Source: an uncultured Flavobacteriaceae bacterium
GTDB lineage: Bacteria > Bacteroidota > Bacteroidia > Flavobacteriales > Flavobacteriaceae
Direction: 5' to 3'
NCBI GenBank assembly: GCA_943842245.1
Contig: CALTAJ010000002.1
Coordinates: forward strand, 186,001 to 250,000
DNA length: 64,000 nucleotides
In this document: positions 1 to 64,000 of the stretch, in pieces
Layout: each line of letters starts with the position of its first letter
Numbering within the stretch: the stretch's first letter is position 1
Position numbers and translations under genes: made by a program
Notes under the pieces: model-generated
The model's database searches: none
What the model saw: the letters and a program-made list of their open reading frames with translations, nothing else
Told to the model about the DNA's origin: nothing

Positions 1-598
1 ACTTTTTCCCTTTAAGATGCTGAATACTCGCATGAATTAATTCATTAAAATTGTGTGGTAATATTTTCGTTGATAGTCCTACAGCAATCCCTTCTGCCCC
101 CTGAGCCAATAATAATGGATATTTTACTGGTAAATGGATTGGTTCTTTTTTTCTTCCATCATAAGATAATTGCCAATTAGTTACTTTGGGACTAAATACA
201 ACTTCCAGTGCAAACTTTGATAGTCTTGCTTCGATATATCGAGAAGCAGCAGCTCTGTCTCCTGTAAGAATATTCCCCCAGTTACCTTGCATATCAATCA
301 GTAATTCCTTTTGACCAACTTGAACCATTGCATCACCAATACTTGCATCTCCATGGGGGTGATATTGCATAGTGTGACCAACTATATTAGCCACTTTATT
401 ATATCTTCCATCATCCAAGTCTTTCATAGAATGAAGAATCCTGCGCTGAACTGGTTTAAATCCATCCTCAATAGCTGGAACAGCCCTTTCTAAAATAACA
501 TATGAGGCGTAATCCAAAAACCAATCTTTATACATCCCCGTGACACGTTTTAATGCGTCTATTGGTTCTGAGTTAAAAAAATTTTCTTCTGCTTCCAT
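1..598 (-). CDS. parC: DNA topoisomerase IV subunit A (ParC/GyrA family), N-terminal part, runs off window start
   Basis: Minus-strand translation MEAEENFFNSEPIDALKRVTGMYKDWFLDYASYVILERAVPAIEDGFKPVQRRILHSM...; adjacent to ParE. Confidence 0.9.
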   Translation of the reverse strand, partial: MEAEENFFNSEPIDALKRVTGMYKDWFLDYASYVILERAVPAIEDGFKPVQRRILHSMKDLDDGRYNKVANIVGHTMQYHPHGDASIGDAMVQVGQKELLIDMQGNWGNILTGDRAAASRYIEARLSKFALEVVFSPKVTNWQLSYDGRKKEPIHLPVKYPLLLAQGAEGIAVGLSTKILPHNFNELIHASIQHLKGKK

Positions 599-601
599 TT
601 A

Positions 602-2473
602 TTATAAAACCTCTTCTTTTTGTTCTTCAACGTAGTCTAGCTCTACTTTTAAATTATTTATGATGAATTTTTGGCGGTCTGGTGTATTCTTACCCATATA
701 AAAGAGTAACAACTCTTCAATAGTTATACTTTTATCAAGCATTACCGGGTCTAAACGAATATCGTCCCCTATAAAATATTTAAATTCATCAGGCGAAATT
801 TCACCTAATCCTTTAAAGCGTGTAATTTCAGATTTTCCTTTAATTTTCTCAATTGCCTCTTTTCGTTCTACCTCACTATAACAGTAAAAAGTTTCTTTTT
901 TATCTCGAACTCGAAATAGAGGAGTTTGTAAAATATACAGATGCCCTTCTTTTATTAATTCTGGGAAAAATTGTAAAAAAAAAGTAATCAACAAAAGGCG
1001 AATGTGCATTCCATCTACATCGGCATCAGTGGCAATTACAATGTTGTTATAGCGTAAATCTTCTAAACTATCCTCTATATTTAAAGCTGCTTGGAGTAGG
1101 TTAAACTCTTCATTTTCATAAACAATTTTTTTGCTCATTCCAAAACTATTTAGAGGCTTGCCTCTTAAACTAAAAACCGCTTGGGTATTAACATCTCGAG
1201 ATTTTGTAATGGAACCACTAGCTGAATCTCCCTCTGTTATGAATAAAGTGGAGTCTAATCGGCGATCCTTTTTAAGATCAGGAAGATGAACGCGACAATC
1301 ACGCAATTTTTTATTATGTAAACTGGCCTTTTTGGCACGTTCCTTTGCGAGTTTTCGTATTCCCGATAATTCTTTACGCTCTTTTTCTGCCTGAATTATC
1401 TTTTTTTGAATGCTTTCAGCAACTAAAGAATTTTTGTGCAGAAAATTATCTAATTGAGTGCTTAAAAAATCTATAATATAACTTCTAACTGATGGCATAC
1501 TCCCTCCCATCTCAGTCGAACCTAATTTAGTCTTCGTTTGAGATTCAAAAATTGGTTCCATTACTTTTATACTTATTGCAGAAATAATAGATTTTCTAAT
1601 ATCTGAAGCTTCATATGTTTTCCCAAAATAGTCACGAATAGTTTTTACCAAACCCTCACGAAAAGCTGCTTGATGTGTTCCTCCTTGAGTAGTATGTTGA
1701 CCGTTAACAAATGAGTGATATTCCTCGCTATATTGGGTTTTACTATGACTTAAAGCAATCTCAATATCTTCTCCTTTAAGGTGTATAATTGGATACAGAA
1801 GATCACTTTCGCTAATTTGATCATTTAACAAATCTTTTAATCCATTTTCAGAATAAAACTTTTCTCCATTAAGGTCAATAGTCAACCCTGGATTAAGGTA
1901 AACATAGTTTTTAAGCATGCGCTCAACATACTCTAAACGATACTTGTAATTCTTAAAGATTTTACTATCAGGAGTGAAAATGACTCTTGTACCGCGACGC
2001 TTTGTTGAACTCTCTATCGGCAAATCTTTAGTTAAATTTCCAAATTCAAAAACAGCAAGTTTTAATTCTTTTTCACGATTAGATTCAACTGTAAACCTTT
2101 CTGAAAGAGCATTCACTGCTTTGGTTCCAACACCGTTTAGGCCTACAGATTTTTTAAATGCTCTAGAATCATATTTTCCACCTGTATTCATTTTGGAAAC
2201 AACATCTACTACTTTTCCTAAGGGAATTCCTCGGCCGTAATCGCGAACACTAACCACATTTTCCTTGATACTGATTTCTATAGTTTTACCAGCACCCATA
2301 ACAAACTCATCGATGCAATTGTCTAATATCTCTTTGAGTAAAATATAAATCCCATCATCAGGAGAAGAACCGTCTCCAAGTTTCCCTATATACATCCCAG
2401 GTCGCATGCGAATGTGCTCTTTCCAATCAAGAGATCGAATATTATCTTCTGTATAGGTAGTTTGTTTTTCCAT
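602..2473 (-). CDS. parE: DNA topoisomerase IV subunit B
   Basis: 623 aa GHKL ATPase with [34 protein letters not shown]; next to parC. Confidence 0.93.
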
Positions 2474-2657
2474 TATTTAGTATGCTAATATAGATATTGC
2501 CATTTTAACCAAAAGGTCATTAGCATTCAAGAAATCAACAATTATTTATGTTTTTTGTTAAAAAGTCCTGAAATAAATTATTTTAAAATCATTTAAAAGC
2601 AGAGATCTTCTTCACATATTTAATATATCATTAACTTTTATAAAAAAAACATAAAAC

Positions 2658-2999
2658 ATGACTCACAATAGAATTAAAAAAAATACAAGTCCACTATTGC
2701 ACATCGTTTTTTTTTGGCTAAAAAAACCAGATAATAAAGAAGATAGGGCAGCCTTTGAGCAAGCTATACGTAAATTAATTAATACAAATCAACAAGCTAT
2801 AGAAAGTCATTTAGGAGGCCCCGCTGCTTCAGAAAAAAGAGATGTTGTAGACAACTCTTTTACTTATTGCTATACTATGGGTTTTCAAAATGAAGAAGCA
2901 CAGCGATTATATCAAACTGATCAAACCCACTTAAAATTTATCAAAGAAGCAAAACATTTATGGGCCAAGGTTCGAGTACATGACTCTATATCGATATGA
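2658..2999 (+). CDS. Dabb (stress-responsive alpha/beta barrel) family protein
   Basis: 113 aa; LLHIVFFWLK...H..Y...H..F dimeric alpha/beta barrel pattern. Confidence 0.75.
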   Translation: MTHNRIKKNTSPLLHIVFFWLKKPDNKEDRAAFEQAIRKLINTNQQAIESHLGGPAASEKRDVVDNSFTYCYTMGFQNEEAQRLYQTDQTHLKFIKEAKHLWAKVRVHDSISI

Positions 3000-3049
3000 A
3001 AAAATCTTAGTATTTAAAATAAATAAAATTAGCATTGTAAGATAATTGA

Positions 3050-4144
3050 CTAAACATTAAAGCGAAAATGCATTATGTCACCATCTTTTACAATATAGTC
3101 TTTACCCTCTACGCGCATTTTTCCTGCCTCCTTTACCTTTATTTCAGAACCTAATTGTTCATAGTCTTGATAGCTTATTACTTCTGCACGTATAAATCCT
3201 TTTTCAAAATCGGTATGAATCACACCAGCAGCTTGAGGAGCAGAAGTGCCAATAGGAATAGTCCAAGCTCGAACTTCTTTCTCCCCTGCGGTAAAATAAG
3301 TTTGTTGATTTAATAAGTCATAAGCAGACTTAATTAATTTGGTCGATCCTGCTTCGCTAAGTCCTAAATCATCTAAAAAAAGTTGACGTTCCTCAAAACT
3401 TTCCAATTCATTGATATCTGACTCTATACTGACCGCAAGAAAAAGAAGACCTGCTTGTTCTTTAGAAATAGCATTTTTAACTTTTTCGACGTACATATTT
3501 CCATTTTCAGCAGACTTTTCGTCTACATTGCAAACATATAGCACAGGTTTATCTGTTATAAGCTGTAAAGGCTTAATAAATTCTTGTCGGTCAGAATCTT
3601 TAAAATCAATACTACGAACATTATTAGATGATTCTAATTCTGTTTTTAGTAGATCAAGTAATACTTTTTCTTTTACAGCTTCTTTATTTCCTGTTCTTGC
3701 TGCCCTATTAACTTTTTCCAATTTTTTCTCAACAGTCTCAAGATCCTTAAACTGAAGTTCAATGTCGATAGTCTCTTTATCGCGCAATGGATTAACTGAA
3801 CCATCAACATGAATAATATTATCATCATCAAAACATCGTAAAACATGAAGAATAGCGTCTGTTTCACGAATATTAGCTAAGAATTGATTTCCTAAACCTT
3901 CACCTTTGCTTGCACCTTTAACCAGGCCAGCAATATCAACGATTTCAACTGTTGCTGATAAAACACGCTCGGGTTTTACTAAAGCTTCTAACTTTTCAAG
4001 TCTAAAATCAGGAACATTAACAATCCCAATATTAGGTTCAATTGTACAAAAGGGAAAATTAGCACTTTGAGCTTTCGCATTCGACAAGCAATTAAATAAA
4101 GTTGATTTTCCTACATTAGGTAAGCCTACAATACCAGCTTTCAT
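3050..4144 (-). CDS. ychF: Redox-regulated ATPase YchF (Obg-family GTPase)
   Basis: MKAGIVGLPNVGKSTLFN, NFPFCTIEPNIG, C-terminal TGS domain. Confidence 0.95.
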   Translation of the reverse strand: MKAGIVGLPNVGKSTLFNCLSNAKAQSANFPFCTIEPNIGIVNVPDFRLEKLEALVKPERVLSATVEIVDIAGLVKGASKGEGLGNQFLANIRETDAILHVLRCFDDDNIIHVDGSVNPLRDKETIDIELQFKDLETVEKKLEKVNRAARTGNKEAVKEKVLLDLLKTELESSNNVRSIDFKDSDRQEFIKPLQLITDKPVLYVCNVDEKSAENGNMYVEKVKNAISKEQAGLLFLAVSIESDINELESFEERQLFLDDLGLSEAGSTKLIKSAYDLLNQQTYFTAGEKEVRAWTIPIGTSAPQAAGVIHTDFEKGFIRAEVISYQDYEQLGSEIKVKEAGKMRVEGKDYIVKDGDIMHFRFNV

Positions 4145-4220
4145 AAAAATTATTTTGGCAAAAATAAGCTTTCTTTTACTTTAACTTTTATTTTTATTTA
4201 AACGATTAAAATCGAAAACA

Positions 4221-5066
4221 ATGTCTTCAACTAAATATTTAATGATTCATGCAGATGATGCAGGTTTAGCATGGTCTGAAAATCATGCTACTCAAAAGGG
4301 AATGCTCAAAGGAAGTATCTCCTCGATGAGTTTAATGGTACCCTGCCCTTGGTTTTATGAAATGGCACAATTTTGTCTAAACCATCCCGAATTAGATTAT
4401 GGAATTCACTTAACATTAACTGGTGAGTGGAAAACTTATCCCTTTACTCCTTCTCTTTCAGGCAAAAAAGTACCTTCTTTAGTAAACAAATTTGGTCATT
4501 TTCATTCTAAACGAAATATTATTCGTGATTTTTCTAAATCAAAAGAAGTTTACATTGAGTTAAAAAATCAAATTGAAATAGCCCTAAATATGGGCCTAAA
4601 ACCCTCACATCTTGACTCACACATGTACACTTTAGGATTACGACAAGACTTATTAGAAATTTATCAAAGTCTCGGTAAGGAATTCAAATTACCAATCTTA
4701 CTAAGTAAAAAACTTATTTCCTGCACTGGTGAGAATCCAAATAATTTTAAAATTCCCGAAAACAAATGCTTAGAGTCAATTTTTATGGCATCTTTCAAAG
4801 AATTTGAAAATTTAGGTCTTTGTGGTTTTTACAATAATCTTTTAGATAATCTGCCTGAAGGACTTTCTATTCTATTAATTCACCCAGCTTTAGCAAGCAA
4901 TGAAATGGATCAAATAACAATAGATCATCCTAATTTTGGAGCACTTTGGCGTTCACAAGACGCAACTTATTTTTCAAGTGAAGCATGTACTGAAAAGTTA
5001 AAAAAAAATAAAATAAAATTAGTAAACTGGAAAAGTCCTGAAGTACTTAATCTTTTGGGTGCATAA
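4221..5066 (+). CDS. ChbG/HpnK (YdjC-like) family deacetylase
   Basis: [34 protein letters not shown] motifs. Confidence 0.85.
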
Positions 5067-5400
5067 AACGCTGCTTTCCAATTAAAATTTCTTCAGATTC
5101 TTCTCTATCCTGATCAGGCACACAACAGTCTACTGGACATACCGCTGCACATTGTGGCTCATCATGAAAGCCTTTACATTCAGTACATTTATCAGGAACA
5201 ATAAAATAATATTCATCAGAAATAGGTTCTTGAAAATTATTAGCATTAACGCCTTTTCCATCAGGAAGAACCACATTTCCTTTCAAGGAGGTACCATCTT
5301 GATACCGCCAATCTTCAGCACCCTCATAAATTGCAGTGTTTGGACATTCAGGCTCACAAGCTCCACAATTAATACACTCGTCAGTAATTATAATTGCCAT
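5047..5400 (-). CDS. 4Fe-4S dicluster ferredoxin
   Basis: [12 protein letters not shown] and [22 protein letters not shown] cysteine motifs. Confidence 0.9.
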
Positions 5401-5461
5401 AGAAGATTTCTTGCTTACATTTACGCAAAAATAGGACCTTAAAAGTTATTGAACAAAATAA

Positions 5462-6490
5462 ATGAATCCAAAGTCAAAACGTATTGATGCATTAATAAGC
5501 CTTGGAGTTCATTTAGGTGACTTTAAAATTAATCATTCTAATTATTCAAATTTACAAGATAGTATAGAAAAAGCCATAGTAAATAATGCATGGTTTAATC
5601 AAGAAAATATAGAGTCTACTTTTAGAAGTTGGTCTAAAGCTTTAAATGAAAATCAAATCAAAAAGTGGGTTAGTAAATATAATTTTAAGGATGTTAAAAA
5701 ACCAAAAATCGTTGCTTTGATTCTTGCAGGAAATATTCCAATGGTTGGATTTCATGATATTGTTAGTGTTTGGGTAAGCGGTAATAACGCTGATATTAAA
5801 TGTGCTTCTAAGGATAAATTTCTCATTCCCTACATGACTGACTTTTTAGAAAAAGAAACAGGTATTTCAGCTTTTAAATATACAGATCAACATTTTACAG
5901 ATTTTGATGCCGTTATAGCTACTGGTTCAAATAATTCTGCCCGTTATTTTAATCACTATTTTGGAAAGTATCCAAACATAATAAGGAAAAACCGCAATGG
6001 AATAGCTATTTTAAATGGTCAAGAAACTAAAAGTCAAATGGAAGGCTTAGCCACTGATATTATCCAATATTATGGTTTAGGTTGTAGAAATGTTTCAAAA
6101 GTTTATATTCCTAATGATTATAATATAAATTTTATTTTTGGAGGACTATATCGATATTCAAAAGTGATTGAAAATGCTAAATACGCGAATAATTATGACT
6201 ACAATAAAGCAGTTTTCTTGATGAGTGATTCTACTTTTCTTGAAAATGGCTTTTTTATTATAAGAGAAGACAAAGGATTTAGTGCACCAATTGCTTGTCT
6301 TCATTATGAATACTATTCGAGTGAAATAGAATTAGAAGAACATTTAAATGAGAATAGAGAATCAATACAATGTATTATTTCTAACATGCCAATTAAAAGA
6401 AAAATAGATTTTGGAAGTTCTCAGCAGCCTTCACTCTGGGACTATGCTGACGAATTAGATACACTATCATTTTTAAATAATTTGCACTAA
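5462..6490 (+). CDS. LuxC-like acyl-CoA reductase
   Basis: Acyl-CoA reductase (LuxC) fold features LILAGNIPMVGFHD, GLGCRNVSKVYIP; typical neighbour of ferredoxin/serC in flavobacteria. Confidence 0.8.
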   Translation: MNPKSKRIDALISLGVHLGDFKINHSNYSNLQDSIEKAIVNNAWFNQENIESTFRSWSKALNENQIKKWVSKYNFKDVKKPKIVALILAGNIPMVGFHDIVSVWVSGNNADIKCASKDKFLIPYMTDFLEKETGISAFKYTDQHFTDFDAVIATGSNNSARYFNHYFGKYPNIIRKNRNGIAILNGQETKSQMEGLATDIIQYYGLGCRNVSKVYIPNDYNINFIFGGLYRYSKVIENAKYANNYDYNKAVFLMSDSTFLENGFFIIREDKGFSAPIACLHYEYYSSEIELEEHLNENRESIQCIISNMPIKRKIDFGSSQQPSLWDYADELDTLSFLNNLH

Positions 6491-6633
6491 ACAATAATGT
6501 TAACAACTCCAAGAAAAAAAATATTCTAAAAAAGTTCTATTTATTCAACTAATCGCAATATTTGTGCTTTTAAATTTATATATAAATTTAAGTTTGTCTG
6601 AAATCATTTCAAGTCATATTATAAATAGTTCGT

Positions 6634-7698
6634 ATGAAAATTCATAATTTTAGTGCCGGTCCATCAATTTTACCAACTGAGGTAATGCATCAGGCATCGG
6701 AGGCTGTAAAAGAGCTTAATAACTCTGGTCTATCCCTTATTGAAATCTCTCATAGAAGTAAAGCTTTTATTGAGATTATCGAGGAAGCTTGCGATCTTGC
6801 TCTTAAGCTTACTAATCTTAAAGGTAAAGGATACAAAGCATTGTTTTTACAAGGAGGTGCAAGCCAACAGTTTATTATGAGTGCTTATAATCTTTTAGAA
6901 AATAAAGCTGGCTTTGTTAACACTGGAACATGGTCAACCAAGGCTATTAAAGAGGCGAAATTACTTGGGGAGGTAATAGAAATAGCTAGTTCTAAAGAAA
7001 CTAATTTTAATTATATTCCTGATAGTTATCAAATCCCTTTAGATTTAAATTACCTTCATCTGACTACAAATAATACAATTTTTGGTACTCAATTAAAAGA
7101 AATTCCAAATACTAAAGTTCCGTTAATTGCAGACATGAGTTCTGACATCTTTTCAAGAAAATTTGACTATTCAAAATTTGACCTTTTTTATGCAGGTGCT
7201 CAAAAAAATATGGGCCCGGCAGGAACAACTCTAGTTATCATTAAAGAAGATATTTTAGGTAAAGTCAGTCGAAAGATTCCTTCAATTTTAGATTATTCTA
7301 GTCATGTAAAATCTGGAAGCATGTTTAATACTCCACCAGTTTTTGCTGTTTACGGAAGTTTATTGACCATGCGATGGATTGAAGAACAAGGTGGTGTCGA
7401 GTCTATTGGTCAAAAAAATATAATTAAATCAGAATACCTTTATAATGAAATTGACAGAAATCCTTTATTTACAGGTTTTGCTGTAAAAAAAGATCGTAGT
7501 GAAATGAATGCGACTTTTAATCTGGTTAACAAGTCTCATTCAGAGTCATTTGATGCTATTTGTGAATCAGCAGGAATTAGTGGTTTGAAAGGACACCGCT
7601 CGGTAGGTGGTTATAGAGCATCCATCTATAATGCCTTACCTAAAGAAAGCGTCGACATCCTTGTTGATTGCATGCAAAATCTAGAACAAAAAATATAA
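6634..7698 (+). CDS. serC: 3-phosphoserine/phosphohydroxythreonine transaminase
   Basis: MKIHNFSAGPSILP, LFLQGGASQQF, YAGAQKNMGPAG. Confidence 0.95.
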   Translation: MKIHNFSAGPSILPTEVMHQASEAVKELNNSGLSLIEISHRSKAFIEIIEEACDLALKLTNLKGKGYKALFLQGGASQQFIMSAYNLLENKAGFVNTGTWSTKAIKEAKLLGEVIEIASSKETNFNYIPDSYQIPLDLNYLHLTTNNTIFGTQLKEIPNTKVPLIADMSSDIFSRKFDYSKFDLFYAGAQKNMGPAGTTLVIIKEDILGKVSRKIPSILDYSSHVKSGSMFNTPPVFAVYGSLLTMRWIEEQGGVESIGQKNIIKSEYLYNEIDRNPLFTGFAVKKDRSEMNATFNLVNKSHSESFDAICESAGISGLKGHRSVGGYRASIYNALPKESVDILVDCMQNLEQKI

Positions 7699-7703
7699 TA
7701 ACT

Positions 7704-8657
7704 ATGAAAATTTTAGCTAATGACGGTATCTCCCAAACAGGTATCGACGACTTAACACAAAATGGTTTTGAAGTCATTACTGTAAATGTGTCACAAGAAC
7801 AACTTGTAGACTATATTAATAAAAATGATATTATAGGATTGCTTGTAAGAAGTGCAACCACAGCAAAAAAAGATCTCATCGATTCATGTCCAGGATTAAA
7901 ACTTATTGGACGTGGTGGTGTGGGAATGGATAATATTGATGTAGAATACGCTAAATCTAAAGGATTACATGTAATTAATACACCAGCAGCATCTTCAGCA
8001 TCTGTAGCTGAGTTAGTATTTGCTCATTTATATGGTGGAGTTCGTTTTTTATACAGTTCTAACCGTAATATGCCACTAGAGGGAGAGTCTAATTTTAAAG
8101 GACTTAAAAAGGCCTTTGCAAAAGGTTTGGAATTACGTGGAAAAACACTTGGAATTATCGGCTTTGGTCGAATTGGACAAGAGGTAGCTAAGATAGGTTT
8201 AGGAATAGGCATGAATATAATTGCTTCTGACAAGTTTATGGTAGAAACTAATGTCAAAGTTTCTTTTGCTACTGGAGAAAGTGTTAATGTTAATATTAAA
8301 ATGCAGAGTTTTGATCATCTAATTGAAAACTCAGATTTTATCACTATACATGTTCCTGCACAAAAAGCTTACGTTATTGATGCAGGAGTTTTTTCTAAGA
8401 TGAAAAAAGGTGCAGGAATTATTAATGCAGCTAGGGGTGGTGTAATTGATGAAGTTGCTTTAGTTAATGCTTTAGATTCAGGACATTTATCATTTGCAGC
8501 TTTAGATACTTTTGAAAACGAGCCTAAGCCAGAAATCAAACTTTTAATGCATGATAAAATTTCTTTAACACCACACATAGGCGCAGCTACATTAGAAGCT
8601 CAAGATCGTATTGGAGAGGAACTTGCATCTCAAATTTCAATTCTCTTAAAAAAATAG
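7704..8657 (+). CDS. serA: D-3-phosphoglycerate dehydrogenase (2-hydroxyacid dehydrogenase)
   Basis: GRGGVGMDNIDVEYA, LGIIGFGRIGQEVAK, NAARGGVIDE, TPHIGAAT; start set at ATG 7704 (track start 7668 overlaps serC). Confidence 0.9.
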   Translation: MKILANDGISQTGIDDLTQNGFEVITVNVSQEQLVDYINKNDIIGLLVRSATTAKKDLIDSCPGLKLIGRGGVGMDNIDVEYAKSKGLHVINTPAASSASVAELVFAHLYGGVRFLYSSNRNMPLEGESNFKGLKKAFAKGLELRGKTLGIIGFGRIGQEVAKIGLGIGMNIIASDKFMVETNVKVSFATGESVNVNIKMQSFDHLIENSDFITIHVPAQKAYVIDAGVFSKMKKGAGIINAARGGVIDEVALVNALDSGHLSFAALDTFENEPKPEIKLLMHDKISLTPHIGAATLEAQDRIGEELASQISILLKK

Positions 8658-8663
8658 TCAAAT

Positions 8664-8993
8664 TTGTATTATAAACGGTTAAAAGAAAAATGGGGAATAT
8701 CGTCTAACTTCCAGTTGGTAATTATTTTCATTGTTTTCGGAATTACAGGAACACTTAGTGTAAGAGTAGGTAAACCAATTTTAGACTTCATTAAATTAAA
8801 TCCAGAAAGCTTCGAATCAATTCCAATGGGAGATATTATCTATTGGACAATTAGAATTCTGATTGTATTCCCAATCTATCAAGTAATATTGATTATTATT
8901 GGTGCCCTTTTTTTTCAATTTAGTTTCTTTTGGAATTTTGAAAAAAAAATACTAAAACGTATTGGATTTAAACGTTTTTTTAAGGACTATTAG
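8664..8993 (+). CDS. Small membrane protein (DUF6787-like), TTG start
   Basis: 109 aa with two TM segments; directly downstream of serA. Confidence 0.6.
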   Translation: MYYKRLKEKWGISSNFQLVIIFIVFGITGTLSVRVGKPILDFIKLNPESFESIPMGDIIYWTIRILIVFPIYQVILIIIGALFFQFSFFWNFEKKILKRIGFKRFFKDY

Positions 8994-9011
8994 TTAAAAT
9001 TCTGATTCATA

Positions 9012-9542
9012 TTATTCACTAATATATTTTGAAAAGTACTTTTTCAATTTTGTTATTTTTGGATCAATTAAATAGTTACAATATGGTTGATCAGGGTTTT
9101 CATTGAAATAATTTAAGTGTTCAATCTCTGCTTTATAAAAGGGTGTAGCTTCTTTAACCTCAGTTAAAATTGGATTATCAAATATTTTTTCAAATTCTAA
9201 TTTCTTTATTATTTGAAGAGTAACCGTCTTTTGTTCAATTTCGGTGAAATAAATTCCAGATCTATATTGAGTTCCAACATCGTTTCCCTGACGATTAAGA
9301 GTTGTGGGATCATGAGTATTAAAAAAAATGAGTAATAAATCAGTAAGTTTAATGACTTTTGGATTGTAGGTGATTGAAATGGCTTCTGAATGGCCAGTTC
9401 TTCCAGAACAAACCTCACGGTATGAAGGATTTTTGACGTTACCATCAATATAGCCTGGCAAAACCTCTTCAACACCTTTCAATCGCTGAAAAATCGCTTC
9501 AGTACACCAAAAACAGCCCCCAGCTAAATATATAATTTTGAT
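9012..9542 (-). CDS. msrA: Peptide-methionine (S)-S-oxide reductase MsrA, probable non-AUG start
   Basis: Extending the track ORF upstream gives (ATC)KIIYLAGGCFWCTEAIFQRLKGVEEVLPGY...; GCFWC active site lies upstream of the first ATG/GTG/TTG. Confidence 0.85.
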   Translation of the reverse strand: MKIIYLAGGCFWCTEAIFQRLKGVEEVLPGYIDGNVKNPSYREVCSGRTGHSEAISITYNPKVIKLTDLLLIFFNTHDPTTLNRQGNDVGTQYRSGIYFTEIEQKTVTLQIIKKLEFEKIFDNPILTEVKEATPFYKAEIEHLNYFNENPDQPYCNYLIDPKITKLKKYFSKYISE

Positions 9543-9672
9543 ATGATATATTTTTATATAAAGGTAATGAATGAAGAAGAAGATTTAAAGAAATTTTATG
9601 TCAAAAATTTCATACAATTAATTTATAAAGGAAATTAATTAAACTTAAAAAAAGTCCTAATTTAGACTTATT

Positions 9673-10341
9673 ATGAAAAAAATTCTTACCGCAAAAAAAC
9701 TTTTCAAAAGTTATGGCGATTTACAAGTTTTAAAAAATATTAACATTGAAATAGAGGATAATGAAATTGTTGCTATAGTCGGACCTTCAGGAGCAGGAAA
9801 GACTACTTTACTCCAAATATTAGGAACACTCGATCGCCCTGACAATAAAAAGGAAAGTTCCTTGACCATAGATCAAATTAATATTACTAATCTATCTGAT
9901 AAAGATTTGGCTTCATTTCGAAATAAAAATATGGGGTTTATCTTTCAATTCCATGAATTACTTCCTGAATTTACAGCTTTAGAAAATGTTTGTTTACCGA
10001 CTTGGATAGGAAATAAATCTACAAAAAATACAAAAAATAATGCTATGGAATTATTAAAACGTCTTGGAGTTGATAATAGAGCTTCACACAAACCAACAGA
10101 ACTTTCTGGTGGTGAGCAACAACGTGTGGCAGTTGCAAGAGCACTTGTAAATAATCCGAAAATTGTCTTTGCAGACGAGCCTAGTGGAAATTTAGATTCT
10201 AAAAATGCTAACCAACTTCATGATCTTTTTTTTGAACTAAGAAAGGAACGTGGATTTAGCTTTGTAATTGTTACTCATAATGAAGGTTTAGCTAAGCGTG
10301 CAGACCGTACAATCAGTCTTAAAGACGGACTTGTTATCTAA
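9673..10341 (+). CDS. lolD: ABC transporter ATP-binding protein, LolD-like
   Basis: [45 protein letters not shown]. Confidence 0.85.
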
Positions 10342-11132
10342 TGCTAATCAATGAAATAAAATCATTTTTAGACCAAAAAGCATCTGCTTATGAAAATATT
10401 AATTTCTTAGATAAAGATCCGATTAGTATACCACATCGCTTTAATAAAAAAGAAGATATTGAAATATCAGGATTTTTAGTTGCTACCATCTCCTGGGGAA
10501 ATCGGATTAGTATATTAAATAGTGGTCACCGAATGATGCAACTTATGGGAAATGATCCTTATAATTTTATTATTTCACATTCCAATAAAGATTTAGAACA
10601 ACTTTCATCATTTGTTCATAGGACTTTTAAAGGTTCAGACTTCATTTATTTCGTAAGAGCTTTAAAGCATCTCTATTTAAATCATGGAGGACTTGAATTT
10701 ACTTTTTCACAAAAATTAGATTTAGAGAGAATGGATAAAAATATAAATAATTTTAAAAAATTATTTTTTGAATTACCTCACGAAAAAAGAATTGAAAAAC
10801 ATGTTTCAGACCCCTTGAAAGGATCTGCAGCAAAACGCTTAAATATGTATTTACGATGGATGGTTAGACCGGCAAAAAACAACGTTGACTTTGGTATTTG
10901 GAATCGAATCAAGCCTTCTCAACTATCCTGCCCGCTTGATATACATAGTGGAAATGCTGCACGAAGCTTAGGGCTAATAAAACGAAAGCAAAATGATCAA
11001 AAAGCTCTAGTTGAATTAGATGAAAGATTAAGGGAGTTTGATCCTAATGATCCAGTGAAATATGATTTTGCTTTATTTGGTCTTGGAGTAAACGAAAAGT
11101 TTAATAATAACGATTTAAATAAGATTGTATAG
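10341..11132 (+). CDS. TIGR02757/DUF2400 family protein
   Basis: MNKYLRWMVR-like (LNMYLRWMVRPAKNNVDFGIW), PLDIHSGNAARSLGL; overlaps lolD stop (TAATG). Confidence 0.8.
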   Translation: MLINEIKSFLDQKASAYENINFLDKDPISIPHRFNKKEDIEISGFLVATISWGNRISILNSGHRMMQLMGNDPYNFIISHSNKDLEQLSSFVHRTFKGSDFIYFVRALKHLYLNHGGLEFTFSQKLDLERMDKNINNFKKLFFELPHEKRIEKHVSDPLKGSAAKRLNMYLRWMVRPAKNNVDFGIWNRIKPSQLSCPLDIHSGNAARSLGLIKRKQNDQKALVELDERLREFDPNDPVKYDFALFGLGVNEKFNNNDLNKIV

Positions 11133-11171
11133 CTTCTTTGAGTAAGTTATCTTTAAATTAAAATCTATTAA

Positions 11172-12392
11172 ATGCTTAAAAAGCTTTTTAAAAATCTTGG
11201 CCCTGGTCCACTAATTGCTGCAGCATTCATTGGTCCTGGAACAGTCACACTTTGTACTCTAGCGGGTATAAAATTTGGAATGTCTCTTTTATGGACTTTA
11301 CTGATTGCTGTCTTAGCATCCATAACACTACAATCAATGGCAGTAAAAATTGGCATAATTGGAAAAAAAAGTATAACAGAAGCCCTAAAACATGAAATTA
11401 GTAATCCAGTAATTAAATACATTATAATTACTTTAATTTTTATGACTATTTTAATAGGAAATACAGCTTATGAGGCAGGAAATATTAGTGGAGCAGTTAT
11501 GGGTCTAGAAACATTATTTGGACAAATAAAAATAGATTTCAAAGACTTCTCATTAAATATCCACGCTATTATAATTGGCTTATTAGCTGGAGCACTCTTG
11601 TGGATCGGAAAATATAGGATTATAGAAAGATGTCTTATTGGACTTGTAATTATAATGAGTATAGCTTTTCTTTTTACAGCTATAGCCACCAGACCCTCCC
11701 TTTTGAGTGTTTTGTCTGGATTATTAAGCTTTAAGGCTCCAGCTGGAAGCTTACTAACAATTATTGGCTTAGTTGGAACAACTATAGTTCCCTATAATCT
11801 TTTTTTACATGCTGAATTAGTTAAAGAAAAATGGAATGATAAAGGTGATCTGAAATTTGCCTTAAAAGATTTGATAATAGCCTTAGGTCTCGGAGGATTG
11901 ATTTCCTTAAGCATCGTTATCACTGCTTCAAGTATAAATGCAACTGATATCAATACTGTTGGTGATTTGGCTTTAGGTTTAGAGTCTGTATTTGGCACTT
12001 TTTCAAGACAATTTCTAGCTATTGGACTTTTTGCAGCAGGAATCACAAGTACCATTACTGCTCCTTTAGCTGCTGCCTATGTTGTTTGTGGATGTTTTGG
12101 CCTATCTACTAATCTCCAATCTAACTATTTTAAGTTTATTTGGCTATCGATTATTTTGTTTGGTGTTTTTTTTTCTGCAACAGGCTTAAAACTAATCACA
12201 ATTATTCAGTTTGCTCAAATTACAAATGGAGTTTTACTTCCTATTATGGTAGGCTTATTGCTTTGGATGATGAATAAGTCAAGTTTATTAGGAAATTTTA
12301 AAAACAATAATTTACAAAATGCTATTGGATTTATAATTATTGTAGTATCACTATTCTTAAGCTTAAGAACCTTATTTTTAATATTCCAATGA
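11172..12392 (+). CDS. Nramp-family divalent metal transporter
   Basis: GPGPLIAAAFIGPGTVTLCTLAG, multiple TM. Confidence 0.88.
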   Translation: MLKKLFKNLGPGPLIAAAFIGPGTVTLCTLAGIKFGMSLLWTLLIAVLASITLQSMAVKIGIIGKKSITEALKHEISNPVIKYIIITLIFMTILIGNTAYEAGNISGAVMGLETLFGQIKIDFKDFSLNIHAIIIGLLAGALLWIGKYRIIERCLIGLVIIMSIAFLFTAIATRPSLLSVLSGLLSFKAPAGSLLTIIGLVGTTIVPYNLFLHAELVKEKWNDKGDLKFALKDLIIALGLGGLISLSIVITASSINATDINTVGDLALGLESVFGTFSRQFLAIGLFAAGITSTITAPLAAAYVVCGCFGLSTNLQSNYFKFIWLSIILFGVFFSATGLKLITIIQFAQITNGVLLPIMVGLLLWMMNKSSLLGNFKNNNLQNAIGFIIIVVSLFLSLRTLFLIFQ

Positions 12393-13114
12393 AGAATTTT
12401 GATATCAATTTAGATGTAGGTGAAGGCTGTCTAATAGAAAATGATCTTATGCCCTTAATTCAATCATGTAATATAGCATGTGGAGGACATGCGGGGAGCG
12501 ATATTGAAATCATGAAATGTATTTCTTTAGCAAAAATACATCAAGTAAAAATAGGAGCACATCCCTCCTATCCAGATAAAGAAAATTTTGGAAGAAAATC
12601 TATGCGGATTGATGAAAAATCTTTATCAATAAGTTTAGAAAATCAATTGAATCGCTTTATAAGACATTTAAGAAGCCTGAAAGATCTTCATCATATTAAA
12701 CCCCATGGAGCACTTTACAATGATTGTGTTAAAGATAAAACAATTGCAAAAATATTTATAAATGTTGTGCTTAAGTGTTGTCCAGAAGTTATAGTCTTCA
12801 CTCTGCCTGAAAGTGAATTGGAAAGACAGGCAAAAAAGAAAGGAGTCAAAGTATGGAGGGAGGCATTTTTAGATCGTGGCTACAAAGAAAACGGACAACT
12901 TCAAGGAAGAGAAAAACCAGGAGCAATAGTAAGCGATGTTAATGTAATGTATTCTCAATTAAAGAGCTTAATTAACAAAAATAAATTACAAACTATAAAA
13001 GGGGATTGGATTTCTATAAAAGCAGACACAATATGCTTTCATGGGGATCATCCGAATGTACTTTATAATATTCAAGAGCTTCTTAAATTTTATAAGATTA
13101 AAAATAATTTATGA
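12389..13114 (+). CDS. pxpA: 5-oxoprolinase subunit A (LamB/YcsF)
   Basis: DINLDVGEGC, SCNIACGGHAGSD, KIGAHPSYPD, HIKPHGALYN. Confidence 0.92.
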   Translation: MKNFDINLDVGEGCLIENDLMPLIQSCNIACGGHAGSDIEIMKCISLAKIHQVKIGAHPSYPDKENFGRKSMRIDEKSLSISLENQLNRFIRHLRSLKDLHHIKPHGALYNDCVKDKTIAKIFINVVLKCCPEVIVFTLPESELERQAKKKGVKVWREAFLDRGYKENGQLQGREKPGAIVSDVNVMYSQLKSLINKNKLQTIKGDWISIKADTICFHGDHPNVLYNIQELLKFYKIKNNL

Positions 13115-13830
13115 GTACTAAATTATTTAGGATTATCCCTTTGAATCCTACAGCTCTATTGATTGAATATAATCAGCAACCTTCCAAAGTGTTATTGGAA
13201 AAATTACTTTCATTTAAACTACTTGTTGAAAAGCAAGCTAAGGTCACGCGTTGTGTGATGGGTTACCAGTCTTTGATAATTCATTTGAATGAAGAAATTA
13301 AAAATCTAAGTTGGTGGAAAAATCATTTAAATGAGCTACAAATTCAAATTAAAAAGGTAAAGTTAAATAAAGCTAAACTATGGAAGATTCCGGTTTGTTA
13401 TGATAATAAATACGCTCCCGACATTATTTCTTTGTCCAAGGCACTAAAATTAGAAATTGAGGAACTAATTAGCATCCACACTCAAACAAAATATAGAATA
13501 TATTTTCTTGGTTTTCTACCTGGATTTCTTTATCTAGAAGGACTGAATAAGCGCTTACATTTTCCAAGAAAGGAGAATCCTATATTAAATGTTCCTAAAG
13601 GAGCAGTTGGAATTGGAGGAAAACAAACAGGTATTTATCCCAATTTAAGTCCTGGTGGATGGCATTTGATTGGTAATACCCCTCTTACACTTTTTGACAT
13701 TAAACAAAATCCTCCTTGTTTTGCTTCTCCTGGAGATTGGGTATCTTTTACGTCAATTGATCAAAAGACTTATCAAGACTTAGAGAAAAAAATCAAAAAA
13801 GATAAATTTAAATTCATGCCACATGATTGA
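13111..13830 (+). CDS. pxpB: 5-oxoprolinase subunit B (KipI)
   Basis: FLPGFLYLEGL, PRKENPILNVPKGAVGIGGKQTGIYP. Confidence 0.92.
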   Translation: MSTKLFRIIPLNPTALLIEYNQQPSKVLLEKLLSFKLLVEKQAKVTRCVMGYQSLIIHLNEEIKNLSWWKNHLNELQIQIKKVKLNKAKLWKIPVCYDNKYAPDIISLSKALKLEIEELISIHTQTKYRIYFLGFLPGFLYLEGLNKRLHFPRKENPILNVPKGAVGIGGKQTGIYPNLSPGGWHLIGNTPLTLFDIKQNPPCFASPGDWVSFTSIDQKTYQDLEKKIKKDKFKFMPHD

Positions 13831-14677
13831 AGTTATAAGGCATGGATTCTACACTAGCGTTCAAGATAAGGGTCGATTTAATTATGAATCCTATGGGGTT
13901 CCACTATCTGGAGCTCTCGATCAACAGTCATTTAGAATGGCTAATCGGATTTTAAATAATAATCCTAAGGCTGCAGCTATAGAAATTACTATTAAAGGAC
14001 CTAAGATTCGTTTTCATCAAAAGACATTTATAACCTTAACAGGAGCAAAAATTGAGGCAAAGATCAATGGATTAAAAATTAATAATTATATCCCAATTCA
14101 AGTTTTAGAAGGTGATATTTTAGAAATGGGGATTACCAAAAATGGCTGTCGAACATACTTAGGTGTTGCTGGTGGTATCAAAACAGAAAAAGTGATGGGA
14201 AGTCGAAGTCAATTTCATGGGCTAACTCGCGAAGATCGAATATGTAAAAAAATGTTATTACCTATTGGGAATTCAAATTTTGTCCCCTTGAAACGAGCAC
14301 GTATAAGTTTGCCCATACGAGATTATTCAAAAAAGGAAATTGAAGTTTATCCAGGTCCTGAATTTGATCAATTAACTCAAGTCCAAAAAAAAAATCTTTT
14401 AAATTCTTCATTTAGCCTTTCAAATTTAAATAATCGCATGGCTTTTCGTCTAAAAGAAAAATTAAAAAATGAATTGCCTCAAATATGGACAGCTCCAGTA
14501 ATACCTGGAACTATGCAATGCACTCCACAAGGAAGTTTGATTATATTAATGCGAGATGCTCAAGTTACAGGCGGATATCCTCGAATTCTTCAACTAAATA
14601 ATAAGGGTATAAATTTCTTATCACAAAAAAAAACTGAAGATAAACTTTACTTTAAATTGCTTTCAAGAATAGAATAA
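13823..14677 (+). CDS. pxpC: 5-oxoprolinase subunit C (KipA)
   Basis: IRHGFYTSVQDKGRFNYESYGVPLSGALDQ, TYLGVAGGI; operon with pxpAB. Confidence 0.92.
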   Translation: MIEVIRHGFYTSVQDKGRFNYESYGVPLSGALDQQSFRMANRILNNNPKAAAIEITIKGPKIRFHQKTFITLTGAKIEAKINGLKINNYIPIQVLEGDILEMGITKNGCRTYLGVAGGIKTEKVMGSRSQFHGLTREDRICKKMLLPIGNSNFVPLKRARISLPIRDYSKKEIEVYPGPEFDQLTQVQKKNLLNSSFSLSNLNNRMAFRLKEKLKNELPQIWTAPVIPGTMQCTPQGSLIILMRDAQVTGGYPRILQLNNKGINFLSQKKTEDKLYFKLLSRIE

Positions 14678-14736
14678 AAATTTAAGTACTCTCAGTTAAA
14701 AAATTGTTTCTTATTTTTGCTAGGATTTTATTGTAG

Positions 14737-15993
14737 ATGAAAATACTCTTAAAAAATGCTACCATTATTAACGAAAAGAGCTCTTTTCATAACCAAAAAT
14801 TAGATTTACTTATAGTTGATGGGATTTTAAGTAAAATCGAAAACAACATTGATTCAGAAGCCGATAAAATAATTGAATTAATTGATCTTCATGTTTCGTC
14901 TGGTTGGTTTGATCCAAACGTTTCTTTTGGTGAGCCCGGATTTGAAGAACGCGAAACATTAAAAAATGGTTTGTTTACCGCTGCTAAAAGTGGATTTACA
15001 CATGTTTTATTAAACCCCAATACAGAACCTGTTTTATCCACTCATGCCGATGTAAGTTATTTAATTCAAAGTACAGATTCCAACACCACTAAACTCCATG
15101 TGAGTGCTTCGCTATCAAAAAATTCAGAAGGGAAACAAATGGCCTCTTTGTATGATATGCATAAGGCCGGTTCTAGGGCTTATGGAGACTTTAATTTACC
15201 TGTAAAAAACTCAAATCTTTTGAGGATTGCATTAGATTATGTTCAGAGTTTTGATGGAATTATCCAGGCTTATCCTATAGATTTAAGATTAAATAATAAT
15301 GGGCAAATCCATGAAGGTATAGTAAGTACTAACTTAGGACTAAAAGGTATTCCATATATTGCAGAAACAGCTCCCTTGTCACGTGATCTTCAACTTTTGG
15401 AATATACTCAAGGTAAATTACACATACCTTATATTTCATGTGCATCTAGTGTAAACTTAATCAGATTGGCCAAAAAAAAGGGGCTCAATGTCAGTTGTAG
15501 TGTTGGAATTGCTCATTTATTATACACTGATGAAGAACTAATAGATTTTGATACTAATTACAAAATACACCCCCCTATCCGAAGTATAGAAGATCAAAAA
15601 GCATTACGTCAAGGTCTTTTGGATGGAACAATAGATATGGTTACAAGTCTACATCAACCCATTAATACTGAATTAAAAGATTTAGACTTTGTTAGTTCAG
15701 AACCAGGAAGCATTGGACTTGAAGCTGCTTTTAAGGTTCTTCAGAATCAATTTCCACTAGAAAAAGTCATTTCGTTTTTAACTCGTGGGAAAAAGCGCTT
15801 TGGGATTGAAGAAAATAGCTTTAAATTAGGTTCTTCGGCAGACTTTACACTATTTACACCCAATGGTAGTGGCAACTTTGGTATTGATGAACTTTTTTCA
15901 ACTTCCAAAAACTGTATGTTTATTGGAGCTCCAATTAAAGGTAATGTTTATGGTTGTATTCGTAACGATAAGTTTCAACTTAACAGTATATAA
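14737..15993 (+). CDS. Dihydroorotase-like amidohydrolase (probably non-catalytic homologue)
   Basis: Dihydroorotase fold/length, but the usual DxHxHxRxPG motif reads DPNVSFGEPG. Confidence 0.75.
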   Translation: MKILLKNATIINEKSSFHNQKLDLLIVDGILSKIENNIDSEADKIIELIDLHVSSGWFDPNVSFGEPGFEERETLKNGLFTAAKSGFTHVLLNPNTEPVLSTHADVSYLIQSTDSNTTKLHVSASLSKNSEGKQMASLYDMHKAGSRAYGDFNLPVKNSNLLRIALDYVQSFDGIIQAYPIDLRLNNNGQIHEGIVSTNLGLKGIPYIAETAPLSRDLQLLEYTQGKLHIPYISCASSVNLIRLAKKKGLNVSCSVGIAHLLYTDEELIDFDTNYKIHPPIRSIEDQKALRQGLLDGTIDMVTSLHQPINTELKDLDFVSSEPGSIGLEAAFKVLQNQFPLEKVISFLTRGKKRFGIEENSFKLGSSADFTLFTPNGSGNFGIDELFSTSKNCMFIGAPIKGNVYGCIRNDKFQLNSI

Positions 15994-15999
15994 AATATA

Positions 16000-16629
16000 A
16001 TGTTAGAATACAGAATTCGTAAAGCAGAAAATAATCTAGCACAAAGTCCCGTTATGTTTTTAATTCACGGTTATGGGAGTAATTCTGAAGACTTATTCTC
16101 TTTTGCACCACATCTGCCTAAAAGTCATACCATCATTGCTTTACAAGCTCCCTTATTGTTAGTACATGGAAGTTATGCATGGTATCAACTTTATCCCAAA
16201 GAAGATGGCTCATTAGAAGCAAAATTAAATGAAGCTCAAGATGCACTAGATTTAATAATAAAAAATATTGAACTATTAGTTAACAAATATAATCTTAATT
16301 CATTAGATTTAAGTGTATTAGGATTTAGTCAAGGGGCAATGCTAAGTTGGGCTTTAGGATATAGTAAACCCAATAAAGTACGTCGCATTATAGCACTCAG
16401 TGGCTTGATCCATGAGAGTATAGATACTTCCAAATCTCCCGAATTTGTCGCGTACGCAGCGCATGGAATCAACGATATTGTAATTTCTGTAGAAATGGCT
16501 CGCAAATCAGTTTTACCTCTTAGCAAAAAATACAATGAAATAGAATATTATGAATTCAATGACGGCCATAATGTTTCTAATGAAAACTTTTCAAAAATGT
16601 TAGCCTGGCTAGAAAAAACAAATTTATAA
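16000..16629 (+). CDS. alpha/beta hydrolase (phospholipase/carboxylesterase family)
   Basis: FLIHGYGSNSEDLF, LGFSQGAMLSW nucleophile elbow, C-terminal GHNVS. Confidence 0.85.
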   Translation: MLEYRIRKAENNLAQSPVMFLIHGYGSNSEDLFSFAPHLPKSHTIIALQAPLLLVHGSYAWYQLYPKEDGSLEAKLNEAQDALDLIIKNIELLVNKYNLNSLDLSVLGFSQGAMLSWALGYSKPNKVRRIIALSGLIHESIDTSKSPEFVAYAAHGINDIVISVEMARKSVLPLSKKYNEIEYYEFNDGHNVSNENFSKMLAWLEKTNL

Positions 16630-17097
16630 TGGTTTTACAAATGATTTTATTTTTTTTAAATCATAGCCATCACTATTATTCTCTTTAAATTCTAAAATAG
16701 CTTGCCCCCAGCTTATATTTGATTGAAAACCAATCAGTATCCAATATTGATTTACAACTCTAATCTGATCAATCAGAAAACGTTCGTTAGGAAGTTTTAT
16801 AATATTTTTAAGGCTCCCTTTATTGTTCATGTCTAATAATAGCTTCCTCAGAGACTCTTCTTCCTTTGTAAAATCCCCTAAAATAGCTAATCTACGATTA
16901 CCTCCTAACGAAAAATAATTATTTGTCTCGCAATAAGCTTCTAGAGTTTTTAGATCTTTTTTTAACTTTTGTTTACTCTTATATTCACCCTGAATTAGTT
17001 TATCTTGATGATTGAGGATTTTATTGGTATTAAATATTTGATAAAAAAGGACAATACAAACAAATAAAAATAGATACAAGAGGATTTTAAATTTCAT
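16624..17097 (-). CDS. Hypothetical membrane-anchored protein
   Basis: 157 aa ORF with N-terminal TM. Confidence 0.6.
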   Translation of the reverse strand: MKFKILLYLFLFVCIVLFYQIFNTNKILNHQDKLIQGEYKSKQKLKKDLKTLEAYCETNNYFSLGGNRRLAILGDFTKEEESLRKLLLDMNNKGSLKNIIKLPNERFLIDQIRVVNQYWILIGFQSNISWGQAILEFKENNSDGYDLKKIKSFVKPL

Positions 17098-17108
17098 AGA
17101 AGTTCATT

Positions 17109-17879
17109 TTAATTTGAATTAACAGTTAATGAATCATATGCTAAAAAAACGTTTAAAGGTAAATTAGAACTCACTTCTTTATGAAAACCCATTAAGTGAC
17201 TAATATGCGTCAAATAGCAACTTTTAGGATTTAAATTATCAATGAGCTCCAATGCTTCTTCTAAATTAAGATGGTTAGGATGGGCTTCTATTCTTAAACA
17301 ACTTAAAACAAGTACGTCTAAGTCTTTTAATTTTTCTTTTTCAGATTGACTTATTGTCTTAACGTCAGTCAAATAACAAAAATTATCAATGCGGTAACCC
17401 AAAACTGATAATTGATTATGCATCACTTCTATCGGAGTAATATTTTTTCTTTTAAATTTAAATATTTGATCAGGTTTAACAATATTAATTCCTACTGACG
17501 GAGCTCCAGGATATTTATTTTCTTTAGAAAATATATAATCAAAACGACGCGTAAAATTCTCAATAACTCTCTTACTTCCAAAAACAGGAATATCACCCTG
17601 TCGAAAGAAAAAAGGACGAATATCGTCCATCCCTGCACTATGGTCTGAATGTTCATGAGTAAAAAATATTCCATCTAACTTTTTAATTTTTTCTCTTAAC
17701 ATTTGTTGTCTAAAATCAGGGCCACAGTCAACTATAAGGTTTACTTCTTCCCATTGAATTAAGATAGAAACTCGCAAACGTTTGTCTTTATAGTCTTGAC
17801 TTAGACAAACCGGGTGATCACTTCCAATCACAGGAATACCTTGAGATGTTCCAGTACCTAAAAAAGTTACTTTTACCAT
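17109..17879 (-). CDS. MBL-fold metallo-hydrolase (PhnP-like)
   Basis: GTGTSQGIPVIGSDHPVC, FFTHEHSDHSAGMDDIRPF; start taken as ATG 17879 (track starts at an upstream TTG). Confidence 0.85.
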   Translation of the reverse strand: MVKVTFLGTGTSQGIPVIGSDHPVCLSQDYKDKRLRVSILIQWEEVNLIVDCGPDFRQQMLREKIKKLDGIFFTHEHSDHSAGMDDIRPFFFRQGDIPVFGSKRVIENFTRRFDYIFSKENKYPGAPSVGINIVKPDQIFKFKRKNITPIEVMHNQLSVLGYRIDNFCYLTDVKTISQSEKEKLKDLDVLVLSCLRIEAHPNHLNLEEALELIDNLNPKSCYLTHISHLMGFHKEVSSNLPLNVFLAYDSLTVNSN

Positions 17880-17947
17880 GTTATTCAAAGGTAATCTTTG
17901 TCTTTTAATTCCACAATCTTTGTAGATTTGAAAAATTATTTTTACTC

Positions 17948-19378
17948 ATGACCTTAAAATTACCAGGTGAGATTGAATTAGAAAATCGACCATCCGTCGA
18001 AGCCAAAGCGCTTCGCATTAATCTTAATAAATTTATTTATGGAACTTTTGCTGAAATTGGTGCGGGTCAAGAAGTTGCTCGTCATTTCTTTCGCTCAGGC
18101 GGTGCATCTGGAACTATAGCTAAAACTATCAGTGCCTATGATAAGAATTTTAGTGATAATATTTATGGTGAGGAGGAAGACAATCGATATGTGACTGAAG
18201 CACGCCTAAATAAGATGCTTGATCATGAAATGCAACTTTTAGAAGAGCGTATCTCAAGAGAGGAAAGTCCTAATAAAATGTTCTTTACCTACGCCAATAC
18301 AGTTACAACTATAGACTTTGCTAAAAAATTTAGGGGACACGGATGGATGGGTATCCGATTTCAAGCAGACCCAAACCAGCCTTACAGTGAGATCACCTTA
18401 CATGTTAGATTTCATCAAACCGAGGCACGTCTTCAACAAGAAGTACTAGGGCTTATTGGGGTAAACCTAGTTTATGGAGCTTTTTACAAAAACGAAGAGC
18501 CTAAAAAACTATTGCGTTACCTTTATGACAATCTTGATCAAGATTCTATTGAAATTGATACTATCAACTTTAATGGACCTCTATTTAAAGATGTGGATAA
18601 CCGTTTAATGAGCTTAGAGCTTGTAAAAAATGGTATGACTGACGCTGTGATGTTTAATCCCCAGGGAAATAATATTTTACCTGCAAGAGAATTATACAAA
18701 AAGAACATCCTAACTTTAAGAGGTAGTTTTCGCCCTGTGACTAAGGTAAATATTGACATGTTTGAAAAAGCATTGGATGCATTTATTCATGAACCCGAAG
18801 TAAAAGAGCAAAAGACAGTTGTTATTTTTGAAATTACCCTGTCCAATCTCCGTGCTCAGGGAGAAATTGATGAAAAAGACTTTATGGACAGAGCCAAACT
18901 GCTTTGTTCTTTAGGTCATATGGTAATGATTTCTAACTTTAAAGAATACTATAAGTTAGTAGACTATCTCTCTCAATACACCAAAAAACAATTAGGACTA
19001 TCTATGGGAGTAAGTAATTTTGTTGAAATTTTTAACGAACAATATTACCAAGATTTAGGTGGAGGTATTCTTGAAGCTTTTGGCAAAATGTTTTATAATA
19101 ATTTAAAAGTATACCTCTACCCTATGAAAGATGATAAAGGTAACATCATTAATAGTACTAACCTCAAGTTAGACCCTCGTATGAAAGACTTTTACAAGTT
19201 CTTTAAATACAATAGTAAGGTTGTAGATATTTTTGATTTTGATGAAGAGTATCTTAATATTTTCAGTAGGAAAATTTTAGAACAAATTCGAAGTGGAGAG
19301 TCTAATTGGGAAGAACATCTTCCAGGTGGTATCGCTGAAATGATAAAACAAAACCAAATGTTTGGAATTAAGTCCTAA
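17948..19378 (+). CDS. Conserved Bacteroidota protein of uncertain function (database names inconsistent)
   Basis: 476 aa intact ORF, NRPSVEAKALRINLNKFIYGTFAEIGAGQEVARHFFRSGGASGTIAKTISAYD; recognised as a conserved family, no function supported by sequence alone. Confidence 0.7.
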   Translation: MTLKLPGEIELENRPSVEAKALRINLNKFIYGTFAEIGAGQEVARHFFRSGGASGTIAKTISAYDKNFSDNIYGEEEDNRYVTEARLNKMLDHEMQLLEERISREESPNKMFFTYANTVTTIDFAKKFRGHGWMGIRFQADPNQPYSEITLHVRFHQTEARLQQEVLGLIGVNLVYGAFYKNEEPKKLLRYLYDNLDQDSIEIDTINFNGPLFKDVDNRLMSLELVKNGMTDAVMFNPQGNNILPARELYKKNILTLRGSFRPVTKVNIDMFEKALDAFIHEPEVKEQKTVVIFEITLSNLRAQGEIDEKDFMDRAKLLCSLGHMVMISNFKEYYKLVDYLSQYTKKQLGLSMGVSNFVEIFNEQYYQDLGGGILEAFGKMFYNNLKVYLYPMKDDKGNIINSTNLKLDPRMKDFYKFFKYNSKVVDIFDFDEEYLNIFSRKILEQIRSGESNWEEHLPGGIAEMIKQNQMFGIKS

Positions 19379-19388
19379 ATCATAGAAC

Positions 19389-19841
19389 CTACTCTAATAT
19401 TTGAGAAGCGTGTTCTTTTGTTTTTACCTTATCAATAACACGAGCTACCTTACCTTCCTCATCAATAATGAAGGTCTTTCGATGTATACCCTCATATTCT
19501 TTGCCCATAAATTTTTTAAGTCCCCAAACTCCAAAAGCATTTATAACTGCCTTGTCTTGATCTGCAATTAAAGGAAATGGGAAATCAAACTTTTTTGAAA
19601 AATTACGTTGACTTTTTACTGAATCCGCACTCACTCCTAAAAGTGAATAGCCTGCATCTTGTAATTCCTTAAAATGATCTCTTAAGTCACACGCCTCAGC
19701 TGTACAGCCAGGAGTATTTGCTTTAGGGTAAAAGAAAACAATAAGCTTTTTACCAAGGTAATCCTCTAATGATTGAATATTTCCACGATCATCTGAAACT
19801 GAAAAAGCCGGTACTTTATCTCCTATTTTTAATGATGTCAT
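19389..19841 (-). CDS. bcp: Thioredoxin-dependent peroxiredoxin (Bcp type)
   Basis: FFYPKANTPGCTAEACDLRD. Confidence 0.92.
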   Translation of the reverse strand: MTSLKIGDKVPAFSVSDDRGNIQSLEDYLGKKLIVFFYPKANTPGCTAEACDLRDHFKELQDAGYSLLGVSADSVKSQRNFSKKFDFPFPLIADQDKAVINAFGVWGLKKFMGKEYEGIHRKTFIIDEEGKVARVIDKVKTKEHASQILE

Positions 19842-19890
19842 AACTTATAATTTTTCCTAAATTACAAAAGCTATTAAGAATAAAAAAAGA

Positions 19891-20532
19891 ATGACAAAAA
19901 AAGAAAAAGTTGAATTTGTTGTCCATACTTTAAAAGAAATTTATCCTAAAATTCCTATTCCTCTTGACCACTCCGATCCATATACTCTTTTGATTGCTGT
20001 TTTGATGTCTGCTCAAAGTACAGATGTTCGAGTAAATAAAATCACTCCATTACTTTTTGCAAAAGCAAAAACCCCTGAAGAGATGATTAAACTTAGCGTG
20101 AAAGAAATAAAGGAGATTATACGTCCAGTTGGATTATCACCAATGAAGTCAAAGGGTATCCATGGACTGTCTGAAATTTTGATTGATAAATATGATGGAA
20201 AAGTGCCACGCACTTATCAAGAATTAGAGGCTTTACCCTCAGTAGGGCACAAAACTGCTGCCGTTGTTATGGCTCAAGCGTTCGGTATTGCAACTTTTCC
20301 TGTTGACACACATATCCACCGCTTAATGTATCGATGGGGATTTACAAATGGTAAAAATGTAGTCCAAACAGAAAGAGATGCAAAACGTTTATTTCCAAAG
20401 CTATTATGGAATGATTTACACTTACAAATAATATGGTATGGCAGGGAGTATTCACCTGCAAGAGGCTGGAACCTTCAAAGAGATATAATAACTAGAACAA
20501 TTGGACGGAAGTCTATATTGAAAAATATTTAA
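19891..20532 (+). CDS. nth: Endonuclease III
   Basis: VLMSAQSTDVRVNKITPLLF, LPSVGHKTAAVV, FPVDTHIHRL. Confidence 0.92.
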   Translation: MTKKEKVEFVVHTLKEIYPKIPIPLDHSDPYTLLIAVLMSAQSTDVRVNKITPLLFAKAKTPEEMIKLSVKEIKEIIRPVGLSPMKSKGIHGLSEILIDKYDGKVPRTYQELEALPSVGHKTAAVVMAQAFGIATFPVDTHIHRLMYRWGFTNGKNVVQTERDAKRLFPKLLWNDLHLQIIWYGREYSPARGWNLQRDIITRTIGRKSILKNI

Positions 20533-20678
20533 TTATTAACTTGATCAAGGTATTTTTTACTTTCTTTAATCTTTTTATAAGCACTTGAAAAAGCTAAAAT
20601 TCTTTTAATAACAATGCTACTAGGCAATGTTTTTGAGAAAGAGGACACGGATTTATCTTGAGAGTAGTTTTTTTCCAT
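20529..20678 (-). CDS. Small 49-aa protein (missed by track)
   Basis: MEKNYSQDKSVSSFSKTLPSSIVIKRILAFSSAYKKIKESKKYLDQVNN*, fills the nth-sigma gap. Confidence 0.55.
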   Translation of the reverse strand: MEKNYSQDKSVSSFSKTLPSSIVIKRILAFSSAYKKIKESKKYLDQVNN

Positions 20679-20723
20679 AAATATTACTTGTGTAATAAAA
20701 ACGCTAAAAAGATAAAAAAATTG

Positions 20724-21317
20724 TTAAGCTTCTAAAACTATTTTATGCTCGCTAATTAACTTGCGAAGATTTATAATTGCATAACGCATTCTTCCTAAAG
20801 CAGTATTTATACTAACACGAGTATTTTCTGAGATTTCTTTGAAGCTCATGTCACGATATAAACGCATGATTAATACTTCTTTTTGGTCTTCAGGTAATTC
20901 TTGAATCAGATTTTGAATATCTTTTGAAATCTGGTCTTCAACTAAAATATCTTCTGCATTTAAAGTGCCATCCGATATGAATTGAAAAATATCAAACTCA
21001 TCATTATTTTTGATTGTTGGAATGCGATTACTCTTTCTAAAATGATCTATAACTAAATTGTGTGCTATTCTCATAATCCAAGGGAGAAACTTTCCTTCTT
21101 CATTATATAGACCATTCTTAAGAGTTCGAATAACTTTGATAAATGTATCTTGAAAAATATCCTCAGAGGTGTCTTTATCGTTAATCTTAGAATTAATGAA
21201 ATTAAAAATTTGCAACTTATGGCGATTAATTAATTTTCCAAGAGCTAGTTCAGATCCATTAATATAGTCTTTTACTAATTCTGCGTCAGAATGTTTAATT
21301 GTTTTGGCTGTATTCAT
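20724..21317 (-). CDS. RNA polymerase sigma factor, ECF/sigma-70 family
   Basis: DIFQDTFIKVIRTL, WIMRIAHNLVIDHFRK, LPEDQKEVLIMRLYRDMSFKEIS. Confidence 0.9.
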   Translation of the reverse strand: MNTAKTIKHSDAELVKDYINGSELALGKLINRHKLQIFNFINSKINDKDTSEDIFQDTFIKVIRTLKNGLYNEEGKFLPWIMRIAHNLVIDHFRKSNRIPTIKNNDEFDIFQFISDGTLNAEDILVEDQISKDIQNLIQELPEDQKEVLIMRLYRDMSFKEISENTRVSINTALGRMRYAIINLRKLISEHKIVLEA

Positions 21318-21505
21318 AATAAAATTACTTTGACCTAATGGCCGTTAAAACTTCAGAGTGTTAAAAAGTAATTTTATTCTATAAGCATATATTTTATGCA
21401 AATATAAGAATTTTTTATAACTCAATTCAAATCTGTACTTGTTTGAGTCCTAAAATAAATTTTTGATCCTTACTTGATCTAATATTCAGATTTAAAAAAC
21501 GTAAA

Positions 21506-24307
21506 TTGCAAGTTTTTAAAAATTCTATGAAAAATATTTTGGATTGCGATCCAAAGACACATATTATAATAAAGGGTGCGCATCTGCATAATCTCAAATA
21601 CATTGATTTAGCAATACCTAGGAATAAGCTGACTGTAATTACAGGGCTCTCTGGTTCTGGTAAATCTTCGTTAGCTTTTGACACTCTGTATGCCGAAGGT
21701 CAGAGACGTTATGTTGAAAGCCTTTCTTCATACGCAAGACAATTCATGGGGCGCTTAAACAAGCCAAAAGTTGACTTTATAAAAGGACTTTCACCTGCAA
21801 TCGCTGTTGAGCAAAAAATTAATACCTCAAATCCACGTTCAACTGTTGGAACTAAAACAGAAATTTATGATTATCTAAAACTTCTTTTTGCAAGAATAGG
21901 AAAAACATACTCACCAGTTTCGGGAAATGAAGTTAAAAAAGACAGTGTTAAAGACGTTTTAGAATACATCAAAAAATTCGATGCTGGGGAGAGATTTCTT
22001 CTTCTATCACCAATAGAGGCAGACCCCAAAGGCAGTTTAGAAGATAAACTTAAGATTTTTATTCAGCAGGGTTTTGCTAGGATTTATTATAACGAAAAAA
22101 CATTAAATATTGATAGTTTAGATATAATTCCAAAAAAAGGATTTGAATTAGTAATTGACCGTACAGTGGTTAGTCATGAAGAGGATTATTACAATCGTCT
22201 GGCTGATGCAATTGAAATGGCATTTTATGAAGGCAAAGGAGTATGTGCTTTACTTAACTTGAAAAATGAAACTAAAAAAATATTTTCCAATAAATTTGAG
22301 TTAGACGGGATAGCTTTTCCTCAACCGAATATTAATTTATTTAGTTTTAATAATCCTTTGGGTGCCTGTCCTAAATGCGAGGGCTTTGGAGACGTGATTG
22401 GGATTGACCCCGAATTGGTTATTCCTGACACAAGTAAGTCTATATTTGATCATGCAATTGTACCCTGGCGAAGTACGACTATGATCAAATACTATAATAA
22501 ATTAATTAACAGTGCATATCTATTTGATTTCCCAATACATAAACCATATTTTGAGCTTACAAAAGATAATCAAGACTTGCTTTGGAAAGGGAATTCTCAT
22601 TTTACTGGGATTAATGACTTTTTTAAACGAATAGAGAAAAAAAATTATAAAATCCAAAATCGTGTGCTTATATCTCGATATAGGGGTAAAACATCATGCA
22701 CAAGCTGTAAAGGATCTCGTCTTAAGGAATCTACTAGATTCGTTAAAATTCATGGAAAAAGTTTAGGAGATTTACTTCAAGTATCTATTGATTCTTTGCA
22801 TCAATTTTTTAGTACAATAAAGCTCAATGATAATGATAAAGAAATTGCCAAACGATTGCTTATAGAAATAAATAATCGTTTAAAATTTGTTCGAGAAGTT
22901 GGCCTAGGATACCTTACTTTAAATAGAAGATCTAATTCACTTTCAGGGGGTGAATCACAAAGAATTCAACTTGCTACATCTCTTGGAAGTAGCTTAGTTG
23001 GATCGATGTACATTCTTGATGAACCCTCTATTGGTTTGCATTCACGAGACAATAAAAAGCTTATTGATATTTTAAAGAATCTTAGAGATCTAGGCAATAC
23101 AGTTATAGTGATAGAGCATGACGAAGAGATAATGAATGCTGCAGACACTGTTTTTGATATAGGCCCTGAGGCAGGGACTTTAGGAGGAGAAATTATTGCT
23201 CAAGGAAGTTTAAAACAAATTTTAAAAAGTAAAGGGTTAACTGCAGAATACCTGAATGGAATTCGTAAGATTAAAATACCCAACAAAAGAAGGACCTCCA
23301 AAAAAAAGATTGAAATAATTGGTGCTCGTGAACAAAATTTAAAAAATATTAATATTGAAATTCCACTTGGTGTTCTCACTGTAGTAAGTGGTGTGTCAGG
23401 AAGTGGAAAAACAAGCTTGGTAAAAAAAATTATCAACCCTGCACTTTTACGTTATTTTGATATTTACAGTGAAAAACCTGGGGCTTATTCAGAATTGAAA
23501 GGAGATCTTGATACACTTCGGAGTGTAGAATTTGTTGACCAAAATCCAATAGGAAGATCTTCACGATCTAATCCTGTAACTTACATCAAAGCCTATGATG
23601 AAATTAGAGCACTATTCGCATCACTTAATATCTCAAAAAATCGAAATTATCAACCTAAACACTTTTCCTTTAATGTAGATGGAGGCCGTTGTGACCAGTG
23701 TAAAGGTGAAGGAGTAATTACTATTGAGATGCAGTTTATGGCAGATGTTGTTTTAGAGTGTGAAAAATGTAATGGAAAACGCTTCAAGAAGGAAATTCTA
23801 GAGGTGAAATTTCAAAATACAAATATCGATCAATTATTAAAAATGACTGTGGATGATGCCATTGGATTTTTTAAATCTTTTGATCAAAAGCGAATTACTC
23901 AAAAACTAAAATCTCTTCAGGATGTTGGCTTGGGATATGTAACACTTGGTCAATCTTCTGCAACTTTGTCGGGTGGTGAAGCTCAACGCATAAAGCTTGC
24001 TTCATTTATTAGTCAAGGAGCATCAAAAGAAAATGTACTTTTTATTTTTGATGAACCAACTACAGGACTTCATTTTCATGATATTCAAAAGCTTATAAGC
24101 TCATTTGAAGCTTTAATAGATCAAGGGCATAGTATAGTAGTTGTAGAACACAACCTTGATTTAATCAAATGTGCTGATCACCTAATTGACCTTGGTCCAG
24201 AAGCAGGAGATAAAGGTGGATATCTTGTAGGCCAGGGTACACCTGAGGATATAATTAAATTATCAAAATCTTATACGGGCAAGTACCTAGCTGAAAAATT
24301 AAAATAA
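21506..24307 (+). CDS. uvrA: Excinuclease ABC subunit A
   Basis: Two ABC domains, [34 protein letters not shown], zinc-finger CxxC pairs. Confidence 0.96.
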
Positions 24308-25762
24308 ACGTTTAATAAATTTTTCAAAGAGCGTTTCTATTTCCTTTGACAAACTAAATCTAAATAAAGGAATACAAAATAATCCAATAATTAAAAGGCT
24401 TCGTAATAGAATAGATAGCCAAGGATTAAATATACTTGGCAAGGAATATATTAGTATGTAGATTAAAGAAATAATTAACAAAACACTTAGTGTTTTAGAA
24501 GAATAAGGGTGGATTTTAAACAAGTAGTTTACGAGTAAAATTTTACATGAATTAATAAATATAATTACTATTAAGGTCGCAAAAGCAGCTCCTAATATTC
24601 CATCTTCTTTAATAAAAATATAATTTAAAAAAACCGCTAAAATTGCCGAAGAAATTGAAAACCAAAAGACGTAAGAATAATGTTTTGAATTGGAAATAAT
24701 ATTATTCAAACATCCCATTGACATACTAAATAATTTACCTAAAGAAACAATTACTACAACTCCAATTGCAGATTCATAACCCTGTTGATTAATGATATTA
24801 TAAAAATCCTCTAAGTTGAGATTAATTATTAAAAACAATAAACCACTAACAATCATCAAATTGATACTACTCTTTTTTAAGAGACTTTCTAAGCGAACTT
24901 TATTTTTTGAATTTAATGCCTCTGCTACTAAAGGACTGGTGATTTGAAACATTGCACGTCCTGGAGCTTCAATGACTGCTGCAATATAAATAGCAACAGC
25001 GTAAAAAGCAACATTGGCATCTGAAGTTAATGAATAAATCATTGACTTGTCAATATCTAGAATAAAACTTGCTGCAGTTCCGGAGAGAAAAATTAGACCA
25101 CTATAACGTAACAGAGGCATCATAGATTTAGGAAGCTTAAAGTGAAAATTAGGAGTATAAACAAAGAAACTATATCCCATTATTATAAGAAGTCTCAAAT
25201 AATATCCACCAATTAGAAAATTGATGAATTGGTCTAAATCTAAAATCTTAAAGGCATAACTAACTAGTAAAATAAAGGTGAGAATCCGCGGATAAACTTC
25301 TTTTAGAAAATTTCCAAAAATTGATTTTAAATTCACACGTAACCAGCTAAAAAAGATTTCAAAATAAGCAGTAGAAATTGCTATAGTTATTATTAAAAAA
25401 GGGAAGCGTTCCACTCCTTTATTATCATTGGATAAAAATCTGAGAATTTCCAAGTTATAATTTAAATATAATGGTACTAATATGATTAAAATTATTAATG
25501 GAAACAGTATGACAAACCAAAACAAACGATCACGTTCTTCTTTACTTTTAGCATCACTAAAAAATTTAATTAATGTATGTTGAACTCCAAAAGACAAAAA
25601 GGGTTGAATTAAATTAGAATTGGCCAAAAGAGCAACTATCAAACCCTGAAATTCTCTACCAGGAAAAGTGGGGTATAAAAAGAGCATATTAACTGCCCCA
25701 ATCAAAAAGGCTAAGCCAATGCTTATTAAATTATAAATGGACTGTTTAGCTACAATTCCCAT
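24299..25762 (-). CDS. Polysaccharide flippase (MATE/Wzx-like)
   Basis: 487 aa, many TM segments, oligosaccharide flippase-like N-terminus. Confidence 0.8.
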   Translation of the reverse strand: MGIVAKQSIYNLISIGLAFLIGAVNMLFLYPTFPGREFQGLIVALLANSNLIQPFLSFGVQHTLIKFFSDAKSKEERDRLFWFVILFPLIILIILVPLYLNYNLEILRFLSNDNKGVERFPFLIITIAISTAYFEIFFSWLRVNLKSIFGNFLKEVYPRILTFILLVSYAFKILDLDQFINFLIGGYYLRLLIIMGYSFFVYTPNFHFKLPKSMMPLLRYSGLIFLSGTAASFILDIDKSMIYSLTSDANVAFYAVAIYIAAVIEAPGRAMFQITSPLVAEALNSKNKVRLESLLKKSSINLMIVSGLLFLIINLNLEDFYNIINQQGYESAIGVVVIVSLGKLFSMSMGCLNNIISNSKHYSYVFWFSISSAILAVFLNYIFIKEDGILGAAFATLIVIIFINSCKILLVNYLFKIHPYSSKTLSVLLIISLIYILIYSLPSIFNPWLSILLRSLLIIGLFCIPLFRFSLSKEIETLFEKFIKRLF

Positions 25763-28218
25763 CCAGCTTTACTTGTTTTCTTAAAATACTGAAAATATCC
25801 TAAAGTTATAATTACTATTAAAAAGATTACAAAACTAATCCATCTAAGAAGTGTGCCTTTAACAATAACTTCGGGTTCAAATCTAAATTCTATCTGAGAT
25901 GAATTTGATGGAATATGCAAGCCTCTTAAAACATAGTTCACATTAATAATAGGTGCTTCAACCCCGTCAATTGTTGCTTTCCATCCGTTTGGGTAATACA
26001 TTTCAGAAAAAACAGCAAATTGAGGTTTGTCATTTTTTATTGTATAACTTAAAAAATTTGGTTTAGATTCAGCTAGCTTTATTTTAATTAATGAATCTTT
26101 AATATATTTATTTTCAATGTTTGAAATAACATCCTTTTTCAAGATCAAAGCGGTATCTGAGAAGTTAGTATTATTTAGCTCTTCAATTAAATTATCGGCA
26201 CTATTTACTTCTTTTAAATTTGAAACTAACCATACAGACCCTAATGCATTGGGGTTGAGTAAAGGTTTTAAATTTCCATTTTCTTTATCAGGAAAAAGAA
26301 TATATTTTACATTTAGAAAATTTAAAATTCCTGCATTTTGTTTAGTATTATAAACTTCAAAAAGTTCTTCAAATCTTCTAGGTTTTGCACCGTGATACCC
26401 ACCAATTGCATTATGAAAGTAGGCAGTACGTCCACCAGTAAGTCCTAATTGAGGTTCAAAAACACGAAAACGACTATTATCTTTTTGTATTGCCAGATCA
26501 GCAGCTGTTACATTAAAAGGTTTAGATGCCAAACGATTTGAAACAAAGGCCCCTCGATCAACATACCGATTTGCTATACTTAATAAGTCTAATGATAAAA
26601 TGAAAATCACAAACCCAAGAGCTAATCCTCTTTTAATCCTATTAAACTCATATAAATTAATTATGATAATCAATACAACGCAAAAAAGAATTCCCCTTAA
26701 AATATCTGCTTGAAAAACAGATACTCTAGCTTCTTTTATTTGAGAAAATAAATCAGAACCGTAAATTTCTCTAAGATAAGAGTCATTCAATCCTGAGAAA
26801 GAAAGCATACCTTTGGATAAAAATATAATAACTAATAGAATTATCGGGATAACTGCAATTTTTATAAATCGTTTAAAATCAAACTTTTTTTCTTTGTAAA
26901 ATAGATTATAAAGCCCAATGGAGGCAGAAATTGGGAGACAAAACTCTAATACTACCTGAATCGAAGAAACCGCTCGAAATTTATTATAAAAAGGGAAATA
27001 ATCTATTAGGGGATCTGTTATAAAAGGCATATTCTTTCCCCAAGAAAGTAAAAGTGAAAATAATGTACCTAAAAGCAAAGAGTTTCTTAATGGTCCTTTT
27101 GTAAAAAAGAATCCGAATAATGAAAAAAAGAACACAGTAATTCCTATATAAGCAGGGGCTTCAAGTATCGGTTGATCTCCCCAATAAGTTGGAACATTTT
27201 TAGAAAATTGTGAAGCTTGATCTACCCCAACTCCATTTTTAATCAAAAAATCATATATCCCATAGTCAGATCCTAAATCCTCACTTGATCCACCTCCTTG
27301 AATTCTAGGTGCAATTAGATTCAAACTTTCAAAAATTCCATAACTGTACTCCGTGATGTATTCATAATCGAGTCCAGAAGACTGTTCTTTTAGACTCCCG
27401 TTTGCACTTAATTTTAATTCACTTGCACCACGGGTGCTGAATTGAGCATATTCAGCAGTAGCTAATAGCGGAGTAGCATTAAAACCTAAAGCAATGATTC
27501 CAGCGGCAGTTAAACCTATAAAAGACTTCAAAAAACTTCTTATATTTTTATTTCTTACAGCATGGTATCCATAAATTAAAACAAAAACTCCCATCAACAT
27601 TAATAAATAATAAGACATTTGATAGTGATTCGCCCTAATTTGCATACCAATAGCTAAACAGCTTAATAAAATTCCCCAAAGCCATCGTTTTTTAAATAAA
27701 AGTAGCATTCCAGCTATGACAAATGGGAAAAAACTCACAGCAAGTGCTTTTGTGTTATGCCCTACTTGTAAAATAATTAGTAAGTATGTTGAAAAGCCAA
27801 AGGAAATAGCTCCAAAAAGTGCAATTGGCCATGGCATTTTAATGATTATTAATAGTAAGTAAGCTCCTAAAAGATATAAAAACAAGATATGTGCAGGTCG
27901 AGGTATAATACGAAAAAAGGAGTAAATAGGACTTAAAATATCTACTGGATATTTAGCTCCCAATTGGTAAGTTGGCATTCCACCAAAAGCATTATCGATC
28001 CAATAAGTTTCACTTTCCGTATTTACTCGAAAGTCTTTTAATTGCCTTGACATACCATCATACTGACGAATATCTGATTGCAATAGTATTTTACCCGAAA
28101 GTAAAGGGTAATAAAATAAAAGAGATAATAAAACAAAACCAAATGTGATAATCACATGGGTAATTAATGCTGAAGAAAGCGAGATATTAATCCACTTCTT
28201 CATAATCAATATATTCAC
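25750..28218 (-). CDS. YfhO-family membrane protein
   Basis: 822 aa multi-TM glycosyltransferase-like protein; GGMPTYQLGAKYP, conserved YfhO C-terminal YYPNGWKATIDGVEAPI. Confidence 0.85.
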   Translation of the reverse strand: MNILIMKKWINISLSSALITHVIITFGFVLLSLLFYYPLLSGKILLQSDIRQYDGMSRQLKDFRVNTESETYWIDNAFGGMPTYQLGAKYPVDILSPIYSFFRIIPRPAHILFLYLLGAYLLLIIIKMPWPIALFGAISFGFSTYLLIILQVGHNTKALAVSFFPFVIAGMLLLFKKRWLWGILLSCLAIGMQIRANHYQMSYYLLMLMGVFVLIYGYHAVRNKNIRSFLKSFIGLTAAGIIALGFNATPLLATAEYAQFSTRGASELKLSANGSLKEQSSGLDYEYITEYSYGIFESLNLIAPRIQGGGSSEDLGSDYGIYDFLIKNGVGVDQASQFSKNVPTYWGDQPILEAPAYIGITVFFFSLFGFFFTKGPLRNSLLLGTLFSLLLSWGKNMPFITDPLIDYFPFYNKFRAVSSIQVVLEFCLPISASIGLYNLFYKEKKFDFKRFIKIAVIPIILLVIIFLSKGMLSFSGLNDSYLREIYGSDLFSQIKEARVSVFQADILRGILFCVVLIIIINLYEFNRIKRGLALGFVIFILSLDLLSIANRYVDRGAFVSNRLASKPFNVTAADLAIQKDNSRFRVFEPQLGLTGGRTAYFHNAIGGYHGAKPRRFEELFEVYNTKQNAGILNFLNVKYILFPDKENGNLKPLLNPNALGSVWLVSNLKEVNSADNLIEELNNTNFSDTALILKKDVISNIENKYIKDSLIKIKLAESKPNFLSYTIKNDKPQFAVFSEMYYPNGWKATIDGVEAPIINVNYVLRGLHIPSNSSQIEFRFEPEVIVKGTLLRWISFVIFLIVIITLGYFQYFKKTSKAGWEL

Positions 28219-28390
28219 CTAGAGAATCAGAGCCTGTCTTTTTCTTCGTTCGTGGTTTTTGATCATTCTTGGGAGGTACTTGGTTGGTTTTTTTAAGTAA
28301 GCTTGAAATCAATAGCTTAAATAAGAATGGTGAAATTAATCTTAGTACATAAATCCCTCCTAAAAAAAATAATAAAAACTTGAAAAACAC
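28187..28390 (-). CDS. DUF4834-like small membrane protein
   Basis: 67 aa upstream of and overlapping the YfhO gene. Confidence 0.6.
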   Translation of the reverse strand: MFFKFLLFFLGGIYVLRLISPFLFKLLISSLLKKTNQVPPKNDQKPRTKKKTGSDSLGEYIDYEEVD

Positions 28391-28510
28391 CCTTAAAAGA
28401 TTTGTTTAATATTCAAAAGTAAGTATTTAGTGTTGAATCTGCGACAATTTATGATGCATTAACAAGTATTCATAACAAAAAATCCTAGATTCTTATTATA
28501 TATTTGTAAT

Positions 28511-29557
28511 ATGATTTCTTTAAGGCTCGCATTAGCTTTTGCTTTTTTTTCGATTACTATTCAAGCTCAGTATACTGATCAAATTAACTCCAATCGCCCA
28601 GGAGCCTCAATTGGTGCTTTTTCAGTTGGTAAAAATGTAATTCAATCTGAGATTGGATTATCATTTCATCAATATTCACATAGCGGGTACAACAATTCAT
28701 CCTTCAAAGGAGGTCTCGGATTTATTGCTTTACGCTGGGGGTTTTTGTTTGAGACCTTAGAGTTAACATTAGAGAGCAAATATTTAAAAGGAAGTTTAAA
28801 TTCTAAAATATTATCTGTTCCAATTAGTTCATCAAGAAACGGCTTTTTACAAAATTTTATTGGTTTCAAATACTTGTTTTACGACCCATTTAAAAAAGAA
28901 AGAGAAGAAAATGTATATAGTTGGAAAGCAAATAATGGTTTCAAATTTCGTGAACTAATTCCGGCAATTTCTATTACATTGGGAACTAATATAAATTTTG
29001 AAAAAAACAACCCATTTCCATTTAATAACGTGTTTGGAAACATCTATCGCCCTATTTTCTTTCAAAATTTAGGTATATCTGTGGATGAAGAACCCTTTTT
29101 TCACTTAAGAGGAACTCTAGCTACCCAATCGCATTTTTTAAGTTCTTGGGTTTTTGTTACAAACTTTTCATATGATCGCTATTTATCTATAGATCCTCAA
29201 ATGAGTTACATTCTCACCTTGACCCATACACTTAATCCTTTGTGGTCAGTTTATATTGAAAGTCAAGGAAATAGAAGTGAACTTTATAGAGACTCTTTGT
29301 TTCGTCTTGGTTTTGCCTATTTATATTCTGATAATATTCAGGTTGAAGCCACAATGGGTGGATCAACAAAAAGTAGTCCAAGTAGAATATTAGCAAATGT
29401 TGGAGTATCTTACAGACTTGATTTTCACAAAGATTTCATTTCAGCGGGGGAAATTCAATCAAAGGCTCTAAAAAAAGAAGAACGCAGTTTAAATAAAACA
29501 CTAAAGAAAAATACCAAAAAAGAACGTAAACGTAACCGTAAAGCCAAAAGTAATTAA
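28511..29557 (+). CDS. Outer-membrane beta-barrel protein (phenol/transport-like)
   Basis: Signal peptide ending IQAQ; beta-rich, DQINSNRPGASIGAFSVGKNVIQSEIG. Confidence 0.75.
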   Translation: MISLRLALAFAFFSITIQAQYTDQINSNRPGASIGAFSVGKNVIQSEIGLSFHQYSHSGYNNSSFKGGLGFIALRWGFLFETLELTLESKYLKGSLNSKILSVPISSSRNGFLQNFIGFKYLFYDPFKKEREENVYSWKANNGFKFRELIPAISITLGTNINFEKNNPFPFNNVFGNIYRPIFFQNLGISVDEEPFFHLRGTLATQSHFLSSWVFVTNFSYDRYLSIDPQMSYILTLTHTLNPLWSVYIESQGNRSELYRDSLFRLGFAYLYSDNIQVEATMGGSTKSSPSRILANVGVSYRLDFHKDFISAGEIQSKALKKEERSLNKTLKKNTKKERKRNRKAKSN

Positions 29558-29562
29558 GGGAT

Positions 29563-30696
29563 ATGATAAAAGATATCGTCATTAAAGAAGCAAAGACTAA
29601 AGCTGAATATCTCGCTTTTGTAAAGTTTCCTTATAGTTTGTACAAGGAAAACCCAAATTGGGTTCCTCCGTTAATTAACGACGAAATTGAAACTATCGAC
29701 CCTGACTTAAACCCTGTTTATCAAAATGCAAATGCAAGTTTTTTTCTAGCTTATCAAGATGAAAAAATTGTTGGTAGAATAGCTGCAATTGTTAATTGGA
29801 TTGAAGTTAAAGAAATTAAAAAAAGTAAAGTTCGCTTTGGATGGTTTGATGTTATTGACAATATTAATGTAACTAAGTCATTAATTGATTGCGTAATTAA
29901 ATTTGGAAAAGATCACAATCTTGAAAGTGTTGAAGGTCCTTTAGGTTTTTCAAACTTGGACAAAGCTGGTCTTCTAATTAAAGGGTATGAAGAACAAAAT
30001 ACTATGATTACCCTCTACAATCACCCCTACTACTCTGAACACTTGAAAAAACTTGGCTTCAATGAAGCTGCAAAATGGGTGGAATATGAAATTAAAATTG
30101 ATGATTTTGAATCTTCTCCTGAAAAAGTAAAGCGTTTTTCTAAACTTATAATGGAAAGATATAATCTTACTTTATTGAATTTTAAAAATCGTAAAGCTAT
30201 TATACCATATGTTGATCAAATGTTTGAATTACTTGATAAAACATATAATAACCTTCAATCCTATGTTCCAATTCAGGACTACCAAATAGAAAACTACAAA
30301 AAACGTTTTTTAAAATTTATAAATCCTGATTTCATCAAATGTATTATTGATCAACAAGGTAAACTCATCTGTTTTTCTATCACTATGCCTTCTTTCACTG
30401 AAGCACTCAAAAAGGTAAATGGTCAGTTAACTTTGTTTAACTCAATCCATATTTTAAAAGCTATGTATTTCAATAAGCGCGCTTCTTTTTATTTAATTGG
30501 AGTTCGTCCTGATTACCAAAATAAGGGAATTACAGCGATCATTTTTAATGAAATGCAAAAACTCTTCAATAAGCAGAACATTAATATTGTAGAAACCAAT
30601 CCAGAATTAGAAGAAAATACAGCCATTCAAAAATTGTGGAAAAATTATGAACACAGACTCCACAAACGCAGAGCCACATTCAGTAAAAAAATTTAA
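29563..30696 (+). CDS. GNAT-like N-acetyltransferase family protein
   Basis: 377 aa; PYSLYKENPNWVPPLINDE, C-terminal LIGVRPDYQNKGITAIIF. Confidence 0.75.
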   Translation: MIKDIVIKEAKTKAEYLAFVKFPYSLYKENPNWVPPLINDEIETIDPDLNPVYQNANASFFLAYQDEKIVGRIAAIVNWIEVKEIKKSKVRFGWFDVIDNINVTKSLIDCVIKFGKDHNLESVEGPLGFSNLDKAGLLIKGYEEQNTMITLYNHPYYSEHLKKLGFNEAAKWVEYEIKIDDFESSPEKVKRFSKLIMERYNLTLLNFKNRKAIIPYVDQMFELLDKTYNNLQSYVPIQDYQIENYKKRFLKFINPDFIKCIIDQQGKLICFSITMPSFTEALKKVNGQLTLFNSIHILKAMYFNKRASFYLIGVRPDYQNKGITAIIFNEMQKLFNKQNINIVETNPELEENTAIQKLWKNYEHRLHKRRATFSKKI

Positions 30697-30697
30697 A

Positions 30698-32098
30698 ATG
30701 TTAAGTGAAGGAACTATTATCGCTTTAGCTACCCCTGCTGGAAGTGGAGCGATTGGTATTATTCGTCTTTCAGGCCCTGATGCATTCGAGAAAACATCAT
30801 TTTTTTTTCGCTCTAAATCTAAACAATCTTGGAATAAAATACCCTCTAATACGATTGTTCTTGGAAATTTTAGTTTAGACCAAGAGATCATTGATGAGGT
30901 GTTATTAACTAAATTCAAAGGACCTCATTCTTATACTGGAGAAAATGTAGTGGAGATTTCCTGCCATGGCTCTTCTTACATACAACAAAAAATAATAACA
31001 TGCTATTTAGATGTTGGAATAAATCCTGCCCAAGCAGGAGAGTTCACATTGAGAGCTTACCTTAATCGAAAAATGGATTTAAGTCAAGCGGAAGCTGTAG
31101 CGGACATAATAGCAGCTGAAAGTGCATCAGCTCATCAAATTGCAATGCAACAAATGCGAGGTGGGTTTTCGAAAAAAATGGAAAACTTACGCCAAGAACT
31201 AATCCAGTTCAAGGCTCTTATCGAACTTGAACTTGATTTTAGTGAAGAGGAAGTAGAATTTGCTAATATCAGTCAATTGAAATCATTACTCAATCTCCTT
31301 CACAAAAATATTAGTGGTCTCAAAAATTCTTTTTCGTATGGAAATGTTATAAAAAAAGGGGTCCCAGTGGCAATAGCTGGAAAACCAAATGTGGGAAAGT
31401 CGTCTTTATTAAATGCATTATTAAATGAAGAAAAGGCAATAGTCTCTGATGTTCCAGGAACAACTCGAGACAGCATTGAAGATACATTGGTTTTGAGCGG
31501 TATACTCTTTAGATTCATAGATACAGCTGGACTTAGAGAAACAAAAGACATAGTTGAATCTATTGGTATTAAAAAGACTAGAGAAAAAGTAAGTCAAGCG
31601 TCTATTCTCATTTATCTTTATCAACGAGACAGTGATCCAAAAGAAACTGCAAAAGAAATTCAAAAATTAAGTCATGAAAATCTAAATCTTTTAGTGGTTG
31701 AAAATAAAATTGATGAGCATAATAACAACTTTGATATTTCTTTAGCATCAAATATTGAATCAAGGCTTAAACAGAAAATAGATATTATAAAATTCGGAAT
31801 CTCATCAAGGGATTCAAAAAGTTTAATTCCACTTCAAAAAATACTGGTAGATCAAGTGAAAAATATGAAAGGTGATTCAAGTATAGTAATAAATAATAGT
31901 CGCCATTATATGGCTCTTAATTCTGCTTTAGAGTCAATTTTATTAATTCAAAAGGGATTAGACAACAATTTACCTGGAGATCTATTAAGTATAGAACTTA
32001 AAGATGCTATTAATCATATTGGATCTATAACTGGAAATATTGATAATGACCAAGACGTTTTAGGTGCAATATTTAGTCAATTTTGTATCGGTAAATAA
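30698..32098 (+). CDS. mnmE: tRNA uridine-5-carboxymethylaminomethyl(34) synthesis GTPase MnmE
   Basis: GTIIALATPAGSGAIGIIRLSG, GKPNVGKSSLLNALL, C-terminal FCIGK*; start adjusted to ATG 30698. Confidence 0.95.
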   Translation: MLSEGTIIALATPAGSGAIGIIRLSGPDAFEKTSFFFRSKSKQSWNKIPSNTIVLGNFSLDQEIIDEVLLTKFKGPHSYTGENVVEISCHGSSYIQQKIITCYLDVGINPAQAGEFTLRAYLNRKMDLSQAEAVADIIAAESASAHQIAMQQMRGGFSKKMENLRQELIQFKALIELELDFSEEEVEFANISQLKSLLNLLHKNISGLKNSFSYGNVIKKGVPVAIAGKPNVGKSSLLNALLNEEKAIVSDVPGTTRDSIEDTLVLSGILFRFIDTAGLRETKDIVESIGIKKTREKVSQASILIYLYQRDSDPKETAKEIQKLSHENLNLLVVENKIDEHNNNFDISLASNIESRLKQKIDIIKFGISSRDSKSLIPLQKILVDQVKNMKGDSSIVINNSRHYMALNSALESILLIQKGLDNNLPGDLLSIELKDAINHIGSITGNIDNDQDVLGAIFSQFCIGK

Positions 32099-32103
32099 AT
32101 AAT

Positions 32104-32209
32104 GGTAAAAGAATATTTAGACGTACAGAAGTAGAAAGATTCCTTGACAAGAACACTTATAAGTCAAAGGATAATATGATTCAACTGGCTGAAGATAATC
32201 ACCGTTAGA
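32104..32209 (+). pseudogene. Remnant of HTH_17/excisionase-type DNA-binding protein (C-terminal piece)
   Basis: In-frame GKRIFRRTEVERFLDKNTYKSKDNMIQLAEDNHR* resembles the wing end of HTH_17 proteins; no start codon. Confidence 0.4.
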
Positions 32210-32365
32210 ACGCGTTTAAATACGTTTTAAAGGGGTTTTAGATTATTCTAACTGTATCCTCTGGTTTAGTTTCAATTCAATAGATTTTGATACTGTTGGA
32301 ATTTAAGAATCCAAAAACAAACATTATAATTAGAAGCCCTTAGAAGATGTTTTTTAACTTTTTCT

Positions 32366-33270
32366 TCAAGAATTAAGATATTGCGTTGGAGTACACGATT
32401 TTATTAACTTGAAAACCCTATTAAAATTTTCTTGTGAACTAAATCCAGACTTTTCTGCAAGTCCTTCCATAGAATAGTTTTGCAGGTAACCTTCACCGAT
32501 TAATGTAGTTGCAAACTCAATTCTATATGAATTAATAAATTGAGGAACACTCATCCCAGAATGTGTTTTTTATACTATTACGAACCAATTCATTTCGTAT
32601 ACCAGTTTCAGCAGAAATTGAAGCTGATGTGTAATCAGGATTAAGATATTTATTGTCTTCTGAAAATAAAGATTTAATATGACGGTATATTTTTAATAAG
32701 CCTTCATCTTTATCATCAGAATTATCTAATACGCGAAATTTTTCTGATCATTTCAGGGCGAACTGACTTAAAATCAGGATGGTTAAAATTGCCTAAAACC
32801 TTAATGCTAACTATAGCAAATAGGCCATTTATATGTTTAATAAAAATACACCTAAAACAAAGAGAGTAGAAATGCTCGTGGTGGTGATTAGCACATAATA
32901 GTATTTCATGAAGCTCAGATACATGCATGTTTTTGTTTTTATCAGTTAAAATTTCACTCTTTAATATTTGAAAAAATTTATTAAAAATTATCCCTAGTAA
33001 AAAAAAGAGTATTCAAGACACAAAACTCATAAACACAGTCCTCCTTACCCACAAAATCATATAGTATTAAACCCCAGTATATTTTCAGAGGCAATCTGAT
33101 TATCTATAAACGTGAAGTAATCTAATTCCTCGATTTGAATTAAGGGAATCAACGAATAGTAAAAGTAAGGACTAGGTATAAAGTAAATAAAGGTGAGTCT
33201 TGCCTCTCTTTTTTTCTAGGATAGATTTTATGAAATAAAAAGAAAAAAATAAAAGCAAATGCTCCTTCCT
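32366..33270 (-). pseudogene. Decayed AraC-family (membrane-anchored type) transcriptional regulator
   Basis: GMSVPQFINSYRIEFATTLI...MEGLAEKSGFSSQENFNRVFK (AraC HTH) preceded in another frame by FRVLDNSDDKDEGLLKIYRHIKSLFSEDNKYLNPDYTSASISAETGIRNELVRNSIK; multiple frameshifts/stops. Confidence 0.7.
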
Positions 33271-33639
33271 GAGGCAACAAGTACAATCGGTATTTTAATG
33301 TTAAATATGAAGTACATAGACATATTTATCATTGTTATTAGCTGAAACGAAAAATGAAAAATAAGATGCTCTAAGATGATAGTCATTTTCAGTGGCCGAC
33401 ATTCTGTAAAGCCTTGTTACATGACTATTAAAGTTGTAAAAAATAAGAGGTAAACAGGGTAAATTTCCATTTATTAAATGCAGTATAATATTAATATATT
33501 ACTGATGATAAGGTTAAGCATTTACTATTTAAGGTGTAAATATAGAAATTTGTGGGTTAAAACAATTAAACCATAAAAATTATATAAATAAATTATTGAA
33601 GATCTCGTAAGTTTTTTTAAAAGTCGTCAATTATACTCC

Positions 33640-35950
33640 ACGAATAAAAAATATAATTTATTTATATTTTTTGTGTCGTTCCTATTATTATTTTTCTTTT
33701 CAGAATTTAGTTTATCAGCTCAAGGTACTTTTTCCCTAGACTCAAATGGTGTTACGGTAAAATGTACTGGTTGCGTTGCAGGGGACTCAGGTATTGTAGG
33801 TGGGCAAACCTATACGGCTTATAGTACTGCATCTTTAGCTGCTAAACCTATAGGTGATACCGATTGGAATAGAGTAGTTACTTCTCTTGTTACAGACATG
33901 TCCGATTTATTTTTAAATCAAGCCACATTTAATCAAGATATTAGTTCTTGGGATACTTCGAATGTCACTACTATGAAGGATATGTTTAGAGGAGCGAGTG
34001 CATTTAATCAAGATCTATCCTCTTGGACTGTTAGTAATGTACTTAATATGCAACAAACTTTTTTTAAAGCTGTAGCTTTTAACAATGGTGGCAGTGCCTT
34101 GATTAATAATTGGAATGTTAGTAGTGTTACTAACATGGTAGGGATGTTTAGTGAAGCAACATCATTTAACCGACCTCTAGAGAGCTGGAACGTTAGTAGT
34201 GTTACAAGAATGGATAGAATGTTTAAATATGCTTCAGCATTTGATAAACCTTTAAATGGCTGGAACGTTAGTAGTGTTAATAATATGGCTGGAATGTTTT
34301 TTGACGCTAGAGTATTTAACCAACCTCTAAACAGCTGGAACGTTAGTAGTGTTACAAATATGTCTCAGATGTTTTTGGATGCAAGGGCTTTTAATCAAGA
34401 TCTAAGTAGCTGGAACAATAGAGTTAGTAGTGTATCTACGATGGCTCAGATGTTTCAAGGAGCACGGGCTTTTAACAATGATGGCAGTCCCTTGATTAAT
34501 AATTGGGACACTTCTAGTGTAAACACAATGAATGGTATGTTTAATGGTGCAATTAACTTTAATCAACCTCTAAATAATTGGGATGTTTCTAATGTGACTA
34601 ATCTGAGTTTTACTTTTTCTAATGCAACCATTTTTAATCAAGATCTATCTGATTGGGATACTAGTAGTGTCGAAACAATGCAAGCTACATTTTTGAATGC
34701 AAGGGCTTTTAATAAAACTCTTACAAGAGATGGTAACAAATGGAATACTTCTAGTGTCGAGACTATGAAGGATATGTTTAGCGGAGCAATAGCTTTTAAT
34801 AAAGATATTAGTTCTTGGGATACTTCAAGTGTCGAGACCTATTGATTCTAGATATGTTTAATGGTGCTTCAGCATTTGACAAACCTCTAAACACCTGGAA
34901 CGTTAGTAGTGTTAAAAATATGGCTAGAATGTTTTTGAACGCTATAGCTTTTAATCAACCTCTAAATAATTGGAATGTTTCTAATGTGATTAGTCTGCAA
35001 AGCACATTTAGTAATGCGGATAGTTTTAATCAACCTCTAAATAATTGGAACACTTCATCTGTTCAATATATGAGCTGCAACTTTCAGAGCAAATGATCTA
35101 TTTAATCAAAATCTTTCTAGTTGGGTTACTTCTAGTGTTGACACATATGCAACATACATTTATGAATAATACTGTCTTTAACAACGGCCAATCATCAGGT
35201 GGGTATCCAATACCTTGCAGTGGGATACATCAAGTGCTACAACGAATGGATAGTATGTTTGAAATGCAACCGCTTTTAATGGTAATATCAGTGGCTGGAA
35301 TGTAAGCTATGTTACTGCAATGGACAGAATGTTTTTTAACGCATCAGTTTTTAATCAAGATCTCTCTAATTGGAATACTTCTAGTGCAACTACTCTTAAG
35401 GCAATGTTTAATGGAGCAACTATTTTTAATAATGGGCTCTCAGCTGGTGTTCCATCAACTATTATGAATTGGAACACTTCAAGTGTTACAACTATTGAAT
35501 CTACTTTTGCAAGTGCACCTGCATTTAATGGTAATATCAGTGGTTGGGATGTAAGTAATGTTACATCGGCAAATAACCTTTTCAATGGCTGCTTCAAGAT
35601 TTAATCATCCTTTGGGTGGATGGGATGTAACATCAATTACTACTATGAATAATATGTTCGACTGCGCTTCTTGCTTTGATCAAGATCTCAACTGCTGGTG
35701 CGTGGTACACAACCCTAGTAGATTCATCTTTTAGTAACAGTTCACCCTATAAATTCAAAACCACTTTTTTTACCTAGATGGGCGGAGCCCTGCGACCCAT
35801 CAATTAGTTTTGCGCTTCAACAATTGCCAAGATGATGGGCTAATAACTCCCACTATTGTTAGTTCAGGTGGAACTTTTACCGCCTCAATTACCGGAGGAC
35901 TTGTTCATAGAAATAATCAATGGGGTTCTGGTAAAGCAGATTTTTTAGAT
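33640..35950 (+). pseudogene. Frameshifted 5' part of giant BspA-like/DUF285 repeat surface protein
   Basis: Many copies of the DUF285 repeat (MxxMFxxAxxFNQxLxxWNVSSVTN) spread over track ORFs 33673-34845, 34815-35096, 35045-35305, 35320-35604 in changing frames. Confidence 0.75.
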
Positions 35951-35951
35951 A

Positions 35952-38900
35952 TTGATCGCAACTACAGGTGTAATTAATCCATCGAACTCTCTTGCTGGAG
36001 TATATGATATAACTTATTCAACTGGCGCTTGTAAAAGTTTCACAACCTCAATTACTATTCGCTCTGTAAATAATCCAGTGTATCAACTAAGCTATGCATC
36101 TAGTCCAATTTGTAAAAGTGCTGGAGGAACAATCACACCGACAATAATTCCTACAAACTCTCATCGAACACTTCCTTTCATAAATTTAGATCCTGGAAAT
36201 CCAGTAAGTTGGACTAATGTTGGGAGTGTTACTGGAGGAACTACTGGTATTTTATCGAATTTAACAACGAATTCTTCCTTTACCCACTGGGAGTTGAAGG
36301 ATGATGGTAATCCTAATGTCTGGACAGACGATGGAACTTATCACCCGAACTTTGTGACAAGAAATAATAATGGAAATATAAAACATAATGAAGGAATGTC
36401 CCTGGAATTTACTGCTCCAGGAGGCTTAAATGATTTAATTGAAAATGATTACACTGGTGATAGTGGATTTTTTCCAAGGAAATCACAATCAGTTTCTGTA
36501 TGGGTAAAGGAATATGATTGGACTGACCGGGATAATAAAACTATTATCTATGAATGGACAAGTGGCAGTAGTCAGGGGATTTCATCTCTTTGGTCTCAAG
36601 GTGGAAAATGGAAATATAGAATTGGATTTGGAGGGTCAAGAGATAGAATTGGATTACCGATTGCCTCTGGTGGTGGACATTTTATAATAGCAGATAATAC
36701 GCTGAATAACAATCAGTGGTATCACTTATTAATAACAAGAGATGTAGATGGAGGCCCTGGATCAGGAGACCAGACCGGGGTTGTTAAATTTTATGTTGAC
36801 GGTGTTTTAACGGGTACTGTGACTGAAACTTTAAATTTGGAGTATCCCGCTGATGGAGCTATTATGTTTGGTAGAAATTCAAACACAGAAAGAACGCCAG
36901 ATACCAATGGTTTTGAATTTGAAGGAGAATTTGGCCCAATTAGAATTTTTCAATTTGAATTAACACAATCTGAAGTTGAATACGAATATGATATGTTTGC
37001 CCTTCGATACAAAGGTTCTTTCTCAGCAACCCCTGGCGGACTTTCAATTAATTTAGCAACCGGAATAATCGATGTTTCAGCTTCCGCTTCTGGGACTTAT
37101 GTAGTTTTAGCCACATGGACAGAGCCCACAAGTGGTAAAACACATACTGCAAGTTCAACAGTTACCATTGGAGATTCTGACGCTAGTTTTAGTTATCCTT
37201 TAAACACTTATTGCGAATCCAATGATTCGGTAATTACTCCAACTATAACAGAGGCTGGAGGAGTTTTTAGTGCTTCAGGGGGTTTGACATTAAATACGGG
37301 TACAGGTGGAATTACACCCTCAACATCTACCCCTGGAACGTACACTGTATCATACACAACCGCTGCAACATGTTCAAGAACATCAACTGTAACCATAACT
37401 ATTACTGCAAAAGATTCTCCTTCACTTACATACACTACTAGCAATAGTTGTGAAGATGTTGATGGATCTGTTTCCTTTAGTCCCGCCTTAAGTATAGCTG
37501 GAGGAACTTTTTCTGTTTCTCCTGCAAGTGGACTCGCAATTGATTCTTCAGGTGTAATTACTCCCTCTGCTTCGTCTGTTAATTTATATACCATTACATA
37601 CACCACCACTGGAACATGTCCAGGAACCGTAAGTGTAACATTTGAAATTTTACCTGTTGATGATCCTACTTTTAGCTACTCTACAATTAATTTCTGTCAA
37701 TCAAGTACTTCAGAAATAACTCCAACAATATCAGGAACTCCAGGAGGAGTTTTTAGTCTCTCTCCTGCTACTGGTCTGTCATTTGATACCACCACAGGTG
37801 GAATTATACCGTCGCTATCTAGTGTTGGTTCTTATACTATAGGATATACTACCTCTGGGCCATGCGCACAAACTTCGTCTTTAACCATAGCTATTACTGC
37901 GTCAGATTCTCCGACACTTTCATACCCGAGTTATAGTAGCTGTATAAATGTTGATCCAGCTGTTTCCTATAGTCCCTCCTTAAGTATAGCGGGAGGAAGT
38001 TTTTCTGTTTCTCCTCCAAGTGGACTAGCAATTAATTCTTCAACAGGTGTGATTTCTCCATCTATTTCTTCTGTTGGTTCTTATACTATAGAATATATAA
38101 CCTCTGGAACATGTTCAGGAACCCTAAGTGTAACATTTGAAATTTTACCTGCAGACGATCCAACTTTTAGTTTTTCTAAAAGTTCTTACTGTTCGAATCT
38201 ACCAAATTCAATTACTCCAACTATAACAGGAGATGCTGGGGTTTTTAGTGCTCCAGGTGGTTTAATAATTAATTCTACTACAGGTGTAATATCACCTTCT
38301 GCATCTACTCCTGGAACCTATACAGTAACATACACAACCTCTGGTCTGTGTCCAGCAACATCAAGTGCTACTATAACAATTAATTTAGGAGAAAGTTCAT
38401 TATTTAATTATCCACAAGACAAATACTGTAAAGGAACTTTAGGAACAGTTACTCCAACAGTAGAAACCTTAGGTGGGACATTTACCTTCACTCCTCTTGG
38501 ATTAAACATTGACTCTTCTACTGGAGAAATTAATACTAGCCTTTCCTCTGTAGCTACCTATACAATAGAGTATACTATTTCTGGAACATGCTCTGAAACA
38601 TCTTCATTCATTTTAGTAATCAATGATTTTAAAGAAGATTCTAGTTTTAGCTACCCTGCAAAATCGTACTGTGTTAGTGATATATCAACTGTTACTCCGA
38701 CAATAAAGACTCTTGGCGGTACATTTTCTGTAAGCCCATCAGGTTTAAATATAAATTTAACCACAGGAATTATAAATCCAAGCTTATCTTCGGTTGGAAG
38801 TTACACTATTGAATATACTACAGCTGGTGATTGCCAAAATACATCTTCAACAACTATTGAAATAAAGCCAGAAGACAATTCAAGCTTTAGCTACGGCTCA

Positions 38901-41879
38901 AACCTTTTCTGTACGAGTGAAACAAATGTAGCTACTCCTACAATAACAACTCCCGGAGGAACATTTACTTTCAGTCCCTTAGGATTAAGCATTGATCTTT
39001 TAACTGGTGTTATATCTCCAGGTAGTTCTTTAACTGGAACTTATAGCATTACTTACACTACTCCAATAACTAAGAATTTAAGCTATAGAATTCCTCAAGA
39101 AGATAACTTAATTGGTCATTATCCTCTAGATGATAATAATGAAGATGTCAGTGGTAATGGATATCATGGAACAGTCACATCAACATCCAACCCCATTGGA
39201 GCTAATAATAGATTTGGAACTCCATTTTCTGCTTTAGAGTTTGATGGTGATGATTCAATCTATTTTGGTAATGAAATTATAGATGAATTTAATGGGACTT
39301 CTAGTGACTCATTTACAATTAGTATTTGGCTGAGATATGATTATGATAGTGAATCATATAATGAAACTGACTTTATGTCTCTTGGACAATATGGATGTAG
39401 TGATAGTGATAGAGGTGTTATATTTAGAGCTGGTGAATCTGGTATATCTGATTTTGGTGCTTGCAGTAGAAGAGGGCATATAACTGGTGACTTTTCTGAT
39501 GATACATGGCATCACTTTGTCTATAGATATAATAGGAATGTAGGTAGAACTATTTTCGTTGATGGTATTTTTAGAACTGTAGAAAATAATAACCGTACAA
39601 ATATGCATAATATTATTAGGCATGGGTTAACAATTGGTGGAGGCTATCAAGAAAGTGGTAGAGGGCTGGATCCAGTTGCTGATGGTTATGTTGGCTTTTT
39701 GGATGATCTAAAAATATGGAACACTCCTTTAACAGATGATGAAATTTTAAATTTATATAGCGATGAAGATGCTCCTCCCGCTATTCCTTCTTTAGGTCCA
39801 GTAACTTTAGGCTGTGTTAATAGTACTACTATTTCTGTAACCATATCTTCTCTTGTGACAGGTACTTTTGATTATGGCTATCCCCCAGAGATAAAATTTT
39901 GTGCAAATGACTCTGATCTTACACCTTCAATTAGTGGCTTAGCTTCTGGAACGTTTTATAGTCTACCCGATGGATTAGATATAAATTCAACAACTGGAAA
40001 AATTGATTTTCAAAGTTCAACTCCAGGAACATATAATATCTTCTATGAAGTCCCATCTCTTTGTGGAGGCTCAACTACTTCTTCAACGATTGTTCTCAAT
40101 GAGTGCTCTGCTTCCTCCCCTAATGATCCTGATGATCCTGATACTTGCGATACTGATGGTGATGGTGTTTGTTGTGCTAGTGAAACAATCTACGGGTCAA
40201 ATTGTGAAGACCCATGTAGTTATTTTTTTCCCGATGTAAGATTTAATAATATAAGTTCAGAATGGAATACTCTTGATTGTGATGGAGATGGGGTTGTAAA
40301 TGAAGATGAGCTCATTGACAATACTGACCCAAGAAATGCTTGTAGTTATAAAGTAGAAAGTAGGTCAATACCTGTCATAAATAATGGTTTAGATTGTGAC
40401 GGGGACGGAGTTAGTGGAAGGAACGAAGTGCTTAATGATAAAACAAACCCTTTAAATAGCTGCTCTGTTGATATTAATAATATTACTCTACAAGTAACCT
40501 CGATAGAAGACTGTGATGGCGATGGTGTTATAAACTCAAAAGAGGTTAACGACAATACTGATCCGTTTAATGGGTGTAGTTTTATTATTAGCAGCGTAAG
40601 CACGTTAACCAGTCTAGCTTGGCAAGCCTTAGATTGTGATGGAGATGGCGTCCTAAATGGAAATGAAATAAATGATGGGACTGATGTCTATGATAGATGT
40701 GATTATAATTATTATAGTATAACTGTTTTTCCTGAAAGAGGATTTGATTGTGATGGTGACGGCATTAGTAACTGGCAAGAAGTTGTAAACAGCAAAACGA
40801 ACCCAAAAGATCCTTGTGATTTTGATTTAGAATTTATTGATTCACCTTTCAGCGATCAATGGGGGGAATTAGATTGTGACGGAGATAATTATATCAATTT
40901 AGTTGATAAATTTCCACTTAACAGACTTGAGTGGTTTGATACTGACAATGACAAAATAGGAAATAATCAAGATTTAGATGATGATAATGATGGTATCGAA
41001 GATATTAAAGAGGGTCTTGAGGATTTAGACAATGATGGGATTCCAAATTCTCTAGATAATGATAGTGATGGAGATGGCTGCTTTGATGCAAGTGAAGCAG
41101 GATACATTGATCCTGATTTTGATGGAATAATAGGTAGCGGAATACCTGAAATTGATTCCAATGGGAAGGTTTCTTCAAGTATAGGATATGTTGAAATTGC
41201 AGATAATGATATTAATGGAATATTAGATTTCTTAGAATCAGGTTCACTCATTTTTGAAATTTTTAAAGAGCCTAATAATACCACAATGATCACAAGAGAA
41301 TCAGAAATTGAAATTTCAATTCTGGTTAATTCAGAAAATAAAATTTCCTACAAGTGGCAGGTTAATAAAAGTTTAGGTACTTCTTCGCCTAACATTAGTG
41401 AATGGGTCGAAATTACTGACGATAATATGTATGGTGGGACAAAAACTAATAAGTTAACTATCTCAAATCCTCTATTTAGCATGGAGGGATGGAGCTATAG
41501 GGCTATAGCTAGCTCTCCTAGTTATCTTTGTCAAGAAGAAATCATTTCCAAGCCAAGTGAATTAATAATTGCCAATTTAATTATTCCAAATGCATTTTCT
41601 CCCGATGGAGATGGAATAAATGATACTTGGACTATCAGAGGGGACTTGAATCAAAATTATCCAAATAATAAAATTTATATTTTCAATAGATGGGGAGTAA
41701 GTGTATTTGAATCTAAAGGATATCAAAATAATTGGAACGGAAGTAATAATAGTAATTCAAGTGGAAATCGCTCCTCAAACCTTCCTGTGGGAACATATTT
41801 TTATGTTTTGGACTTAAATGGAGATGGATCTAATGTAAAAAAAGGATACGTCTATCTAACCCGCATGAGCAATGAATAA
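35952..41879 (+). CDS. Giant secreted protein: LamG/Ig-like repeats, TSP3-like Ca-binding repeats, T9SS type B sorting (CHU_C) domain; likely 3' portion of the same gene as 33640-35950
   Basis: 1975 aa; repeated FSYPxxxYCxxxxxxTPTIxxxGGxFSxSPxGLxIDxxTGxIxPSxSxxGTYTVxYTT; DCDGDGVxNxxExxxxTDP repeats; C-term PNAFSPDGDGINDTWTI...IFNRWGVSVFES. Confidence 0.85.
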   Translation: MIATTGVINPSNSLAGVYDITYSTGACKSFTTSITIRSVNNPVYQLSYASSPICKSAGGTITPTIIPTNSHRTLPFINLDPGNPVSWTNVGSVTGGTTGILSNLTTNSSFTHWELKDDGNPNVWTDDGTYHPNFVTRNNNGNIKHNEGMSLEFTAPGGLNDLIENDYTGDSGFFPRKSQSVSVWVKEYDWTDRDNKTIIYEWTSGSSQGISSLWSQGGKWKYRIGFGGSRDRIGLPIASGGGHFIIADNTLNNNQWYHLLITRDVDGGPGSGDQTGVVKFYVDGVLTGTVTETLNLEYPADGAIMFGRNSNTERTPDTNGFEFEGEFGPIRIFQFELTQSEVEYEYDMFALRYKGSFSATPGGLSINLATGIIDVSASASGTYVVLATWTEPTSGKTHTASSTVTIGDSDASFSYPLNTYCESNDSVITPTITEAGGVFSASGGLTLNTGTGGITPSTSTPGTYTVSYTTAATCSRTSTVTITITAKDSPSLTYTTSNSCEDVDGSVSFSPALSIAGGTFSVSPASGLAIDSSGVITPSASSVNLYTITYTTTGTCPGTVSVTFEILPVDDPTFSYSTINFCQSSTSEITPTISGTPGGVFSLSPATGLSFDTTTGGIIPSLSSVGSYTIGYTTSGPCAQTSSLTIAITASDSPTLSYPSYSSCINVDPAVSYSPSLSIAGGSFSVSPPSGLAINSSTGVISPSISSVGSYTIEYITSGTCSGTLSVTFEILPADDPTFSFSKSSYCSNLPNSITPTITGDAGVFSAPGGLIINSTTGVISPSASTPGTYTVTYTTSGLCPATSSATITINLGESSLFNYPQDKYCKGTLGTVTPTVETLGGTFTFTPLGLNIDSSTGEINTSLSSVATYTIEYTISGTCSETSSFILVINDFKEDSSFSYPAKSYCVSDISTVTPTIKTLGGTFSVSPSGLNINLTTGIINPSLSSVGSYTIEYTTAGDCQNTSSTTIEIKPEDNSSFSYGSNLFCTSETNVATPTITTPGGTFTFSPLGLSIDLLTGVISPGSSLTGTYSITYTTPITKNLSYRIPQEDNLIGHYPLDDNNEDVSGNGYHGTVTSTSNPIGANNRFGTPFSALEFDGDDSIYFGNEIIDEFNGTSSDSFTISIWLRYDYDSESYNETDFMSLGQYGCSDSDRGVIFRAGESGISDFGACSRRGHITGDFSDDTWHHFVYRYNRNVGRTIFVDGIFRTVENNNRTNMHNIIRHGLTIGGGYQESGRGLDPVADGYVGFLDDLKIWNTPLTDDEILNLYSDEDAPPAIPSLGPVTLGCVNSTTISVTISSLVTGTFDYGYPPEIKFCANDSDLTPSISGLASGTFYSLPDGLDINSTTGKIDFQSSTPGTYNIFYEVPSLCGGSTTSSTIVLNECSASSPNDPDDPDTCDTDGDGVCCASETIYGSNCEDPCSYFFPDVRFNNISSEWNTLDCDGDGVVNEDELIDNTDPRNACSYKVESRSIPVINNGLDCDGDGVSGRNEVLNDKTNPLNSCSVDINNITLQVTSIEDCDGDGVINSKEVNDNTDPFNGCSFIISSVSTLTSLAWQALDCDGDGVLNGNEINDGTDVYDRCDYNYYSITVFPERGFDCDGDGISNWQEVVNSKTNPKDPCDFDLEFIDSPFSDQWGELDCDGDNYINLVDKFPLNRLEWFDTDNDKIGNNQDLDDDNDGIEDIKEGLEDLDNDGIPNSLDNDSDGDGCFDASEAGYIDPDFDGIIGSGIPEIDSNGKVSSSIGYVEIADNDINGILDFLESGSLIFEIFKEPNNTTMITRESEIEISILVNSENKISYKWQVNKSLGTSSPNISEWVEITDDNMYGGTKTNKLTISNPLFSMEGWSYRAIASSPSYLCQEEIISKPSELIIANLIIPNAFSPDGDGINDTWTIRGDLNQNYPNNKIYIFNRWGVSVFESKGYQNNWNGSNNSNSSGNRSSNLPVGTYFYVLDLNGDGSNVKKGYVYLTRMSNE

Positions 41880-42825
41880 TTATAACTTTAAAATAGTTAT
41901 CCTTCTAATGTTCTTGAATGTATTTTTGATTCGAGCTCAGCAAGAGCTCAGCTTTAATCACTACATGTTTAACAGCCAGTTATTTAATCCTGCTTTTGTT
42001 GGCTTAGAAGAAAATCTAACAATAAGCTCAATTCACAACTTGCAGTGGATAGGCTTTGATGGAAACCCAGTAACTAATTCAATCCTTTTAAGTTCTCCTT
42101 TAAAAAATAATTTAGGAGCTGGTTTAGAAGTAATTAATGATAGAATCGGGCCGGTGAATAATAATTTTATTGCCATTAATACCGTTTATCATCTTAAATT
42201 GAATAAAAATAGTCACAGCCTTTCATTAGGTCTTAAACTAAGCGGTAACGACCATAATATAAATTTAAGGAGCACAGACTTTGATGACTTATCTGATCCA
42301 AATGCAAGAAACACAGATAATTATTTTGTTGAAAATATAGGTTTTGGATTACATTTTCAAACTGATAAATTATATCTAGGTTTTTCTATTCCCTATTTTT
42401 TTGAAAATAAAATAACAAACAAACAAAGACATTATTACTTATCAGGTGGTTATAAAAAAGGATTAAGTGATAAATTAACAATCAATCCTAACTTTTTATT
42501 AAAAAAGACCGCTAATGCTCCTACAAGTATTGATGTCTCCTCTATTGTTTTTTATGAAGATTTATTTTGGTTTGGTGTAAATTATGGGGCGAGTCAAAGG
42601 GGTCTTTTCTCTGCAAATACATCCGGTGGAAGTGTAAGTTTTCTCTCTGGAATTAAATTAAATTCTTCTTTTTCCATAGGGTATTCAATTTCATCACAAC
42701 TAGGGGGATGGACAGCATCTGTTAACAGTCCTTCTCATGAAATATATCTGAAATTTAGCGCATCTAAAAATAGAACTGAATCAGTTGATAATAGCTCGAC
42801 AGAGGAAAGTAAAATAAACAAATAG
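41872..42825 (+). CDS. PorP/SprF family type IX secretion system membrane protein
   Basis: QQELSFNHYMFNSQLFNPAFVGLEENLTISSIHNLQWIGFDGNP; follows T9SS cargo gene. Confidence 0.88.
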   Translation: MNNYNFKIVILLMFLNVFLIRAQQELSFNHYMFNSQLFNPAFVGLEENLTISSIHNLQWIGFDGNPVTNSILLSSPLKNNLGAGLEVINDRIGPVNNNFIAINTVYHLKLNKNSHSLSLGLKLSGNDHNINLRSTDFDDLSDPNARNTDNYFVENIGFGLHFQTDKLYLGFSIPYFFENKITNKQRHYYLSGGYKKGLSDKLTINPNFLLKKTANAPTSIDVSSIVFYEDLFWFGVNYGASQRGLFSANTSGGSVSFLSGIKLNSSFSIGYSISSQLGGWTASVNSPSHEIYLKFSASKNRTESVDNSSTEESKINK

Positions 42826-42848
42826 GAAAAAAACTATTTGTTTATTTT
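42811..42848. terminator. Bidirectional intrinsic terminator overlapping PorP/SprF stop codon
   Basis: Perfect 15-bp inverted repeat AAAATAAACAAATAG-N8-CTATTTGTTTATTTT. Confidence 0.7.
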
Positions 42849-42863
42849 GAAAGAGTTTTTGGA

Positions 42864-42953
42864 TTAACTTTTAGCCACTTGTAATCCGAACCAAATAATA
42901 GTAAAACCAATTGCAATCATTGTTAATGCCAGCTCTTTTAAAATTATTTGCAT
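42864..42953 (-). CDS. 29-aa single-TM micro-protein
   Basis: MQIILKELALTMIAIGFTIIWFGLQVAKS*; similar to micro-ORF at 47040. Confidence 0.5.
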   Translation of the reverse strand: MQIILKELALTMIAIGFTIIWFGLQVAKS

Positions 42954-42992
42954 TTCAATTATTTTTTTCAAGCCTATTTAATAGCATCATAA

Positions 42993-43131
42993 TTATGATG
43001 TTTCGTTTTCTATTTTTCTTTTGATAACGATTATCTCTTCTTTTGAATATCGTTTATTATTCCAATATAAAGTAGATTGAGATTCAGGAAGAACTAAACC
43101 TTTAAAAAAACCATCTTTCTTTAGTATTCAT
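42993..43131 (-). pseudogene. Small ORF interrupted at a 7-nt homopolymer
   Basis: MNTKERWFF(+1)KGLVLPESQSTLYWNNKRYSKEEIIVIKRKIENETS* is restored if the T7 tract (coding strand) is read as T6. Confidence 0.35.
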
Positions 43132-43247
43132 AATTTTATAAAACAGAATTTCGAATTTATTAGTTTTTTTGAAAAATTGAATTTTTTTTGAGTGTATGTT
43201 CAGTAAAAAATTAATAATTGCCTGACGTTAATAAAAGATCATTTCTT

Positions 43248-45713
43248 CTATTGAATAGTAATCGTGCCTACCATTCCTCCGTGTAAAGAACACTGATAAT
43301 AAAATGTTCCTGAAGAAGTTGGCGTCCAACTTATAGTTTGATTGGTTGTTCCATTATTATTTAGACCAGTTACGGTATTCCTTATTCCTGTTCCAGCAAT
43401 TGTTTTAAGATAAAATGGATGACCAGAGGCATTAACAACAAAATCTATTGTATCGCCAACATTAAATATAAGATCTGGGTCATTCCCTGATATATTCCCT
43501 GATCTATCAGAACCACTAAGAGTGTAATTAGAACTATTAGTTGCAGTTACATCAATACTATACGAAGATGAGGAAGAAGCAACACTTGTAGTAGAAGTGC
43601 CGCTTGAAGTATTGGCATCACTTGTGGTAGAAGTATCACTTGTAGTTGTGTTTCCGGTTGAAGTATTAGTAACATCTGGTGCAGTGACTACTATTTGAAT
43701 AGTTCTAGTTATTTCAGTACAGCCTCCATTACTGTTGGTGGTAATTATTCCATTATAAGTTCCCGGAGTATTTATGCTTCCTTGTAAAGTGAAAGTTTGT
43801 CCCGATTTAATAAAAGAAAGAGTTGGTGGAAGTCCAATTGTTGATGTACCATTGTTTTGATTAGGTGATCCTGAGATAACAGATAATGCAGTAGCTGTGC
43901 CACCATAACTCACTACGATTGGATCAATTGCGCCAATAGATATAGATTGATTTAGTTGACCGGATACAACTGTTAAAGAAGGTGAATTTGAGTTTTTAGT
44001 TAGTGTTATTGTTTGTGATACTTGACTACAATTTGTGTTCCCATCCGTTGTAAATACTGAAAAACTATAATTATCGCTATTGAAAATTGGCGTACCAGAG
44101 ATAGTTAATGTTCCATTGCTGATATCTGTAGTTAATCCAGGAGGAATTGAATTTTGTTCAACATTTATATTAGTTTCTGTTCCTCCAAACTCATAAACTA
44201 AAGATTGTATTGCATCACCATCACATAACTCCTGAACAGGTGCTCCAGAGATAAGCGATAGTGTTGGACAATCACATTCTAATTCAAAACTAGTGGTGTT
44301 GTCATATATCCATCCTGAAGGGACTTGTTGGTAAATCAGTTGGCTAACTTTTACACAACTTAAGCCAGTATTCCCTGATAGGTCTAAAGAACTAATATTA
44401 CTGTTTTGTGAAAGGTCTATTACTGTTAACCCTGTACTGCTTAAATTAAGGGTAGTGAGCTTGTTAAGATTAACAAGTGGAACAGAGGTGATTGTATTTC
44501 CACTTAAATTTAAGTCTGTAAGGTTTACAAACTCTTCTAGTCCGGTAAAATCTGCTATCTGTTTGTTACTTAAATCTAGTTGAGTAATTCCTAGCATACT
44601 TGAATCATCAATATAAGTATCAATAGTAGTATCATAACCTGCATCTACAAGTGCCTGTTCAAAGTTCTGGTCTGGTATATAGGTTCTGTTTTGTTGATAG
44701 GTTTGAACTCTGCTTCCAACAACATCAAATTGAAACAAGTCTGTGATGTTAAGATTAAATCCTATCTGATTATTATTAATTTGAACATTAGAAAGGGAAC
44801 CGTAATTATTGAGGACAATATTAGAGTTAGAGGTTACCGAATATGTGCCACTAATTTGTCCTGAAGAATAGTTTAGTCTAAATGAGCGATTGCGATTAAA
44901 TATTATACTGTACACATTGTAAATTGTTTTTTGACTCTGTTTAGGTTTTCTAATCTTCCATTTACCAACACCAAGATTAAATAAATCATATTCAAATACA
45001 GCTTTTACAAGCTTTGGTTCCGTGATTATTATATCATAGGGGTTTTGTTCTGTGAGAGCTCCAGAGTCTTCCCACTCAATAAAGTCAGAACCTTCTTCAG
45101 CAGAAGCTGTTAATCTAACTGTAGTCTCAAACTCATAATCAGTAGATTTTGAGGTATTAATTATTTCTTCTTTTACTGTTCCTTCTCCTTGAGTTAATAC
45201 TCTTAGCTCATAGGAAAGTTTCTTAAAAGTGGCAGTTACATTTTTAGGTCTATCAATTAAGATTTGAGAAGGGTTGGCTTCTCCTGTTATACCTCCAGAC
45301 CAACCAGCAAAATAGTAACCCTTTGATGGAATAGCCTCTAACTGAACTGTAGTCCCAGAATCATAGTCAGTAGATTTTCCCGTATTAACTATCGTCTCTG
45401 CTATACTTCCTTCTCCGTTTATACTCGTTGTTAGGGCATATTGAACTAAACTAAAATTTGCTATTACATTTTTATTGTCATCTACAATTACTTCAATAGG
45501 ACTTGAAGAGCCTATTGCATCACCTGACCATCCTGTGAACTTATATTCAAGATTTGGTGTCGCTATAAGTGTTACTGTGCTTCCTTCTTTATATGTTCCT
45601 TGAGATGGTATTACAGTGCCGCCATCAGGTGGATTAGATTTTACATCTACAACAAACTCTTTTGTACAGCTAGAGAGTGAAACAATGAAAATTAAAAGAA
45701 GTAGTTTTTTCAG
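43248..45713 (-). CDS. Lipoprotein with InlB/Flg_new-type repeats, leucine-rich segment, Ig-like segments and C-terminal cupredoxin-like domain; CTG or ATT start
   Basis: Track ORF 43248-44915 extends open to 45713: (CTG)KKLLLLIFIVSLSSCTKEFVVDVKSNPPDGGTVIPSQGTYKEGSTVTLIATPNLEYKFTGWSGD...; C-term ...HPFYLKTIAG...GTFYYQCSLHGGMVGTITIQ*. Confidence 0.8.
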   Translation of the reverse strand: MKKLLLLIFIVSLSSCTKEFVVDVKSNPPDGGTVIPSQGTYKEGSTVTLIATPNLEYKFTGWSGDAIGSSSPIEVIVDDNKNVIANFSLVQYALTTSINGEGSIAETIVNTGKSTDYDSGTTVQLEAIPSKGYYFAGWSGGITGEANPSQILIDRPKNVTATFKKLSYELRVLTQGEGTVKEEIINTSKSTDYEFETTVRLTASAEEGSDFIEWEDSGALTEQNPYDIIITEPKLVKAVFEYDLFNLGVGKWKIRKPKQSQKTIYNVYSIIFNRNRSFRLNYSSGQISGTYSVTSNSNIVLNNYGSLSNVQINNNQIGFNLNITDLFQFDVVGSRVQTYQQNRTYIPDQNFEQALVDAGYDTTIDTYIDDSSMLGITQLDLSNKQIADFTGLEEFVNLTDLNLSGNTITSVPLVNLNKLTTLNLSSTGLTVIDLSQNSNISSLDLSGNTGLSCVKVSQLIYQQVPSGWIYDNTTSFELECDCPTLSLISGAPVQELCDGDAIQSLVYEFGGTETNINVEQNSIPPGLTTDISNGTLTISGTPIFNSDNYSFSVFTTDGNTNCSQVSQTITLTKNSNSPSLTVVSGQLNQSISIGAIDPIVVSYGGTATALSVISGSPNQNNGTSTIGLPPTLSFIKSGQTFTLQGSINTPGTYNGIITTNSNGGCTEITRTIQIVVTAPDVTNTSTGNTTTSDTSTTSDANTSSGTSTTSVASSSSSYSIDVTATNSSNYTLSGSDRSGNISGNDPDLIFNVGDTIDFVVNASGHPFYLKTIAGTGIRNTVTGLNNNGTTNQTISWTPTSSGTFYYQCSLHGGMVGTITIQ

Positions 45714-45896
45714 AATATTAATTTGTGGTTAACTAAAAATATTAAATTTTTCAATATCTCTAAAAGGTTCCCTATTTGAAAATGTCCAAGGAATAAGCGT
45801 CCAATTGGCTCTTTATTTGTCATAATAAACATTTAAATATACGATTAAATAGAAAATACAAATATAGCAGCATAAATGCATCGGGAATAATGCCAT

Positions 45897-46595
45897 TTAA
45901 AAATCAAAATAAGTGTTTGGATAAGGCTCATTAATTAGAGTAAAATGCCACCATTCCCTTGAATAAGATTTAAAACCATTTTGACTCATTATTGTTTGCA
46001 AAAAATTGCGGTTATTTTTTTGCAAATCTGTTATTGAGTCATAATCAATCCAAGATTCATTCCCAAATAAATCCCAACCACTTCCCATGTCAAGTTCTTT
46101 CCCAAAATTAATACTATCAGTGTAAATTAAAGTAATATCAACAGTACTCCCTCTGCTATGTCCAGATTTTTTAGCAACATATCCCTTAAGGAAAAGACTA
46201 TCCTTTTTTTCATTTGGATAATACTTTTTTTTGGTTAGAGTATCACTTGCTTTTTTTGACCATTCAACAAAATTATTTACAGATTTCTGAGGCCTATATC
46301 CATCAAATAGCTTTAAGCCTAAACCTTTTTTTGAAAGAATTTTTTGAATCTTAGTTAAAGCTTCTATAGCTTCATTTGTTAATATTTTTTTTGGTTTTTC
46401 GTAACCAATAACTGTTCGTCCCAAAAAATTATCTGAACCAGAATATCTTATGTCAAGAAGAATTGGAGGATCTATATTTTCGATTTTTAAGAAACCTTTT
46501 GGAATATTTGATGTTTCGCAACTAACCAGTAATAAAAACAACAAGAAGAGTTTAATATTTTTAAGCTGTTCAATTGTATTCTCCCTATCCACCAA
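45897..46595 (-). CDS. M15 family D-Ala-D-Ala dipeptidase (VanX/DdpX-like) lipoprotein
   Basis: LLDIRYSGSDNFLG, LFDGYRPQKSV, SGHSRGSTVDITL, EWWHF. Confidence 0.9.
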   Translation of the reverse strand: MVDRENTIEQLKNIKLFLLFLLLVSCETSNIPKGFLKIENIDPPILLDIRYSGSDNFLGRTVIGYEKPKKILTNEAIEALTKIQKILSKKGLGLKLFDGYRPQKSVNNFVEWSKKASDTLTKKKYYPNEKKDSLFLKGYVAKKSGHSRGSTVDITLIYTDSINFGKELDMGSGWDLFGNESWIDYDSITDLQKNNRNFLQTIMSQNGFKSYSREWWHFTLINEPYPNTYFDF

Positions 46596-46724
46596 TCATT
46601 TTATTTTAAGTATTACAAGTTATTAAAGTTATAAGTTTTTTGATTACTTCTCTCGAATTCGGCGTTATTGACTTTTCAAGAATTATTCAATTTCGTTGAA
46701 AATTTGAGAATAGATAATCTTATT

Positions 46725-46808
46725 ATGATTCAATTAAAAGCACTAGCAATGATGGCTTTTCCACTAATTAAAAAGACTATTCCTAGTAGTAATATAAAAA
46801 TTATTTGA
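46725..46808 (+). CDS. 27-aa micro-ORF
   Basis: MIQLKALAMMAFPLIKKTIPSSNIKII*; N-terminus resembles the 29-aa micro-proteins. Confidence 0.25.
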   Translation: MIQLKALAMMAFPLIKKTIPSSNIKII

Positions 46809-46925
46809 GAGTCAATTATTAGATTCAAAGAACTAGAAAACAACCCCTCAAAAATATCCGTATTGCAGTAATTATGAAGTATATAATCATTTTTAATTCA
46901 TCCTAATTAGATCTAATTTTGAAAT

Positions 46926-46997
46926 ATGAACAATGGTCCTTTAATATTTGCTTTAGTCATTATGATAGGTTTTCTTATAGCTAGTTGCCTATCATAA
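46926..46997 (+). CDS. 23-aa hydrophobic micro-ORF with Bacteroidota promoter 4 nt upstream
   Basis: MNNGPLIFALVIMIGFLIASCLS*; TAATTTTG-AAAT-ATG. Confidence 0.4.
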   Translation: MNNGPLIFALVIMIGFLIASCLS

Positions 46998-47039
46998 ATA
47001 ATTTAATATTTTCCTTGTTCATTAAATAAAATCTATAAG

Positions 47040-47129
47040 ATGAAAATTCAATTAGTTTTAAAATCATTTGCATTATTAATGATAGTTGGAGGGTTTGCCA
47101 TTATTTGGTTTGGTTTAAATCTAAGGTGA
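47040..47129 (+). CDS. 29-aa single-TM micro-protein
   Basis: MKIQLVLKSFALLMIVGGFAIIWFGLNLR*; followed by a terminator at 47160. Confidence 0.5.
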   Translation: MKIQLVLKSFALLMIVGGFAIIWFGLNLR

Positions 47130-47159
47130 GGATAACTTGAGAAATTATCGTTTCCAAGT

Positions 47160-47181
47160 ACCCCCAATTTATAGTGGGGGT
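47160..47181 (+). terminator. Intrinsic terminator
   Basis: ACCCCC-N10-GGGGGT followed by TTCTTTTTT. Confidence 0.65.
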
Positions 47182-47363
47182 TTCTTTTTTGAGTTTAAGT
47201 TCATTAAATAGAATGAAAAAAACATTAGTAGAACTCCTATAATTGTTGGAATTAATTCATAATCTCCAAAAAAAATATCGCTACCTATTGCAATGAAAAA
47301 TCCAATAAAGAAAACACCCATATTGTTTCTAACTAAATATTCCATTTGCTTTTTAAAATTCAT
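47169..47363 (-). CDS. Small membrane protein (64 aa)
   Basis: Two hydrophobic segments in ORF track. Confidence 0.45.
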   Translation of the reverse strand: MNFKKQMEYLVRNNMGVFFIGFFIAIGSDIFFGDYELIPTIIGVLLMFFSFYLMNLNSKKKPPL

Positions 47364-47569
47364 ACTATTAAGCTAAAAAAATATTAATTACGGAATTCGC
47401 AATTTCTGCTGAAGTTATTTTACTGTGTTTAAATTAAAATATAGCACAAATATACCCAAAATACAGCGAGAAAAAGTCATTTAGGATTCCGGAGAAACCT
47501 TGATTCGAAACCCTTTTAAACAAGTATTTTTTGGAGCTGTATCTATGTTATATTTTCAATTTTTATGAT

Positions 47570-47746
47570 ATGAGTAAATTTTGGATAATTGTTGGATATA
47601 TTTCAGGTGTAGGATATATAGCTTTAATAATTTATAACATTGTAAAATCTGAATTCATTGCAGCAATTGGTCTTTCTCTTTTATTCTACTTTGTTTGGCT
47701 TGCCCCAAATATGGTGAAAATCAAAAATTTGATTAAATTCCTTTAA
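47570..47746 (+). CDS. Small membrane protein (58 aa)
   Basis: MSKFWIIVGYISGVGYIALIIYNIVKSEFIAAIGLSLLFYFVWLAPNM... Confidence 0.45.
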   Translation: MSKFWIIVGYISGVGYIALIIYNIVKSEFIAAIGLSLLFYFVWLAPNMVKIKNLIKFL

Positions 47747-47763
47747 AATTTAAATACTTTTAA

Positions 47764-49047
47764 ATGAACAAACTATCACTTATATTTCTCATACCACTAC
47801 TTTCTTTTGGACAATCTCAGCTCAATTCTTTTTATATAGGTGATCCACTACCTGATGCTCCTAAATTATCTGCAAGAGGAAATTTCAAAGTTGGTGTTAA
47901 AACAATTAAGGTTGTTAACCCTCATCAAATAGATATATTAAGTAGTAGTAAGGAAAAAACTGTTTTATATGACCGTTCTTTAACACTTGAAATATGGTAT
48001 CCTGCTAGCCTTGAGAATGACGAAAAAGAGGAGGTCGTTTACGATCAGGTAATGGGAGATTTTACAGTTCCCATGAGACCTATAATTCCATTTAAATTTA
48101 AAGGTAGAGCAAGTCGCGATGCATCTACTGATTCATCTAAAGGTCCTTATCCTTTAGTTATTGTTTCCCATGGTTACCCAGGATCTAGATTAATGCTTAG
48201 CTATTTGACTGAAAATCTAGCTTCAAAAGGATATGTTGTAGTTTCAATTGATCACACAGACTCAACATTTCAAGATGCAACGAATATAATTAGCACATTT
48301 TTAAACCGAAGCTTAGATGACCTTTTTGTGTTGAATGAAATCGCAAGACTCAGTACCGATTCTTCTTCTTTTCTAATGGGACTTGTAAATTTTGATAATT
48401 CTGGACTTATCGGTTATTCGATGGGAGGCTTTGGAGCAATAAATATTGCGGGTGGAGGATATAGTGATCAAGCAGTCAAATTATTTACTGCTTTCTCAAA
48501 TGGGAATAATGCTCTTGAAAAAAGAAAAATGGGGAATCCAGATTATATCAATTCTTTTGACAACCGATTTAAAGCAGTAGTTGCAATGGCTCCGTGGGGA
48601 ATGGAAAATGGAATTTGGGATGCAGAAGGACTCAAAGAGGTTAAAATACCAACCTTTTTTGTTGCTGGGAGTAAAGATGATATTTCAGGCTATGAAAAAG
48701 GGGTTAAAGCAATTTATGATGGTGCTGTAAATGCTGAACGTTATTTGTTAACTTATGTAAATGCGCGTCACAACATAGCTCCCAATCCTCCTACAACAGA
48801 AGTTATGGCTCCAGGGCTCCATATCGATGAATATTTACGCTATGCAGATTCTGTTTGGGACCAACGTAGAATCAATAATATCAATCAGCACTTTATTACT
48901 GCATTTTTGGGAGTGAAACTAAAAAAAAATACAGATTACTTACCCTACCTAGATGCTAAAGGATTTGACAAACAAGACCCTTGGGAAGGATTTTTACCAA
49001 GAACATCAGTAGGTTTGGAGTTTAGGATGGATTCACCAGCTCAATAA
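47764..49047 (+). CDS. Secreted alpha/beta hydrolase (dienelactone hydrolase/PAF-acetylhydrolase-like)
   Basis: PLVIVSHGYPGSRLMLSYL, GLIGYSMGGFGAIN nucleophile elbow; signal peptide. Confidence 0.8.
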   Translation: MNKLSLIFLIPLLSFGQSQLNSFYIGDPLPDAPKLSARGNFKVGVKTIKVVNPHQIDILSSSKEKTVLYDRSLTLEIWYPASLENDEKEEVVYDQVMGDFTVPMRPIIPFKFKGRASRDASTDSSKGPYPLVIVSHGYPGSRLMLSYLTENLASKGYVVVSIDHTDSTFQDATNIISTFLNRSLDDLFVLNEIARLSTDSSSFLMGLVNFDNSGLIGYSMGGFGAINIAGGGYSDQAVKLFTAFSNGNNALEKRKMGNPDYINSFDNRFKAVVAMAPWGMENGIWDAEGLKEVKIPTFFVAGSKDDISGYEKGVKAIYDGAVNAERYLLTYVNARHNIAPNPPTTEVMAPGLHIDEYLRYADSVWDQRRINNINQHFITAFLGVKLKKNTDYLPYLDAKGFDKQDPWEGFLPRTSVGLEFRMDSPAQ

Positions 49048-49078
49048 CAGCACAAATACATCGAAAAAAAAGTTTCTA

Positions 49079-49993
49079 TTACTCCAAATAAAAGTTGAAA
49101 AAACTGAAAATTTTTTCCTCTAAATTTAAATAGTTTGGATACCCATGCCCTCCATTTAGATATGAGTACATCCAAACTTGATTGTCTGATTTGGAGGAAC
49201 TATATTTTTCAATTGCGACAAGTGTTTTTTCATTTGAATCAGTACTAATTATTGTATCTCTAATGACTTTATCATGTTGAATCTGCTTTAACCTAAAATT
49301 AATCATTGCTTTTGTAGAAAGATAAGGTCCATATCCCTGCGAATCATTCATATCTCCATCCCAAAGAGTAATGGGATCATTTGTGCCATTAAGCATTAAT
49401 GTTGGTATTGAGCTTGCATTTTGACAATTATTGTAAAACTCATCCATAAAACAACTTATTATGGGAGCTGTTGCTTTAAAAAGTCCATCTGTTTCACAGC
49501 TTAATAAATTGCAAAAATCACCACCATTTGAAAATCCTGTCATAAAAATATTTTTTTTACTAAGCTGATATTCTGACTGAAGCTTTTCGATAAGTTTTAC
49601 AACAAACTTGACATCATCAACTTTAAAATCTTTATGAAAAGTATAACCTACTTGCCAGAATGCATTTTTGTCTTCATCAATTAATCCCTGGGGATAGCAA
49701 GCTATAAAACCATTCTTGTCCGCTAATTGATTAAAATTAGTAGTTTTTATAGTATTCAATGCATTTCCAGAATAGCCATGAAAAACCATTATTAAAGGGG
49801 CATTATTAGGAAGATTATTAGGGATATGCAAGTAATATTCACGTTTGATTGAGTCTACTGAAATTTTATATGGATTATTAATATCATTCTCCATTTTTTT
49901 TAAATGGTAATCTAACTTAGTTGAAAAACCAAAAGCACTTAACAATGACATGAAAATTAATGCTATGCAGCCGATAAGTAATTTTCTATTCAT
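49079..49993 (-). CDS. Secreted PHB-depolymerase/LpqC-like esterase
   Basis: PLIMVFHGYSGNALN, FMTGFSNGGDFCNLLSC, NGTNDPI, GGHGYP. Confidence 0.82.
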   Translation of the reverse strand: MNRKLLIGCIALIFMSLLSAFGFSTKLDYHLKKMENDINNPYKISVDSIKREYYLHIPNNLPNNAPLIMVFHGYSGNALNTIKTTNFNQLADKNGFIACYPQGLIDEDKNAFWQVGYTFHKDFKVDDVKFVVKLIEKLQSEYQLSKKNIFMTGFSNGGDFCNLLSCETDGLFKATAPIISCFMDEFYNNCQNASSIPTLMLNGTNDPITLWDGDMNDSQGYGPYLSTKAMINFRLKQIQHDKVIRDTIISTDSNEKTLVAIEKYSSSKSDNQVWMYSYLNGGHGYPNYLNLEEKIFSFFNFYLE

Positions 49994-50089
49994 GCCTCAA
50001 AGCTAAAAAAATCTGTTGATCTTATCTTAGCCTATTTATCGATAAGGTTTTTTGTAGATTAGCAACTTATTAATCATAAATCATTTAAA

Positions 50090-50779
50090 ATGAAAAAGAT
50101 ATTATTCATAGTAGCTATATTTTCAGTTACAACTTTATTTTCTCAAAATACTTTTCAATTATGGAATTTTAATGCTAAAGATGGAATGGAAGAATCAATT
50201 GCAAATCTCGCAGATAAGCAGTGGGGCGATTCTAAATTCAAATCAGGTGGAATTCAAATTGAAAGAATTGGACACGGGGATAACCCTTGGTCTCACAGAA
50301 TTATCCTCTTTGGAGAAGTTGACAAAATTGGAAGAGTAGATGGAGAGGTTGAAGAGTATGAATGGCAATTATTTCAAGAGAAACTAAATAATCTTGTCGA
50401 AGAATGGGGAACTTCTTATGCTGGAAGGTTTTTGAGTGTTGAGGGCGGTTCTTGGATAGATTTCCCTTATGTTCAAATATATGATTTAAAGCTAGATAAC
50501 CCGGTAGCATTTAAAAAAGCTCACGACAAATTAGTTAAACAAACTTCAAAGACAAGAGGTGACCGACCCGTTGCATTTGGAACTTATGATATCGGAGGTG
50601 GTAAAGATGTTTCTCATTGGGTTGCTGTTGGTGCTAAAGATTTTAATGACTTAATATCTCAAAAAGCTTTAGAAGATGAATATGTAAGTGAATGGGCTGA
50701 ATGGTCAAAAAACAATGGAGGAGCTGTTTCGTCTTCAAACTATACAATTTCAGTTCTTGCTGCGTATCCAAATGAATAA
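50090..50779 (+). CDS. Secreted protein of unknown function, possible tandem Dabb-like fold
   Basis: Signal peptide ...TTLFSQN; intact 229 aa ORF. Confidence 0.6.
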   Translation: MKKILFIVAIFSVTTLFSQNTFQLWNFNAKDGMEESIANLADKQWGDSKFKSGGIQIERIGHGDNPWSHRIILFGEVDKIGRVDGEVEEYEWQLFQEKLNNLVEEWGTSYAGRFLSVEGGSWIDFPYVQIYDLKLDNPVAFKKAHDKLVKQTSKTRGDRPVAFGTYDIGGGKDVSHWVAVGAKDFNDLISQKALEDEYVSEWAEWSKNNGGAVSSSNYTISVLAAYPNE

Positions 50780-50812
50780 TAATAGATAGTTTAATTTTTA
50801 ATTAGACGATCC

Positions 50813-50843
50813 AAAAAGTCCCTTCTAAACGAAGGGACTTTTT
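50813..50843 (+). terminator. Intrinsic terminator
   Basis: AAAAAGTCCCTTC-TAAAC-GAAGGGACTTTTT perfect 13-bp stem. Confidence 0.85.
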
Positions 50844-51070
50844 GTGTTATATCAAATAGTAAAAACTAGAGGCTGATTTTCAAATCCCTTCCATTTAAAA
50901 GATATGAGAATTTTAAGAGAACAATAAATCAATTCATTTTGGAATATCTAATTTCTATTCGTTTACGATTGTAATTCTTAATTGCCTTTATAAAAATTTC
51001 AACATATGAGTTTTTTAGAATACTTTAGTTTTAATCTTTATATCAATTCAAAACAGTTTAATTTAATTAT

Positions 51071-51457
51071 ATGATTCCAGAAAAAGTTGCATTTCTTCTT
51101 GTTTTAGTTTTCTTTTTAATTGTTTTTATTCAAAGTGGCTTAGACAAAATCTTTGACTACAAAGGAAACTTGAACTTCTTGAAAGATTTATTGAAAATTT
51201 ATTTTTCGCCGACATTAATTGAATTAGCCTTAATTTCAGTTACTATTTTGGAATTAACTTCTGGAATATTGTGTCTAATCGGAATTATCAATTTTGTTTT
51301 TAACGACTCTAATTTTATTGGATTACTCGGACTGATTATTGGGTCTATTGCTTTGTTAGTTCTTTTATTTGGTCAGCGTGTTTCTAAAAATTATGATGGT
51401 GCAAAAACAATAGCTATTTATTTTATTCTAGCAATGATTGGCATTTCATTTGCCTAA
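51071..51457 (+). CDS. DoxX-like small membrane protein
   Basis: 128 aa, four TM; FIQSGLDKIFDYKGNLNFLKDLLK. Confidence 0.6.
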   Translation: MIPEKVAFLLVLVFFLIVFIQSGLDKIFDYKGNLNFLKDLLKIYFSPTLIELALISVTILELTSGILCLIGIINFVFNDSNFIGLLGLIIGSIALLVLLFGQRVSKNYDGAKTIAIYFILAMIGISFA

Positions 51458-51477
51458 TTATATAAAATCCTAAGTTA

Positions 51478-51508
51478 GTCTCTTTAGATAATTGCAAGAG
51501 GCTTTTTT
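51478..51508 (+). terminator. Intrinsic terminator
   Basis: GTCTCTT-N11-AAGAGGC followed by T6. Confidence 0.6.
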
Positions 51509-51522
51509 GTATATTAGAAAGT

Positions 51523-51720
51523 ATGAAAAATATAGTATTAATTTTATTTTATTTTCTTCAAGAAGTTAAAGATGAAGTTGAAGGATTTTCAGAATTAAAT
51601 GATGTTGACTGGAGTGCTTTCCCTATTTCTGAAGAATTTGGTGCTTGGATTCCAATTGCCTTAGTGTTTATTGTATTTTTTGGGTTTAGATTTTTGGCTA
51701 AAACAATTGAAAGAAGCTAA
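51523..51720 (+). CDS. Small single-TM protein (65 aa)
   Basis: ORF track, flanked by terminators. Confidence 0.45.
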   Translation: MKNIVLILFYFLQEVKDEVEGFSELNDVDWSAFPISEEFGAWIPIALVFIVFFGFRFLAKTIERS

Positions 51721-51747
51721 AAGAAAATCTTAATATCAAATTTCACC

Positions 51748-51771
51748 CCCTTTTAATCGAAGGGTTTTTTT
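51748..51771 (+). terminator. Intrinsic terminator
   Basis: CCCTT-TTAATCG-AAGGG-TTTTTTT. Confidence 0.65.
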
Positions 51772-51784
51772 GTAACTTTACAAA

Positions 51785-51973
51785 ATGAAAAAATACACTA
51801 ATAGAACTGCAATAATTCTCTATTTGAATCTTTTAATTGGACTTGTACATGGACTTCATGAATTCGAGTTGATAAATTTTGTTCCAGACTCTTACTATTT
51901 TATAATCCCTATATCTTTTTTATCCACTTTTGCTCTATGGAATGGCTTATTAGTTGTTGATAAAAACAAATGA
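51785..51973 (+). CDS. Small membrane protein (62 aa)
   Basis: ORF with promoter-like TAACTTTA-N4-ATG. Confidence 0.5.
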   Translation: MKKYTNRTAIILYLNLLIGLVHGLHEFELINFVPDSYYFIIPISFLSTFALWNGLLVVDKNK

Positions 51974-52191
51974 TTCAAGTTCCAATCTATTCTATTGATA
52001 CCCTTGCAAGTGTAACGGATCCTGTGATCATTCTAAGGCATATGAAGATGCAGGAAAGATTTTAAGCCTGTTACAACAAAAGATATTCTCATTGATTTCT
52101 ATCTGAAAACAAAATATTGTCTAAAAAAGTAAAGCTTTAAATAGGACTTTAATGACCTTTTAATCTATTGCTTTTTTTGTAATTTTGGGGT

Positions 52192-52635
52192 ATGAAAAAA
52201 TATTACTTACTAATCATATCATTTTTAATTCTTTCTTGTAAGGAAGAGGTTAAAAATAAAAATATTGTTTATTTATCACCTGATTGTGGATGTTGTCACG
52301 ACTGGATTTCACATATGGAAAGCAATAATTTTTCTTTAGAAAAAAATATGGAATCCAACATGTATGATGTAAAGATTAATGCTGGTCTTCCAATTGATTT
52401 AGCTTCTTGCCATACAGCTATAATTAATGGTTATTTTATAGAAGGACATGTCCCTGCAAATGATATAAAAAGATTAATCGAAGAAAATCCCAATGGCATA
52501 ATTGGTTTAACTGTTCCTGGTATGCCAGCAGGAATTAATGTCCCAGGAATGGAGGTTAATAATGATAATGCAAATTTTGACGTATTAGCAATCGATTCGG
52601 AAGGAAAATCAAGTGTTTGGGCACATTATGAGTAG
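52192..52635 (+). CDS. DUF411 metal-binding lipoprotein
   Basis: Lipoprotein SP ILSCKEE; SPDCGCCHDWISHME, SCHTAIINGYFIEGHVPANDIKRLI. Confidence 0.88.
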   Translation: MKKYYLLIISFLILSCKEEVKNKNIVYLSPDCGCCHDWISHMESNNFSLEKNMESNMYDVKINAGLPIDLASCHTAIINGYFIEGHVPANDIKRLIEENPNGIIGLTVPGMPAGINVPGMEVNNDNANFDVLAIDSEGKSSVWAHYE

Positions 52636-52766
52636 ATAAAAATACTTTATCAAATAAATACACAATTAATAGACTTTACCCATCCCCTATTAATCAAAAG
52701 AGATTTGATATTTTGAAAGCAATAGATAGAGCCTTTTTGAGCTATTAGCTGAATTCGACTATTTAT

Positions 52767-52856
52767 TTAGCAATCACAACTTGAGCAAGAACAAGGTTCG
52801 CAAATACAAGCAGAACAGTTATGTTCTAAACAAGGCACACATTCACAATTACACAC
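52767..52856 (-). CDS. Cys-rich metallothionein-like micro-protein (29 aa, 11 Cys), GTG start
   Basis: MCNCECVPCLEHNCSACICEPCSCSSCDC*; not in ORF track. Confidence 0.55.
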   Translation of the reverse strand: MCNCECVPCLEHNCSACICEPCSCSSCDC

Positions 52857-52992
52857 TATATCATATTTATCTTACTAAATTACAAAATGATTATTAGAGT
52901 TTGAATTAAGCGTAGTTTTAATACTAATGACTACTGAATTTAATAAATTTTTTATTGAAAATAATCCAAATCACAAGCCCTCACGAAAAATC

Positions 52993-53778
52993 CTAAAAAG
53001 ATTTAAGAAGTCCCCCATCAATAGGAATATTAGTCCCAGTAATATAGCTTGCTTGTTCTGATGCTAAAAAGCAAACTAGATTTGCGTATTCTTCAGGGCG
53101 TCCAATACGTTTGGCAGGAACAGAGTCCTCTAAAGCAGCTCTTACTTCACTTACAGGGATTCCCATTTTCTTTGCCTTTTGAGCATTGAGTTGAGCAATG
53201 CGTTCCGTATCAAAATACCCTGTTAATGTATTATTGATGGTAATGTTGTCTACAGCAATATCTAATGATACACTTTTTGCCCAAGTCACTAGGGCTGCGC
53301 GTAAACTATTCGAAAGAGACAAATAATTTAATGGTTCTCTGACCGATATAGATGCTACATTTATGATCCGTCCCCATTTTTTTTTCTGCATATGAGATAG
53401 AGCGAGATTAGTAGTTAAAACCGCACATTTAAATAATAAATCAAAGGCTGCTTGATAGTCATCAATACTTTTTTCTAGTGCGCCTCCGGCACTAGGTCCT
53501 TGAGTATTGTTGATTAAAATATCAACTGAATTATTCTTAAAATATTCCTTAATTTTTACAGTAAAATCTGTGAAATTTGAAAAATTAACAACCAAATATT
53601 GATGCTTTTGTCCTGAATTAGTAGTTAATTGGTTTACAACCTCACTTAAAACCATCTCACTTCTTGCCATTACAGTTACATTGGCTCCTGAAGCTGCTAG
53701 TTGTTCAGCTATTGCACGTCCAATTCCCTTGCTACTTCCACCTACCAGCGCATTTTTACCTTTTAAATTTATCTTCAT
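52993..53778 (-). CDS. SDR family oxidoreductase
   Basis: NALVGGSSKGIGRAIAEQLA, NNTQGPSAGG, ITGTNIPIDGG. Confidence 0.88.
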   Translation of the reverse strand: MKINLKGKNALVGGSSKGIGRAIAEQLAASGANVTVMARSEMVLSEVVNQLTTNSGQKHQYLVVNFSNFTDFTVKIKEYFKNNSVDILINNTQGPSAGGALEKSIDDYQAAFDLLFKCAVLTTNLALSHMQKKKWGRIINVASISVREPLNYLSLSNSLRAALVTWAKSVSLDIAVDNITINNTLTGYFDTERIAQLNAQKAKKMGIPVSEVRAALEDSVPAKRIGRPEEYANLVCFLASEQASYITGTNIPIDGGLLKSF

Positions 53779-53781
53779 TAT

Positions 53782-54093
53782 CTAACGGTATTCATTTCGA
53801 ACTGGACTAAACACATCCATTATTTCACAAGATGTTAAAGCTCTTCCACTGTGAGGAGAGTTAGAATTAATATGTACTATATCACCAGAAGTATATACTT
53901 GAGTATTTCCATTTAAAGTAAACTCAAATTTACCGTTAACTACATGCATAATTTGCTCATGATGGTGCTGATGGTCAGGAATTATTGATCCTTTTTCTAT
54001 ATTCCAAAAAGCCCAGCTTAGTTTTTGTCCGTGGATCATTTTTCCGTGACATCCCGGCATGATCTCCTTACTTTTTATTGTTGCTAAATTCAT
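53782..54093 (-). CDS. Cupin-domain protein
   Basis: PDHQHHHEQIMHVVNGKFEF...NSPHSG. Confidence 0.85.
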   Translation of the reverse strand: MNLATIKSKEIMPGCHGKMIHGQKLSWAFWNIEKGSIIPDHQHHHEQIMHVVNGKFEFTLNGNTQVYTSGDIVHINSNSPHSGRALTSCEIMDVFSPVRNEYR

Positions 54094-54353
54094 GATTAAT
54101 TTTTAAACAAAATACAACATGTGGTAAATTTAAAGTCATATTTATTCCTATTTTCTTTTATTAAGGTTGGACTGTTCTAATTTTAATTCTAGAGTTCTTA
54201 AATATTTTTTTTTAAAAAACTACAGCAGAGAAAAACTCACTTTTTAAATTATATATCTTAAATCAAATATGGATAATAGTTTTTCATTAATAGATAATTA
54301 CTATTAGATGAATTAAATATTATGGTTTTTTTGATACCGATATGGTATTAGAT

Positions 54354-55070
54354 TTATTTTTTTAGAAAAATCATGCAATGCTGCCAAGGAAGATTATCAA
54401 TATTTTCTTTGAGTCTGAAGCCAGCAGCTTCTAATTCTTTAACAGCCTGCTTTTCGGTCATTTTGTGTATTTTTTTTATAGGAACTTTTGAATCTTCTCC
54501 TCTATATTCAATCAAAAACAACTGTCCATTGGGTTTTAATGCATTCTTGATAGAGGCAATCATTTCCTTTGGAAAATTAAATTCATGATAAACATCAACC
54601 ATTAAAATTTTATCAACCGAATCTTTGGGCAAATAAATACTCTTATCGCTTCCAAGAATTGTTTCAATATTTCTAATTTTATTAGACTCTTTGGTCTTTT
54701 CAATTGCCATCAACATTTCTCGCTGAATATCTACTGCATAAACAAGACCTTGTTTAGCTAATGAAGCCATTCTAAATACATGATATCCAGAGCCAGCTCC
54801 AATATCTGCAATAGTATCATGGGATTTAATATTCATGTTTTGAATCAAATTAGAAACGTTTTCTTCTTTTTCTCTTTCGGATCTTTCTAGCCAACCAATT
54901 CCTTCATACCCCATTACATAAGCAATTTCCCTTCCCATATACCACTTCCCAATTCCATTAAAATCTCCTCTTTTAAAAATATATTTGCTATCAGTATTTA
55001 TATTTTGTCCTATACTCGCATTTGATATTAGAGCTGTAAAAAGGAATAAAAGAATATTGAATTTTTTCAT
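54354..55070 (-). CDS. Exported class I SAM-dependent methyltransferase
   Basis: Signal peptide; DTIADIGAGSGYHVFRMA, VYAVDIQREML. Confidence 0.85.
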   Translation of the reverse strand: MKKFNILLFLFTALISNASIGQNINTDSKYIFKRGDFNGIGKWYMGREIAYVMGYEGIGWLERSEREKEENVSNLIQNMNIKSHDTIADIGAGSGYHVFRMASLAKQGLVYAVDIQREMLMAIEKTKESNKIRNIETILGSDKSIYLPKDSVDKILMVDVYHEFNFPKEMIASIKNALKPNGQLFLIEYRGEDSKVPIKKIHKMTEKQAVKELEAAGFRLKENIDNLPWQHCMIFLKK

Positions 55071-55111
55071 AGAATAAAGCTAAAAAACATAATGAGAAAT
55101 ATAAGGTTAAG

Positions 55112-55273
55112 TTACCGTTTCCATGTACCTCCATATTTATAGTGAGGATTATTATTTTTTACATTCAGAAGACATTGCTTACAGACAAAAATCCAGTCAC
55201 CACTATGCCTGTAAATTATTCTATACATTGTATTAGAGTCAATGTCGCAAAGAGCACAAAATTTTTGTCTCAT
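55112..55273 (-). CDS. Small zinc-ribbon-like protein (53 aa)
   Basis: MRQKFCALCDIDSNTMYRIIYRHSGDWIFVCKQCLLNVKNNNPHYKYGGTWKR*; two CxxC pairs. Confidence 0.6.
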   Translation of the reverse strand: MRQKFCALCDIDSNTMYRIIYRHSGDWIFVCKQCLLNVKNNNPHYKYGGTWKR

Positions 55274-55578
55274 TATATAATAATATAAAAAATAAGACCA
55301 ATTATAAAAGATATTATAATGGTTAGATTTACCCAACTAAAGAACCAATAATTTTTCACACCCTAAAACTAAAAAACTCTTATGGTTCTGTAATACTTTT
55401 ATTAAAAATCAAACCATTAGTATAGATATGAGATAGCATAGACTTAATTATAGAAATGGCGATGTTAAGAATGAACTAGTCAGATTTGGTAGTGTTTAAT
55501 ACTATTAATTATAGATATCCATGGTCATTAATCCGTGGTTATCTCTATATTGCCATCTTAATCAAAAATCAATTTAAA

Positions 55579-56331
55579 ATGAAAAATTATCTAATTGTTT
55601 TTACTTTTCTTTTGAGTGGTCTTATTTATGCTCAGGAAAATACAGGAGCTGAATTATGGATTACTTTTGAGTACACTCCAAAGATGGGAATGAACCAAAA
55701 ATTTGAAAGTGCTATTGCAGAAAAAACTAAATTGTTTAATAAAGCTGACAATTCAGCTGTAACAGCTGTTTTAATGACTGGAGCCGAGGCAGAAAACGGA
55801 AAATATGAACGCATAATGCCCCGTCGAACTAATGACTGGTATAGTCAGTCTTTAAGTACTGAAGAAACTAAATTTTGGCAGAATAATGTTGCAAAATATA
55901 TTAAATCTGGAGAGGGACCTTATGTTTGGGAGCGAATAAAAAACTTGTCAATTAATTTCGAAGAGACTAATCCTACCAAATATTACCGTTCACTAATTCG
56001 TGTACTTAAAAATGGAAATAATGAGGACTTTTGGCGTTATTTAGAGCGATACACAAAAGTATTAAGCAAGGCTCGACCTGACACCCAGCAAGGTGTATTT
56101 ATTTTAAGTTCTGGTGGAAATACCAACACAGTAAGGCTGCTCACTGCTTTCAATAATCCCAACGAAAGACAAGGAGCGACAAAAGATGGAAATCTTAGAA
56201 GTATTTATAATGAAATGTTTGGAGAAGGAACCTGGGAAGATGATTTTCAAAAATACAACGAGCGTATAGTTGAATGGTCTCGTCCCACTTATGACTTTAT
56301 GTTACGCCCTGATTTATCTACTAAATTTTAA
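55579..56331 (+). CDS. Secreted protein of unknown function (similar architecture to 50090-50779)
   Basis: MKNYLIVFTFLLSGLIYAQENTG...; start adjusted from track. Confidence 0.6.
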   Translation: MKNYLIVFTFLLSGLIYAQENTGAELWITFEYTPKMGMNQKFESAIAEKTKLFNKADNSAVTAVLMTGAEAENGKYERIMPRRTNDWYSQSLSTEETKFWQNNVAKYIKSGEGPYVWERIKNLSINFEETNPTKYYRSLIRVLKNGNNEDFWRYLERYTKVLSKARPDTQQGVFILSSGGNTNTVRLLTAFNNPNERQGATKDGNLRSIYNEMFGEGTWEDDFQKYNERIVEWSRPTYDFMLRPDLSTKF

Positions 56332-56375
56332 TTCTATATATTATTGAATAAGACTATTTAATAAATATTATGAAC

Positions 56376-56404
56376 CCCCTTAAAATATTTTAAGGGGATT
56401 TTTT
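56376..56404 (+). terminator. Intrinsic terminator
   Basis: CCCCTTAAAATATTTTAAGGGG perfect palindrome followed by ATTTTTT. Confidence 0.8.
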
Positions 56405-56440
56405 ATATATTAGAAAATTATTAATCATAAATCAAAAAAA

Positions 56441-56917
56441 ATGAAAAATCTAATATTTGGATTACTTTTTATATTATCACTAAGTTTAAACGCCCAATGG
56501 AAAGGCACTACCAGTAACGATGATCAAAGGACCATGATGGTTCAACGTCACATGGATCTATATCCTAAAAATGATCAATCTCAATTAAAAAACTTATTAA
56601 CTAGTGACGCTACAATAAACATCAATGGTGTTGATGTTCCAGGTGGTGTTGAAGGTTTAGCAGAAGGCGAAAGAATGCATCATAAAATATTTAAAAACAT
56701 CAAGTTTGAAGTTGGTGCAAATATTACTTCAAAATATGAAAATGGTCAAACATGGACACACGTATGGGCTTGGTGGTCTGGAGAGGGGAAAAAAACAAAA
56801 AATTCATCTACTATCCCAGTTCATATTGCATTTAAATGGAACGGGATGAAGGCAACACAAGCATATATGATGTATGATCCCACAGCATTAAATAATGAAA
56901 TTGCTGCTAATAATTGA
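56441..56917 (+). CDS. Secreted NTF2/SnoaL-like protein
   Basis: Signal peptide LSLNAQW; NTF2-like length and pattern (RHMDLYPKND..., MHHKIFKNIKFEV). Confidence 0.6.
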   Translation: MKNLIFGLLFILSLSLNAQWKGTTSNDDQRTMMVQRHMDLYPKNDQSQLKNLLTSDATININGVDVPGGVEGLAEGERMHHKIFKNIKFEVGANITSKYENGQTWTHVWAWWSGEGKKTKNSSTIPVHIAFKWNGMKATQAYMMYDPTALNNEIAANN

Positions 56918-56955
56918 AATATTTAATTAGTCAATTTAGATAATCAGTTAACCTT

Positions 56956-56980
56956 ACCCCCTTTTAATCAAGGGGGTTTA
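56956..56980 (+). terminator. Intrinsic terminator
   Basis: ACCCCCTT-TTAATC-AAGGGGGT-TTA. Confidence 0.7.
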
Positions 56981-56995
56981 TTATATCTTTGGCAT

Positions 56996-57196
56996 ATGAA
57001 AATATATTTAAAACATTTTGTTTTTTTTATAGCAATTAGTTTGTTTCTTATCGGTGTTTCATATTATAACAATCAAACTGATTTTTTTGATCCGTTCAAC
57101 GAGCCTTCCCAATACTATTTTACAGCTACATTTTTGATAATGTTTTTCCTTTGGAAAAATAATTACTTTACAAGAAATAAGTCCCCAAAGACTTAA
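56996..57196 (+). CDS. Small membrane protein (66 aa)
   Basis: Two TM segments; TATCTTTG-N4-ATG promoter. Confidence 0.5.
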   Translation: MKIYLKHFVFFIAISLFLIGVSYYNNQTDFFDPFNEPSQYYFTATFLIMFFLWKNNYFTRNKSPKT

Positions 57197-57219
57197 CTCA
57201 TATTTTTTATAGAGATTTA

Positions 57220-58191
57220 TTATTTTATCAACTTCTGATATTTCCCCGCAACTTCTATTCCACCTGAAAAACCTATATCAGATAAAAGTAGAGTGTTAGT
57301 TTTTTTATCGAATAACTCTACTGTTATTTCTGCCTTCATACTTTCCTCAATTCGTGCATCCATAAAACCTGCTATTGGAGCAGCTAACTCAGTGACATTA
57401 TTCCTTTTTACCCAAAGACTTAATCTGAATTTACCATTCTCTATTATTACCTCAACTTTATCTTCGAAGACATTACATTTTTTTATCCTTGAGCCATTAT
57501 AAGTAGTGAATTCATATAATTTTCCTTCAAATAACAATCCTCCTATGTGACCAATAAATGATGAAGTTAACCAGGGAATCATCGCTATTGAAGCTTTTAC
57601 AGATGTTCCATGTTGCGAAAAATGATTGCTTTGCATCCAAATATATGCTTCTGGAAATGAATGCCCCCAATCTTTTTCCATATAACCTTTACCTTGTGAA
57701 AATGAAATTGATTCATCATTAAAAACCACTTCTCCTGTTATGCAGTGATTCATACTTAAAATACCATGATAACACTCCATGAAAGGCACAAACGAAAATG
57801 GCCCCATTATGCCTGGTGATAATAAACTTGAAGACCATGGAGTAAGGTTGTCAAAATTTACTTCCCCTTGTATATTAGGAAGTTCAAGTGTCATTTTACT
57901 TGAAGAGAAAAAATTATTACCAATAAATAAAGAGTGTTTTTTTGGTGAAGGACGAAAATCATTCGCATCAAAACGATGATACCATGCCTTGTCTTTTTTT
58001 CCATCTAATACTTGAATAAAAGCTTGTTTACTTCCATTTTCATCCATAGCAATTCCGGGAATAATAGCTATTGCTTGTCCCTGATCCTCACTAACTAACT
58101 TGTAATACCAACCTTCAAAGAAACGCTTGGACCTACCCCATCCATGGTAACATTCGTCATGCCAAAGGGCATAAAGTTTTTTAAAAATCAT
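57220..58191 (-). CDS. Tocopherol cyclase family protein
   Basis: FFEGWYYKLV, GYMEKDWGHSFPEAYIWMQSNHF. Confidence 0.82.
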   Translation of the reverse strand: MIFKKLYALWHDECYHGWGRSKRFFEGWYYKLVSEDQGQAIAIIPGIAMDENGSKQAFIQVLDGKKDKAWYHRFDANDFRPSPKKHSLFIGNNFFSSSKMTLELPNIQGEVNFDNLTPWSSSLLSPGIMGPFSFVPFMECYHGILSMNHCITGEVVFNDESISFSQGKGYMEKDWGHSFPEAYIWMQSNHFSQHGTSVKASIAMIPWLTSSFIGHIGGLLFEGKLYEFTTYNGSRIKKCNVFEDKVEVIIENGKFRLSLWVKRNNVTELAAPIAGFMDARIEESMKAEITVELFDKKTNTLLLSDIGFSGGIEVAGKYQKLIK

Positions 58192-58225
58192 AGTTAGTTG
58201 TCCTTAAAATTTTGAGGTGTAGATT

Positions 58226-58645
58226 CTATTTTTTTGAGAGAAGTACAATTTTATTACTCTCAATCATAATTTTCTTTCTTTTATAAAGAACACCCAAAGC
58301 TTTTTTAAAAGCTTTTTTACTTAATTGAACCTGTTGCATAATGTCATCAGGATTACTTTTATCAGAAAGATGTAGTTCCCCTGTAGACTCCAATTTCTTT
58401 AAAACAATTGCACAGTTAGAATCAATCACTTTTAAAAACCCTTGGGGTTTAAGAGAAATATCATACTTCCCGTCTTCTCTTATTTTTTTTATATAACCAT
58501 CCTTTTTCATGTTTCTGCATAGTGGCTCGAATATCTCATTCTCGTATAACAGCCCCTCAAAAGAATCATTAATCAACACATTAAATCCTAAATCAGTTTC
58601 TCTTCCAATTATAAGTTCTACTTTATCTCCAACATCTAATTCCAT
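58226..58645 (-). CDS. CvfB-like S1-type RNA-binding protein, short form
   Basis: GFNVLINDSFEGLLYENEIF, DGKYDISLKPQG, C-terminal winged-helix-like LSKKAFKKALGVLYKRKKI. Confidence 0.7.
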   Translation of the reverse strand: MELDVGDKVELIIGRETDLGFNVLINDSFEGLLYENEIFEPLCRNMKKDGYIKKIREDGKYDISLKPQGFLKVIDSNCAIVLKKLESTGELHLSDKSNPDDIMQQVQLSKKAFKKALGVLYKRKKIMIESNKIVLLSKK

Positions 58646-58678
58646 ATCTAAAACTAACTATAATAATTTTTTTGACCT

Positions 58679-60283
58679 TTACTGCATTTTCGCTTTAAAA
58701 TCTTTTAAAGAACCCATTGGATCTCTTTCTTTATAGAGTGAAGCATAAAGTAGAGCGTTATATAAATTGACAGTTTTTCCAGATACTGAAAAATAATTAG
58801 CACCAAAAATTTCTTCTGAATTGGGCTTTTTCAATTTATCATTCATCTGAATTCCTGAAGCCATAAGAATATGCTTGATCGAGGAAGCAGATAATTTAGG
58901 ATAAAAAGATCTTAAGACAGAAGCAACTCCAGTAACATTTGGTGCTGCCATTGAGGTTCCATTTAAATATTCAAATTTTCCGTCTAAAACAGAAGAATAT
59001 ACTTGATATCCTGGTGCAAATAAATCTACATTTTTAGCTCCATAATTTGAAAAATATGCAATTTGTAAGGAATCTAAGTCATATGACGAAGCACCAACAG
59101 TCAATAGGTTATTTAAAAATTCTTTCCCCTCTTCATTATCTGAAGGAAATGTATGGTTTTCATTCAAATCAATGTTATTTGAGTCATTCCCTGCTGAACT
59201 AACAATTAAAACATCTTTTTCAGATGCATATTTCATAGCATCATTTACCCAGTTTGGATGTGAAGAGTATTTCTTCCCAAAACTAAAGTTAATAATCTTA
59301 GCACCATTATCCACAGCATATCTTATGGATAAGGCAACATCTTTATCATACTCGTCACCGTCTGGAACGCACCTTATCGGCATGATTACTATGTCTTTAG
59401 TTATACTTCTTACAATACCACTTACATGGGTTCCATGTTTGTTTTTATCACCTACATTATTATCTCCGTAATATTTATCATTAAAATTATCAGGATCGTC
59501 ACCTAGAATTGCTCTTCCATCAAAATCAACATTATTATGGTATTTATTACTTGATTCGTAATATTCTATTGCCTTCGAAAATACATCTTCAGACCAATTA
59601 TTAAATTTTGCTAATTCTAAGAATTTTATTGCTTCGTCTATCTCAACAGATTTATTTGTTAAATCTTTGGCTTTTTCAATAGTATAATTATCTCCAAACG
59701 AAACAGATAAAATACTGTCAGATTTTAACAATAATTTTGAAAGATCTTGAATTCGGCTTATTGTTTGGTTATTTTTTTCAATTGCCTGGAAAATTTCATT
59801 TTCATAAACACTTCTCATTTTATCATTTGGACTTGATTTTTTAAATAACCTTACATACTCAAAGTTTTCTTTATCAGATTGGCCTAAAAAGTTCCATCCG
59901 TTGATGTCGTCTACATATCCATTATTATCGTCATCTTTTTTGTTATTTGGAATTTCATCTTTATTAACCCAAATAAAAGGAGATAAATAAGGGTGGTCAA
60001 TTTCTACGCCAGAATCAATAATAGCAACAATTATCTTTTTCCCTGCCTGATCCTTTATCAATTCATTGTATGCTTTATTAACACTCATACCTGGAATTGT
60101 ATCTAAATCAAAATCTAATAAGGACCATTTCTTCTTTTTAGTATCAAGAAATTCTTTTGAATTTTGATCAGATACTTTTGTATTAAAATTTTTAGAATCG
60201 ATTTTTATTGGGTAGCCAACGAACTTATATGAAGAACAGCTTATGGAAATTAAAATAGTTAGAAATAAGAGTGTTTGTTTCAT
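58679..60283 (-). CDS. S8 (subtilisin-like) peptidase, lipoprotein
   Basis: VAIIDSGVEIDHPYL, HGTHVSGI, NGTSMAAPNVTG catalytic triad motifs; lipobox ISISC. Confidence 0.92.
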   Translation of the reverse strand: MKQTLLFLTILISISCSSYKFVGYPIKIDSKNFNTKVSDQNSKEFLDTKKKKWSLLDFDLDTIPGMSVNKAYNELIKDQAGKKIIVAIIDSGVEIDHPYLSPFIWVNKDEIPNNKKDDDNNGYVDDINGWNFLGQSDKENFEYVRLFKKSSPNDKMRSVYENEIFQAIEKNNQTISRIQDLSKLLLKSDSILSVSFGDNYTIEKAKDLTNKSVEIDEAIKFLELAKFNNWSEDVFSKAIEYYESSNKYHNNVDFDGRAILGDDPDNFNDKYYGDNNVGDKNKHGTHVSGIVRSITKDIVIMPIRCVPDGDEYDKDVALSIRYAVDNGAKIINFSFGKKYSSHPNWVNDAMKYASEKDVLIVSSAGNDSNNIDLNENHTFPSDNEEGKEFLNNLLTVGASSYDLDSLQIAYFSNYGAKNVDLFAPGYQVYSSVLDGKFEYLNGTSMAAPNVTGVASVLRSFYPKLSASSIKHILMASGIQMNDKLKKPNSEEIFGANYFSVSGKTVNLYNALLYASLYKERDPMGSLKDFKAKMQ

Positions 60284-60371
60284 GAAATTTTTTCGGTAAA
60301 TATAAGATATCATCAATAAAAAATCCAGACCAAAAAATTAAAAAATGTATATGACTAATGGAAAATAACTA

Positions 60372-61436
60372 TCAATTTTCTTTTGATTGAGTTTCAATTG
60401 ACTTAACTAATCTAAATCCTGTGTGCTGTAAACCAGTATCGGGAGAAGATTTCATTCTTGATGCTATTCTATAGCCAGAACAATATGCGTCATTGCAAAG
60501 AAAAGACCCTCCACGCATGACCTTTTGCCTTAAATAGGGTTGATAAGGATCGTATGGAGCTTCAGGACCTTGAGGGTTATTCACCTTTTGGCTTTTAAAA
60601 GATTCATAATAAGTATAATCATACCAATCTGAACACCATTCCCAAACATTTCCTGCCATATCAAAAAGACCAAAAGAATTTGATTTAAATGAACCTACTG
60701 GTGCTGTGTAAAAAAACTGATCCTTTAGTGTATTCTTATAAGGGAAATCTCCTTCCCATGCATTTGCTTTGGGCTCTCCACTTGTAACTGCTTCATCGCC
60801 CCATGGATACTTTTTATTCAGTCCTCCACTTGCGGCCCATTCCCATTCTGCTTCTGTTGGTAAACGCTTTCCAGCCCAGGCGGCATACGCTTGTGCATCA
60901 TACCAAGAAATATGAACTACGGGATGGTCCATTTTATTTTCAATCGAACTTCCCTTTCCTTTTGGATAACGCCAACTGGCTTTAGACTTCCATTGCCACC
61001 ATGCACCATAATCATTGAGGTTTACAGGCCCATCTGTTGCTTCAAATACTAATGAAGCTGCTTTAAGTAGTGAGTCGTTTGGCTTAGGTGTATCTGGAGG
61101 AAGTTCTTTTTTCAATTCCTCCCAGTTAGGTTTTTTTTCTGCAGTAGTTATATATCCAGTAGCATCAATAAATTCCTTGAATTGAAAATTGGTAACCTCG
61201 GTTTGGTCCATCCAAAAAGCGTCAACATGAACAGGATGAACGGGAGATTCATCATCTCGTGCTTGTTTACCACTGCTTCCCATTAGAAAATCACCAGAAG
61301 GAATCATTACCATACCTTCCTTTATTACTTTAGGAAGATTTTTTAACTCCTTATTAGCGCATTTGGCAAAAAATAAAAATATAAATAAACCGAAAAGTAA
61401 GTTAATTTTTAGGCTTTTAAATAATTCTAGTTTCAT
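60372..61436 (-). CDS. Formylglycine-generating enzyme (SUMF1/FGE) family protein
   Basis: FLMGSSGKQARDDESPVHPVHVDAFWMDQTEVTN; FGE cysteine motif RGGSFLCNDAYCSGYRIASR. Confidence 0.9.
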   Translation of the reverse strand: MKLELFKSLKINLLFGLFIFLFFAKCANKELKNLPKVIKEGMVMIPSGDFLMGSSGKQARDDESPVHPVHVDAFWMDQTEVTNFQFKEFIDATGYITTAEKKPNWEELKKELPPDTPKPNDSLLKAASLVFEATDGPVNLNDYGAWWQWKSKASWRYPKGKGSSIENKMDHPVVHISWYDAQAYAAWAGKRLPTEAEWEWAASGGLNKKYPWGDEAVTSGEPKANAWEGDFPYKNTLKDQFFYTAPVGSFKSNSFGLFDMAGNVWEWCSDWYDYTYYESFKSQKVNNPQGPEAPYDPYQPYLRQKVMRGGSFLCNDAYCSGYRIASRMKSSPDTGLQHTGFRLVKSIETQSKEN

Positions 61437-61576
61437 CTAAATAGTATCTATTACTGCTTATATAAAACATCACTTTAGTAATGTCTTTAAATTGTTATTA
61501 TAGTGATTAATGTTCATTTAAATTAATAGAATATTTTGATTTTAAATACTCTTTTAAAATTTGATTATTATTAAAA

Positions 61577-62887
61577 CTATTTTTTTGGTAATTGAGGGAT
61601 TAATTCTAATTCAGAAGATAGTTTAGTTTTAATTCTTTTTTCATTTTCAGATAAATCTTCATTATTTAAAGGATTAGTTTCTAAAACATCTTTTTCCATG
61701 TCAAAAAACTCACCATTTTGATATAATTTATACCTTTTTGTTTGAGAAAAAACATTTCTATATCTGGAAATATTACCCCACATAGGATCATAATAAATAC
61801 TAACCATTTCTCTTTTTAATGTTTCTTTATTTTTAAGAATTTGAACTAGACTTTCTCCATCACTATCGTTTTCTACATTTAAAATATCTGAAAAAGTTGC
61901 ATAGAAATCATTAAAATTAACAAGACCCGAATAATTTCTAGATTTTTTAATTGTAGATGGCCAGCTTGCTACCATTGGCACGTTAACTCCGTGAGATATT
62001 GTATTGCCCTTCCCTCCTCTTATTGAACCATTTTCTGTTTGAGAAATTATTCTAGGATGAGTTCCATTATCACCAACAAATAATAAAAGAGTGTTTTCTG
62101 CAATACCTTGAGCTTCTAATTCATCTACAATTTTACCAATGATTTTATCCATGTAGGCTACCATGTCAACAAAATATTTATTGTCTTTCTCTGACCTTGT
62201 TTCTAGAGACTTCCATTCTGGAGAGTCAGGAGTTGGTACAAAAGGATCATGAACTAAAAGCATTGGATAATAAATAAAAAAAGGATTATCCTTATTTCTT
62301 TTAATAAAATCAACAGCATAATCTGATACAACATCAGGCCCATATGCATTTTCGTTTCTTGGCAAAAATTTTCCGTTTTGTTCAATTAATGGGTTAGCAA
62401 ATCTTTCTCCTAGATCCTTGGTTTTGGTAAGTTGCCATAAAGAATATTCATCAAAACCAAATTCATATGGCCGCTTATTATCCTGAGATATATTCTTATC
62501 AACAGCTTTAATTTTTATACCATTAAGTTGCCACTTTCCTACTATGGCAGTTTTATATCCATTTTCTTTAAATAGATTTCCAAATGTTTTTTGATTTGAA
62601 TTTAGATATGTAAAGTGTTTATAATTTCTGAAATTATGTTTACCAGTCATAATTTTGACTCTTGAAGGGGTGCACAGGGGCTGGGAAATTGCTTTTGAGA
62701 AGTTTATACCATTTAACGCCAAAGAATCCAGTACAGGGGTTTTATAAGAGGTGCTCCCGTTAATACTTAAACATTCAAAACCGATATCATCAGCCATAAT
62801 TAATATAACATTAGGCTTTTGATTTAATTCATCTTTCGAATTACAATTAATAAAAACTAATAGAATAAAACTTAAAAAATATTTCAT
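61577..62887 (-). CDS. Sulfatase (Cys-type, S1 family)
   Basis: NVILIMADDIGFE, CTPSR formylglycine motif (QPLCTPSRVKIMTGKHNFRN), GDNGTH. Confidence 0.93.
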   Translation of the reverse strand: MKYFLSFILLVFINCNSKDELNQKPNVILIMADDIGFECLSINGSTSYKTPVLDSLALNGINFSKAISQPLCTPSRVKIMTGKHNFRNYKHFTYLNSNQKTFGNLFKENGYKTAIVGKWQLNGIKIKAVDKNISQDNKRPYEFGFDEYSLWQLTKTKDLGERFANPLIEQNGKFLPRNENAYGPDVVSDYAVDFIKRNKDNPFFIYYPMLLVHDPFVPTPDSPEWKSLETRSEKDNKYFVDMVAYMDKIIGKIVDELEAQGIAENTLLLFVGDNGTHPRIISQTENGSIRGGKGNTISHGVNVPMVASWPSTIKKSRNYSGLVNFNDFYATFSDILNVENDSDGESLVQILKNKETLKREMVSIYYDPMWGNISRYRNVFSQTKRYKLYQNGEFFDMEKDVLETNPLNNEDLSENEKRIKTKLSSELELIPQLPKK

Positions 62888-62990
62888 CTGAAAAAACTAT
62901 TTAAAAAAGGGTTACTAATGAAATAAAAAATTCCAAAGTAACCCATAATATCAAAATTAACGATTAACTATTTAAATCTAACATTCAATT

Positions 62991-64000
62991 TTATCTATAA
63001 CCATTATTGGTAGGATCTGAATCCAACAATACGGGATTTGTTTGAATCTCATTTAATGGAATTGGATATTTTAAATGTTTTGTCTGAATATTTCCAGCAG
63101 CCCCTTGAGCGTGTCTAGTAACCTTTGTGTTCTGAACTGTTTCAATAAGGGTGCCCCATCTGATTAGATCCTGCTTTCTATGTCCTTCTGCAAATAATTC
63201 AAACTTTCTCTCATCCATCATTGCAAGTCTAAAGTTTGTTTGAGTCATTCCAGTCCATGGCATATCTGGTTCAAATGCTCTTTCACGAACTTTATTTACA
63301 TATTGATAAGCATTGTTTGGTCCATTTAGCTCATTTTCTGATTCAGCTGCCATTAGGTATATATCTGCTAATCTGATTAGTACGATATTCTCAGATTTTG
63401 AATTTCGTGGCTTATCATTATTTAAATTCATTAATTTACCTACATATGGAAATTTTAATTGAATTCCTTCATAATATTCCATTATGGTAACATCATATCT
63501 AAGATCTCCAGCATCCCAATTTCCTCTTTTGCTTATATCTGGACATGCAATTCCTGCTCCATAACCAGTCATTGACTGACCATTTGCAGCTAATGCTGCA
63601 TTCAAAGCATTTTTATCACCTTTAGCCTTGGGATTATCCTTCAATCGTGGATTAAATTCTTCAATCCAAAGATTTGATTGCAAATTCCCACCATTCAGAT
63701 TTCCGTTTGTATTAATTATGTTGGTTCCTAAAGCAGTAGCACCTGCAAAATCTACCCATAGAATGTGTTCCTCTTTGATTTCATTATCTAATGTTGTTTT
63801 ATCATAACCATAAACATCAGCAAAATCATCCATTAATTTGTGGGGTGAGTTATTAATGATATCCACACATTCTGCTAAAGTCTCAGACCATTCTTTATCA
63901 AATAAATGAAATTTGGCTTTTAGAGCTGATGCAGCCCACTTGGTCATTCTCCCTTTATCACCTGCAGCAGAATATGCTGAGGGCAACAGAGATTTTGCAA
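62991..64000 (-). CDS. SusD/RagB family nutrient-binding outer membrane protein, C-terminal part, runs off window
   Basis: GRMTKWAASALKAKFHLF, IVLIRLADIYLMAAESENELN, DERKFELFAEGHRKQDLIRWG. Confidence 0.9.
   Translation of the reverse strand, partial: AKSLLPSAYSAAGDKGRMTKWAASALKAKFHLFDKEWSETLAECVDIINNSPHKLMDDFADVYGYDKTTLDNEIKEEHILWVDFAGATALGTNIINTNGNLNGGNLQSNLWIEEFNPRLKDNPKAKGDKNALNAALAANGQSMTGYGAGIACPDISKRGNWDAGDLRYDVTIMEYYEGIQLKFPYVGKLMNLNNDKPRNSKSENIVLIRLADIYLMAAESENELNGPNNAYQYVNKVRERAFEPDMPWTGMTQTNFRLAMMDERKFELFAEGHRKQDLIRWGTLIETVQNTKVTRHAQGAAGNIQTKHLKYPIPLNEIQTNPVLLDSDPTNNGYR

Follow-up and report, generated by a model that had tools for sequence, protein, structure and literature searches.

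A probable metallothionein-like micro-protein of Flavobacteriaceae with 11 fixed cysteines, and its relatives beside SigZ-like sigma factor genes

A short cysteine-dense gene converges on a DUF411 gene

The stretch of DNA analysed here (the window; 64,000 nucleotides from an uncultured Flavobacteriaceae bacterium, G+C content 31.9%) carries, at 52767..52856 on the minus strand, a gene for an 11-Cys metallothionein-like peptide with a GTG start and a TAA stop. Its translation, VCNCECVPCLEHNCSACICEPCSCSSCDC*, comprises 29 residues, of which 11 are cysteines, and both coordinates and translation agree with a sequence-only reading that had earlier described this minus-strand GTG open reading frame (ORF). 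An in-frame stop lies a few codons upstream, GTG is the sole usual start codon, and the nearest homologues start with ATG at the aligned position. The peptide contains a single histidine, which is not among the conserved positions. On the plus strand, a DUF411 gene (52192..52635; PF04214, E=6.7e-24) adjoins the peptide gene, as the earlier reading had also noted; the two genes converge, their stop codons lying about 130 bp apart, and are not shown to share a unit. The same reading had taken TAATTTAG, placed at about 52875-52882, for a TAnnTTTG-like promoter with one mismatch. The window contains 1602 such one-mismatch matches, where chance would give 1621; therefore, TAATTTAG provides no evidence of a promoter, and no recognisable promoter was found for the window copy.

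The peptide belongs to a conserved but patchy family

Homologues were searched for in 57 related genomes first and then in 38 genomes of the window's genus, 14 of which contain clear homologues. DNA identity between the window ORF and these genus members is 63-76%, versus 22-43% in the flanking 60 nt on each side. The family follows the spacing CxCxCx2Cx4Cx2CxCx2CxCx2CxC, in which the cysteines are fixed and the residues between them vary, and every cysteine of the window peptide falls at this spacing. A wider scan of a species-representative genome collection used a DNA pattern that required the first nine cysteines, and poly-Cys runs were filtered from this and the first viral pattern scan by demanding non-Cys spacers. 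After this filtering, at least 16 further family members were found among the matches listed, including members from Gelidibacter, Tenacibaculum, Polaribacter, Leptobacterium, Oceanihabitans and Winogradskyella, and cysteines 10 and 11 are kept in all 16 of them, though the pattern left both free. In a 27-sequence alignment the start methionine and the 11 cysteines are invariant with little else constant, and across 44 loci TGT and TGC both occur in every cysteine column, to the exclusion of other codons. Because part of the family set was picked by its cysteine spacing, the independent evidence for conservation lies in cysteines 10 and 11 and in the codon variation. The peptide is present in 15 of the 395 Flavobacteriales and 5 of the 397 Bacteroidota genomes sampled, and an occurrence this patchy in both genus and order indicates that the gene is dispensable.

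These data decide whether the ORF encodes anything at all. Its shortness, its GTG start and the databases without a match might suggest a non-functional chance ORF, but the cysteine positions are conserved, the cysteine codons differ only synonymously, and dinucleotide-preserving shuffles of the window reached at most 8 cysteines in 28 residues, compared with 11 in the real frame, with none of 200 shuffles reaching 9. Chance is thus ruled out by conservation and almost certainly does not account for the ORF, which, judged by this comparison, is a real gene. The earlier reading had been prepared to yield to unconserved cysteines or an unselected frame; the cysteine and codon data favour the ORF instead.

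The peptide is tiny and very cysteine-rich, with CxC/CxxC clusters at conserved spacing, features shared with the metallothionein class. Pfam, NCBIfam and PHROG models gave no match to it, nor did a search of solved structures with the family profile, and the family is absent from the open-access titles and abstracts returned by literature searches on metallothioneins with ECF sigma, SigZ, prohead protease or phage. The best explanation of these comparisons is that the window peptide and its relatives form an as yet undescribed family of metallothionein-like bacterial proteins of very small size; the earlier suggestion of a conserved micro-protein missed by annotation holds, with none of the tested models covering the family. 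In two genomes (loci L005 and L009), a 70-aa ORF is conserved on the strand of the peptide gene, at +131 to +344 after it; this ORF ends in SCGCC and has no Pfam or NCBIfam match. L026 (G003:C9) has only the C-terminal half of a peptide that is whole in L018 (G007:C8), apparently a truncated copy.

Relatives outside the genus pair the peptide with a SigZ-like sigma

Twenty-three complete and 3 truncated relative loci have a gene for a SigZ-like ECF sigma immediately after the peptide gene. The first set comprises 11 complete loci outside the genus in which the next gene on the same strand encodes an ECF sigma of ~180 aa, and three more outside-genus loci end just within the sigma gene; the order scan found the sigma downstream in 12 of 14 non-window loci, a set whose species may partly overlap with the first 11. 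Across 395 Flavobacteriales genomes, the 12 close homologues of this sigma (E<1e-60) reside in exactly the 12 genomes that have the gene pair, each of them next to the peptide gene. SigZ (TIGR02959/NF007215) is the top-scoring NCBIfam family for the partner sigma, with the protein of L112 above and that of L059 below the TIGR02959 cut-off, and the fold predicted for the partner agrees with that of ECF sigma factors (mean pLDDT 77.7, with lower confidence in the tail); best-scoring family and ECF fold together constitute its likeness to SigZ. The partner sigma has five invariant cysteines, four of which lie in its tail (CC...CxxC). A link between SigZ and a Cys-dense peptide is not reported in the open-access literature found. 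The copper-redox response of CorE runs through its Cys-rich C-terminal extension (PMC8999054). CorE (ECF238/ECF44) and the partner sigma are alike in being ECF sigmas with such an extension, yet the partner sigma is of a different group and its CC...CxxC tail is shorter; by analogy, CorE sensing can plausibly serve as a model for the SigZ tail.

A promoter-like motif, TGC[AG]TC-N17-GTCTA, lies upstream in 25 of the 26 sigma-linked peptide loci with a spacer of exactly 17, and the remaining locus (L038) is one base off in the second box. The GTCTA box is 24-26 nt from the ATG (64 in L148), and the motif is absent from peptide loci without the sigma. In 11 whole genomes, TGCATCTTTTT-N9-14-GTCTA has 11 matches, ten of them at the peptide-sigma operon and the 11th located 382 nt further upstream in G391, before a gene resembling the DUF3703 gene of L073; as a control, the reversed motif has zero matches in these genomes. 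A near-unique motif of this kind is what a dedicated autoregulated sigma would give, and we infer from it that autoregulation is probable. Hairpins between the peptide and sigma genes were found at most loci, a count made with no shuffle control, and are consistent with partial termination. As a separate observation, DUF3703-type genes lie directly upstream of the peptide gene in L056, L073, L155 and L158 (PF12487 was tested for L073 only), and that of L155 (in G391) has its own copy of TGCATC-N17-GTCTA.

The window copy is an orphan

The window's own genome encodes only generic ECF sigmas, none above the SigZ cut-off, and no sigma above that cut-off was found in genomes of the genus; the window and genus loci have neither the downstream sigma gene nor the TGCATC-N17-GTCTA motif of the operon. 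Because its genus is without this sigma, the window copy is an orphan. Among other members without the sigma, the next gene encodes an HbpS-like haem-degrading protein in L149 and L152 (PF03928 for L149), and a superoxide dismutase gene, assigned by eye, follows the peptide gene in L135; such neighbours hint at redox or metal stress.

Some genus copies appear mobile. In L002, L004 and L007, homology is confined to about 190-205 bp around the peptide gene and the loci are otherwise unrelated, the L007 copy comes after a tyrosine integrase-like gene, and the L016/L335 copy is near recombinase-like genes (both by eye). By sequence comparison, the peptide gene seems to be mobile in some relatives as a tiny cassette of ~190 bp; the window copy shows no signs of such mobility. 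The peptide gene of L004 is also situated between 42-nt direct repeats with 90% identity, which may represent a duplicated gene start.

Other cysteine-dense peptides adjoin SigZ-like genes in Bacteroidia

The association was examined in a sample of 33, comprising class-wide SigZ-like genes (30 genomes with matches) and three order-level loci, in which a short ORF within about 400 nt of the SigZ-like gene was counted as Cys-dense if it had at least 7 cysteines in 28 residues. Such an ORF is found on the same strand in 13 of 33 versus on the opposite strand in 2 of 33. Three of the 13 same-strand peptides belong to the 11-Cys family, and the ten others are different and stand before or after the sigma gene (e.g., L352 and L377). 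All 13 peptide-flanked sigmas have at least 4 tail cysteines, and the sigma of L353, with one tail cysteine, has no peptide. Since many Cys-tailed sigmas are without a peptide, the pairing of Cys-tailed SigZ with a Cys-dense peptide is a tendency, not a law. The ten peptides unlike the 11-Cys family adjoin SigZ-like genes of other Bacteroidia (L351, L352, L359, L361, L363, L364, L365, L369, L377 and L380); the five of them that were scanned (Pfam or NCBIfam) matched no family.

The 11-Cys module recurs in phage proteins

IMG/VR was scanned in full with a stricter pattern; together with the first viral scan, this identified the 11-Cys module in 32 contigs, representing 23 distinct modules. In annotated phages and plasmids, tblastn with the module found no match, probably owing to the low-complexity filter, so that this result does not speak for its absence there. 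Some are free-standing peptides, several of these in contigs of 120-480 kb, and others lie within head-maturation proteases of the ClpP-like (phrog_94), S49 (phrog_53, PF01343) and S78 (phrog_80, PF04586) types. Larger proteins contain the module internally or close to the C-terminus in L171, L179, L182, L218, L285, L286, L289 and L300; by profile, L171, L179 and L218 represent the three head-maturation protease families (ClpP-like, S78 and S49), and the L182 protein resembles S49 by eye. IMG/VR contigs can contain host DNA; such contamination cannot explain the protease fusions. Glycine is the third residue of the four-residue spacer in 18 of the 23 phage modules, a position left free in the pattern, and the same position is glycine in most bacterial family members. 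This shared residue favours common descent over chance spacing, although it is not a test of descent. In the phage proteins of L212, L294, L296, L307, L312 and L318, the module comes after an SFxxWLExK-like segment; the N-terminus of L312 matches DUF3008 (PF11450), and the others look alike. We take this segment to resemble the capsid-targeting leaders of T4-type internal proteins, and by this analogy the linked module might be packaged in the phage.

A cytosolic thiolate buffer is the best reading of the peptide

Given its cysteine pattern, the peptide is best read as a metallothionein-like cytosolic thiolate buffer; for the window copy, it is the conserved cysteine pattern alone that suggests such a role. 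None of the known metallothionein profiles tried matched the peptide, while SmtA and human controls matched; in particular, PF02069 (SmtA/BmtA) gave no match for the window peptide or its relatives (SmtA control, 4.5e-21). SmtA/BmtA and the 11-Cys peptide are both small, Cys-rich and presumably cytosolic metal-thiolate proteins, but the 11-Cys peptide is half as long and denser in cysteine, with a regular CxC/CxxC ladder. Short fungal copper metallothioneins of the Neurospora type have about 25-30 residues, CxC repeats and 7 cysteines. These are nearest to the peptide in size and texture, yet their spacing differs and the peptide has 11 cysteines rather than 7; no model in the Pfam set searched is matched by either.

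The observed set of a conserved frame and cysteine pattern, a gene pair, a near-unique promoter-like motif and hairpins can be joined into a mechanism whose inferred steps are metal binding, tail sensing, autoregulation and partial termination. Outside the genus, the peptide gene is in most relatives the first of a two-gene unit with the SigZ-like sigma, whose CC...CxxC tail would sense metal or thiol stress. The sigma would then bind TGCATC-N17-GTCTA ahead of its own operon, thereby turning on peptide expression, and the intergenic hairpins would hold the sigma at a lower level than the peptide. The peptide should stay cytosolic, because 29 residues leave no room for a signal sequence, and its 11 thiolates, spaced as CxC/CxxC, would bind and thereby buffer d10 ions, i.e., Cu(I), Zn(II) or Cd(II), in a small cluster. 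Since the sigma is absent from the window's genus, copies there would need expression from some other promoter. We consider it likely that the window ORF is an orphan of a metal-buffering metallothionein-like family that elsewhere occurs mostly in autoregulated units with a Cys-tailed SigZ.

Three alternatives were weighed against this reading. The sequence-only reading had envisaged a metal-homeostasis pair of a periplasmic DUF411 protein and a cytosolic thiolate buffer. The genes are adjacent in the window, and a Pseudomonas DUF411 member, PA4714, shows a response to copper stress (PMC6444534). DUF411 occurs in 12 of the 38 genus genomes, 9 of which also have the peptide (Fisher p=0.0026, a naive and optimistic value, as relatedness is uncorrected and the genomes with both are related); this genome-level co-occurrence may be real or reflect ancestry. 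However, the genes converge, and the synteny that the earlier reading proposed to check in relatives is absent: tblastn detected no DUF411 homologue beside any other peptide locus, within flanks of 1.5 kb on each side for most genus loci and loci of up to 8 kb elsewhere, so that conserved synteny for a DUF411-linked two-gene system is lacking. In the other eight genomes with both genes, DUF411 and the clear peptide copy are on different contigs or, in G009, ~630 kb apart; G003 encodes, in addition to its main copy, a divergent Cys peptide (L029) that lies about 13 kb from DUF411. A DUF411-peptide two-gene unit is not supported, and a functional pairing of the two is unlikely.

The order of genes in relatives, with the peptide ahead of the sigma gene and hairpins between them, would suit a leader rich in Cys codons, whose translation senses cysteine supply and attenuates the downstream sigma gene. 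Yet the window and genus copies have no controlled gene downstream, Cys-dense peptides come after the sigma in L351, L364, L369, L377 and L380, phages have the module fused into proteins, and codon sensing does not need fixed cysteine spacing; we regard such a leader as very unlikely. Small size, dense cysteine, patchy occurrence and apparent mobility might also befit a disulfide-rich secreted peptide, e.g., a bacteriocin, or the precursor of a modified peptide, but no leader or signal segment stands ahead of the first cysteine, the cysteine number is odd, the spacing is of the CxC type, and no consistent export or modification genes adjoin, making this origin highly improbable.

Implications

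The metallothionein-like reading can be extended, speculatively, to the phylum. SigZ proteins with a CC...CxC/CxxC tail could be metal or thiol switches for dispersed, unannotated metallothionein-like mini-proteins across Bacteroidota, with the 11-Cys module of phage head proteases placing metal-thiolate in the capsid, a broader picture that we hold to be possible and rather less than an even bet. The family adds a tiny bacterial metallothionein-like group outside the coverage of the tested annotation models. For the poorly understood SigZ group, it suggests a testable role, with one operon, one promoter, one product and a sensor possibly in the tail. That phage head proteases reuse the 11-Cys module is unexpected and poses the question of which role metal may have in the virion.
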